Shown: in pieces, positions 1-42,619 of the stretch
Numbering within the stretch: position 1 is the stretch's first letter
How the letters are laid out: each line of letters begins with the position of its first letter
Source of the DNA: Acidobacteriota bacterium
Lineage (GTDB): Bacteria > Acidobacteriota > Terriglobia > Acidiferrales > UBA7541
DNA: 42,619 nt
Direction: 5' to 3'
NCBI GenBank assembly: GCA_003224085.1
Contig: QHYK01000088.1
Span: 1-42,619 of the forward strand
Notes under the pieces: generated by a model
The model's database searches: none
What the model was told of the DNA's origin: nothing
Seen by the model: only the letters and a program-made list of their open reading frames with translations
Position numbers and translations under genes: made by a program

Positions 1-151
1 GTGCGCGGAGCCATCGCAGAACCGAGCTGGCGGCGCACTGGATGCGACGCCCCACTTCGTTCAATGACAAGCCCTTGTCCCACAATGTCAAAGCTCGCCG
101 GCGACGGTCCTCGAGCATATCGGCACTGCCCTTCAGTCGGGACATACGCAT
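1..151 (-). CDS. IS630-type transposase, N-terminal part only (runs off left edge)
   Basis: This reading frame starts at an ATG (149-151), or at a second ATG two codons later (143-145). A clear AGGAGGG-like ribosome site lies just upstream on the minus strand. The 50 visible residues begin MRMSRLKGSADMLEDRRRRA and continue with a helix-turn-helix of the type DKGLSLNEVGRRIQCAASSV. That is the DNA-binding N-terminus seen in IS630-family transposases and related winged-helix proteins. The catalytic DDE part lies outside the window, so I cannot say whether the gene is intact. It differs in sequence from the IS630-type gene at 1295-2306, so it is a separate element. An orphan HTH protein cannot be excluded. 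Confidence 0.55.
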   Translation of the reverse strand, partial: MRMSRLKGSADMLEDRRRRALTLWDKGLSLNEVGRRIQCAASSVLRWLRA

Positions 152-499
152 TCCCTCCTGAAGGCCATTCTATTGCATTATTTATGCAGAGATCAATAGG
201 CGCAGAGCACGCAGAGCGCGAAGCCGGAAGCATTCCCGCGAAGCGAGGCTCCGAACGTAGGATTTTCCCCGGCGAGTATCGGCTTAACGACCCCGTACCC
301 CCCTTCTGTGTCCCCAGGGGGTATCTCCGACACGGAATTCGCGATTCGATTTTTCGAGATTCTCGACGGCTTTAGCAACGATTGCGCCTGTTGTTTGATG
401 CGGGTTTTCCGGCTGAAAATTTTTGAAACTGAGTTTTTTCGAGAGACTCGAAATCCTGCCATGGTATAACTTCTTGGCGTCTGGGCAACTGGCTTTTTT
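152..499. other. Intergenic stretch, no gene seen
   Basis: About 350 bases with no convincing coding sequence on either strand. An open minus-strand frame covers part of it, but it is basic, low in hydrophobic pattern and lacks a ribosome site. I see no terminator, tRNA or repeat array here. Confidence 0.4.
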
Positions 500-553
500 A
501 TGCTCTTACTTCTCGTAACGGCCTTGAGGGCAGGAACGGAACCAAAATCGTTC

Positions 554-1156
554 ATGTCTCATGGTGAGTGGGTTGTCAGCGCCATTACGCTCGCATACGT
601 TTTGGTTTCGATTCTTACTTTCCTTGCAGTAAAGAGGCAGGCTGACATTGCAGAAAGACAAGTCAACGCCAGCGAGCAGCAATTCAAAGTGTTTCTGGAA
701 GGCCAGAGGCCGCATATTGCGGCAACGGCGCACTGTAATCCGAAGCAAACCTTAGCTGACCGAGATGCTCCGAGAGTTGAGATCGCTGTGCGCAATAAAG
801 GACTGACTCCGGCATACGACTTTGACTACGAGTCTTGGATAGAAGTCATATCAGGTCCGTTTCAAGATTTTTCCGATGCCGCCGATTATTTCAAAAGCGA
901 GGACCGCTTCGTGGTATATCCCAACAATCCATTGATTCTCAATATTCCTTTGAGAAAGGGAATAACCGAGCAGCAACTTACTGATTTGCGGCTTTTGCGA
1001 GCGCAAACGTGCCTTCGCATCCGTGTGGAATACCGAGACGCTTTCTCGCCGGGAAGAAGGTGGTATGCCAACTTTGGTTTTGAGGTGCTTCCGACCGGGT
1101 TAGGCTTCTTGCCCAAATACAACGACGCCGGAGAAGCCGCCAGAATGGCAGAGTAG
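554..1156 (+). CDS. Membrane-anchored hypothetical protein
   Basis: I do not recognise a named family. From the ATG at 554 the protein is 200 residues; an in-frame ATG at 500 would add 18 residues. It starts MSHGEWVVSAITLAYVLVSI, one transmembrane helix at about residues 5-27. A charged, probably coiled segment rich in Q, E and R follows (QADIAERQVNASEQQFKVF). The rest is a beta-rich domain with the phrase 'RVEIAVRNKGLTPAYDF', as in Ig-like or DUF-type extracytoplasmic domains of one-helix proteins. The likely topology is an N-terminal anchor with a soluble C-terminal domain. GC is lower than in the core genes, and it lies between two IS630-type genes on the inferred integrated segment, so horizontal transfer is plausible. 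Function unknown. Confidence 0.6.
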   Translation: MSHGEWVVSAITLAYVLVSILTFLAVKRQADIAERQVNASEQQFKVFLEGQRPHIAATAHCNPKQTLADRDAPRVEIAVRNKGLTPAYDFDYESWIEVISGPFQDFSDAADYFKSEDRFVVYPNNPLILNIPLRKGITEQQLTDLRLLRAQTCLRIRVEYRDAFSPGRRWYANFGFEVLPTGLGFLPKYNDAGEAARMAE

Positions 1157-1294
1157 CCAGAGAAACCAACTATCTCACATAGAATCAGGCGGTTACTCCT
1201 CTGTTCGTCCGGCAGAGAGCAATCAGAGTTAGCGATTGGTGACAGAGGACGCATGCTTCCTCTGGTCTAAAATCCTTCCTCTGACAATCCTCTG

Positions 1295-2306
1295 ATGGAC
1301 ATTCAGGAATTGCGCATGGCGCAAGCGGTTCTGTTGCCCGCCTTGGGACAAATGACCTTGAAGGCCGCCGCCAAGGTGATCGGCGTTGGGCGGGCCACCG
1401 TGGCTCGGCTCCAGACGAGGTTTCGGGGTCGCAAGGGGAGCGCTCAACCGACGCCCCGGCGGTGGGGAGGGCGGCGGCGGGCGCTGATGGAACTGGAAGA
1501 GGAGCAGGCCTTTCTGTCCGCCTGGAAACCCCAGGCCGAGCAAGGCCAATTGGTGGTTGTGACGCCGCTACAGGTGGCGCTGGAAGAAAAGCTCGGGCGT
1601 CGGGTCAAGCGCTCGGTGGTGTATCGGCTGCTGGATCGCCACCACTGGCGCAAAGTGGCCCCCGACACACGACATCCCAAGACCCAGCGAAGCTTGCAAG
1701 ACGAATGGAAAAAAAAACGCTGCCCCAAGAGTTGGAGGCCGTGCTGACTGCGCAGGCCGTGCGCGAGCGTCCGATTCGGCTGATGTTTCAGGACGAGGCC
1801 CGTTTTGGCCGCATGGCCGGTATCCGACGTTGTTGGGCTCCGGCTCCGTTGCGCCCGGTGGTGTTCAACGGCTACGAGCGCGAATTCACTTACGCTTATG
1901 GCAGCGTCAGTCCCATGCATGGGGAATTGGACTGGAGTTTGAGTGACAAGATGAACACGGTCCAGATGGCTGCGTTTTTGTCGCAAGTCAGTCAAGCGCA
2001 TCCCCAGGAGTTCCTGGTGATGGTGGTGGACGGTGCCAGTTCGCACAAAGCCAAGGAGTTGATCGTGCCGGAGAATGTGCGCTTGATCCGCTTGCCGGGT
2101 TATTCGCCGGAACTCAACCCCAAGAGCACATCTGGGATGAAGTGCGGGAAAAAGCCTTTCCCAATCTGGTCCTGGGCCGGATGGCGGAGGTGGTCGAACG
2201 GCTCAGAAACGGCATGACCACCTTAGCTGCGGACGCCGAACGAGTCCGCCGCATAACCGCTTGGCCTTGGATAGTTAGTCTCAACTTGAAAGCGAACAAG
2301 AATTAG
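1295..2306 (+). pseudogene. IS630-family transposase, broken by two frame changes
   Basis: The gene begins MDIQELRMAQAVLLPALGQM with a helix-turn-helix (KAAAKVIGVGRATVARLQ), followed by a second winged-helix part. At the run of nine A (1709-1717) the frame must move by -1 to continue into TLPQELEAVLTAQ. It then passes the first Asp motif (FQDEARFG) and the second (MVVDGASSHKA). At about 2121-2124 a second -1 change is needed to read EHIWDEVREKAF, which carries the catalytic Glu, and the frame then runs to the stop at 2304-2306. The joined length of about 337 residues fits the family. The A9 run could support programmed slippage. The second change has no slippery sequence, so I read it as a one-base deletion and the gene as dead. 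I could not identify terminal inverted repeats. Confidence 0.8.
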
Positions 2307-2450
2307 CCCCTCCCGGCTACGACGAGCTTCTGATAAAGGCCGCGTCCGATTTGTTTCGCGAGTCCTAGAGCAATACATTTCAAAAGCCAGTCGCGGGTCG
2401 GATCGTCCGTTCGTCCATAGGTGTGCTTCGCGTTTTTGAAACTGAACTGC

Positions 2451-2750
2451 TCAGGTAGGCGAGCAACTCGACACCAACAAGACGCTGATAGCCTCGCCGT
2501 TCTCATCCAAAACCCGCTCAATGTAGATTGATTCGCTCAGCCCTTTCGTCTTTACGTGGTACTTCATAACAAACGCCGCGTCTGGATTGCGCGTGCGGTC
2601 AAGCGCGATTCTTGGAGTCGTTTGATTAATGAAGGCGCGAGCGCCAGACGCTTCGTTTAGCCATTCGAGCCGCGTAATCGGGTTTTTCCGCGTTCGGCTT
2701 TCGAGGATGGCGCAAAAGCAGGATCGCGGAACGCTCTTTGCGAGCATCAA
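2451..2750 (-). CDS. Possible small hypothetical protein
   Basis: An open frame of 99 residues. Its second half (FVMKYHVKTKGLSESIYIER, then VLDENGEAISVLLVSS) has the alternating hydrophobic pattern of a real beta-sheet protein. The first part is richer in basic residues and less convincing, and I see no ribosome site at the ATG. It lies downstream of the broken IS630 gene on the opposite strand, in the accessory zone. No family recognised. It may be the tail of a larger, lost gene. Confidence 0.3.
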   Translation of the reverse strand: MMLAKSVPRSCFCAILESRTRKNPITRLEWLNEASGARAFINQTTPRIALDRTRNPDAAFVMKYHVKTKGLSESIYIERVLDENGEAISVLLVSSCSPT

Positions 2751-2804
2751 GGCGCAGTTCGTTATATACGCCGTCCGAACTTCAACGGTAGGGGACGGTA
2801 GGGG

Positions 2805-2840
2805 GCAAAATGGAAAGCAAAACGGAAAGCAAAATGGAAA
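2805..2840. repeat. Three tandem copies of a 12-base unit
   Basis: The unit gcaaaatggaaa occurs three times in a row (2805-2816, 2817-2828, 2829-2840), the middle copy with one change (gcaaaacggaaa). In the frame that leads into the following membrane gene it encodes repeated Ala-Lys-Trp/Arg-Lys. The unit is a multiple of three, so copy-number change would not break that frame. Confidence 0.7.
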
Positions 2841-2870
2841 ACAGAGCGGGTTGCATGGTTTTGGATCGCG

Positions 2871-3113
2871 TTGCTTGAGGCGGTTGTTATCGCCGCGTTC
2901 GCTGTTTTCGAGTATTCGCAGAAGTCACAGAACGGACGCTTTCAGCTACGCGATTCGGGCGCGTTCGACACCCGAACGGGACAGGTTTGCTACCCGCTGT
3001 CTGTAAGGCCGAAACCCGCCAAGACCGAGGCTCGCCCCGCCTTCATACCGGCCCCCCCGTTGCCGGACACGTCCCTGAGCCCGGACATTCCACTCTGCAA
3101 GGATCTGAGATAG
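2871..3113 (+). CDS. Small single-helix membrane protein, start uncertain
   Basis: The only start codon in this frame is a TTG at 2871, but it lies inside the hydrophobic helix. The frame is open upstream to a stop at 2799-2801, and the preceding codons give the basic, natural-looking stretch KWKTERVAWFWIALLEAVVI. The whole reads as a positively charged N-terminus, one membrane helix (about 20 residues) and a short exposed domain with GRFQLRDSGAFDTRTGQVC, a phrase common in small anchored proteins. Either the start has been lost by mutation near the 12-base repeats or a non-standard start is used. The C-terminus is Pro-rich (PKPAKTEARPAFIPAPPLPD). Function unknown. Confidence 0.45.
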   Translation: MLEAVVIAAFAVFEYSQKSQNGRFQLRDSGAFDTRTGQVCYPLSVRPKPAKTEARPAFIPAPPLPDTSLSPDIPLCKDLR

Positions 3114-3149
3114 TAGTGGGTAGGCAGGATGGTTTACAATCCTTCTGCA

Positions 3150-3335
3150 ATGGCTAGAGCAATTGCGTACAAGTGTAAAACTCCCGACTGCGGTACTTGG
3201 CTCAAAATGCAAGTCGTGCCAGACGATTTGGTGCTTAAAATAGGAGACCCTCTTAGGATCACTTGTCCTGTCTGCAAGCAAGGGTACGACTATTCTCCGG
3301 CAGAAAAGGAACTTGTGAAAACCACGGCTAATTAA
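3150..3335 (+). CDS. Small zinc-ribbon protein
   Basis: From the ATG at 3150 the protein has 61 residues and starts MARAIAYKCKTPDCGTWLKM. An in-frame ATG at 3129 would add seven residues, but the 3150 start looks more natural. Four cysteines form a zinc-ribbon pattern: C-x4-C near the start and C-x2-C (ITCPVCKQGY) about 30 residues later. Such proteins may bind metal and a protein or nucleic-acid partner; nothing here shows which. The stop (TAA, 3333-3335) overlaps an ATG at 3334 that begins the next, broken gene, so the two may have been translated together. Confidence 0.5.
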   Translation: MARAIAYKCKTPDCGTWLKMQVVPDDLVLKIGDPLRITCPVCKQGYDYSPAEKELVKTTAN

Positions 3336-3720
3336 TGCTCCAAGGTCTGTACGAGATTCTCGGCGGGCTACCGTGCCTCGCGCTCCCTATCGCAATCGTT
3401 CTGCTAGTCTAGTCCGAAAGGCCCGCAAAATCCAAGCTCGCCAAGCGAAAGAGCGAAAGACAACGATGGATAATTTTGGGGTTTGCCAAAATTCGGACTG
3501 TCAACTGTCTTATTCCAACAAAGAGTTGCGGGGTTTGTTTACGCAGATAGCAGCAATCCAAAGGAAGGGGACGAAGGCAAAAGCTCTATCGCTAAGTATC
3601 TGGTACCACTGCCGCATTTCAAACGCTTCTTTCAGCGCGACAGGATAGTTTGCTCTGTTTGCCAGCAACTTCTATGTTGTGCAACTCAGTCCACTAATAA
3701 TTTGCAGGGTGAAGAGTTTG
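3334..3720 (+). pseudogene. Broken gene: membrane helix plus zinc-ribbon pieces
   Basis: An ATG overlapping the previous stop (TAATG) opens a 25-residue frame ending in a hydrophobic run (GGLPCLALPIAIVLLV) and a TAG. In another frame the sequence continues with a basic helix (RKARKIQARQAKERKTT) and a first cysteine pair (FGVCQNSDCQLSYS). In a third frame, from about 3560, a second pair appears (RIVCSVCQQLL). Read with two frame changes this would be a one-helix protein with a C-x4-C...C-x2-C zinc ribbon, resembling its upstream neighbour. I therefore call it a decayed partner gene. The joins are inferred by eye. Confidence 0.3.
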
Positions 3721-3919
3721 AGCGGGTCTCTAAAGTGAATGAGCTTTGGATGGCTGGCAATAGTTTTCGCAGATGGCGCGTTCCGCCGTTTGATTCCTGA
3801 AACGGCTTTGCATATTCCTTTGCAGACTTCGCGCACGGATCAGCCCAAACATGCCGAATTGGCGGCTTCGCGTGGCAGCTATCTGATTGAAAGATTCGCG
3901 CCAGACGCCGGTTTTTCGT

Positions 3920-3964
3920 TTCCTAAACCGTAGGTCGCGCGTTCGAATCGCGCCAGCCCCACCA
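3920..3964 (+). tRNA. 3' half of tRNA-Arg(CCU), likely attachment-site remnant
   Basis: Reading backward from the encoded CCA (3962-3964), discriminator A is at 3961 and the 3' acceptor strand CAGCCCC at 3954-3960. The T arm is perfect: GCGCG, TTCGAAT, CGCGC (3937-3953). The variable loop is AGGTC, and the 3' side of the anticodon stem is ACCGT (3927-3931), next to a seven-base loop TTCCTAA whose middle reads CCT. The 5' half is missing: upstream bases neither pair with ACCGT nor supply GGGGCTG for the acceptor. This is what a tyrosine-integrase element leaves when it inserts at the anticodon loop and duplicates the 3' half of its target. It is not a working tRNA gene. Confidence 0.7.
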
Positions 3965-4058
3965 CATTGCGTCAATATGCTCCTTCCAAGGCAGCCCCAT
4001 GCGTAAGAAAGCATTACACGCGGGTTCACAAAGGCACATACCCGCGCCATAAGCAGGC

Positions 4059-4406
4059 ATGGTCATAATCCGTGGTAGTCGTGCCCTACGAGATACTCTC
4101 GCTCTCGCTCCGGCACTGTTTGAAAGTGGAAAGACTACTGGGCTGTCGTCACTTACCGGTTGGCTCAAGAGAGCGGATGAACCTCCACGGCTCATTCCTC
4201 TCACCATCTATACGCAGGCCGACATGCGTCTGCCGTTCATGCAAGCTTGGTTTAATGGCAAGCCGGATTTTCGAGCCGTGGATCCGGCGAAGACAATTCA
4301 GTTTGTCCAGGAAAAGCGGTGCGCGATCATAGGAAGAACGCAGGAGTGTGGAGTGCATGCGTTTGAGCAGCCCCACGCTTGCATTGGAATACGTCCAGTC
4401 ACATAG
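4059..4406 (+). CDS. Conserved phage/plasmid-type hypothetical protein, probably degraded
   Basis: The central part reads LPFMQAWFNGKPDFRAVDPA, then KTIQFVQEKRCAIIG. From memory this resembles a hypothetical family found on phages and plasmids with a W-x-x-GKPDFR...D core followed by a Cys-containing CWxCG motif and a C-terminal GPMC region. Here the second cysteine motif is not readable in the same frame, so the C-terminus is probably shifted. The first 40 residues look less protein-like. It sits about 95 bases to the right of the half-tRNA, which keeps a mobile-element reading plausible. Function unknown. Confidence 0.4.
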   Translation: MVIIRGSRALRDTLALAPALFESGKTTGLSSLTGWLKRADEPPRLIPLTIYTQADMRLPFMQAWFNGKPDFRAVDPAKTIQFVQEKRCAIIGRTQECGVHAFEQPHACIGIRPVT

Positions 4407-4509
4407 CCAGTGGTAGTCAAGGACTTTCGGGTGACTTGCCGCGATGCACAGAGTCCAGGAGCGGAAAGGGGAATTTTATGAGGTCAACGCGCGATGCAAG
4501 GATTCGCTT

Positions 4510-5052
4510 CTACCAATCTGCGTATTTCGTTCCGTCGAGGGCCGTCCCTTGCGATTTGGAGTGCACGTCGAAAACGTCGTTGCCTCCCCAAGACCTGGAA
4601 TCCGGATCATCCTGGACGGACTGCAAATTCCACTCCGCGCGTCCGGTCATGGGGTCCACGGGGATGCGGCGCAGAAAGCGAACCTTGCGGTCGGAACCCG
4701 CTCCAATCTGGACACCCTTCACGAGCGTTTCCAGGTCCGGCGGGTACCCTTCGCTTCCCACTTCCACGCGGATGAGATTGCGGTCCGCGTAGTCCTTATA
4801 GCGGTCGATGGCATCGCGAATCTGTCGTAGCGCTCTGTGAAGCTGGACTTCTTTCGACCTGACTATAGTCGTTCGAACGATCGGCAGGGCCGCGGACGCT
4901 AGGATCACCAGGAGAGATGAGGCGATGAACAACTCCAGCAGGGTAACGCCGGCTTCGGATCGCTTATGCTTTTTGGCTGCGCGAATCCGCAGAGCAGCTC
5001 TTTTGCCAGAAGCAGCTGTATGTAGGCCACCACGCGACCGAAGATTCTCCAC
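4510..5052 (-). CDS. Type II secretion/type IV pseudopilin, GspG-like
   Basis: A prepilin leader is followed by the class III cleavage and methylation motif SEAG^VTLLELFIASSLLVI, so the first helix is the usual N-terminal hydrophobic alpha helix of pilins. The mature part has a soluble domain with a DAIDRYKDYADR helix and a PVDPMTGRAEW segment, which matches the GspG-type 'DPWG' region in position. I choose the GTG at 5052, which has an AAGGGG ribosome site and gives a long 35-residue leader; an ATG at 5133 would lengthen it by 27 residues. Position +1 is Val rather than the common Phe. No other secretion genes are nearby, so it is an orphan and may be processed by a peptidase encoded elsewhere. 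Confidence 0.8.
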   Translation of the reverse strand: MENLRSRGGLHTAASGKRAALRIRAAKKHKRSEAGVTLLELFIASSLLVILASAALPIVRTTIVRSKEVQLHRALRQIRDAIDRYKDYADRNLIRVEVGSEGYPPDLETLVKGVQIGAGSDRKVRFLRRIPVDPMTGRAEWNLQSVQDDPDSRSWGGNDVFDVHSKSQGTALDGTKYADW

Positions 5053-5261
5053 AAAGCTCACCCCTTCAAGGATAGCGCAAATCTGATGCCGGATGCACGG
5101 AGTTGCTCCTTGCTCTCCTTGCTGCCACCCCACCCCAAAGCAGTGCGTGCAAATCGCGCGCGACCCGCTGACAGCCGCATCACTGAATCACCACACTGGT
5201 TGTGTTAATATTTGTTTTTTCCGTTCAAACAACCGGCATGCCTTCCGCACAGGAGGTCCGC

Positions 5262-6980
5262 ATGGGCAGCAAGCTCCGCGTCGTGCTCATCCTTGGCGCT
5301 GTGTTAGTTATCTTGATCCTGGTCATTCCGTTCCTAATTCCCGTCAATCAGTTCCGTCCAACCATCGAGGAAAAAGCTTCCGCGGCTTTGGGACGCAAAG
5401 TACAGGTGGGAGACCTGAGCCTCTCGCTTCTCAGCGGTTCGTTGTCAGCCGAAAACCTTTCCATCGGGGACGATCCCAAGTTCAGCGCTGCGCCTTTTCT
5501 TACAGCAAAGTCCCTCAAGGTGGGCGTCGAACTCATGCCGCTGATTTTTTCGAAGACCCTGAACATTACCGGCGTGGCCATCGACTCGCCGCAGGTCACG
5601 CTGCTACACAATGCCGCAGGCGTGTGGAACTTCTCCTCTCTCGGCGGCCCCGCAGCAAAAGAGCAGGCTAAAAAAGCCCCGGCCGAGAAAGCGCCGGCTG
5701 CCGTGGCTGGGCTTTCGATCAAGAAACTCGAGCTGAAAAACGGAAAGGTTACCGTGGGTGCGACCAATTCTCAGAAACGCAGCCGCTACGACAACCTCAA
5801 TATCACCGCCACGGATGTCTCCATGATCTCGAAGTTCCCCGTCTCCGTGGCCGCGGACCTTCCCGACGGAGGCAAGTTCATGCTCGACGGTGACGCCGGT
5901 CCCGTGGATCAGGAGGACACCGCTCTCACTCCGCTAGAAGCAAAGCTGGCGATTAGCGCGCTGAATCTTGCCTCGACGGGTTTTCTGGACTCCTCTGCGG
6001 GTCTCGGCGGCGTTGTCGATCTGGACGGCACGCTGGCCTCGCGCGGCGGCGAGGCGAAAACCAAAGGCAACGTGAAGCTTTCCAAGGCACTTCTCGTTGC
6101 GGGAGGTTCGCCGGCCGGCGTTCCGGTCACCGTCAATTTCGGAACCAAATACAATCTCCGCAAAAGCGCGGGGGTAGTGGAGCCGTCGGTCCTGAAAATT
6201 GGCACCGCGGCCGCACACCTCGGAGGCGCTTATGAGGCTGCAGGGGACGCTACCACCGTGAAAATCAAGATGGACGCGAAGGACATGCCTGCGAAAGATC
6301 TGGAGGCGTTCCTTCCTGCAATCGGCATCCACCTGCCGAAGGGCGCTTCACTTGTAGCCGGAACATTGAGTTCCGATTTGGATATCACGGGTCCGACGAA
6401 CAAGCTCGTTATTTCGGGCAACGTCGGCTTGTTCAACGGAAAGCTGGCGAATTTTGATCTCGGTTCGAAAATGTCCGCGGTTACCGCCCTCACGGGAATC
6501 AAGACCGGCAGCGATCTCTTGATCGACAAGCTCACTTCGGATGTGCGCCTGGCGCCTGAAGGCCTGAAAGCCGACAATTTTGTTGCTGTTCTTCCTCAAC
6601 TCGGCAATCTCACCGGGGCGGGCACTGCCGATGCAAAGAATAATCTGGACTTTAAGATGGTCGCTACGCTCAGCAGCGACAAAACAACGGCTGCCAGTCC
6701 ATCGTCGGACGCGGCCGGAGGACTCGGCGGACTCCTCGGAAAAGTTGCTGGAGGCGGTTGCAAGAGCGGATTGACCGTGCCCTTCCAGATCCAAGGCACG
6801 ACGGCGGATCCAAAGTTCGTTCCCGACGTGGGAGGTCTGGCCGCCGACATGTTCAAATCGAAGCTGGGTTGCTTGGGACGTGGCAGCGCGACCGCGGCCA
6901 AGTCGCAGGCAGGCTCAAATGCCAACCCGGCGAATCCGCTTGACGCCATTACGAGCCTCTTCAAAAAGAAAAAGCCCTAA
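5262..6980 (+). CDS. AsmA-family membrane-anchored protein
   Basis: The 572-residue protein starts MGSKLRVVLILGAVLVILIL, with one N-terminal membrane helix followed at once by the AsmA signature (FRPTIEEKASAALGRKVQVG). A long beta-rich periplasmic part repeats 'SLSLLSGSLSAENLSI'-type segments. It ends with an AsmA C-terminal-like region (DLLIDKLTSDVRLAPEG), a low-complexity Gly/Ala stretch and a basic tail FKKKKP. AsmA proteins belong to the wider bridge-like lipid-transport group and are linked to outer-membrane phospholipid homeostasis; that role is inferred here. The start at 5262 is fixed by a strong AGGAGGT site eight bases upstream. An earlier ATG at 5202 lacks one. It diverges from the pseudopilin gene, with a 209-base shared upstream region. 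Confidence 0.85.
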   Translation: MGSKLRVVLILGAVLVILILVIPFLIPVNQFRPTIEEKASAALGRKVQVGDLSLSLLSGSLSAENLSIGDDPKFSAAPFLTAKSLKVGVELMPLIFSKTLNITGVAIDSPQVTLLHNAAGVWNFSSLGGPAAKEQAKKAPAEKAPAAVAGLSIKKLELKNGKVTVGATNSQKRSRYDNLNITATDVSMISKFPVSVAADLPDGGKFMLDGDAGPVDQEDTALTPLEAKLAISALNLASTGFLDSSAGLGGVVDLDGTLASRGGEAKTKGNVKLSKALLVAGGSPAGVPVTVNFGTKYNLRKSAGVVEPSVLKIGTAAAHLGGAYEAAGDATTVKIKMDAKDMPAKDLEAFLPAIGIHLPKGASLVAGTLSSDLDITGPTNKLVISGNVGLFNGKLANFDLGSKMSAVTALTGIKTGSDLLIDKLTSDVRLAPEGLKADNFVAVLPQLGNLTGAGTADAKNNLDFKMVATLSSDKTTAASPSSDAAGGLGGLLGKVAGGGCKSGLTVPFQIQGTTADPKFVPDVGGLAADMFKSKLGCLGRGSATAAKSQAGSNANPANPLDAITSLFKKKKP

Positions 6981-7097
6981 GGTTTCCAACGCCTCTTGCT
7001 TGACTCTATGGAAACTTCGAACTAGCCTCGTGCGTCGGTTGGTCAGACCGGTTTCTTATTATAGTGTCCTTCAAAGTTTCTTAGCTTGGAGATTCGC

Positions 7098-8801
7098 ATG
7101 CGCTTGAGACGGTTCCAGAGGTGTGCGTTCACGTTGGCGCTGGTGGTTTTTTCCTTTCTGGTTATCGGTCCACCGCTGCTTCATCCACAGGGCGGTGAGC
7201 CGCAATGCTTCGCCATTCGCGGAGCAAAAGTTGCGCCCGTGTCGGGGCCACCCATCGAAAGCGCCACCGTCGTCGTTTCTCGCGGCATTATCACCGCGGT
7301 CGGGAAAGACGCGGCAATTCCTCCAGAGGCCTTGGTCATCGATGGCAACGGTCTGACCGTTTACCCGGGTCTCGTGGATGCCTTCACGGATGTTGGCATT
7401 CCTGCAGCCGCAGCTCCTTCCCCTGGAGAAGGCGGCGGCCCGCGGCGCTCACCGGAGCAGGCGCGTGGGCCACAGGATCGTCCGGCATCCACGCCGTGGC
7501 GCAGCGGGGCCGACGAAGCAAATCTCACCGACAAACGCATCGAGACCTGGCGCGACGGCGGCTTCACAACCGTGATTTGCGCGCCTAAGGGCGGCTTGTT
7601 CCCGGGCCAGGCTGCCGTTCTGGATCTCGCAGGCGAACGCGCCGGCGACATGGTTGTGAAATCGCCAGTGGGCATTCCTCTTTCTTTCCAGACGTCAGGA
7701 GGATTTGGCAGCGGCTTTCCGGATTCCCTCCTTGGCGTGTTGTCTTACATTCATCAAGTCTGGCTGGACACGGATTGGAGCATCAAGGCCCAGGCCTTCT
7801 ACGAGAAGAATCCTCGCGGCATCGCGCGGCCGCGCTATGACCGCACGGAAGCCGCCCTTGCGGAAGCGCTGGAGGACCAGGCCCTAGTTCTTGTGCCCGC
7901 GAACAATAGCGTCGAGCTCCGCCGCGCAATCGAGCTTATCGGCCGCTGGCAGGTCAAAGGCGCAATTTACGGCGGTCAGATGGGCTACGAAGTTGCCTCT
8001 GAAATTGCGGCAAAGAAACTTCCCATGCTTGTGGACCTGAAATGGCCGGAATCGGAAAAAGATACCGACCCCGAAGCCAAGCCAACGCTGCGAACGCTGC
8101 GGTTCCGCGACCGCGCGCCGTCCACTCCTGCGACACTCGCCAAAGCGGGCGTGAAGTTCGCGTTTTATTCCGGAGGCATCGCCGCTCCCAAAGACATTCT
8201 GAAGGCCGCAAAGAGAGCCGTTGACGCGGGACTTTCGCCCGACGCCGCTCTGCGCGCATTCACGCTTTCCGCGGCTGAAATTTTTGGCGTGGCCGACCGC
8301 CTCGGCTCCATCGAGAACGGCAAAATCGCGAATCTCGTGGTGACCGACGGCGATCTCTTCGAAGAAAAAACCAAAATCAAAACGGTTTTCGTGGATGGCC
8401 GCCGGTTCGAAGCGCATGAACCGGAAAAACCCAAGGATCCTCCCAAGGGCGACCTGACTGGAAAATGGAAACTCTCCTACACCAGTCCGGAAGGCGCGGA
8501 AGAATCCACCGCAGACCTCACCATGGACAAAGACGGCACGATTTCCGGCTCGCTCGCGAGTCCGCGCGGCACCGCGAACATCATCAGCGGGTATCTCAGC
8601 GGCGACAAGTTCACCTTCACCATCAACATTGTTCTTGACCAGGGACCCACGGATGTCACCTTCTCCGGCACCTTTGACGGCACATCGTTGAAAGGGTCGA
8701 TCAGCGTGCTAGGCATGTCGCTCGACTTCACCGGGGTTAAACCGGGCAGCGCTGAATCTGCCGCGGCCACGGTCGGAGGCGCGCAAGGAGGACTCCCGTG
8801 A
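7098..8801 (+). CDS. Secreted amidohydrolase-fold protein lacking the HxH metal motif, with C-terminal beta domain
   Basis: A 567-residue protein with a signal peptide (MRLRRFQRCAFTLALVVFSF). The amidohydrolase N-terminal beta-sandwich follows (ESATVVVSRGIITAVG), then the point where the metal-binding DxHxH should be. Here that reads YPGLVDAFTDVG, with both histidines gone. The TIM-barrel continues to the typical end (AALRAFTLSAAEIFGVADRL, IENGKIANLVVTDGDLFE). The last 120 residues form an added beta-rich domain starting DLTGKWKLSYTSPEG. The ATG at 7098 has a GGAG site; a TTG at 7086 is less likely. Its stop overlaps the next start (TGATG), so the three amidohydrolase genes form one operon. 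It is probably a non-catalytic or altered partner of the middle protein. Confidence 0.85.
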   Translation: MRLRRFQRCAFTLALVVFSFLVIGPPLLHPQGGEPQCFAIRGAKVAPVSGPPIESATVVVSRGIITAVGKDAAIPPEALVIDGNGLTVYPGLVDAFTDVGIPAAAAPSPGEGGGPRRSPEQARGPQDRPASTPWRSGADEANLTDKRIETWRDGGFTTVICAPKGGLFPGQAAVLDLAGERAGDMVVKSPVGIPLSFQTSGGFGSGFPDSLLGVLSYIHQVWLDTDWSIKAQAFYEKNPRGIARPRYDRTEAALAEALEDQALVLVPANNSVELRRAIELIGRWQVKGAIYGGQMGYEVASEIAAKKLPMLVDLKWPESEKDTDPEAKPTLRTLRFRDRAPSTPATLAKAGVKFAFYSGGIAAPKDILKAAKRAVDAGLSPDAALRAFTLSAAEIFGVADRLGSIENGKIANLVVTDGDLFEEKTKIKTVFVDGRRFEAHEPEKPKDPPKGDLTGKWKLSYTSPEGAEESTADLTMDKDGTISGSLASPRGTANIISGYLSGDKFTFTINIVLDQGPTDVTFSGTFDGTSLKGSISVLGMSLDFTGVKPGSAESAAATVGGAQGGLP

Positions 8802-10264
8802 TGCTCAACCCAAGCCGAGCTCTTTCGCAATTCCCGTGCGTCCTTTGCCTCTTTTGCTCGCTTTGCTTCTCCCTTGCTGCCGCAACTCCGCCTGACACTC
8901 CTTCCTCTGTTCTGATTCAAAATGCCACCGTGCTCACGGTTTCTCACGGAACCATCGAGCACGGTTCCATCCTTATTAAGGACGGCAAGATTGCTGAGGT
9001 CGGCCAATCCGTTAAAGCTCCGGCAGGAGCGCAGGTGATTGACGCTACAGGGCAATTTGTCATTCCGGGAATCATCGATTGCCATTCGCACATTGCGTCA
9101 GAGGCCATCAATGAAGGCAGCGTCTCCGTTTCCTCCATGGTGACGATGGAAGAAGTTCTGGATCCCGATGACGTCTCTATTTACCGCGACCTCGCCGGAG
9201 GCGTGACCGCCGCTAACATTCTTCACGGCTCCGCGAACTCCATCGGTGGACAAACTCTGGTCATCAAGCTGCGCTGGGGCCAGCCGGCGTCCAAGCTTCC
9301 CTTTGAAGGCGCGCCGCCCGGCATCAAGTTCGCTCTTGGCGAAAACCCCAAGCGTTCGAACTTCAGCATCCCGGGCCAGCCCAGGCATTATCCGGCCACG
9401 CGCATGGGCGTCGAGGAAACCATTCGCGCTGCATTTGCGGAGGCGCGCGACTACAAGAAAATCTGGGATGACTACAACAAAAGCGTCGCCGCGGGCGAAA
9501 AGGCCCTCCTCCCGCCGCGCCGCGATCTGAAACTCGAGCCTCTCGTCGAAGTGCTCGAAGGCAAGCGCTACGTGCACGCGCACTGCTACCGCGAAGACGA
9601 AATCCTCATGCTCCTTCGCCTGGCCAAGGAATTCGGCTTTAAAGTCCGCACCTTCCAACACGTCCTGGAAGGCTACAAGATCGCCGATGAACTTGCTGCC
9701 GCTGGTGTTGGAGCTTCCACGTTTTCCGATTGGTGGGCTTATAAAGTCGAAGCCTACGACGCCATTCCATACAACGCGGCGCTGATGACGCGCCGCGGCG
9801 TGCTTGTTTCCGTGAATTCTGACGATGCGGAAGAGGCCACGCACCTCAATCAGGAAGCTGCCAAGAGCATGAAGTATGGCGGCCTCTCTCACGACGAGGC
9901 CTTGAAAATGGTCACGTTGAATCCCGCCATCCAGCTCGGCATTGACAAGCGCGTCGGCACTATCGACGTGGGCAAAGACGCCGATCTGGCAATCTACAAT
10001 CACGATCCGCTCAGCGCGTATGCTGTGGTTCAGAAAACGTTGATCGATGGAAGCATCTATTTCGACCGTGAAAAAGATATTGCGAATCGGGCTGAAATCG
10101 AAAAAGAAAAGAAAGCGCTCGCCGAAAAGCTGAAGTCGGCGGAGAAGAAACCCGAAGAGAAAAAGCCGCCGGAAAAGAAGCCCGAGGAAAAGCCCAAGCT
10201 GCCCACACCGGCTCCTACCCCCACCACCGCTCAAGCTGGGGCAGCTCCAGGAGGTGCGCCGTGA
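8801..10264 (+). CDS. Secreted amidohydrolase with intact metal motif (imidazolonepropionase-like)
   Basis: A 487-residue protein with an N-terminal signal region (CVLCLFCSLCFSLAAA). The amidohydrolase core follows, with GIIDCHSHIASE (His95, His97), later histidine-bearing strands (YVHAHCYREDEI and RTFQHVLEGYKI) and the family's terminal Asp region (LVSVNSDDAEEATHL). The C-terminal phrase GTIDVGKDADLAIYNHDPL is typical of the imidazolonepropionase-like/dipeptidase branch. The last 80 residues are a Lys/Glu/Pro tail (KKPEEKKPPEKKPEEKPK), probably disordered. The ATG overlaps the previous stop and has AAGGAGG at 8785-8791; its own stop overlaps the next GTG. The substrate cannot be told from sequence; peptides or cyclic amides are typical for the branch. 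Confidence 0.88.
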   Translation: MLNPSRALSQFPCVLCLFCSLCFSLAAATPPDTPSSVLIQNATVLTVSHGTIEHGSILIKDGKIAEVGQSVKAPAGAQVIDATGQFVIPGIIDCHSHIASEAINEGSVSVSSMVTMEEVLDPDDVSIYRDLAGGVTAANILHGSANSIGGQTLVIKLRWGQPASKLPFEGAPPGIKFALGENPKRSNFSIPGQPRHYPATRMGVEETIRAAFAEARDYKKIWDDYNKSVAAGEKALLPPRRDLKLEPLVEVLEGKRYVHAHCYREDEILMLLRLAKEFGFKVRTFQHVLEGYKIADELAAAGVGASTFSDWWAYKVEAYDAIPYNAALMTRRGVLVSVNSDDAEEATHLNQEAAKSMKYGGLSHDEALKMVTLNPAIQLGIDKRVGTIDVGKDADLAIYNHDPLSAYAVVQKTLIDGSIYFDREKDIANRAEIEKEKKALAEKLKSAEKKPEEKKPPEKKPEEKPKLPTPAPTPTTAQAGAAPGGAP

Positions 10265-11628
10265 AAAGAGCCGCCCGACCGCGTCTCGGTAGCCCTCGTT
10301 ACTTGTTCAACTTCGTTGGTCTTGTTTGCCTCCTTTGCGCGCCTGCTCTAGGCGCGCAAAGGCAGCCCCAGCCGTCTTTTTACGCCATTACTCACGCAAG
10401 AATCTTCACTCTTGCAGGTTCTCCCATCGAAGACGGCACGGTGGTCGTTCGCGATGGCAAGATTGCCGCGGTTGGCGCGGCAGTGGAAGTTCCCGCCGGC
10501 GCTCAAGTAATCGACGCGAAGGGGCTGCAAGTTTATCCAGGCCTTTTCGATGCGATTACACAGATGGGCTTGAGCGAAATCAGTGCCGTCAACGCCACCG
10601 TCGATTCCACGGAAACGGGAGGCTACAACCCCGACGTTGTCGCCGCATCTGCCATTTTGCCGTCAAGCGAGCATATTCCCGTTACGCGCGCTTCCGGCAT
10701 CACGGAGGTTCTTGCTGTCCCAGCCAGCGGCGGCTTGGACTTGTTCGGCGGCCGCGGAATCATCGGCGGCCAAGCCTCGGCGATTCACCTGGCTGGGTGG
10801 ACCATCGACGAAATGCTGATCAAGAAGAGCGCCGCTATGGCGCTCAATTTTCCGGAAATCCAAACCGAGACCTTTGACTTCGCTACCTTCTCGCGCAAAG
10901 AAAAACCCTACGCCGAAGCCAAGCAGGAATACGAAAAACAGGTCAATGAACTCACCGATTGGCTGGACCGCGCCCGCCACTACGCCCAAGCGATGGAAAA
11001 GGGCTCGGTCTCGAAATACGACCGCGACTTGAAGCTGGAAGCCCTCGCTCCGGTCGTTCGCGGCGGGCTGCCGGTTCTTGTCTTTGCCAATCGCGCGCGC
11101 GACATTCGCAACGCCGTCGAATTCTGCGACAAGCAAAAGCTCAAAATGATCCTCGCCGGAGGGGCTGAAGCCTACAAGGTCAAGGACCTTCTTCGCTCCA
11201 AGGGCGTCCCGGTCGTTCTTCGTCCCCCGTTGTCTTTTCCCGAGGACGAAGACGACCCTTACGACCGCGAGCTTTCGCAGCCTGCCGAGCTGGCTGCCGC
11301 CGGCGTGAAATTTGCCATCGCCAGCTTTGACAACTCTTTCGCCCGGCGCCTCGGACAAAACGCTGCCAACGCCGTCGCACACGGCTTGTCCTATGAGGAA
11401 GCGCTGCGAGCTGTCACCATCAATCCGGCTCAGATTTTTGGGCTATCGGGCCAGATCGGCACACTCGAAGAAGGCAAACTCGCCAACGTAATCGTCACCA
11501 ACGGCGACCCGCTGGAGTTGACCACCGACGTGAAATACCTGTTCATCAAGGGTCGGCTCACTTCAACCGAAAACAAGCACCATCGCTTGTATGAGAAGTA
11601 CCTGAACCGGCCCAAAGCTTCGAATTGA
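10261..11628 (+). CDS. Secreted amidohydrolase-fold protein lacking the HxH metal motif
   Basis: A 455-residue protein starting at GTG 10261, which overlaps the previous stop and has an AGGAGGTG ribosome site. A signal peptide (YLFNFVGLVCLLCAPALGAQ) is followed by the same beta-sandwich start as its neighbours (IEDGTVVVRDGKIAAVGAA). The DxHxH position reads YPGLFDAITQMGL, again without histidines. The barrel and the C-terminal sandwich (TINPAQIFGLSGQIGTLEEG, KLANVIVTNGDPLE) are complete, so this is loss of the metal site in an otherwise whole protein rather than a broken gene. It closes the operon; the next gene is convergent. It may bind substrate or pair with the middle enzyme; that is inference. 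Confidence 0.85.
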   Translation: MKRAARPRLGSPRYLFNFVGLVCLLCAPALGAQRQPQPSFYAITHARIFTLAGSPIEDGTVVVRDGKIAAVGAAVEVPAGAQVIDAKGLQVYPGLFDAITQMGLSEISAVNATVDSTETGGYNPDVVAASAILPSSEHIPVTRASGITEVLAVPASGGLDLFGGRGIIGGQASAIHLAGWTIDEMLIKKSAAMALNFPEIQTETFDFATFSRKEKPYAEAKQEYEKQVNELTDWLDRARHYAQAMEKGSVSKYDRDLKLEALAPVVRGGLPVLVFANRARDIRNAVEFCDKQKLKMILAGGAEAYKVKDLLRSKGVPVVLRPPLSFPEDEDDPYDRELSQPAELAAAGVKFAIASFDNSFARRLGQNAANAVAHGLSYEEALRAVTINPAQIFGLSGQIGTLEEGKLANVIVTNGDPLELTTDVKYLFIKGRLTSTENKHHRLYEKYLNRPKASN

Positions 11629-11674
11629 GTCAGAAGATTGCGTCAGGCGTCTGCCCGAATTGCGATCACAGGAC

Positions 11675-12112
11675 CTAAGCGCCTTGTTCCTGCCGCTCGC
11701 ACGTTAAGGTTAGTTCTTCGATCGCTACGTCGTTGCCCTTGGCATTGAGAGTCGGCCCCGTCCATTTGCTCGGCCAGGCGTTAAAAAAATTCCAGCGCAC
11801 CTTCTCATTGCCTTGGGAATCGAGAAGGACGACGGAACCATCTTTCCTTACCAGGTTCCCTTGAATTGCCTGCAAATGCCATTGGTAGAGCTCCTGTGAA
11901 TCGGTGATACCCCATTTCAGGACAATATCGGGATAGGAGACCCTTCCCGCGAGCTTGTGAACTGATGTGTTGTCCCCGCCTTCGCGGTATTCGACGACTT
12001 CAATCCGCGATCCAAGGCCGGTGCATTCCATGAAACCGGCCTGCTGGATTCCGGCGATTTCGACGCGAAACCGGAAATTCAAATAGGGGTCGCTTCCCTG
12101 ACCTCCTGCCAT
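11675..12112 (-). CDS. Contractile tail-tube protein, gp19 family, orphan
   Basis: A 145-residue protein starting MAGGQGSDPYLNFRFRVEIA. The start has an AAGGAGG ribosome site five bases upstream, and longer starts lack one. The sequence has the tube-protein pattern: an FRVEI strand, GFMECTGLGSRIEVVEYREG, and a central LKWGITDSQELYQWH helix. A final strand pair (EKVRWNFFNAWPSKWTGPTL and AIEELTLTCERQE) closes the barrel. These are hallmarks of the phage T4 gp19/Afp1-type inner tube proteins of contractile injection systems. No sheath, baseplate, spike or ATPase gene is in the window. It lies convergent to the amidohydrolase operon and divergent from the LolA-like gene. It may be a relic, or a tube protein that works with a cluster elsewhere. 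Confidence 0.85.
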   Translation of the reverse strand: MAGGQGSDPYLNFRFRVEIAGIQQAGFMECTGLGSRIEVVEYREGGDNTSVHKLAGRVSYPDIVLKWGITDSQELYQWHLQAIQGNLVRKDGSVVLLDSQGNEKVRWNFFNAWPSKWTGPTLNAKGNDVAIEELTLTCERQEQGA

Positions 12113-12185
12113 TTTTGCCTCCTTCCGTTTGTACCGCAATGTACTCCTGCTCCAACAAGTATGTGGCTCTTACCATACCTGCCCA

Positions 12186-12234
12186 TTTGGGCCGAAATGT
12201 CATACAAATTTCCAGCAACTTTTTCCGGCCCAAA
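12186..12234. repeat. 9-bp inverted repeat between divergent genes
   Basis: TTTGGGCCG at 12186-12194 is matched exactly by CGGCCCAAA at 12226-12234, 31 bases apart. It lies in the 156-base region between the divergent tail-tube and LolA-like genes, just upstream of the latter's start. It could be an operator or a long hairpin in the leader. The spacing is too long for a terminator, and no T run follows. Confidence 0.4.
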
Positions 12235-12268
12235 CCCGTTGTATAGGATGAGCCTCACAAGGACATCT

Positions 12269-13825
12269 ATGCCACGCCGCCTCCAATTAGTGGTTCTGCT
12301 TGCCGCAGCGTTTCTTTGTTCAATACGGGGTCCCGCGTTGGCTCGCGCCCAGGAGCCCGCGAAAATTGTGGACCAATACGTCAAAGCCGCTGGCGGCGGC
12401 CACGCCCCGTCTAAAATCCGTACTTTGTCACTCGAAGGCGCCTTCACCAGCGACGATGGAAAATCCGGCACCTACACGCTGGACACCAAACTGCCGAATC
12501 GCTACTACATGGAACTGCTGGTGGGCGACCAGAACCTGATGGAGGCTTACAACGGCAAGTCCGCCTGGCACCGGGATAGGGTAGGAGAGTTCAGCACGCT
12601 TGTCGGCACTGACGGAATGCAATTGGAGGCCGCGGCCCAGTATTACAACTCCCGGCTGCTCAACCTGAAGAAAGAAAAGATTGCGCTAGCGTTTGTAGGA
12701 AACGCCCGAGTGCGTGGCAGAGACGCTCTTGAACTCGAACTGACCAGCGCTACCGGGATAAAGCGCCACGTGTTTTTCGATCCGCAGTCGCACCTGATTG
12801 TGAAGGAAGCGGCAATTGTCGGCGGCGTCGAGCAGGAACTCCTGTACGACGATTATCGCTCCGTTGAAGGCGTGAAACTCCCCTACAAGATTGAGCTGCG
12901 CCGCGGTGACGCAAAATACGACATTACGATAATGCGCGCCACCATCAACGGCACGATCGGCGAACGCCTCTTCGATTTCCCCGTCAAGTCCCAGGTAAAA
13001 TTGCCCGACCTCAAGGCGCTGTTCAAAGAAATTGACGACAATCAAAAGGCCATCGACAAAATCAAGGAAAACTACGCCGGTACCGAAACGGAAGAAGAAA
13101 CCGCATACGAGGGCGACGGAAAAATGAAGAAGCACGAGACGCGCGAATCCACTTTCTTCTACCTGGATGGCGATGAAATCACCACGCTGGTGAAAAAAGA
13201 CGGCAAACCGCTCAGTGCAAAAGAACAAGAAAAAGAAAACGAGCACGTCCGGAAGCGCATCGAAGAACACCAAAAGCGCCAGGCAAAAAAGGAAGAAAAA
13301 GAAGAGAATGCCAAGGAGGAGGGGAAGAAGGAGGACAAAGATGCACCGGGCATTGAGGTTTTTTTGCGCGCATGCCAGTTTGTGAATCCGCGACGCGAAC
13401 GCTTCCGCGGCCAGGACGTTCTAGTTTTCGATTTCGAGCCCAATCCCGACTTCAAGCCGCACAGGCTGGAAGAAAAAGTCGTCCAGAGGCTCGCCGGTGT
13501 CGTTTGGGTGGACGAAAAAGCTCATGACGTCGCCCGTCTGGAAGCCTACTTTGTGGGCGACGTGAAAATTGCCGGAGGATTGCTCGCGAACCTGCAAAAA
13601 GGGACAAGCTTCGTCTTCGAGCAGACCTTTATCAACAACGAAGTATGGCTGCCGACTTACCTGGAGGCCCACGTTGGCGCGCGCGTCTTGTTGGTGAAAG
13701 GATTCAAAATGAGTTTCGTGACGCGCTATTCGGATTACAGGAAGTTCAATGTGGAGACGCTGTCGACCATCGCGAAGCCCAAAGGCACAGCGGGCGCTTC
13801 CGACGCACCTGTCAAGCCCCAATAG
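12269..13825 (+). CDS. Secreted LolA-like/outer-membrane lipoprotein-sorting-type protein with charged linker
   Basis: A 518-residue protein starting MPRRLQLVVLLAAAFLCSIR with a signal peptide. AAGGA lies six bases before the ATG at 12269; an ATG at 12248 lacks such a site. Residues about 25-260 have the pattern of LolA/LolB-like folds (IVDQYVKAAGG, TYTLDTKLPNRYYMELL, DALELELTSATGIKRHVFFD, EGVKLPYKIELRRGDAKYD). A highly charged Lys/Glu segment (about residues 330-365) separates this from a second beta-rich part with DVLVFDFEPNPDFKPHRLEE and FEQTFINNEVWLPTYLEAHV, resembling another lipoprotein-sorting-like unit. It probably works in the periplasm on lipidic or envelope material; the partner is unknown. 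It ends 15 bases before the convergent histidine kinase gene. Confidence 0.65.
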   Translation: MPRRLQLVVLLAAAFLCSIRGPALARAQEPAKIVDQYVKAAGGGHAPSKIRTLSLEGAFTSDDGKSGTYTLDTKLPNRYYMELLVGDQNLMEAYNGKSAWHRDRVGEFSTLVGTDGMQLEAAAQYYNSRLLNLKKEKIALAFVGNARVRGRDALELELTSATGIKRHVFFDPQSHLIVKEAAIVGGVEQELLYDDYRSVEGVKLPYKIELRRGDAKYDITIMRATINGTIGERLFDFPVKSQVKLPDLKALFKEIDDNQKAIDKIKENYAGTETEEETAYEGDGKMKKHETRESTFFYLDGDEITTLVKKDGKPLSAKEQEKENEHVRKRIEEHQKRQAKKEEKEENAKEEGKKEDKDAPGIEVFLRACQFVNPRRERFRGQDVLVFDFEPNPDFKPHRLEEKVVQRLAGVVWVDEKAHDVARLEAYFVGDVKIAGGLLANLQKGTSFVFEQTFINNEVWLPTYLEAHVGARVLLVKGFKMSFVTRYSDYRKFNVETLSTIAKPKGTAGASDAPVKPQ

Positions 13826-13840
13826 TCTCGTTGCCACCCC

Positions 13841-16693
13841 TCAGTTTGCAGGGACAGGCCGGTCAAGCGCTTCTCGCACTCTTTGCGCCAACGCCTGCGG
13901 CGTGAACGGTTTCTGCAGGAACGAAAGCCCCTCTTCGAGCGTCCCGTTGTCTCCCATTACATTGTATGTGTAGCCCGACATATAAAGGACACGAAGGTTG
14001 GGATGAAGCGCCGTCAAATGTTTGGCTAGGTCGTGTCCGCTCATTCCCGGCATGACCACATCGGTCAACAACAGGTGGATTTCCGAACCGTGCCGCCCCG
14101 CTAGCCGCACCGCATCTTCAGAATTTTGTGCCTCGATGACCGTGTAACCGTGTTCGGAAAGGACCAGCCGCGCCAGCTCGCGAACGGCGGGCTCATCTTC
14201 TACAAGCAGGATGGTTTCCTTGCCTTTTCCGGTCGCTGTTTTCTTCCATTCGGTCTTTTGCGCTGACGCCGCGGAGTCTTGCACGCGAGGCAGATATACT
14301 TTGAACGTCGTGCCTTTCCCTAACTCACTGTTGACCGAGATGTGCCCTTCGCTCTGCTTGACGATGCCGTACACCGTGGATAGCCCCAGGCCGGTGCCGC
14401 GGCCGCTTTCTTTTGTCGTATAGAAGGGCTCGAAGATATGCGGGAGAGTTTCGGCGCTAATCCCGACGCCAGTGTCTGTTATGCCCAGCATCACATAAGG
14501 GCCCGGCTTGATGGGCGCCTGGTCATGGGCAACAGCAGAGCCCAGTGCGACGTTGCCAGTTTCAATCCATAATTTGCCGCCATTTGGCATGGCGTCGCGC
14601 GCGTTCACAATCAGGTTGAGAATCACCTGTTCGATTTGACCGGGGTCCGCTCTCACGGCGCCCAGGTTTTTCTCAACACGCGTTCTCATCTCGATCGTTT
14701 CGCTCATCAAACGCCGCACCATTTTGTCCATATTCAGGACGATGCTGTTCAAGTCCAGCACCTTGGGTTTCAAGACTTGCTTGCGGCTGAAGGCGAGCAG
14801 TTGCCGCACTAATGTGACCGCGCGTTCGGCGGCGTCCGCAATCTGCTGTATGTTCGCACGGAGTTCTGGTTGCGCCCCGACGCGATTAAGCGCCAGCTCC
14901 ACGTAGCCTTTGATGATGGTCAGCAGGTTATTGAAATCGTGCGCTACTCCCCCGGCAAGCCGTCCGACGGCTTCCATCCGGTGCGCCTGCTGTAATTGGT
15001 CCTCGAGCACCCGCCTTTCCGTGATATCAACAATGATTCCTTCCATCAGCGGATGGCTTTCGCTTCCGGGCACGAAAACGGCATTGTCGCTTACCCAGAT
15101 GATCCGCCCGTCCTTCCGCCTGAGCCGGTACTCCGCCTGAAAGCGCTTGAACCTCATGCAGTTTTCTTCCGCGGCCTCGATAAGCGGAAGATCCTCCTCG
15201 GAGACAAAGCGAATCCAATTCTCCGAACCTGCCAGCCATTCCTCCTGGGTGTAACCAAAGATCGCCTCGACCTGCGGGCTCACGTAGTGCCATTTTCCGT
15301 GCAGGCCGACTTCTGCGATATAACTGACCGCCGCCACTTGTTCGACGAACATCTTGTACTTGGCTTCGGTTTCGGAATACGCCCGCTCGGCTTTGAGGCG
15401 CTCGCTGATGTCCCGGGTCACGCACACGACCCCGCCTTGCGGCATCGCCGTGATCCCCATTTCCACCGGAATCCGCGAGCCGTCCCGGAGGCTCAGCGAC
15501 ACCTGCTCCGACCACTTGCCCTTCTCCTTCAACGAATCTCGAATCAAGTCTTCGAGCAACTCAATATCCTTTTCGTCGTAGACTTCGCGCCAGCTCTTGC
15601 CGAGGACGTCGGAGGCTCCGGCAAACCCCATCATTTTGGCGAAGGCCGAATTGACATACACAAGCTGGCCTTCTTTTCCAAGAATGGATATTCCGTCCGC
15701 GGCGGAATCCATCGCCAGCGCATGGGTCATCACTTCATTCGCGCTTTTCCCTTCGCGGTACTGGCTGACCCCTAAACGCGCTGCATAGCAAACGATGGAA
15801 ACCCCGAGGAGGGAGAAACGAAGCAGCCGCCACTCCGACTGCAACTGGGATACCTGGAACAGGATGATCAGAGGTGCTAAGGCTAGCGTGCCGTTGGTGA
15901 TCATCAGCTCGCTGAGGGACTTACGCCGCCCTTGTGCATCGGTTTCCTCCGGACCGGCTGGTTTCCATTGCGCCGCCCACAGAGCTCCGGCGAGAAAAGG
16001 GAAAGTCCACAGCAGGTCTCGCAGTGATCCAGTTGGCGCCGGCAGAACCATCTGCAAGTATTGCGCGATAGCCGCGAAGGCCATGACGAGTGTGAAGTAA
16101 AGCGCCAGACCGCCGTAGAGTTTGCGAATGTGCTCCTTCCTGGCGGTCAGCCAGCGGAAGCCTGCGAGCGCTGCCACCATGACATCTTCCAGGTTCTCCA
16201 CCCGCATTTCCCGCAGGAACGCCGTGTGCTCGTCGAGCCGTTGCGCCGGCAAAAAATAAAACTCCACGAAAATAAAAAAGAACACGATTCCGATCTGAAT
16301 GAAATCGAGGACCGCTTCCAAATCGATCCGCGGGGAATCCTTGTCCTGGTCCAGGAACAAGGCCATCGCCATGAGCACGTCCTCGAACCCAAACAGGAAC
16401 CGCACGGCCGAGGTCAGGGGCGGTTCGCTGTGCAGCAAAACCTCGTAGTACATCCAGCCGAGGTTGGCTATGCCCCACATCGAAATGCCCAAGCCGATAA
16501 GCAGCCAGAAGGGCCGGCTCAGGCCGCATCCCCGGCGGGACGCCCCAAAGGCCGTGACCGCAGCAAAGCCGCAGGCAAAGATTTCCAAAAGGTTGGCAAG
16601 GAGGGATCCCGCGGTAGAAGTCCCAAGCGTCGCTGCTTCGAGGAGGTGCAGCGCGACGATGACCGCCGCAAAGATCAGGGGCTTCCGGGGCAT
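13841..16693 (-). CDS. Membrane hybrid histidine kinase (PAS-PAS-HisKA-HATPase-REC)
   Basis: A 950-residue sensor. Residues 1-310 hold about eight hydrophobic helices of a membrane sensor I cannot name. Two PAS units follow at about 320-440 (DSAADGISILGKEGQLVYVN) and 450-560 (WHYVSPQVEAIFGYTQEEWL). The phosphoacceptor His585 lies in GGVAHDFNNLL, the N box at NLIVNARDA (Asn697) and the G boxes at ITDTGVGIS and GRGTGLGLS. A C-terminal receiver has Asp878 in LLLTDVVMPGMSG. All catalytic residues are present. The HDFNNLL type of kinase often works with its own receiver plus a separate phosphotransfer protein or regulator. No partner is adjacent, so it is an orphan hybrid kinase. The ribosome site (AGGA) abuts the ATG, so translation may be weak. 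Confidence 0.9.
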   Translation of the reverse strand: MPRKPLIFAAVIVALHLLEAATLGTSTAGSLLANLLEIFACGFAAVTAFGASRRGCGLSRPFWLLIGLGISMWGIANLGWMYYEVLLHSEPPLTSAVRFLFGFEDVLMAMALFLDQDKDSPRIDLEAVLDFIQIGIVFFFIFVEFYFLPAQRLDEHTAFLREMRVENLEDVMVAALAGFRWLTARKEHIRKLYGGLALYFTLVMAFAAIAQYLQMVLPAPTGSLRDLLWTFPFLAGALWAAQWKPAGPEETDAQGRRKSLSELMITNGTLALAPLIILFQVSQLQSEWRLLRFSLLGVSIVCYAARLGVSQYREGKSANEVMTHALAMDSAADGISILGKEGQLVYVNSAFAKMMGFAGASDVLGKSWREVYDEKDIELLEDLIRDSLKEKGKWSEQVSLSLRDGSRIPVEMGITAMPQGGVVCVTRDISERLKAERAYSETEAKYKMFVEQVAAVSYIAEVGLHGKWHYVSPQVEAIFGYTQEEWLAGSENWIRFVSEEDLPLIEAAEENCMRFKRFQAEYRLRRKDGRIIWVSDNAVFVPGSESHPLMEGIIVDITERRVLEDQLQQAHRMEAVGRLAGGVAHDFNNLLTIIKGYVELALNRVGAQPELRANIQQIADAAERAVTLVRQLLAFSRKQVLKPKVLDLNSIVLNMDKMVRRLMSETIEMRTRVEKNLGAVRADPGQIEQVILNLIVNARDAMPNGGKLWIETGNVALGSAVAHDQAPIKPGPYVMLGITDTGVGISAETLPHIFEPFYTTKESGRGTGLGLSTVYGIVKQSEGHISVNSELGKGTTFKVYLPRVQDSAASAQKTEWKKTATGKGKETILLVEDEPAVRELARLVLSEHGYTVIEAQNSEDAVRLAGRHGSEIHLLLTDVVMPGMSGHDLAKHLTALHPNLRVLYMSGYTYNVMGDNGTLEEGLSFLQKPFTPQALAQRVREALDRPVPAN

Positions 16694-16852
16694 TCCTGGT
16701 CGTACTTTCGCGTTTCGGCTCGGACTTTCGTGCTTGAATTTTTATTTTAGGCGTGGGCCCTGGCGGCTATTATACACACGTTCCGCGCGTGTGCCCTGGC
16801 AGATACGGGTCTTAAGTCGGTTTAGGCGCTCGCCGCGATCAACTGGCGCGCC

Positions 16853-16990
16853 TCAGCTCTTCGCGAATAACTCGCCGAAGCGTGTTTTCTCCAGGGATTC
16901 GTTGGAGCGGCGGACGTGCCGCCGCAAAGCCTCGTTCACTAAAGTCTGATAATTAGCCAGACCGTTCCACAAGGCCCCGAAACCATTCCC
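16853..16990 (-). pseudogene. BrnA-type antitoxin remnant
   Basis: On the minus strand one short frame gives FEWEWFRGLVERSG and a stop. The adjacent frame gives NYQTLVNEALRRHVRRSNES, then LEKTRFGELFAKS and a stop at 16853-16855. Joined by removing one base near the TAA, this reads like the C-terminal half of a BrnA/CopG-like antitoxin, where 'EWF...GYQTLINxALR' is the DNA-binding ribbon-helix-helix. No start or toxin partner is visible. The rest of the 370-base gap between the kinase and acyl-CoA dehydrogenase genes shows nothing. Confidence 0.35.
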
Positions 16991-17066
16991 ACTCGAAGGA
17001 TCTGCGCGTCGATTAGCTTATCGAAAAGAGCAGGGAAGGAGTCCTGGAAATATGCCTAAGCCCTGG

Positions 17067-18866
17067 TCAGCGCCCTTCGAACGGATAGCGGTCCTGCGCC
17101 TGCACCGCCGCAGATATGTTCCGCCGGAGAGCGATGGTGTTCACCGGCTGGCGCTTGGCAAAGCGCTTCAGCACTGCCATTTGCGTCGTCAGCATGTCGC
17201 CTTCGTGCACTGCCGCGATGGCTCGCCGCGCTTCCCTCTCGACGCGTTCCGCCGCATCGTTGATGAACACTCTCGCCGCATCAATCATCGCCTGCGAAGC
17301 GCTTTCTCCCTTGCTCGCCGCAGCCTTTTGCGCGCGCAGCAGCGTCGACTCCATCGCGTAGAGCTCCATGACCACGTTCGAAAGCGCTCCGATTAATTCC
17401 TGCTCGTCCGCCAGCTTTTCGCGGAATTTCTGCACCGCGCCGCCCGCCGCCTGCAAAAACATTTTCTTCGCATTGGCCACCACGCGCGCCTCATCGCCCA
17501 GCGCGCCTTCTGGCGTTTCTTCGAACGAAGGCCCGGCAAGGATTTCGTCCGCCAGCTTCATGGCCGCCGGAATCAGCGGCAATTGCCCGCCCATGGCGCG
17601 CTTCATCAGCATCTGGATAATCAGCATGCGGTTGATTTCGTTCGTACCTTCGAAAATGCGGTTGATGCGCGAGTCGCGATACGCCCGGCATACCGGATAT
17701 TCCTCGTGGAAGCCGTAGCCTCCGAAAATCTGCACCGCCTCGTCCACCACGAAGTCCAACATCTCGCTGCCGTAAACCTTCGCGATGGAGCTTTCGATGG
17801 CGTACTCTTCGAGTACTTTCATGGTGTTCTGAATTTTGTCGCCTGAGCCCGCGGCCGCGTGCATCGCGCCTTCAATGTTTCCCGCCGAGCGGTAAACCAT
17901 CGACTCCACCGCCAGAATCTGAATGGCCATCTCTGCCAGCTTTTCCTTCATCATCCCGAAGTCGCCAATTTGTTTTCCAAACGCTTTCCGCTCTTTCGAA
18001 TACTTCGACGCCGTCGCCAGAACGTTTTTCGCCCCGCCCACACACGACGCGCCCAGCGTGAACCGCCCGGCATTTAAAATATTGAACGCCACGATGTGCC
18101 CGCGCCCGATTTCGTGCAGCACGTTTTCTTTTGGCACCTTGCAGTTTTCCAGGAAGATCGGGGTCGTCGAGCTGCCGTGAATCCCCATCTTGTGCTCTTC
18201 GTTGCCCGGCTTGAATCCCGGGAAGGTGCGTTCCACGATGAACGCCGTGAATTTTTCGCCGTTCACTTTCGCGAACACGATGTACACGTCCGCGAACCCG
18301 CCGTTGGTGATCCACATCTTCTGCCCGTTTAGGATGTAGTGCGTGCCTTCGGCATTCAGCTCCGCCCGCGTCAGCGAATTCTGCGCGTCCGAACCCGCCT
18401 GCGGTTCCGACAAGCAATACGCGCCAATCCATTCGCCCGTCGCCAGCTTTGGCAAATATTTTTTCTTCTGCGCTTCCGTCCCGAAGTACACGATCGGCAG
18501 CGTTCCGATGCCTGCGTGCGCGCCGTGCGTCACAGCGAACCCGCCGTAAATCGACAGCTTTTCCGTCAGAACCGTCGTCGCAATCTTATCAAGCCCCGCT
18601 CCGTCGTACTCTTCCGGCACGCCGCCGCCCATCAACCCCACCTCGCCGCCCTTCTTGACCAACGAGGGCATCAGCCCGGGCTTCTTGTTCTCCAGGTCTT
18701 TCACCAGCGGCAACACTTCCTTCACCACAAATTCTTCCGCCGTTTGCCCGATCAGTTTCTGATCGTCCGTCAAATCAGCAGGCGTAAACACGTCGCTCGC
18801 CTGCGGCGATTCCAGCAGGAAGCTGCCTCCCTTTGCTGCAGGCTTGGTCAGAGTTGCCGTGGCCAT
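17067..18866 (-). CDS. Acyl-CoA dehydrogenase, very-long-chain type (about 600 residues)
   Basis: A 599-residue flavoprotein for the first step of fatty-acid beta-oxidation (acyl-CoA to trans-2-enoyl-CoA). Visible motifs are YCLSEPQAGSDAQNS (FAD/substrate loop, residues 150-164), QKMWITNGGFADVYIVFAK, ERKAFGKQIGDFGMMK and the C-terminal IFEGTNEINRMLIIQM. Glu406 in IFEGT is the expected catalytic base position of the short/medium/very-long-chain group. An extra C-terminal domain of about 180 residues, as in VLCAD-like enzymes, follows the core. The ATG at 18866 has an AGGAG site. The electron acceptor would be an ETF, not encoded here. A thiolase of the same pathway lies at 24042-25256, but not in one operon. 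Confidence 0.9.
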   Translation of the reverse strand: MATATLTKPAAKGGSFLLESPQASDVFTPADLTDDQKLIGQTAEEFVVKEVLPLVKDLENKKPGLMPSLVKKGGEVGLMGGGVPEEYDGAGLDKIATTVLTEKLSIYGGFAVTHGAHAGIGTLPIVYFGTEAQKKKYLPKLATGEWIGAYCLSEPQAGSDAQNSLTRAELNAEGTHYILNGQKMWITNGGFADVYIVFAKVNGEKFTAFIVERTFPGFKPGNEEHKMGIHGSSTTPIFLENCKVPKENVLHEIGRGHIVAFNILNAGRFTLGASCVGGAKNVLATASKYSKERKAFGKQIGDFGMMKEKLAEMAIQILAVESMVYRSAGNIEGAMHAAAGSGDKIQNTMKVLEEYAIESSIAKVYGSEMLDFVVDEAVQIFGGYGFHEEYPVCRAYRDSRINRIFEGTNEINRMLIIQMLMKRAMGGQLPLIPAAMKLADEILAGPSFEETPEGALGDEARVVANAKKMFLQAAGGAVQKFREKLADEQELIGALSNVVMELYAMESTLLRAQKAAASKGESASQAMIDAARVFINDAAERVEREARRAIAAVHEGDMLTTQMAVLKRFAKRQPVNTIALRRNISAAVQAQDRYPFEGR

Positions 18867-19383
18867 GGTCGTTTCTCCTAAGGGGAAGTCACTGCGACTG
18901 CGTTTTACTCAAGAGGCGAGTGGGAGCGCACAACGCGACACATTCACACTCCACTAAGTTTACTCCCGCCGCCTTCGCCCCGTAAACACCGTTAAGTTCT
19001 TGGTGTCGCATCAGTTCCTTGCTTGCTGCGCAGCTTTATTAGCTTTTGCGTTTAGATCGCGGCACCGCGGAAATCACCGAGGATAATCTCTCGCCGCTCG
19101 TTCCGGAGAGTGCACCGGGTCGACAAGATTGGGGCCAGTGGATCGCTGAATACGGCAATGGCCTGGTTCAAAAAAAAACACCGTGTTTTGCCTTATTCGC
19201 CTTGACTTTTCTCGCATCCCATTCAATTTGAAGGGGCGTCCTGGGCAGATCGTATCATGGCTTGGCCCTATTTTACCGCTTGGAAGAGCGAGCAACACGC
19301 CGCGAGATGAGTGTTTGTCCCTTTGCGTGACTCTCTCCCTCCCTGCTATCCTCATATCCCCAATTCGTTCTGAGGTGAATTGC
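18867..19383. other. Divergent intergenic region
   Basis: About 520 bases between the acyl-CoA dehydrogenase (minus) and the M28 peptidase (plus). I see no convincing coding frame; one open frame reaches into the peptidase gene but lacks a ribosome site. Near 19170-19195 there is a run of A followed by a small palindrome (AAAACA...TGTTTT). TTGACT at 19202-19207 is a possible -35 element, but no good -10 follows. Confidence 0.35.
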
Positions 19384-21018
19384 ATGCGTAGAGTTGTTTT
19401 TCTCGCTGTTCTTTTTGTGTTTGCTCTCGCCGCGCCCGCCCAGCAGACTTCTGTACCGGATGGCCATGCCCCCGCGGCCTCGCCTGTCTCTCACCTTGAA
19501 GGCAACTCCTGGTGGGCGCACGTCAAGTTTCTCGCCGACGATTCGCTCGAAGGCCGCAACACCGGCAGCCAAGGCCTCAAAAAAGCGCAAGCCTACGCCG
19601 TCGAACAGTTCCACAAGGCCGGTCTCGAACCCGCCGGGGGCAACGGCTTCTACCAGCCCTTGCGTTTCACTCAATTTCAAGTGGACGAATCCAAATCCTC
19701 TCTCGCCCTCGTCTTGAACGGTAAATCCGAGCCGCTCTCCTTCTCCGATGATGCCTTTATCAGCTCGCGCGCCACGCGCTCGACCGTGCACGTCGGCGGG
19801 CATATGGTGTTCGTCGGCTACGGTCTCAAAATCTCTGAAAAAAATCTCGACGAGCTTGCCGGCCTCGATCTGATTGGCAAGGTCGCTGTCTTTCTCGCCG
19901 GTTCTCCTGCCGACATCCCCACGGCCCTCGCTTCGCACTACCAAACTCCCGCCGAGCGCTGGAAATCCCTTCACGCCGCCGGCGCCATCGGCATGATCAC
20001 CATTCCCAACCCCGCTTCCATGGACATTCCCTGGTCCCGCATCTCCGCAAATCACAATGAGCCCTCCATGGATCTCGCCGATCCGGAATTCATGGAAACT
20101 CCCGGCCTGCAGCTCGCCGTTACCTTCAACCCCACCTCCGCCGAAAAACTCTTCGCCGGCTCCGGACACAGTTTCGCGGAAATCGCCGCGTTGGGCAAAG
20201 ACCGCAAACCTCTGCCGCACTTTCCATTGGCGGTTTCCCTTCAGGCTAGCGCATTTATCCAATCTACCCCCGTCGAGTCCGCCAACATCGTGGCCAAGCT
20301 TCCGGGCTCCGATCCCACTCTTAAAAATGAATACGTTGTCCTCTCCGCGCACATCGATCACCTCGGCATCGGCGCCCCCATCAACGGCGACCGCATTTAC
20401 AACGGCGCGATGGACAACGGCTCCGGCAGCGCCCTCGTCATGGACATGGCCGCAAGCTTCAAAGCCTATCCTGAGCAAACGAAGCGCTCTATCCTCTTTC
20501 TTCTCGTTACCGCCGAAGAAAAGGGCCTCCTCGGCTCCAAATATTTCGCCGCGCATCCCACAGTTCCCATCAAATCCATCGTTGCCGACGTCAACGTGGA
20601 CATGTTTCTTCCCATCGTCCCGCTGAAAATCCTGACCGTCCAAGGCATCGACGAGTCGGACCTCGGCGCGCGCGCCGCGGCCATAGCGCAATCCATGGGC
20701 GTCAAGCCCATCGCCGATCCCGAGCCGCTGCGCAACCGCTTCATCCGCAGCGATCAATACAGCTTCATCAAGAAAGGCGTGCCCTCCGTCAAGGTGGACG
20801 TCGGCTTCGAACTCGGCACGCCCGAGCAGAAGATTTTCAAAGACTGGCTCACCAACCGCTATCACGCGCCTTCCGACGACGTGAACCAGCCCGTGGATCT
20901 GCAAACCGCCGCAGGCTACGAGGAATTCACGCGGCGCTTGCTCATCGAAACCGCCAACGCCGACGCGCGGCCGCAGTGGAAGCAGGACTCCTTCTTCCGC
21001 CGCTTTGCCACCAACTAA
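19384..21018 (+). CDS. Secreted M28-family zinc aminopeptidase with PA-type insert
   Basis: A 544-residue protein from the ATG at 19384, which has a GAGGTG ribosome site; an earlier start would place 67 unlikely residues before the signal peptide MRRVVFLAVLFVFALAAPAQ. The metal ligands of the M28 family are all visible: His323 (SAHIDHLG), Asp344 (GAMDNGSGSA), Glu378/379 (VTAEEKGLLGS), Asp406 (VNVDMF) and His494 (RYHAPSDD). A protease-associated-like insert lies at about 140-290. Family members remove N-terminal amino acids from peptides outside the cytoplasm. With the secreted amidohydrolases it fits a life on external peptides, though they are not in one operon. The monocistronic layout is inferred. 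Confidence 0.9.
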   Translation: MRRVVFLAVLFVFALAAPAQQTSVPDGHAPAASPVSHLEGNSWWAHVKFLADDSLEGRNTGSQGLKKAQAYAVEQFHKAGLEPAGGNGFYQPLRFTQFQVDESKSSLALVLNGKSEPLSFSDDAFISSRATRSTVHVGGHMVFVGYGLKISEKNLDELAGLDLIGKVAVFLAGSPADIPTALASHYQTPAERWKSLHAAGAIGMITIPNPASMDIPWSRISANHNEPSMDLADPEFMETPGLQLAVTFNPTSAEKLFAGSGHSFAEIAALGKDRKPLPHFPLAVSLQASAFIQSTPVESANIVAKLPGSDPTLKNEYVVLSAHIDHLGIGAPINGDRIYNGAMDNGSGSALVMDMAASFKAYPEQTKRSILFLLVTAEEKGLLGSKYFAAHPTVPIKSIVADVNVDMFLPIVPLKILTVQGIDESDLGARAAAIAQSMGVKPIADPEPLRNRFIRSDQYSFIKKGVPSVKVDVGFELGTPEQKIFKDWLTNRYHAPSDDVNQPVDLQTAAGYEEFTRRLLIETANADARPQWKQDSFFRRFATN

Positions 21019-21068
21019 TCGCGGCTTGATCTAGAGCACCTCTCAGCGCGACGGTTTCCAGCAGCCTA

Positions 21069-21335
21069 TTTGAATGCTCATGGATATACTTTCGCGCTGT
21101 CCGTGGCACAGTACGCGCGCCATTTCTCGCTGCGAAGCGTACAACGCGGAGACGAACCTTCCTCAACGTGACTGCGGGCGCCGCCGCGGCTCTCGCTCTC
21201 CCGCCGTTGGCGCAAGCGGGGCCCCGGAAAATCCCGCTGGCCCCAAGTGGAGAGACCAGCGCGCAGGAGACCAACCTATGCCACACCCCGTCGTGCATTT
21301 CGAAATCGGCTGAGGCCGCGCATTTTGCGGCCTAA
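21069..21335 (+). pseudogene. Remnant of a Tat-exported protein gene
   Basis: One frame without a start codon contains KRTTRRRTFLNVTAGAAAAL, then ALPPLAQAGPRK: a twin-arginine signal peptide (RRRTFL) with hydrophobic core and AQA cleavage site. Only about 35 residues follow, with NLCHTPSCIS, and then a stop. The natural start codon is not visible upstream and the mature part is too short for a usual Tat substrate, so I read it as a gene lost by deletion. What enzyme it belonged to cannot be said. Confidence 0.4.
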
Positions 21336-21511
21336 GGATCTCACGTGTTCCGCGCCGTTGCGGCAGCCGGAGTGAGACTCTTCCCGGACGAGAAATATGC
21401 GCGTCAGATGTAGGGGCGGGCTTTAGCGCGTCCCACTGGCGTCAGTAATTACCTGGCTTAGCTAGGACCGGGTGTTGGAACCGCGCCCTTTGTTAAGCTG
21501 CGAGAATCCCT

Positions 21512-22054
21512 TCACTTGTTTGCGCGTACGCCTGTAGACGGATTCATCACCGAAAGCTGCTGCACGCCCGAGCGGTGCAGCGCAAAAAGTATGCCCCAGC
21601 CAATCAAGCCAACCACAATGGCGCCGAACATGGCCACCAGCAGCGAGGGAAGAATCGTCATTTGCGCCGGTTGAATATGCCCTACCGACGGGTTGGCATG
21701 AGGGACCGAAGCTGAAATGGCTTTGGCTTTTTCAATCGTAAACATCACCGCGGCCAGGATGACCACCATCAGCCCCACTGCGGCTTTGGGGAACCGGAAT
21801 TCCGATTTCATCGCAAACCTCCCTAAGGAAAAAATCCCGCTGTCGTGGGAACCGGTGATGCTCCGGAGACGCTCGTGCAATCCGCCGCGCAGCAGGCCGC
21901 CCGCCTCCCGCACTGCGAAAAAGATGCGCGCCATCGCACTCTTCTTGCGAATCTCCCCCTGCACTTCCGAGAGAACCTCCAGCACCTCTTCGCCGAATTC
22001 GCAACGGAACCCGGTGGGATAGAGGTAGAGAAGTGTCCGGTAGAGCGGGAGCAT
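21512..22054 (-). CDS. Membrane protein paired with PadR regulator
   Basis: A 180-residue protein starting MLPLYRTLLYLYPTGFRCEF. The YPxxFRxEFGEEVLEVL opening is a recurrent N-terminal segment of acidobacterial membrane proteins encoded next to PadR regulators. Two membrane helices follow (FPKAAVGLMVVILAAVMFTI, and TILPSLLVAMFGAIVVGLIG with its continuation). An AAGGAG site lies within the end of the PadR gene, whose stop is three bases upstream, so the two are surely co-transcribed and probably coupled. The role is unknown. In such pairs the regulator often controls its partner and nearby transport genes. Confidence 0.7.
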   Translation of the reverse strand: MLPLYRTLLYLYPTGFRCEFGEEVLEVLSEVQGEIRKKSAMARIFFAVREAGGLLRGGLHERLRSITGSHDSGIFSLGRFAMKSEFRFPKAAVGLMVVILAAVMFTIEKAKAISASVPHANPSVGHIQPAQMTILPSLLVAMFGAIVVGLIGWGILFALHRSGVQQLSVMNPSTGVRANK

Positions 22055-22057
22055 GAT

Positions 22058-22372
22058 CTATGTCTCCTTTCGCGCGACGCGCAGCGCTGCCAACCGCGTC
22101 AGACGCTTCATCCGGGCCACTTCCATCTGCAGGTTCCGGCGCCCCTCGGTCGTGAGCCGGTAAGCCTGCTTTCCCCTCGAGTTGTCCCGCTCCTTGAAAC
22201 GCTCGATCCATTTCTCGTCGAGCAAGCGCCGCAGCGCTCCGTACAAAGTGCCCGTACTGAGCCGCACGCGCCCGTCGCTCATCCTCGCGGTGTCCTGCAA
22301 GATCGCATAGCCGTGGCGCGGCTGCTCCGCCAGGCTGAGCAAAATCAGCAGGACCGGCTCGCTAACCTCCAT
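22058..22372 (-). CDS. PadR-family transcriptional regulator
   Basis: A 104-residue winged-helix protein beginning MEVSEPVLLILLSLAEQPRH. The typical PadR core follows: HGYAILQDTARMSDGRVRLS, then GTLYGALRRLLDEKWIERFK, and the wing GKQAYRLTTEGRRNL. I choose the ATG at 22372 because GGAGG lies five bases upstream. ATGs at 22405 and 22390 are in frame but have no ribosome site. PadR proteins usually repress by binding a short palindrome, often in their own promoter. No clear ATGT...ACAT box is visible, though the upstream region is AT-rich. It forms a two-gene unit with the membrane protein that follows. Confidence 0.85.
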   Translation of the reverse strand: MEVSEPVLLILLSLAEQPRHGYAILQDTARMSDGRVRLSTGTLYGALRRLLDEKWIERFKERDNSRGKQAYRLTTEGRRNLQMEVARMKRLTRLAALRVARKET

Positions 22373-22578
22373 TATGTCCTCCGCTGACATGTCGTATAAC
22401 GCCATATTCTATGATTGTTAGACGCCGGTCAAGCCCAAAATGTTCCAAGCGGTAATCTACACGTCGGGGACTTCGTTCTAATGCGATTCCTGGCCCCCGA
22501 TTGAAAGCCCCGGCCGTGGCAGCTACCCTTCTCCTCACTTTGCTGCCTGTCAGCCAGACCATTCCTGCGAGGTTTTTC

Positions 22579-23987
22579 ATGCGCTCGTTCGCTGCCGCTA
22601 TCGTGCTAGTAGTTTTGTCCTCTGCTCATGTGCGCGGCTCATCGCCTCCGCAAGCTGCCCCGCAATCTCCGCCCTCCCAGGCAACGCCTCCCGTACAACC
22701 CGATCTTGCCGCAGGCAAGGTTGTTTTCGAGGGCCACTGCGCTTTTTGTCACGGAATGGACGGCGGCGGTGGCCGCGGCCCGTCTCTTCGCCGGTCCAAG
22801 CTCGCTCATGCTGCCGGCGAGGAAGCGCTCAAGTCCGTCATTGAAAACGGCATTCAGCCGGACATGCCGGAGGCCTGGTATCTCTCTCCGGAGGAAATCC
22901 TCGGGCGTTGCCGCGCAGGTTCGCAGCTTCGGAAGGTTCCTCCCGAAGCTCTTCCGGGCGATCCCGCCCGCGGTAAAGCCGTCTACGCGCGCAGCGGCTG
23001 CTCCTCCAAAGTGCTCGATTACAAGCTCGGTTACAGCATGACCATGGCGGCGCTGGCCATCGAGGGAAAAATTATCGTCGGCGTCAGCGGCGGTGAAGCC
23101 GGCATTCGCGGATTCATCGACGCCTATGACGCCAAGACCGGCGCGCAAGCGTGGCGCTTCTGGACCACTCCCGGCCCCGACTGGAACGGCGACGTTCGCC
23201 CGGGCGACAATCTCTACACTTGCTCGTTCGTCGCAGTCGATGCAGCGACGGGAAAGCTGTGCTGGTATTTCCAATTTTCTCCGCACGACACGCACGACTG
23301 GGACGCCACGCACGCGCCCATGTTGTTCGACGCGCAAGTCCGCGACACCAAACGCAAACTCATTGCTGTCGCAAACCGCAACGCGTTTTACTACGTGCTC
23401 GATCGCGCCACGGGAGAATTTATCGCCGGCAAGCCTTATGCGAAGCAAAACCTCGGCTTCGGGGCGACGCCAAGGGCCGCCCGATTCCCGCGCCGAATTC
23501 CGAACCTTCCAAAGAAGGAACTCTCATCTGGCCCAACTTAAATGGCGCGACCGTGTGGTTCAGTCCTTCTTACGATCCGCAAACGGGTTTCCTCTATGTA
23601 GCCACGCGCGAAATTGGAGCGCGTTACTTCAAGCGCGATAGGCCTTGCAAGGCAGGTACGTTCTTCCCCGGCGGCGGTGAAGACGGATTGCCTCCCGACG
23701 ATTCCTGGGGCGCGATTAAAACGCTAGAAGCGGAGACCGGCGAATTGCGCTGGGAGTTCAAGCTGCACTCACCACCGTGGGCCGGCGTACTCTCGACGGC
23801 CGGCGGCTTGGTTTTCTCCGGCTCCGACGAAGGCAATTTCTATGCGCTCGACGCGCGCACCGGAAAGCCGCAATGGGATTTCCGGACTGGCGGCGCGATT
23901 GGCGCTAATCCTGTTTCCTTCACCATCGGCGCCCATCAATGCATCGCCATCGCCGCCGACCGCGTCCTCTATGTCTTCGGCCTTTAG
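22579..23987 (+). pseudogene. Cytochrome-c/PQQ-dependent dehydrogenase, decayed by internal deletions
   Basis: An N-terminal signal (MRSFAAAIVLVVLSSA, GAGG site upstream) precedes a class I cytochrome-c domain with the heme motif CAFCHG. A short out-of-frame stretch (frame B reads VAAQVRSF) shows two compensating lesions at about 22900-22935. The text then jumps from ARSGCSS, where a second heme site should continue, to VLDYKLGYSMTMAALAIEG inside the PQQ propeller. A second jump joins AQAWRFWT to PGPDWNGDVRPGD. After KQNLG (about 23460) the frame changes, and the C-terminus continues as DAKGRPIPAPNSEPSKEGTL to AADRVLYVFGL. Compared with family members, roughly 200 and 35 residues are missing. 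No working propeller can form, so it is a pseudogene. Confidence 0.8.
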
Positions 23988-24041
23988 CATCTATATATAG
24001 CTTCGCGCGGAATTACATAAGGCCGGCGTGACCAAGGGCGG

Positions 24042-25256
<1,215 letters not shown>

Positions 25257-25556
25257 GGCAAGACCTCACAGAGCGAAAAGCGAAATTGGAAATCCGAAAA
25301 TCGAAAATAGTTTGATTCCGCATTCTTGCTGTCTGATTCATTGTTGGCCGCGCCGGGAGAAAATGCAACTTTGGCCGCGAGTGCGCATACAGGAGTACCT
25401 TCACTACCCCCATCCCGCCATTGCATGAGTGGCTCGCCTACCCGTACTGTTCTCCGTTCGTGAAAGCTAGCCGTCGCACGAATTAGAGGAGGGCCTGCGC
25501 CCTCCCCTGGTCCTTCCCAGGTTGCTCATTCGGAATGGGCGCGTGAGTCAGGTGAA
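25257..25556. other. Intergenic stretch, no gene seen
   Basis: 300 bases between the thiolase and VOC genes, both on the minus strand. No coding frame with a ribosome site is visible. The part from 25275 to 25340 is AT-richer and probably holds the thiolase promoter. No terminator is recognised. Confidence 0.35.
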
Positions 25557-25967
25557 TTACGCTTTCCTACCGATGCGCTTTTCCCAAGCTTCTTGCTCGG
25601 CCTTGCCCCAATGAGAAAGGACGATGGGGTAGCCGTCTGGATCGGCAAGCTGGAGTTCGCCGCTCGGCATATAGGGAGGGTAACGGATGGCGGGGACACT
25701 GACGCCGTTGGCCAAGAGATGCTCGCGGAGAGCGGGGAGATCCGGCGCGTACATGCAGAGCATCACGCCACGCGGGAAATCACCGAGCGGCTCGTCGGCT
25801 CGGAGGAACATCACGGCACCACCTTGGCAATGAAGACGAGCCCAGCCGATGGGCGTACCGCGGTCGGTGTCGATAGTTTGGAAGCCGAGCAATTCGTAGA
25901 AGCGGATAGAGTGTTCAATTTCCGCGACGTGAAACATCGGGGTGGAATACCCGGCCTTGGCGATCAT
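25557..25967 (-). CDS. VOC-superfamily (glyoxalase/bleomycin-resistance-like) protein
   Basis: A 136-residue single-domain protein from the ATG at 25967, fixed by a GGAGG site five bases upstream; a longer frame to 26087 lacks one. It has the VOC fold pattern: YSTPMFHVAEIEHSIRFYEL, LGFQTIDTDRG, a central strand GGAVMFLRADEPLGD, and the C-terminal LQLADPDGYPIVLSHWG. The metal-ligand His near the start (FHV) and Glu in the GELQLADPDG strand are in typical places. Members include dioxygenases, isomerases and antibiotic-binding proteins, so the substrate cannot be assigned. It appears to be transcribed alone. Confidence 0.8.
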   Translation of the reverse strand: MIAKAGYSTPMFHVAEIEHSIRFYELLGFQTIDTDRGTPIGWARLHCQGGAVMFLRADEPLGDFPRGVMLCMYAPDLPALREHLLANGVSVPAIRYPPYMPSGELQLADPDGYPIVLSHWGKAEQEAWEKRIGRKA

Positions 25968-26187
25968 GGAACCTCCTATCTTGCCCTGGAAGCTTAGTGA
26001 AATGTCGCGATGGTGTCGATTCTCACGCAAAGCAGCACCCCGGCCATGATCCGATCGAGCGGAAAATGAGGGTTGTGGTTTTGGCAAGGATCCCTCACTG
26101 CGTTCGGGATGACACCTTCAAGAACCGGGACACAAGAGGCGCGAACCGCACGGCCAAGAGTAGCAGTGCCAGGAAAAGCGAAGAGCC

Positions 26188-26214
26188 GGGCGCAGCAGTG
26201 CCGCGCCCCTACAA
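26188..26214. repeat. 27-nt hairpin repeat, copy 1
   Basis: The 27 bases at 26188-26214 match those at 28915-28941 in 24 positions. The first 21 bases form a hairpin with nine-base arms around a three-base loop (gggcgcagc/gccgcgccc here, one A-C mismatch). It sits in the gene-free 353-base region between the VOC and SAM-hydrolase genes. That region also holds CCTCACTGCGTTCGGGATGA (26094-26113), a sequence of the kind I remember as dispersed between genes in several bacteria. No coding frame is credible there. Confidence 0.55.
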
Positions 26215-26320
26215 AGACAAATGGATGGAAGGGCCGGGCCGCCACCAGAGGCACCGAGGCCATGAACCGGTCTAAAGACCCGCCACTCCACACGCCAAAG
26301 AAGAATGCAGGGTAGTTCTG

Positions 26321-27280
26321 TCACTGGGTCTTGAGAGGGAGCCCTTTGCGGGGGATGAAGATGGAGCCGGGCGGGGTGACGTTGAATTGTTTGGAGTAGT
26401 TGCCTTGATTGACGGCGATGCCCACGTGGCCGCGCGAGTCGACGTAGAGCAGGGGCTCGCCGACGGGGACTTCCATAAAAGTCTTGGCGTAAGGCAAGGT
26501 GACGGGATTCTTGTTGATGAGCAGTGGAACCTTGTCCCCGAGGCGGTAGGCGAGCTTCTTGAATTCGTCGCCGGGAATATCGGTGATGAGCGACCCAAAA
26601 GGATCGTCGAGACCAAGGATGTCACCGGAAATGCCCTTATCGGAGATGACCGCGGTTTTTGGAGTCAGACGGACGAGCTGGGAAAGTTCCGGGCCCACGA
26701 GAGAGAAATCTCCGCTGGCCGCGAGATGTGCGCCTACGGGTGAGAAAATGTCGCGTCCGTGAAAGGTGGAAGAAATGGGAGCCTGGATCATCCAGTCGGT
26801 GTTGGTGATTTCGCGGGCGGATTCGAGGCCGTCGCGGTCGATGACGGGGGTAATGAGGCCGTTGTCGGGAAGAACAAAATATTGGCCTTTCTTGGATTTG
26901 ACGGCGATGGCTTTGCGCGAAGTGCCGACTCCGGGATCGACCACCACAACGAAAACAGTGCCTGAAGGATAGTAGGGCGTGACGTCATGGAGAAAGCGCG
27001 CTCCTTCCTCGATGGAGTAGGGAGTGACTTGATGCGTGATGTCCATGATGCGCGCCTCGGGCGCGATGCCGAGCATCACCGCTTTGCAGATGGCGACGGC
27101 GTCGTTGGCGACGCCAAAGTCAGTCATGAAGACAATCGTCGGATGTGGCGCAGAAGAATCCCCGCCACCAACTCCCGGCGTGACAGAGCCGGAACGACCG
27201 CACCCTGCCGCAAGAAAAAGCGCTGAAGCCAGAACAAGCACCAATCGAAAATCACGCACGCGTACGTCCTTTCCAGGCAT
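26321..27280 (-). CDS. SAM hydroxide adenosyltransferase (DUF62 family) with lipoprotein signal
   Basis: A 319-residue protein of the fluorinase/chlorinase-related family, which hydrolyses S-adenosylmethionine to adenosine and methionine. Asp54 in IVFMTDFGVANDAVAICKAV and the phrase VVVVDPGVGTSRKAIAV match the conserved substrate pocket. DNGLITPVI, TFHGRDIFSPVGAHLA and the C-terminal SRGHVGIAVNQGNYSKQFNV are also family features. The N-terminus reads RLVLVLASALFLAAGCGRS: a lipobox with Cys27, so the enzyme is probably exported and lipid-anchored, unlike the usual cytoplasmic form. Two starts are possible: ATG 27280 without a ribosome site, or GTG 27259 preceded by AAAGGA. Both keep the signal. 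How SAM would be met outside the cytoplasm is unclear. Confidence 0.85.
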   Translation of the reverse strand: MPGKDVRVRDFRLVLVLASALFLAAGCGRSGSVTPGVGGGDSSAPHPTIVFMTDFGVANDAVAICKAVMLGIAPEARIMDITHQVTPYSIEEGARFLHDVTPYYPSGTVFVVVVDPGVGTSRKAIAVKSKKGQYFVLPDNGLITPVIDRDGLESAREITNTDWMIQAPISSTFHGRDIFSPVGAHLAASGDFSLVGPELSQLVRLTPKTAVISDKGISGDILGLDDPFGSLITDIPGDEFKKLAYRLGDKVPLLINKNPVTLPYAKTFMEVPVGEPLLYVDSRGHVGIAVNQGNYSKQFNVTPPGSIFIPRKGLPLKTQ

Positions 27281-27510
27281 GAACTGCCGAACACTCTGCA
27301 AAGCGCATTTCTGTTTTTCCGGAATTATACACGATGCCTTTTCCTTGCTGCGTCTGGTTCTACTCTGTGGAAAGAAAAAACGGCGGGAACTCAAGAACTG
27401 GAGTAACGAAGTGGGGTAACCTAGGAATTCGGGCAGCCCGCCGAATCTCCCGGCAAGCTCGTAGCAGCGAACCCACCATCCGCGCCGGGACCAAAATCAG
27501 GAGGGAATTT

Positions 27511-28553
27511 ATGCGGCAGGGAGTACTGTTGGTCGTCCTATGGCTTATGACATTCGCTACCGGGAGCGCAGATCAGGTGACATTGCAAAACGGGGACCGG
27601 CTCACGGGCTCCATCGTGAAATCCGACGCCAAAACTTTGCTGGTCAGGACCGAGTTCGCGGGCGACGTCAACATTAAGTGGGAGTCCATGGCGGCGATGG
27701 AGGCGAGCCAGCCGCTGCATCTGGTCCTGAGGGACGGTCAAACCATTGTGGGCAGCCTGACCACTTCGACAGGAAAGCTTGAGGTAGCTACAAAAGAAAC
27801 CGGGGAAGTGGAGGTTTCGAAAGACGCGGTGGTGACGGTGCGCAACCAGGACGAGGAGAAAGCGTACAACGCGGAAGTCGAGCGGTTACGTCATCCCAAA
27901 CTGACGGATTTCTGGAGCGGTTCGCTGGACACCGGGCTGAGCAACACGCGGGGAAATTCCCGAAGAGCACCATCAACGGGGTCAGCGGCACCACAGCACA
28001 TGATATTCGCGGCGGCGTGCGCGGAGACGTGAACGTGAGCAACCGGTTGTTTGTTTTTCTTTCACGGATCTGGAATACAACGCATTTCAGCACGTGGATC
28101 TGCGCAATGTGCTTGGGGGGGTTAGGGTATCACGCCATTAAGAGACCGAACACGACCTTTGATGTTTTTGGGGGAGGCAGCTTCGACCAGGAATACTTTG
28201 CGGCGTACAATTTGGTTACTCCGAATCCCACGCCGCCGCCCCCGACAATTTCCACGGCTCAACCAGCCGTCACGCGAAAGAGCGGGGAAGCGGTGGTGGG
28301 GGAAGAGCTGAATGCGAAGATCGGCGGGCGAACGACTTTCACCGAACGGTTTTCGCTGTACCCCAACGTCAGCGACCTCGGCAATTACCGCACCGAGTTC
28401 GACATCAACGCGGCCACGAAGTTGAAAACGTGGCCGGGCTGGCAGATTAGCTACAGCGACGTGTACATCACGGACCCGCCGACCGGTCTGAAAGGCAATG
28501 ACCAAGTGCTCTCGACGGGGTTGCGATTGACATTCGGCAAAGGCGCGTTCTGA
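27511..28553 (+). pseudogene. DUF481-family outer-membrane protein, decayed
   Basis: A signal peptide (MRQGVLLVVLWLMTFATGSA) and an intact N-terminal part (VTLQNGDRLTGSIVKSDAKT, TVRNQDEEKAYNAEVERL) lead to SGSLDTGLSNTRGNS. There the frame changes and family strands appear to be missing. The next frame carries HDIRGGVRGDVNVSNRLFVF. At 28058 and at the G7 run near 28113 two further changes are needed to read DLEYNAFQHVDLRNVL and GYHAIKRPNTTFDVFGGG. The end is intact (RTTFTERFSLYPNVSDLGNY to LSTGLRLTFGKGAF). The family forms a beta barrel of the YdiY/salt-induced type. With three or more lesions it cannot be made as one chain. Confidence 0.75.
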
Positions 28554-28610
28554 AAGGGACGCGCGTCGAGATACGCTCCCCGAACCAAGTTCAGAAAGAG
28601 GAGGAAGATC

Positions 28611-28853
28611 ATGGGATTCATCACATGGATGGTGGTGGGCCTGATTGCCGGGTGGCTGGCGGGACAAGTGATGAAGGGCGGGGGCTACGGGATTTTGATG
28701 GACATTATTCTCGGGATTCTCGGAGGCCTCGTAGGCGGCTGGGTGTTTGGTCTGTTGGGACTCCACGCGAGCGGCTTGCTCGGAACCATCATAGTTTCCT
28801 TTGTCGGCGCGGTGATTCTGGTGTGGATCTCGCGGCTGGTGAAAAAGAAGTAG
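28611..28853 (+). CDS. GlsB/YeaQ/YmgE-family stress-response membrane protein
   Basis: An 80-residue protein with three hydrophobic helices: MGFITWMVVGLIAGWLAGQV, GILMDIILGILGGLVGGWVF and LLGTIIVSFVGAVILVWISR, ending in a basic tail VKKK. The glycine-rich GWLAGQVMKGGGYG loop after helix one is the family mark (formerly 'transglycosylase-associated'). Such proteins are linked to envelope stress; the mechanism is not known. An AGGAGG ribosome site lies close to the ATG. It follows the DUF481 pseudogene by 57 bases and may have shared its promoter. Confidence 0.88.
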   Translation: MGFITWMVVGLIAGWLAGQVMKGGGYGILMDIILGILGGLVGGWVFGLLGLHASGLLGTIIVSFVGAVILVWISRLVKKK

Positions 28854-28914
28854 AGCGGACTGGACGATGACAAAAGCAATTGCGAACAAATTGAGTTTCG
28901 GCGTGAAGGGAGAA

Positions 28915-28941
28915 GGGCGCAGCGGTGCTGCGCCCCCACAA
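28915..28941. repeat. 27-nt hairpin repeat, copy 2
   Basis: The second copy of the repeat at 26188-26214. Here the hairpin is perfect: GGGCGCAGC, loop GGT, GCTGCGCCC, followed by CCACAA. It lies between the convergent GlsB-like and TPR genes, where a hairpin could also help end transcription from either side, although no T run follows. Confidence 0.55.
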
Positions 28942-28967
28942 GAGACCAGGGGAGTGCGAATTCTCCG

Positions 28968-30491
28968 CTAATTGGATTGCGGTGCGCTGTGAGTGGCCAG
29001 GAACCACTCGGCTTCGGAGCTGCGATGGTACATGATCCCGGTGCGGGCGGCTTCGGCCGCCGCAGCATTGCCCAATTTTTGTTCTGCCGCCGCCAATTGT
29101 TGCAGAGCCAGGGGCGAGTGAGAATCCGCAGCCAGCTCGTCGGCGGCGTTTGCAAAGTCGCCTTGGGCGAAGAGAACGTAGCCGGAGGCGGATTCGAAGT
29201 AGCTGCGGACCAGTTGATCGCGCGAGTCCGTGGCCAGTGACCTTAGCTCGGCGATGGCGTGATCGGCCTCCTGGAAAGCGCCGCGGTGGGCCTCCACTCG
29301 CGCGCGTTCGCGCAAAACGGCGGCGCGGGCGATGCCGCGGTCGGATTCGTTCATGCCGGCGAGAGGCTTGTCGAGAAAAGAGGAAAGCCCCTTAAGCTGT
29401 TCGATCTCGGATTGTGGATCCGCGGCCAGCATGGCCTGAGCGAAGCCGATCTGAAACCGCGAGTTCGGTTCTTTCTTGCCCGCGGCTTCCTTCGCGAGCG
29501 AAGCAAGTTCTTTGCGGCCGTCGAGCGGTTGCCCTTCCCAGAAGAAGACCAGCGCTTTCAGATATTTGACGTAAAGTTCATCCATGGGGTTCTGCGCCAT
29601 GGGGATGGCGCGCTCGTATTCTTGGCGCGCCGCAGCGAAATCGCCCATCAACGTGCGCGTATTGCCCAGTCCATACTGCGAGCTGATGTAGACCGGGTCG
29701 ATTTGCAAAGCGGCATGGTAGTGTTCGAGGGAGCCTTGATCATCGCCAATTTCGCGCAGGACTTCGCCGAGAGAATCCTGCGGATTGGGGGAGGCGGGCT
29801 CCACTTCTGCATAGCGTTTTAGGGACGCGATGGCCTTGGCGGGATCCGGGTTGCTCGAATCGACGTACAAATAACCGAGGCGGTTGAGGGCCGCGGGAAA
29901 ATGGGGATCAACTTGCAACCCGTTCTCAAGCAAAGTGCGTGCACGGTCGTTGTCCTGCTCAAGGAAGAGCCATTCTCCGGTGACGTAAAGGATGTGCTTG
30001 TCGCGCGGATACCGCTTCAGCAGGTCGTTCATGCTCGCAATGGCGGGAAGGAGATTGCGGTCCTGGATGTCGGTCATCCAGCGCACCAAGAGCTGTTCGT
30101 CGGGAGTCGCGCGGCGTAGAAGGGTTTTGGCCTTGGCGAGGGCAGCGGCATCCGGCATGCCGCGCCGAGCGGCAAAGGAAACCATGGCGTAGCACAGGGC
30201 GGAATGTGGGTCCTTCTGCGCGGCCTGACGCGCGAGATTTGCCGCCGGATCGTACATGGCGTTCTCGTATTTGTCCCAGGCAAGCTCGAGGGATTTGCGC
30301 GCTTCCTCGGACTTAGTGGAAAGAGGGATGGCGCCAAAAAGCTGTTGAGGCAGAGGGGCAACCGCCGAGGTGTGGGCGGCCACGCGGCTGGAAGCTGTTT
30401 CAACGTGGGGAGCAGCCGTCTGCGCCCACGCGCTGGAAGCCAAAAGCGCAGGAAAGATGAGCAGGAAGCAACGCGGAACGAAACGAGCCAT
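28968..30491 (-). CDS. Secreted tetratricopeptide-repeat protein
   Basis: A 507-residue protein with signal peptide MARFVPRCFLLIFPALLASS...AWA. It contains several TPR units, seen as paired helices at about 60-100 (ARKSLELAWDKYENAMYDPA), 170-200 (ARTLLENGLQVDPHFPAALN), 205-245 (DPAKAIASLKRYAEVEPASP) and 250-290 (LEHYHAALQIDPVYISSQYG). A final alpha-rich part (SYFESASGYVLFAQGDFANA) continues the solenoid. The likely role is a periplasmic scaffold; no partner is evident. The ATG has CAGGAG nine bases upstream. It diverges from the small phosphate-binding-like gene, with a 245-base shared upstream region in which no gene is seen. Confidence 0.8.
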   Translation of the reverse strand: MARFVPRCFLLIFPALLASSAWAQTAAPHVETASSRVAAHTSAVAPLPQQLFGAIPLSTKSEEARKSLELAWDKYENAMYDPAANLARQAAQKDPHSALCYAMVSFAARRGMPDAAALAKAKTLLRRATPDEQLLVRWMTDIQDRNLLPAIASMNDLLKRYPRDKHILYVTGEWLFLEQDNDRARTLLENGLQVDPHFPAALNRLGYLYVDSSNPDPAKAIASLKRYAEVEPASPNPQDSLGEVLREIGDDQGSLEHYHAALQIDPVYISSQYGLGNTRTLMGDFAAARQEYERAIPMAQNPMDELYVKYLKALVFFWEGQPLDGRKELASLAKEAAGKKEPNSRFQIGFAQAMLAADPQSEIEQLKGLSSFLDKPLAGMNESDRGIARAAVLRERARVEAHRGAFQEADHAIAELRSLATDSRDQLVRSYFESASGYVLFAQGDFANAADELAADSHSPLALQQLAAAEQKLGNAAAAEAARTGIMYHRSSEAEWFLATHSAPQSN

Positions 30492-30736
30492 GTCGAATGA
30501 CTCCTGTACTGAATTTGAACTCCGGATAAGTTCTAGTTCCTGAACGTAGCGCAGTAAGGGAGGGGCCGGATACTGCCCTAGAGGTCAGGTGTGCGGAAGG
30601 ATTAAGTGGCGGGCTGGCTGAGCGCAGGACCTGCGGGCAAGCGTAAGGGTTAGACACACGACTTGAAATGGACAGTTGCCAAGAGGCGAAAGAACTGGAG
30701 ATACTCGCCTGAAATTGCCAGAACTGAGAGTGGACC

Positions 30737-31219
30737 ATGAACCTGCATGCATTGCCGAAGAGATTGTGCGCGATTGCAATTTTGTGCTTCTTGCTGGTGG
30801 CCGCGGTGGCATTCGCGGGCATCAAGAATGTGGCGGTGGTGGTATCGGCCGGCAGCAAGCTGTCCGACGTTCCGCTTGCGGATTTGACGAAGCTTTGCCG
30901 GGGCGTCCAGAAAACGTGGCCGGATGGCAAGAACTTCACTTTAGTGATGAAGGATCCCGAATCGCCGGAAATGCGCGTGGCCGCGCAAAAGCTGTTTGGC
31001 GCAGCTCCTGGCGAAATCAAGGCGCTCATTGCGAAGCTGAATGAATCCCGCGTGATCGTGAAAATTGTCGATAATGACGAAGATGTGCTTCGTACGGTGG
31101 AAGCGACGCTTGGAGCAGCGGGGATTGTTGACGTGTATTCCATCAATAGCTCGGTGAAAGTGCTGCGCATCGACGGGAAGCTGCCTTTCGACCTGGGGTA
31201 CGCGCTAAAGGGGAATTAG
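30737..31219 (+). CDS. Small exported phosphate-binding-protein-like (PstS-fold) protein
   Basis: A 160-residue protein with signal peptide (RLCAIAILCFLLVAAVAFAG). A single lobe of the PBP-like domain follows: VAVVVSAGSKLSDVPLADLT, LCRGVQKTWPDGKNFTLVMK, a helix MRVAAQKLFGAAPGEIKALI, and the late VEATLGAAGIVDVYSINSSV, which resembles the 'GaIGYv' turn of PstS proteins. Such single-lobe forms are common and rarely transport; they may sense or bind an anion. No transporter genes are adjacent. The start follows GAGAGTGGACC. Product identity is moderately certain, function not. Confidence 0.65.
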   Translation: MNLHALPKRLCAIAILCFLLVAAVAFAGIKNVAVVVSAGSKLSDVPLADLTKLCRGVQKTWPDGKNFTLVMKDPESPEMRVAAQKLFGAAPGEIKALIAKLNESRVIVKIVDNDEDVLRTVEATLGAAGIVDVYSINSSVKVLRIDGKLPFDLGYALKGN

Positions 31220-31631
31220 ACAATTAGACGGTCGTCTCTTGGCGGCGGCGGCGCTGACCGGGCGTCCGCCGCTTAGGTCTTTGGGCACTGCAATCTGGAG
31301 ACCCCGCTGTTCATTCCCATATATAAGAGGGCAAGACCCCTGTACGATGGGTCAGGTCTTCCACAGGCGGTACAGGGAAAACCAGGCGAAAATAGTGGCG
31401 AAAGTGTGTTGCAAATAAGGACATTGTTTTCAACTTCTTATGATAATAGGATCCTAGCAGTTGCAGTACTGGTAGACTGGTTTGGAACTCAAAATGTGCC
31501 TTCCGTACCATCGATTTCCGGCTTTGGGGAGTGTCTAATGGTACAGGTAAGACAAAATATGCCCATTAGGACAGGTTACAGCATCTTATGTAAGGAAACA
31601 TCTGACGAACTTTTGGGGGTAGAACCAGGTG
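31220..31631. other. AT-richer leader region with hairpin
   Basis: About 410 bases without a convincing gene; composition is clearly more AT-rich than around it from 31300 on. TATGATAAT (31439-31447) could be a -10 element, without a matching -35. TCTAATGG at 31534-31541 pairs with CCATTAGGA at 31563-31571 with one bulged base, forming a hairpin with a 21-base loop. ACAGGT also occurs twice in the loop region. A short frame from 31539 (MVQVRQNMPIRTGYSI) has no clear ribosome site. A regulatory leader or small RNA is possible; I recognise no known riboswitch. Confidence 0.35.
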
Positions 31632-31958
31632 ATGAGCGGCGGTAGTCAAATGAAAACGGGGAAAAGGGACAGGGACCGGAAATGGATGTGGTGGCTGGTC
31701 GGCAGCATTGCTGCGCTGCAGGTTTATTTCGTGCAAGAACTGCTGGCGGCGTTTGCACTATTTGCCTTGGGATTCCTGGCCATCGCGGGAGCTGTTTTTA
31801 GCCTATACACGTTGCAGCGGGCTTGGGCCGGGACGGTGGATCGGATTGCGGACAGCCGGCACCCGGTTATGGTTGCGGTGAGGCATGGGATCGATAGCGT
31901 CGGGGACCTAGCGCGTCGCCCGTTCCGGCGTCCGGGTCCCGCGCAGCCCGTCAACTGA
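31632..31958 (+). CDS. Small two-helix membrane protein
   Basis: Starts at ATG 31632 (a GTG just before and an ATG at 31650 are alternatives) and gives 108 residues. A basic N-terminus (KTGKRDRDRKWMWWLVGSIA) leads into two hydrophobic helices (WLVGSIAALQVYFV and LAAFALFALGFLAIAGAVFS). A soluble tail rich in Arg and Pro (RHGIDSVGDLARRPFRRPGP) follows. I recall similar small proteins in acidobacterial genomes but no named family. It is preceded by the AT-rich leader and followed about 90 bases later by a strong terminator, so it is probably a single-gene transcript. Confidence 0.55.
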   Translation: MSGGSQMKTGKRDRDRKWMWWLVGSIAALQVYFVQELLAAFALFALGFLAIAGAVFSLYTLQRAWAGTVDRIADSRHPVMVAVRHGIDSVGDLARRPFRRPGPAQPVN

Positions 31959-32046
31959 GAAATCGAGTTTCGGGTCTCAGCCAGAGCACACGCAGAACTG
32001 TTGCCCTTGCCTCCTTCAGGGGTGACCATAGATTCTGCAATCAGGG

Positions 32047-32088
32047 GAAAAAAAGGCCAGCTGCCTTGGGAAGGGCGGCTGGCCTTTT
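32047..32088 (+). terminator. Strong intrinsic terminator
   Basis: AAAAGGCCAGC at 32051-32061 pairs perfectly with GCTGGCCTTTT at 32078-32088, with a 16-base centre that can pair further (GCC/GGC). A run of A precedes and a run of T follows, so it can act on both strands. It best fits the end of the small membrane-protein gene to its left. Confidence 0.75.
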
Positions 32089-32134
32089 CCCTTGTGGGGA
32101 TGCCTTTGACAGGGTGCTGAAGAGCTCAGACAGA

Positions 32135-32197
32135 AACCTCAGGGGCTAAAGCCGCGTTGATTTCGCCACAGATACGGCACGGCTGAAAACCGCGCCT
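32135..32197. repeat. Degenerate direct repeat between genes
   Basis: Two related units are visible: ggctaaagccgcgttgattt (32144-32163) and ggctgaaaaccgcgccttgattt (32180-32202). They share the pattern ggctRaaRccgcg...ttgattt. They sit between the terminator and the end of the PilZ gene. The first is preceded by AACCTCAGG. The arrangement looks like a dispersed intergenic repeat, but I see no further copy in the window. Confidence 0.35.
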
Positions 32198-32229
32198 TGA
32201 TTTGAGGGAATCGATTTTTCAGGGCCCTA

Positions 32230-33825
32230 TTAATGGGTGAAGGGGTCGGTGTCCGGAGCGGGGAGGATTTCCGGACCTTCCGGATTTGCTGAATTCGCGG
32301 ACCCGTTGCCCCCGTCGTGAGCCTCTTGCAACGATTTTCCACCGTCTTTGGTGAGGTTCTCAAGCGTGGATTTTGAGTGTTCATCGACGGCGCTAACGGC
32401 TGCAACGAGGCAGGAATACAAGAACGCCTTCATTCCCTTGCGGAGTTGATCGGTGGATTTTTCGGCAGCCCGAGCGACTTCCGCTTCCAAAGCTTGGCGG
32501 CGCACCTCGCAAGCAGCGCGATTCTCCGCGTCGAGAGAGGAGAGGGCTGATGCAGCCCGTTCTTTCGTCTCCGAAAGGACAGCGTTCATTTGCGATTCGG
32601 CCTGCCGCTGCAAAGCGGCAAGCGTGGAATTCACCGCGCCCTGCGCTGATGCCTGGACTTCCGCCGAACGCGCGTCCAGCTTTAACAGCGCCTCTTGCAT
32701 TACCGATTGCGTGGTTTCCAGGAGCCGCTCGAAACGCCGGTCCATGATGCGGGCGGCGGCGCCATCGAATTCGGAGGTCGCATGAGCGATGGCATCGTTG
32801 AGGTGGGCCTGAACCTGCGGCTCCAATTCACTGCTCATTCTGCCCAGAAATTCCTGGCAGCGATCGAGCTCGCGCTTCAGTTCCGCAGCCTGACGTGCCA
32901 GCCGTTGAGTCAATTCCTCAGCATGGGCGCGGTACTTCTCCATTTCTTGTTTCCAATGCGACGCGATCACCGAGGCGGTCACGTCGGCGATTTCCTCCTT
33001 TGTGGCAAGCTCGGCCGTCGGGGTTTCCGCTGGCGAAGGGAGAAGCTGCTGAATTTCGCGAATGCTCGACTGTCGGATGTCGCCTATGGCGGCGACGGCA
33101 TTGCGCACGGCTTCGTCCACTTGTTTCCCGACGGCGGTTTGTACGGCTTTTTCGGCGGCTTGCTGCAGCTTTTCCTGAAGCGCGTTGAGGAGGGCATCGG
33201 GCGTAACCACCACACGCTGTGGTTTGGGAGTTTCGGAGAGCGTGGGGTCAGAAGGCTTCGAAGCCGCCGGCGGGGGGGAAGGAAAAGTGGCCACTTCTGC
33301 CAGCTTGGGCTCGAGGAGCGAAGGCTGCTCTTCCCTTTCCGCTTTCGTCTCTATCATTCCGGCTTGGATTGGGGAGGGCAAGGGTGAAAGCTCCGGGTTC
33401 ACCGCCGCGGAAAATTGAGGAAGCGAGGCCGTTGTTTCTCCTGAGATGAGCCAGTCCTGCGGCGGCGTGATGATGCCCCAAACGTTCGCGGGATTCTCCA
33501 GCTCCACGCCCACTTGCTGCAGTTCGCGCGTGCTTTGAGAAGGATGAATCGATCGCACTCTGGCGCGAACCGCCGGCGGCTGGGGCTCCAAGTTGAGGCC
33601 CACGACCTGGAGCGTCACCCAGCTTCCCACGCCATAATCGTGGCGCGAAGGATAGCGGCAACCATGCAGATTGACGCTGGTGGAAACGGTTCTCTCGACA
33701 AACGGCTCGTCCAGGCTGTTCTGGCCGAAGACGATCAGCGGAACGGACCGTTCGACGCGCGTGCTGCGGCGCGATTCTACCTTCACAAAATCATCCGGAG
33801 TTCTCGCAAGAGAGGATTGGCTCAC
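32230..33825 (-). CDS. PilZ-domain protein with long coiled-coil region
   Basis: From GTG 33825, which has AAGGGAG five bases upstream, the protein is 531 residues; an ATG at 33861 would add 12 but lacks a site. An N-terminal PilZ-like domain begins with ESRRSTRVERSVPLIVFGQN (the RxxxR motif that contacts cyclic di-GMP) and runs to about residue 130 (QQVGVELENPANVWGI). A Pro/Ser-rich linker follows, then about 300 residues of charged helices (KQEMEKYRAHAEELTQRLAR) and a second amphipathic part (QRQAESQMNAVLSETKERAA) resembling methyl-accepting or apolipoprotein-type coiled coils. The canonical DxSxxG motif is only partly readable (SVNLHG), so ligand binding is uncertain. No partner gene is adjacent. 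Confidence 0.75.
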   Translation of the reverse strand: MSQSSLARTPDDFVKVESRRSTRVERSVPLIVFGQNSLDEPFVERTVSTSVNLHGCRYPSRHDYGVGSWVTLQVVGLNLEPQPPAVRARVRSIHPSQSTRELQQVGVELENPANVWGIITPPQDWLISGETTASLPQFSAAVNPELSPLPSPIQAGMIETKAEREEQPSLLEPKLAEVATFPSPPPAASKPSDPTLSETPKPQRVVVTPDALLNALQEKLQQAAEKAVQTAVGKQVDEAVRNAVAAIGDIRQSSIREIQQLLPSPAETPTAELATKEEIADVTASVIASHWKQEMEKYRAHAEELTQRLARQAAELKRELDRCQEFLGRMSSELEPQVQAHLNDAIAHATSEFDGAAARIMDRRFERLLETTQSVMQEALLKLDARSAEVQASAQGAVNSTLAALQRQAESQMNAVLSETKERAASALSSLDAENRAACEVRRQALEAEVARAAEKSTDQLRKGMKAFLYSCLVAAVSAVDEHSKSTLENLTKDGGKSLQEAHDGGNGSANSANPEGPEILPAPDTDPFTH

Positions 33826-33960
33826 GTCTTCTCCCTTGGGAATGCGGCGCGAATTTCCCATGGTAATCGGAGCGCGCTCGTTTTACCGGGGGAGTTGCGC
33901 CGCTCCCTGGACCCTAGGGCGCTGATGTTAGCTGAAGCCCGCTTCGTTGTCGAATAATTC

Positions 33961-33969
33961 GCGCGTCCG
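33961..33969. repeat. Target-site duplication, left copy
   Basis: GCGCGTCCG directly left of the ISKra4-type element. The identical nine bases stand directly right of it at 35515-35523. Confidence 0.8.
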
Positions 33970-34022
33970 GGGCGCACGTCAGCAGGGTGGCGCTTTCGAG
34001 AAAAGGCATGATTTTCTCTCTT

Positions 34023-34047
34023 TCCTGCAGTATCATATACTGCAGGA
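34023..34047. promoter_or_regulatory. Perfect 25-bp palindrome before transposase start
   Basis: TCCTGCAGTAT (34023-34033) and ATACTGCAGGA (34037-34047) are exact inverted copies around CAT. The right arm contains the probable ribosome site (GCAGGAGA) of the transposase ATG at 34057, and TATCAT at the centre could serve as a -10 element. The palindrome may be an operator or an mRNA hairpin that limits translation. Confidence 0.55.
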
Positions 34048-34056
34048 GAACCAAGC

Positions 34057-35490
34057 ATGGATGATCTCACACCTGCAGTCCCTTCGCGCATTACACAATT
34101 AGCAGCAGCCTTCTCGCATCCGGAACCGATGCGACGAGGTTCGCTCTGTGAACGCCGGATGAAGTGCGGACAAGGAGCCTGCGCCTGTCAACGCGATCCT
34201 AAGGCAGCCCATGGTCCTTACTTCCTCCTCACGCAGAAGGTCGAGGGCAAGACCCGTTCCCGCTATGTCTCGCCCGAACAGACGCCGGAGGTCCGACGGC
34301 AGATCGAATTGGGACGGCAATTTCGAGAACGTGTGGAAGTCTATTGGGAGGCCTGCGAGCGATGGGCCGATGAACAACTCGAAGCGATCCCGGTCTCCGC
34401 AGAGGAGGCCGAAAAAGGGGGCTCTCCGCGGACCTGGAAAGCGAAATCGCCCAGGAAATCGAAACGCTCTTAGGTCCTCAGGCGCTGGCCGAACTGGATT
34501 TTGAAGCGGTGGAGACGTTCGCACGGCGGCAGGCGTTGCGTCTGGCCGCTCGGGCCCTGGAACAACGGCTCAACGCGGACACCAGCGATTATGTGGGACC
34601 GGAATTACCTTGCCCCTGCGGCGGTGTGGCCCGCTATCACGGCCGTCACGGGAAGACCTTCGAAAGCGTGTTGGGACCTTTGCATTTGAAGCGGGCTTAC
34701 GACGACTGTGACCGATGCCACCATGGATTCTGCCCGCGGGACCGAGCGCTGAAACTGGAATCGTTTTCCCTGACGCCCGGAGTTCTGCGCATGACTGCCA
34801 GCGCTGTTGCACGAATTGGCGGGCGTGGAAGTCAGTGTCAAGCAGGTGGAACGGGCCGCCGAAGCGCTGGGGGCCGAGATCGCCACGGATGAACGCCAGG
34901 ACGTTGAAAGGATGCGCGAAGTGGCCCCCACCATGCGCCCGCAAGAAGTCGCAGACCGCGCGGGCAAGCAAGCCGACGGCTCGAACCCGCGAAGCCAAGC
35001 TGGTCAATCGCACTCGAATAGCTGATCGGCTACCGAACTGTTCCCGCAAGCCACTCAGATTCTCGATCGCTTTCATGCCAAAGAACATCTCGGCGAAGTG
35101 GGAAAGGTCATTTATGGAGACAGCTCCGAGGGCAAGGCATGGATCGATGCACGTTGTGAGGAGCTTGACGAAGGTCACTTGAAATCCTTGGTGCACACGC
35201 TGCGCAGCCACATCGGTCAACACAAAGAGGCGCGAGAATGTATTCAATACATCTGGAGAAATCGACGGCGCATGCGGTATCCCCAGTTCGAAAAACAAGG
35301 CTTCTGTACTTCGACCGGCGTCGTGGAGTCTGGTTGCAAAATCGTAGTTGGGACGCGGCTCAAGCGGGCAGGCATGCACTGGACCGTCAAGGGCGCCAAC
35401 GCCATCATCGCCCTGCGCTGCAGCAAGCTCAGCGGACGCTTCCAGGATTTCTGGGAACGCCGCTCAGAGCGAAAGCAGGTGGCTGCATGA
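34057..35490 (+). pseudogene. ISKra4-family transposase, broken in several places
   Basis: The N-terminus has the DUF6788-like zinc segment (MRRGSLCERRMKCGQGACAC, KAAHGPYFLLTQKVEGKTRS). Near AAAAAGGGGG (34415-34424) the frame must change by -1 to reach ETLLGPQALAELDFEAVETF, then CPCGGVARYHGRHGKTFESV and CDRCHHGFCPRD. Another change at about 34805 leads to HELAGVEVSVKQVERAAEAL. At APTM/RPQEVADRAGKQ the usual MDGTG stretch with the first catalytic Asp is missing. After TREAKLVN a large block is lost before TELFPQATQILDRFHAKEHL. The C-terminus is intact (EGHLKSLVHTLRSH to VKGANAIIALRCSKLSGRFQ). The joined text matches the family order throughout, but catalysis is impossible. Confidence 0.8.
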
Positions 35491-35514
35491 CTTCCCTAAA
35501 TCTGATGTGCGCCC

Positions 35515-35523
35515 GCGCGTCCG
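35515..35523. repeat. Target-site duplication, right copy
   Basis: GCGCGTCCG, identical to 33961-33969 on the other side of the ISKra4-type element. Confidence 0.8.
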
Positions 35524-35625
35524 CGCGTCTGTCGTGGCGCCGTACCGCTTCGAGGCTGAAACATTTTTGCCAGGCGACGAATCGCGGAGTCTTTGATAGG
35601 CTTGCGGCTCCGAAGGAGGGAGTCG

Positions 35626-36909
35626 ATGCGCCGTTTTCTTGGTTTCGCTTTCTCTGCCTTGCTCCTGCCGGCGTTTGCCGCAGGGCAAACGCCGCACCGC
35701 ATGGCCATACGCGCGGGCAGATTGATTGATGGGAAGAGCAGTAAGCCGGTGGAGAACGCGCTCATCTTGATTGAGGACGACAAGGTCGCATCGGTGACGC
35801 ACGGCGGGAGCGCTCCTGCCGGCGCGGAACTGCTTGACCTCACGAAAGCGACCGTCCTGCCGGGATTCATCGACGTGCACACGCACGTGCTTTTGCAGGG
35901 TGATGTGACCGCGGAAGAATACGACGAGCAATTATTGAAGCAATCGATTCCCTATCGCGCGATTCTTGCCGCCCGCAACGCGCAGATTGCGTTGTCGCAC
36001 GGGTTCACGGCCATGCGCGACCTGGAAACCGAAGGTGCGATGTACGCCGACGTGGACGTTAAGAGGGCAATCGCCAACGGTGAAGTGCCGGGTCCGCGCA
36101 TGCAAGTGGCCACGCGCGCGATGACCCCGACGGGCATGTATCCGCTGTTGGGCTATTCGTGGGAATTGAAGATGCCCACGGGGGTGCAGTACGTGGACGG
36201 CGTGGAGGGGGCGCGCAAAGCTGTGCGCGAGCAGGCCATGTACGGCGCGGACTGGATCAAATATTACTCAGACCGCCGCTACCACTTTGAGGCGGATGGC
36301 GTGCTGCACAGCATGGTGAACTTCACCGACGAAGAAGCAAAGGCGATTGTTGACGAAACACACCGCATAGGAAAGAAAGTGGCCGCCCATGCTATCGGCA
36401 GCGACGGGATTGCTGCGGCGCTGCGCGCGGGCGTGGACACCATCGAGCATGGAGATGGCCTGACGGATGCGCTGATGGACGAGATGGTTCGGAGGGGCAT
36501 CTATTGGGTGCCCACGCTCACCGTGGGCTTGTACGTCGCGCCCGGGCGCGACGGAAATTGGCAGAAAATGGCGGAGCTGGAGCGCGACAATTTTGGAAAA
36601 GCCCTTAAGAAAGGCGTGAAAATCGCGCTCGGCACGGATGCGGGCGGCTTCGACTGGACAAAAGTGAATCAAGCGAAAGAGTTCGAATACTACGTGCAAT
36701 ATGGTATGACGCCGATCGAGGCGATTCACACGGGCACGTCGACGGGGGCGGAACTGCTTGGCTGGAGCGATAAAACAGGGACCGTCGAAGCAGGCAAATG
36801 GGCGGACCTCGTTGCGGTTTCCGGCGATCCGCTGAAGGACATCACCGAATTGCAAAAGGTAAAATTCGTGATGAAAGGCGGCGCAATTTACAAGAATGAG
36901 TTGAAGTGA
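35626..36909 (+). CDS. Secreted amidohydrolase with complete metal site
   Basis: A 427-residue enzyme from the ATG at 35626, which follows AAGGAGGG. A signal peptide (RRFLGFAFSALLLPAFAAGQ) precedes the amidohydrolase core. Every expected ligand is visible: His85 and His87 (GFIDVHTHVLL), Lys212 (YGADWIKYYSD, the position carboxylated in related prolidases), His255 (VAAHAIGSDG), His275 (TIEHGDGL) and Asp338 (ALGTDAGG). The C-terminal TGTVEAGKWADLVAVSGDPL is typical of the imidazolonepropionase-like/Xaa-Pro dipeptidase branch. It probably cleaves peptides or N-acyl amino acids outside the cytoplasm. It contrasts with the trio at 7098-11628, two members of which lack the HxH. It stands alone, just right of the ISKra4 element. 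Confidence 0.9.
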   Translation: MRRFLGFAFSALLLPAFAAGQTPHRMAIRAGRLIDGKSSKPVENALILIEDDKVASVTHGGSAPAGAELLDLTKATVLPGFIDVHTHVLLQGDVTAEEYDEQLLKQSIPYRAILAARNAQIALSHGFTAMRDLETEGAMYADVDVKRAIANGEVPGPRMQVATRAMTPTGMYPLLGYSWELKMPTGVQYVDGVEGARKAVREQAMYGADWIKYYSDRRYHFEADGVLHSMVNFTDEEAKAIVDETHRIGKKVAAHAIGSDGIAAALRAGVDTIEHGDGLTDALMDEMVRRGIYWVPTLTVGLYVAPGRDGNWQKMAELERDNFGKALKKGVKIALGTDAGGFDWTKVNQAKEFEYYVQYGMTPIEAIHTGTSTGAELLGWSDKTGTVEAGKWADLVAVSGDPLKDITELQKVKFVMKGGAIYKNELK

Positions 36910-36914
36910 GCCGA

Positions 36915-37673
36915 TCAAGCGTGCGAGCGCATCCAGCTCCTGCGGATGGACAAAAGGCGGGCTACGAGACGCAAATGCAGAAGACGGCGATACGCTTTGC
37001 GTCGATGAGCACCGCATTCAGGCGCACATTCTGGCCTTTGCGCTCGACATTTCCTTGCACCACCATCGACGCGCCGAGTTCGCGGAAGGCGGCCGTCGGA
37101 TCGGTTACTTAGTGATCGCGCACAACACTCGCGGGCACCACCCAAACTGCCTCGAGGTTCGAGAGTTCGTTGGTAATCCGGGTCGCCTCCCGCGTTTGTA
37201 AACGGGAGTACGGCGATATGTTTTTCAGTGCCGGCATAAGCGAGGCCCACAAAAAGCTCGCGGACAGAGGGAAGAAAAAAAACAGCACAGCGGCCAACAC
37301 GATTCCGAGATAGCCCTACCGCAGCTTTCGGGTCTTCCTCGGTGTGGTTGCGGCCCAGCGCGGGCTGGAAGCGTTCTCCGCGTAACGCCTCAGGTCGCTT
37401 GGGCTGATGGATTGGGGGAGCGTTGTTTCCTCGGGGGAAACAGGACTCGAGGTAATTTGAACGCGTGCGATTCGGATGATCCAGAGCGGAAGCGGCTCGC
37501 GCTTCCCGCAGAAGAATCTCTTTGTCGCGCGAACCGATGACCAAATCAGGCGACAGGAATTTTAAAGCGACCGGCCGTTCCAGCTTCAGGTCGAGTGCTT
37601 TGTAGACCACACCCATTCCGCCGGCGCCGAGTTTTTCGGTGATGCGGTAATGCGTGATGGTCTGGCCGATCAT
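36915..37673 (-). pseudogene. Serine/threonine protein kinase with TolB-like region, decayed
   Basis: Starts [20 protein letters not shown] with the complete glycine loop and the lysine strand [13 protein letters not shown]. The chain breaks off after [12 protein letters not shown], so the catalytic loop (HRD...DFG) and activation segment are absent. The next readable part is the region around the membrane helix, with frame changes (a second frame reads [20 protein letters not shown]). Then comes the TolB/FlgO-like domain: [39 protein letters not shown], a stop after VRDH, then [20 protein letters not shown]. Such kinases are abundant in Acidobacteriota. With about 200 residues of the kinase core missing and a stop inside, it cannot work. 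Confidence 0.75.
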
Positions 37674-37773
37674 ACGGATGGGGCGAGACGATAGCTCGAT
37701 TCTAGGTTTGCGCCCAAGCCAAGTCAACGAATCAGGGGACGCGGGGACGCGGCGAGGTTGGCGCGAGGAAAGA

Positions 37774-38556
37774 CTAGTAGAAGGCTGCTCCGCCATCCAC
37801 ATTAATAGATTGCCCGGTGATGGCGCTGGACTGCTTGGAACACAGGAACAAAGCTGCGCGGGCAATTTCATCCGCGGTTTGCGCGCGGCCTTGCAGCAAG
37901 GTGCTCAGGAAGCCCGCCAATTGATCTTCCGGGCTGACACCGAGCCGTTTGGCCAAATCCGCGCCCAATTCTTTCGACATCCGTGTTTCCGTAACCGGGC
38001 CCGGGCAAATCGCGTTCACGCGAACACCTTTGCGCGCGGCTTCCGCCGCGGTTACGCGCGTTAAGCCAAGCATCCCGGCTTTGGCGGCCGCATACGCGGA
38101 GCTCCAGCAGAAAGCGGCTTTCGCGGAGAGGCTGGAGATATTCAGAATCGCGCCGGAGCCGTGTGCGTACATTTCCGGCAGCACGAGCTTCGACAGCAAG
38201 AATGCCGCGCGCAGGTGCACGCCGATGACCCTGTCAAATTCTGCGAGCGGATACTCTTCCACGGGAGCCACCGGGCCGTAATGCCCCGCGTTGTTCACCA
38301 GGATATCGATCCTGCCGAACTTTTCGCGCGCTGTGGCAACGACATGCGCGCACGCGGCCTCTTGCGTCAGGTCCGCCGTCGCATATTCGGCTTTGCCGCC
38401 CTCGGCTGCAATTTCTTTGGAAACTGCGGCAAGTTCTTTTTCTGTGCGCGCTGCGAGAAATACGGAGGCGCTTTCCTTTGCAAATAGATGAGCGATGGCG
38501 CGGCCGATGCCTCGGCCGGAACCGGTAACCAGCGCGACTTGATTTCTTAGCTGCAT
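37774..38556 (-). CDS. Short-chain dehydrogenase/reductase (classical SDR)
   Basis: A 260-residue NAD(P)-dependent enzyme starting [20 protein letters not shown] at 38556; a longer frame to 38685 adds unlikely residues. The cofactor motif TGSGRGIG, the NNAG motif ([11 protein letters not shown]) and the catalytic Ser...Tyr-x3-Lys ([20 protein letters not shown], then K) are all present. The C-terminal [10 protein letters not shown] is the usual end of FabG-like members. AARTEKELA after the second strand favours NADP. The substrate is not evident. I see no ribosome site, so the start is less sure. It lies about 100 bases from the start of the kinase pseudogene, on the same strand. Confidence 0.88.
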
Positions 38557-38809
38557 CGGGACAAAGAGAATAGAAGGGAAACCATCACCGAAGCAAGAAG
38601 CGGACCGCGACAAACACCTGAATCGCTTTTTGTGTTCCAGCCATCCGGCCGGGTACAGTACTCGGGTGTTTGCCCGATTGTGCATCTCTGAGGCGTAAGC
38701 AAGAATTTTGGCAATGGCTTAAAGAACCTTGGCGTTAAAGCAACAACCTCTTTTTCCCGGTTGTGGCATGTTTCTCCCCAGCCACGAGAATTAAGTCAAA
38801 GGCAGGCCT

Positions 38810-40438
38810 ATGCGGGGATTTCGCGCACTTCCTTGGGCGGTGCTTCTTTTCGCGCCCACTGTGTTCGCAGGCTGCGGTTCTTCGAGTGCTACGCTGAACG
38901 GAGGCCCTCCGGGCTCGCCAGGACCGCCAGCGTCCTCGACCACCGACGTAATCACCTACCACTACGACAACCAGCGCACGGGACAAAACCTGAAGGAAAC
39001 AACGCTCACTACGAGCAACGTGAATTCGGCAACGTTTGGAAAAGTTGGTGAATTTTCTGTCGACGGCCAGATCGATGGCCAAGCCCTCTTCGTCAGCCAG
39101 CTGGCGATCCCCGGGCAGGGGAACAAAGACGTTTTGTACGTGGCCACGGAAAACGACACTGTTTATGCGCTAGATGCCGCCAGCATCAGCGGCACTTCGG
39201 CAACGATCCTCTGGCAAACGAGAGTCCTTCCGACTGGGGAAGCTCCTGCCACGAGCCTGCCGTGCGGGAACATCAATCCCAACGGAGTCACCGCGACCCC
39301 GGTTATCGACCGTACGCGCAACGCCATCTACGTCGAGGCCATGTCCCAGGATTCCTCGGGAAACATCTTCCACCGTCTGCACGGGTTGGACCTGGCCAGC
39401 GGGAAGGAGTTGTTTGTCGGTCCGACGACTATCACCGCTACTTATCCCGGCAAAGGCGGCAACAGCAACGGTACAGTCGTAACCTTCGATCCAAAGGTTC
39501 ATCATGAACGGGCAGCGCTCCTGGAAAGTGGAAACACCATTTACACCGCGTGGTCGGGCCTTTGGGGGGATTGCGGCAAGTACTCCGCCTGGGTGATAGC
39601 ATTCGACGCGGGAACGCTGAAGGAAAGCAGCGCGATCGATTTGGTGCCCAACAATTCGGGCGGCGGCATGTGGATGGGAGGAGGCGGGCCGGCCCTAGAC
39701 GCGACGGGGAGCGTATACGTGATCACGGGCAACGGATTTGGCGACACGCCCGGAACGAACAGCAGCTATGGAAATTCGTTCGTTCGTCTTTCCACCTCGG
39801 GCGGCCTTACGGTTGGAGATTACTTCACTCCTTTTAATACGCTTAGCGAGGACAATGCGGACGCCGATTTCGGTTCGGCTGGTCCGCTATTGCTGCCTGA
39901 CCTCAGCGATGCGGGCGGCACGGTCCGGCATCTCGCCGTGGGCGCGGGCAAAGATGGGAACCTTTATGTTTTGAACCGGGACAACCTGGGTCAGTTCAAC
40001 TCCGCCACGAACAATGTCTACCAGCAATTCCAGTTGAGCGGCGGCGAAAACCATTCATCGCCGGTCTTTTTCAATAACACGGTTTACCTTTGCCCTGTGA
40101 ACAGCACGCTAAAGGCTTTTCCCGTATCTAAAGCGCTACTGGCGACTTCCCCGTCTTCCCAGTCTGCTCACGCATTCGGCGGCAATGGCGCTGTGGCCAG
40201 CATTTCTGCCAATGGCAATACGCAAGGAATCGTTTGGGCGCTGGACTGGAGTGCAGGTATTTTGTTTGCGTACGACGCCGCGGATCTTACGAAGGAGCTT
40301 TACGACTCAAGCCAGGCTGCCGGGAACCGGGATCGCTTCTCTCCGGTCGGCGGGCATTTCATTACGCCGATGGTCGCCAACGGAAGGGTGTACATCGGCA
40401 CGGCGACGACTGTGGCGGTGTTTGGCCTGCTGCACTAG
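38810..40438 (+). CDS. PQQ-like beta-propeller lipoprotein
   Basis: A 542-residue protein with a lipoprotein signal (RALPWAVLLFAPTVFAGCGS; Cys22). A Gly/Pro/Ser linker is followed by a propeller made of PQQ-like blades, seen as repeated 'VLYVATENDTVYALDAAS', 'IYVEAMSQDSSGNIFHRLHG', 'VYVITGNGFGDTPG', 'LAVGAGKDGNLYVLNRDNLG' and 'GIVWALDWSAGILFAYDAAD'. The last strand is TVAVFGLLH. There is no cytochrome motif and no clear PQQ-binding tryptophan/calcium set, so it is more likely a binding or structural propeller than a dehydrogenase. It diverges from the SDR gene and ends 51 bases before the convergent second SDR. Confidence 0.8.
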   Translation: MRGFRALPWAVLLFAPTVFAGCGSSSATLNGGPPGSPGPPASSTTDVITYHYDNQRTGQNLKETTLTTSNVNSATFGKVGEFSVDGQIDGQALFVSQLAIPGQGNKDVLYVATENDTVYALDAASISGTSATILWQTRVLPTGEAPATSLPCGNINPNGVTATPVIDRTRNAIYVEAMSQDSSGNIFHRLHGLDLASGKELFVGPTTITATYPGKGGNSNGTVVTFDPKVHHERAALLESGNTIYTAWSGLWGDCGKYSAWVIAFDAGTLKESSAIDLVPNNSGGGMWMGGGGPALDATGSVYVITGNGFGDTPGTNSSYGNSFVRLSTSGGLTVGDYFTPFNTLSEDNADADFGSAGPLLLPDLSDAGGTVRHLAVGAGKDGNLYVLNRDNLGQFNSATNNVYQQFQLSGGENHSSPVFFNNTVYLCPVNSTLKAFPVSKALLATSPSSQSAHAFGGNGAVASISANGNTQGIVWALDWSAGILFAYDAADLTKELYDSSQAAGNRDRFSPVGGHFITPMVANGRVYIGTATTVAVFGLLH

Positions 40439-40489
40439 CTTCGTGGGTCCCCGCAAAAAAGTAAAAAACGAAGGGCCGAAAAAGGCCAG

Positions 40490-41455
40490 CTACTCCCGCT
40501 CATTCGGAAGTTTGAACTTGGCCGCTGCGGCAATCCCGTAGGCCTCCAGAAGCTGCGCCTGGACTTCATCGGCCAGGGCGTTGATGCGTTCGACTCCCGG
40601 CCCGCCTCGGCCGACGCGATACCGGAGTTGCCGCTGCCCTGCGGGTGTTTCAATGATTTGCAGCACTTTGTCGGCAATTTCCTGCGGATTCGCCCGGGAA
40701 CTTCGGATCCCTTCCAAAACCTTCCAGGGAACGTGCGCCATTTCTCCGTACCCTGCTCGGCGCTGCTGGTCTTCTCCCTTTGCAAGCTTATCGGCAATCG
40801 GAGTCGCGTACGGGCCCGGCTCGAGGATGACGGAATCGATTCCCTGCGAAGCAACTTCGTAGCGGTAAGTCTCCGCGAGCGCTTCCATGGCAAACTTGCT
40901 TGCGCAATAAAATCCCATTCCGGGAATCGCTAGGCGCCCCGCGCCGCTGCTCACGTACAGCAGCAGGCCGCTGCCCTGGCGCTTCATTATAGGAAGCGCC
41001 GCGCGATTCATGCGCACGACGCTGAAGAAATTGACGTCGAACTGGCGTTGCGCTTGCGCGACCGTCACCGTCTCGCACAGATCCATGATGCCGTAGCCCG
41101 CATTATTGATCAGCACGTCGATGCGCCTGCTCTTCGCGAGAACTTCTGTCACTGCCTGTCCCACCGAGGCATCCTGGGTGACGTCCAACTCGATCACTTC
41201 CAGAATCAACGATTCTCGTTTCGCAAGCTGCTCCAATTCGCGCGCTCGAACGGCGTTTCGCGTGTCCACATCGCGCATGCTCGCAAAAACATGAAATTTC
41301 TTGCGCGCCAGCGTTTCCGCAATCAGCCGCCCGAAGCCGCTGCTGGTCCCGGTGATGAGGACAACTTGTGTCAGAGCCGATGTGCTCCTCGACCCAAACG
41401 CGAGCAGGCTCAGAGTGTGGGATAAGAAGAAAGATTGCACTGAAAGGCGAAACAC
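40490..41455 (-). CDS. Short-chain dehydrogenase/reductase (retinol-dehydrogenase-like SDR)
   Basis: The core begins TQVVLITGTSSGFGRLIAET (cofactor motif TGxxxGxG), with INNAGYGIMDL and the catalytic YCASK within GMGFYCASKFAMEALAETYR. EVASQGIDSVILEPGPYATP is typical of the branch that acts on retinol-like, steroid-like or long-chain alcohol substrates. The frame starts at GTG 41455 and would give 321 residues. The first 30 residues (MFRLSVQSFFLSHTLSLLAF) are unusual, and no ATG lies close to the cofactor motif, so the start is uncertain. No ribosome site is clear. The substrate is unknown. Confidence 0.85.
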   Translation of the reverse strand: MFRLSVQSFFLSHTLSLLAFGSRSTSALTQVVLITGTSSGFGRLIAETLARKKFHVFASMRDVDTRNAVRARELEQLAKRESLILEVIELDVTQDASVGQAVTEVLAKSRRIDVLINNAGYGIMDLCETVTVAQAQRQFDVNFFSVVRMNRAALPIMKRQGSGLLLYVSSGAGRLAIPGMGFYCASKFAMEALAETYRYEVASQGIDSVILEPGPYATPIADKLAKGEDQQRRAGYGEMAHVPWKVLEGIRSSRANPQEIADKVLQIIETPAGQRQLRYRVGRGGPGVERINALADEVQAQLLEAYGIAAAAKFKLPNERE

Positions 41456-41457
41456 GG

Positions 41458-41565
41458 CGCGAATCGGGCGAGGACAAGGGCGGGTTCGAAGAACTTCTCA
41501 AGCAAGCTGGGAGACCGGGGCCGCTGCCATTGCGGATGGTATGGTGCTTTGATCGGTTCAAGTAA
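41458..41565 (+). pseudogene. Fragment of a serine recombinase (resolvase) N-domain
   Basis: The frame reads SGEDKGGFEELLKQAGRP, then LRMVWCFDRFK and a stop. The pattern 'x-D-xx-GFEELL...A...VVWxFDRF' is the stretch of resolvase/invertase catalytic domains between the glycine-phenylalanine helix and the Asp-Arg strand. The upstream Tyr-Ser region and everything after the DRF are missing. At this length the match is only suggestive. Confidence 0.3.
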
Positions 41566-41631
41566 ACAGCCGAATCGCCGCCGACGTCACCCAGTCTCCG
41601 ACAAACGCCGCAGCCGGTAGCCACAGTAGCA

Positions 41632-41871
41632 CTACCAGGGAAAATGCACGCCCGCACCACTCTTGCTTCGACTCCGAATATGAACGTGTGCGGTCAGCAA
41701 GAATGTCCCCCACCTTATATAATGTCCAAGCATTACATATTGGGCTAAAAGCAAACCGATGATGATCGCTAGCACGTAACCACTCAGTCCGGCCTTTGCA
41801 TGTCTTGCCGCAACCACGGCACTAGCGAAAAATGTTGTGGACGTAGTAGCGGTCAGCAAAGTTAATAGCAT
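41632..41871 (-). CDS. Small two-helix membrane protein
   Basis: From the ATG at 41871 (GGAGG ten bases upstream) the protein has 79 residues. Two hydrophobic helices (MLLTLLTATTSTTFFASAVV and GLSGYVLAIIIGLLLAQYVM) are joined by a short basic turn (AARHAKA), and a basic tail (HVHIRSRSKSG) follows. Its start lies four bases after the stop of the Gly/Ala-rich frame upstream, so the two are probably translated together. No family recognised. Confidence 0.45.
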   Translation of the reverse strand: MLLTLLTATTSTTFFASAVVAARHAKAGLSGYVLAIIIGLLLAQYVMLGHYIRWGTFLLTAHVHIRSRSKSGAGVHFPW

Positions 41872-41875
41872 GAGG

Positions 41876-42127
41876 TTAGCATCCTCCCTTCGCTGCTGTT
41901 GCAGCGCCAGCCCCGGCGAAGGCAGAAGACATACCGCCGCTCGCCGCAGTTGGGCCAGTTCCGAGCCATTGGCTGATTGATCCCAAGTTGGGCCTGTATC
42001 GCTGCGCGAGCCAACTGGCAGGCCTCCAGCCGCTACTTGCAGGGGACTTGATTCCATTAGCTATTGCACCTCCCCCAGCAGCACCTACTGCCAAGCCACC
42101 GGCCAGGGAACCCACATCGTGGGCCAC
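41876..42127 (-). CDS. Gly/Ala-rich small protein or end of a larger lost gene
   Basis: The frame opens at GTG 42127 and gives MAHDVGSLAGGLAVGAAGGG, then a Ser/Pro/Gly part (IKSPASSGWRPASWLAQRYR, MSSAFAGAGAATAAKGGC). It is open upstream for 14 more codons (DVFHQIRVGNSAG) to a stop, so the start is not certain. The Gly-rich hydrophobic segment resembles the hydrophobic segments of Rhs-type ends or of small secreted peptides; neither can be proven. It is followed at once by the two-helix protein gene. Confidence 0.35.
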   Translation of the reverse strand: MAHDVGSLAGGLAVGAAGGGAIANGIKSPASSGWRPASWLAQRYRPNLGSISQWLGTGPTAASGGMSSAFAGAGAATAAKGGC

Positions 42128-42254
42128 TCCGGCCGAGTTGCCGACCCTAATCTGGTGAAAGACGTCTATGCCCTAGCGCCAGTTTACGAGTTATTTCAAG
42201 GGCGCCTCGGAATTAGTTGTTGACCAACGACTTACAGCCGGGGCGTTCTATGCC

Positions 42255-42619
42255 CTAAATCGAGTGTTTTTGAGATGGGAGTCCGAATATTTCGATCAGC
42301 TTCTCCTGGGTCTCATCTCGTTTGGTCAGCACCACTTGTTCAGCGCCGGGTTTGCGTGCGCGCTTGCTCGGGTAGATGTTAATCACCTGGCGGATTCGGC
42401 TCAGGCTTTTCAGCAAACCGCTCATCGATAAGCGCAAACCGGCTTGGCGTGCTCGCCGCCACAGCAGCGCTCGGAGCAGCACCGCAATCGTGCAATACAA
42501 GCCGTGGACTTGGATCTTGCTGTCTGTCCAGTGGTGCAGCGGCCACCAGGCGCCAATGTGGCGGTCTTTCATCTCGTGAAAAATTTCCTCGATCACGAAC
42601 TGGCTCCGATACGCCCGAA
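42255..42619 (-). CDS. IS1634-type transposase, C-terminal part (runs off right edge)
   Basis: The visible 120 residues start RAYRSQFVIEEIFHEMKDRH and continue GAWWPLHHWTDSKIQVHGLY, then CTIAVLLRALLWRRARQAGL. 'VEE-F..MKD....WPxxHWTDxKIxVH' is the region around the last catalytic Glu in IS1634-family (DDE) transposases. The C-terminus (VINIYPSKRARKPGAEQVVL to the stop) is in one frame and seems whole. The N-terminal part and both other catalytic residues lie beyond the window. Element ends were not identified; the left end should lie within about 100 bases below 42255. Confidence 0.8.
   Translation of the reverse strand, partial: RAYRSQFVIEEIFHEMKDRHIGAWWPLHHWTDSKIQVHGLYCTIAVLLRALLWRRARQAGLRLSMSGLLKSLSRIRQVINIYPSKRARKPGAEQVVLTKRDETQEKLIEIFGLPSQKHSI

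Follow-up and report, generated by a model that had tools for sequence, protein, structure and literature searches.

A three-gene operon of amidohydrolase-fold proteins, with one active-type and two pseudoenzyme members, as a putative exported hetero-oligomeric hydrolase

The soil bacterium Acidobacteriota bacterium carries an operon of three overlapping genes, all coding for amidohydrolase-fold proteins, in which only the middle gene retains the metal site. Sequence comparisons and structure models indicate that the operon is likely to encode an exported hetero-oligomeric metallohydrolase, with gene 2 as its sole catalytic subunit and genes 1 and 3 as pseudoenzyme partners. The occurrence of the same layout of one live and two dead barrels across many bacterial groups suggests a role for the dead copies as working partners of the live enzyme. 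No description of this operon system was found in the open-access literature. Known pseudoenzyme subunits are mostly isolated examples or pairs, whereas in this case an entire subfamily within a large and well-studied superfamily of enzymes seems to be accompanied by one or two dead paralogues.

Operon anatomy and metal site

The window, which is the whole stretch of DNA that was analysed, comprises positions 1-42,619 of the forward strand of contig QHYK01000088.1 (assembly GCA_003224085.1). The operon spans positions 7098-11628 (+) and contains the following features; the ligands of strands 5, 6, and 8 were assigned from the family alignment.

7088..7091, + strand, ribosome-binding site of gene 1, GGAG, read by eye
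7098..8801, + strand, gene 1, pseudo-amidohydrolase of 567 amino acids, ATG start, signal-like N-terminus
8785..8791, + strand, ribosome-binding site of gene 2, AAGGAGG, read by eye
8801..10264, + strand, gene 2, active-type amidohydrolase of 487 amino acids, alternative start GTG 8798
9083..9091, + strand, HxH of gene 2 (H95, H97), both present in 87/87 gene-2 rows
9326..9328, + strand, K176 of gene 2, putative bridging lysine (strand 4), K in 87/87 gene-2 rows and in 3ooq
9581..9583, + strand, H261 of gene 2, assigned as ligand of strand 5
9659..9661, + strand, H287 of gene 2, assigned as ligand of strand 6
9821..9823, + strand, D341 of gene 2, assigned as ligand of strand 8
10249..10254, + strand, ribosome-binding site of gene 3, AGGAGG, read by eye
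10261..11628, + strand, gene 3, pseudo-amidohydrolase of 455 amino acids, GTG start, signal-like N-terminus

The preliminary description of genes joined by overlapping stop and start codons, each start preceded by a ribosome site, has correct coordinates. The GTG of gene 3 at 10261 overlaps the stop codon of gene 2, and gene 2 overlaps the stop codon of gene 1 if it starts at GTG 8798. For signal peptides, the window was judged by eye, and a crude hydrophobicity rule was applied to the family. Gene 1 has a C-terminal extension past the barrel, from about residue 445, the C-terminal tail of gene 2 is rich in lysine and proline, and gene 3 ends in the tail LYEKYxxRP.

At the D-x-H-x-H position, gene 1 reads DAFTDVG, gene 2 DCHSHIA, and gene 3 DAITQMG. 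The preliminary description had concluded from these motifs that the middle gene alone keeps the HxH; the family alignment bears this out and shows that the loss in genes 1 and 3 is deeper. The ligand set scored consisted of five aligned positions: the HxH, two histidines, and an aspartate, which distinguish the catalytic members of the superfamily. All five are complete in 87/87 gene-2 rows, 0/76 gene-1 rows, and 0/81 gene-3 rows, and the three columns outside the HxH are likewise changed in genes 1 and 3. No ligand at all is left in 57 of the 76 gene-1 rows and 72 of the 81 gene-3 rows, and a single one in the remaining 19 and 9, respectively. Among inactive rows in general, one leftover ligand was found in 43/206 and two in 12/206. 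The role given to each gene-2 ligand follows the superfamily pattern, not a metal-bound structure. Column 176 is K in 118/124 active-type rows and column 181 is E in 112/124, so both are candidates for the bridging ligand.

Matches to gene 2 in its own genome, rather than every amidohydrolase of the genome, served as a control. Of the 19 such matches, 16 lie outside the operon, in 15 frames. The HxH region is present in 14 of the 15 frames, and all 14 keep the HxH, 13 as PGxxDxHxH and one as PGLVGMHDH; the fifteenth frame consists of the C-terminal part alone.

Fold and nearest solved relatives

All three proteins score above the cut-off of Pfam Amidohydro_1 and belong to the amidohydrolase superfamily fold, a TIM barrel with a composite beta-sandwich. 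The best solved relative of each is 3ooq from Thermotoga maritima MSB8 (TM0814), aligned over nearly the whole chain with E values of 1.3e-56 for gene 2, 1.3e-38 for gene 3, and 4.8e-21 for gene 1. This similarity exceeds that to other solved relatives, the next-best of which have E values of 2.3e-11, 6.9e-10, and 1.9e-07, respectively. Structural matching to 3ooq covered the gene-2 and gene-3 domains of natural-fusion models. The gene-2 domain matches with a Z of 48.5 (372 residues, 2.0 Å), and the pseudo gene-3 domain with a Z of 47.2 (370 residues, 2.8 Å). Gene 1 was compared by sequence only and aligns to 3ooq residues 9-384. Like gene 2, 3ooq keeps the five ligands and K176. In contrast to the operon, it was deposited as a single active-type chain, and the fold may thus work without partners. 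No paper naming 3ooq was found in the open-access literature.

The label imidazolonepropionase-like, used in the preliminary description, is imprecise: the amidohydrolase fold is correct, but genes 1, 2, and 3 score 38.8, 63.2, and 48.1 bits against HutI (TIGR01224), below its cut-off of 298.15. Their scores against Xaa-Pro dipeptidase (NF051886) are 51.8, 59.1, and 56.1, below the cut-off of 500 bits, and none of the curated family names listed for the three genes reached its cut-off. CRMP or dihydropyrimidinase-related proteins have an amidohydrolase fold without enzyme activity, and the structures that match the gene-3 domain in fold include 4bkn and 4b91, of CRMP type (Z 22.7). Unlike the operon proteins, CRMPs are eukaryotic, and they are far more distant in sequence. 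No active partner is known to be encoded alongside them.

Conservation and co-occurrence

The family sample comprises the best 80 of 529 related loci found; record titles of related loci name ten phylum-level groups. All three genes are present in 77 of these best 80 loci, arranged as 1|2|3 in 47, 1+2|3 in 15, 1|2+3 in 10, and 2+3|1 in 5, where a plus sign denotes fusion; a contig end cuts gene 1 in 7 of the 77. By score limits chosen after the lists had been seen, all three genes are found in one and the same set of 51 genomes out of the 149 of the phylum, and among 121 genomes of a second phylum, 68/68 with a trio-type gene 2 hold the trio. Thus, the three genes co-occur widely across loci and genomes, and a lack of co-occurrence, which the preliminary description had named as evidence against its reading, was not found. 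Gene 1 of genome G063 and gene 3 of the genome of locus L135 are located elsewhere in the genome and still kept. The trio is dispensable: a search at E 1e-40 finds no family member in 79/149 of the phylum's genomes, and gene 2 is absent from the same-genus genomes G007 and G010, with completeness of 96% and 98%. No relative was found among 18 stretches of viral contigs.

Pairs of live and dead barrels also occur in two-gene loci (n = 26), 24 of which encode one active and one inactive barrel; L154 holds three active/inactive pairs, and L167 is cut. The count of 38 loci with one active and one inactive domain includes 14 trio loci (38 less the 24 two-gene loci), counted as pairs because their partner domain was left out of the rows. 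At least one active and at least one inactive domain are encoded in 121/123 loci, not all of which are independent, since some represent one genome reached twice (e.g., L060 and L080); the other two, L132 and L167, are cut by contig ends. An inactive homologue encoded together with an active one is the arrangement expected of hetero-oligomeric pseudoenzyme systems. The family alignment, the tree, and the ligand counts leave out domains of less than 360 amino acids, the loci below L058, and also L062, L064, L066, L067, and L069.

Genes 1 and 3 lack metal ligands, and in five loci (L055, L066, L067, L074, and L079) a partner gene is divided between two frames, by assembly error or real damage, as would be expected if both genes were decaying duplicates of gene 2. 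This explanation is extremely improbable. The same ligand loss is found across phyla, and partner frames are unbroken apart from the five loci and the cuts at contig ends. In a midpoint-rooted tree, 76/76 gene-1 rows fall into a single clade (support 1.0) and 80/81 gene-3 rows into another (support 0.992). Homologues of genes 1 and 3 that carry the HxH would have pointed to recent decay; both histidines are kept in 0/76 and 0/81 rows, and recent decay is ruled out by the tree clades and the ligand counts across relatives. The genes are under purifying selection, with median pN/pS within the genus of 0.253 for gene 1 and 0.222 for gene 3, close to the 0.199 of gene 2.

Gene fusions and the proposed complex

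Gene 2 is fused to a partner, without a sequence gap at the junction, in 31/80 loci: 16 fusions are of the 1+2 type (L135 included) and 15 of the 2+3 type. None of the 31 has X residues at the junction, and L115 has them at residues 850-853 only. An apparent 1+2 fusion in L054 was rejected, as X residues at its junction mark a scaffold gap. By the crude hydrophobicity rule, signal-like stretches vanish inside fusions (0/16 and 1/14).

Natural 1+2 and 2+3 fusions from other species were modelled with AlphaFold2. Judged by pTM, the models reached values of 0.87 and 0.88, respectively, and the overall arrangement of the fused pairs is confident in them. Alignments A7 and A8 were set aside before folding; in A7, single gene-3 rows had conserved columns in common with gene-2 rows, which points to misplacement. 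Alignments A9 and A10 were built from trimmed single rows and then checked. Some VIA rows extend over both domains of the 2+3 model.

Natural fusions and confident fusion models support a physical partnership, as proposed in the preliminary description. Its suggestion of substrate binding is less supported for gene 3, in which the columns of H95, H97, and H261 are at the 94th-100th percentile of variability, among the most variable in the protein, so a structural or regulatory role fits better. Four of the five old metal-site columns of gene 1 are only moderately variable (65th-79th percentile). Linkage and fusion can also reflect a shared pathway instead of contact, which counts against a complex. 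Genes 1 and 3 might be separate binding proteins, or perform metal-free chemistry on the same barrel, within one pathway. Operon linkage and co-occurrence alone would appear identical under this reading, and both genes have conserved positions outside the metal site. However, the fusions that join gene 2 to either partner and the pTM of the fused pairs point to contact, and the hypervariable old active site of gene 3 argues against conserved new chemistry there; that of gene 1 is only moderately variable. A shared pathway without a complex is quite improbable.

In the favoured hetero-oligomeric hydrolase, which would be extracytoplasmic, gene 2, with its full metal-site set, would be the sole catalytic subunit; its activity and the cell compartment are presumed. 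Genes 1 and 3 may be old duplicates of a common 3ooq-like ancestor; having long since lost the metal site, they would have been retained as partners, packing against gene 2, completing its chamber, or regulating it. The models predict a fixed packing of gene 1 on gene 2 and of gene 2 on gene 3, and gene 2 would presumably need its partners. In another version of the complex, rather than an alternative to it, genes 1 and 3 would be regulatory or inhibitory pseudo-subunits not needed for activity. Regulatory functions of pseudoenzymes are well known (PMC5106787), and the constant company of gene 2 fits regulation or inhibition equally well, but a purely transient inhibitor sits less well with lasting fusion into one chain, and this version is unlikely. 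The present data do not separate activation from inhibition of gene 2 by its partners.

The division of labour would resemble that of mitochondrial processing peptidase, in which the beta subunit is active and the alpha subunit is not. The M16 peptidase fold is unrelated to the amidohydrolase fold. As described in PMC11266112, mitochondrial processing peptidase combines an active subunit with an essential homologous subunit without the metal motif, and M16 relatives join active and inactive parts in a single chain of about 1,000 residues. The M16 system differs in its HxxEH metal motif and in having two subunit types, versus three here. In the Pseudomonas aeruginosa ATCase, the pDHO chain, an inactive dihydroorotase homologue, is necessary for the activity of its partner (PMC7053772). 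That partner is a transcarbamoylase, whereas in the operon the presumed partner is active and comes from the same subfamily. Passages of PMC10211241 contain no amidohydrolase.

The evidence leans slightly towards a broader reading, in which the 3ooq-like branch would be, in most of its carriers, an obligate heteromeric system in which one live barrel is accompanied by a single dead barrel (duo) or by two (trio), with a range of about ten phyla and repeated fusion in both ways. The dead barrels would build the chamber of the live barrel or control that barrel, making this a so far undescribed bacterial counterpart, on another fold, of the active/inactive pairing in M16 processing peptidases. 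If the live subunit needs partners, enzymes of the group expressed alone would look inactive in activity screens, which could help to explain the lack of an assigned function found for the group. The natural fusions provide ready one-chain and two-chain constructs, so the idea is directly testable.

Peptides or other amides may be the likeliest class of substrate, by analogy with neighbouring solved structures. Among the 80 loci, many with short flanks, no conserved extra neighbour hints at a substrate, and the largest neighbour group occurs in 13/80. The neighbour groups, named by reading of the sequences, include an ABC-transporter-like ATPase and purine-synthesis genes.

Organization and fold of the operon

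The trio of amidohydrolase-fold genes occupies the following positions in the window:

7098-8801, + strand, gene 1, 567 residues
8801-10264 (alternatively from GTG 8798), + strand, gene 2, 487 residues
10261-11628, + strand, gene 3, 455 residues

The stop and start codons of genes 1 and 2 and of genes 2 and 3 overlap, and a good ribosome site precedes each gene. The window coordinates thus bear out the three-gene operon of the preliminary description, and its readings at the HxH position are correct: DAFTDVG in gene 1, DCHSHIA in gene 2, and DAITQMG in gene 3. A signal-peptide-like N-terminal stretch was recognized by eye in all three proteins. The C-terminus of the gene 1 product (window about 8430-8801) extends past the barrel, and has a weak lipocalin-like Pfam match, GH43_C (E 0.24).

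All three proteins match the Pfam amidohydrolase family above the cut-off; their scores for the NCBIfam families listed all fall short of the curated cut-offs. The top solved-structure match of each is 3ooq, an amidohydrolase chain from Thermotoga maritima, which is covered nearly entirely by the three alignments; the second-best match is far behind. A search of the genome with gene 2, which took in matches to this gene rather than every amidohydrolase, gave 19 matches: three are the operon itself, and 15 frames account for the remaining 16. The HxH is kept in 14 of the 14 non-operon frames containing this region, and the fifteenth comprises the C-terminal part only. Two adjacent barrels without HxH are therefore unusual in this genome. 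The control included another amidohydrolase from the same contig (35593-36909, + strand), with an intact HxH (PGFIDVHTHV).

Conservation of the three-gene arrangement

The first survey covered the source genome and 40 relatives. Gene 2 was found at E 1e-229 or better in 21 of 24 same-genus genomes, and it also occurs in several genomes from the wider order and class. It is missing from the same-genus genomes G007 (96% complete) and G010 (98% complete); in the third genome without it, G022, gene 3 sits at a contig end. A scan of the gene-2 alignment against genomes of 84,980 species yielded at least 529 confirmed relatives, the best 80 of which were kept. Their titles, which can mislead for metagenome bins, name Acidobacteria, Gemmatimonadetes, Latescibacterota, Krumholzibacteriia, Planctomycetota, Eisenbacteria, Ignavibacteria, Proteobacteria, Fimbriimonadales, and Actinomycetota.

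The arrangement proposed from the window is kept elsewhere, since 77 of these best 80 loci hold genes 1, 2, and 3. The genes are separate in 47 of the 80 loci, whereas a fusion of genes 1 and 2 precedes gene 3 in 15, gene 1 precedes a fusion of genes 2 and 3 in ten, and the latter fusion precedes gene 1 in five. The remaining three loci are incomplete: L113 and L132 are interrupted by contig ends, and in L135 genes 1 and 2 are fused and gene 3 is on another contig of the same genome. Gene 1 is partial, cut by a contig end, in seven of the 77 complete layouts, and five loci (L055, L066, L067, L074, and L079) have a partner gene broken into two frames. None of the 31 fusions, a number that counts L135, has a sequence gap at its junction. 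Because loci were selected through gene 2, the sample shows the company of this gene and not the frequency of the trio.

The co-occurrence survey comprised 149 genomes, at least 90% complete, from the phylum of the window, which is taken to be Acidobacteriota from the titles of the nearest named loci (L070-L077). Each of the three genes was searched with a profile of its own, and true members were told apart from cross-hits by genomic place, with the lists read by eye and the score limits chosen after the lists were seen. Trio-type genes 1, 2, and 3 occur in exactly the same 51 of the 149 genomes. Genome G063, among the 51, has gene 1 on a different contig from genes 2 and 3, and both sites are deep within long contigs. 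A further 19 genomes have adjacent family genes without a separate gene 1, and the other 79 have no family match at E 1e-40. In the phylum of locus L147 (title Gemmatimonadetes), trio-type gene 2, taken as 500 bits or more, a limit likewise set with the lists in view, is present in 68 of 121 genomes, all 68 of which have gene 1. The sole genome with gene 1 alone, G200, carries a fusion of genes 1 and 2 interrupted by a contig end.

Loss of the metal site and its history

The domain alignment comprises 247 sequences, with ligand positions H95, H97, H261, H287, and D341 in gene 2 numbering. All five ligands are present in 87 of 87 gene-2 rows, 0 of 76 gene-1 rows, and 0 of 81 gene-3 rows, so the HxH loss noticed in the outer genes of the window is shared by their relatives. 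None of the five remains in 57 gene-1 and 72 gene-3 rows, and one is left in 19 and nine, respectively. In 3ooq and in 87 of 87 gene-2 rows, position K176 of gene 2 is a lysine; it is a candidate for the strand-4 bridging lysine, with E181 as the alternative. The variability percentiles of columns H95, H97, H261, H287, and D341 are 99th, 94th, 100th, 46th, and 64th in gene 3, and 79th, 65th, 65th, 11th, and 67th in gene 1. Together with the ligand counts, these values indicate that the fold was kept and the old metal site was not, above all in gene 3. Purifying selection acts on all three genes; the median pN/pS within the genus, compared with window genes, is 0.253 for gene 1 (20 comparisons), 0.199 for gene 2 (20), and 0.222 for gene 3 (17).

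In the midpoint-rooted domain tree, every gene-1 row belongs to one clade (support 1.0), as does every gene-2 row (0.992) and 80 of 81 gene-3 rows (0.992), the exception being the two-gene system L065. One deep node among the three clades has a support of just 0.336. From these clades, the losses of the metal site seem to predate the spread across phyla.

Two-gene loci (n = 26: L065, L068, L150-L169, L178-L180, and L182) combine one five-ligand, or active, barrel with one lacking these ligands, or inactive, in 24 cases; L167 is interrupted by a contig end. L154 (G046:C4:9500-21500) has six tandem family domains, in four genes and one two-domain fusion, which form three active/inactive pairs. 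When loci of every type are pooled (n = 123), an active domain is accompanied by two inactive ones in 82 and by a single inactive one in 38, of which 14 are trio loci whose short partner was excluded; one locus has three of each, and L132 and L167 are cut. H95 and H97 are never kept together in the 206 inactive rows, of which 43 retain one ligand and 12 retain two. In a second-phylum subgroup, gene 1 reads DAHADLG or near and retains H95 and D341. Loci L170-L177 form a group with fusions of genes 1 and 2 of about 1000-1100 amino acids. In seven of the eight loci, the inactive first half has lost H97 while H95 and D341 remain (DAHADLG, DAHADLE, or DAHSNVG), and L175 (DASADLG) keeps D341 as its sole ligand; it is possible that this half represents a half-lost metal site. 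The simplest history would be an old active/inactive pair that gained its second inactive partner later.

Putative complex and neighboring genes

Natural fusions were folded as single chains in place of multi-chain prediction. The model of the L100 fusion of genes 2 and 3 (900 residues, 50 rows) has a mean pLDDT of 88.6 and a pTM of 0.88, and that of the L121 fusion of genes 1 and 2 (915 residues, 40 rows) has values of 87.4 and 0.87. In contrast, a pTM near one half is expected for two equal-sized domains without a fixed arrangement. Judged from the scores alone, both pairs are therefore predicted to pack in a fixed manner. 3ooq ranks first in the fold search for both models, with Z 47.2 over 370 residues for the gene-3 domain and Z 48.5 over 372 residues for the gene-2 domain of the L121 model. 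A C-terminal tail of the form LYxKYxxR (window about 11560-11628) is present in 62 of 81 gene-3, 0 of 76 gene-1, and 0 of 87 gene-2 rows, and is a candidate contact segment.

Signal-like stretches, scored crudely as hydrophobic and uncharged sequence ahead of the first core strand, are present in first or stand-alone domains of gene 1 (60 of 67), gene 2 (50 of 57), and gene 3 (47 of 59), but in 0 of 16 gene-2 and one of 14 gene-3 domains internal to fusions. Separate subunits would thus be exported individually and fused ones once, which suggests that both reach the same side of the membrane. In the best reading, gene 2 would be the catalytic subunit of a single exported metallohydrolase, with the products of genes 1 and 3 as its inactive partners. 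The partners would activate gene 2, restrain it, or merely build the particle.

Hetero-oligomers with pseudoenzyme subunits are already known as a kind. In manner of working, the nearest likeness to the trio is mitochondrial processing peptidase, which cannot do without its alpha subunit although this subunit has no metal motif; in relatives of the peptidase, both halves are joined in a single chain (PMC11266112). Among homologues of the trio's fold, a precedent for an inactive but needed partner is the Pseudomonas pseudo-dihydroorotase, which is inactive yet needed by its ATCase partner (PMC7053772). Searches of an open-access library yielded no description of a three-paralogue pseudoenzyme system among amidohydrolase superfamily members; papers beyond it may contain one.

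No further neighbor of the trio is widespread, the top group recurring in 13 of the best 80 of at least 529 loci. The window also contains the following genes:

11675-12139, - strand, T4 gp19-like tail tube protein (Pfam E 7.1e-48), immediately 3' of gene 3 on the opposite strand
32230-33861, - strand, 543-amino-acid open frame, no Pfam match at E 0.001
12161-13825, + strand, 554-amino-acid protein with a long Lys/Glu-rich stretch, no Pfam match

Proteins with an N-terminus resembling, by eye, that of the 12161-13825 product are encoded downstream of the trio in seven of the same best 80 loci.
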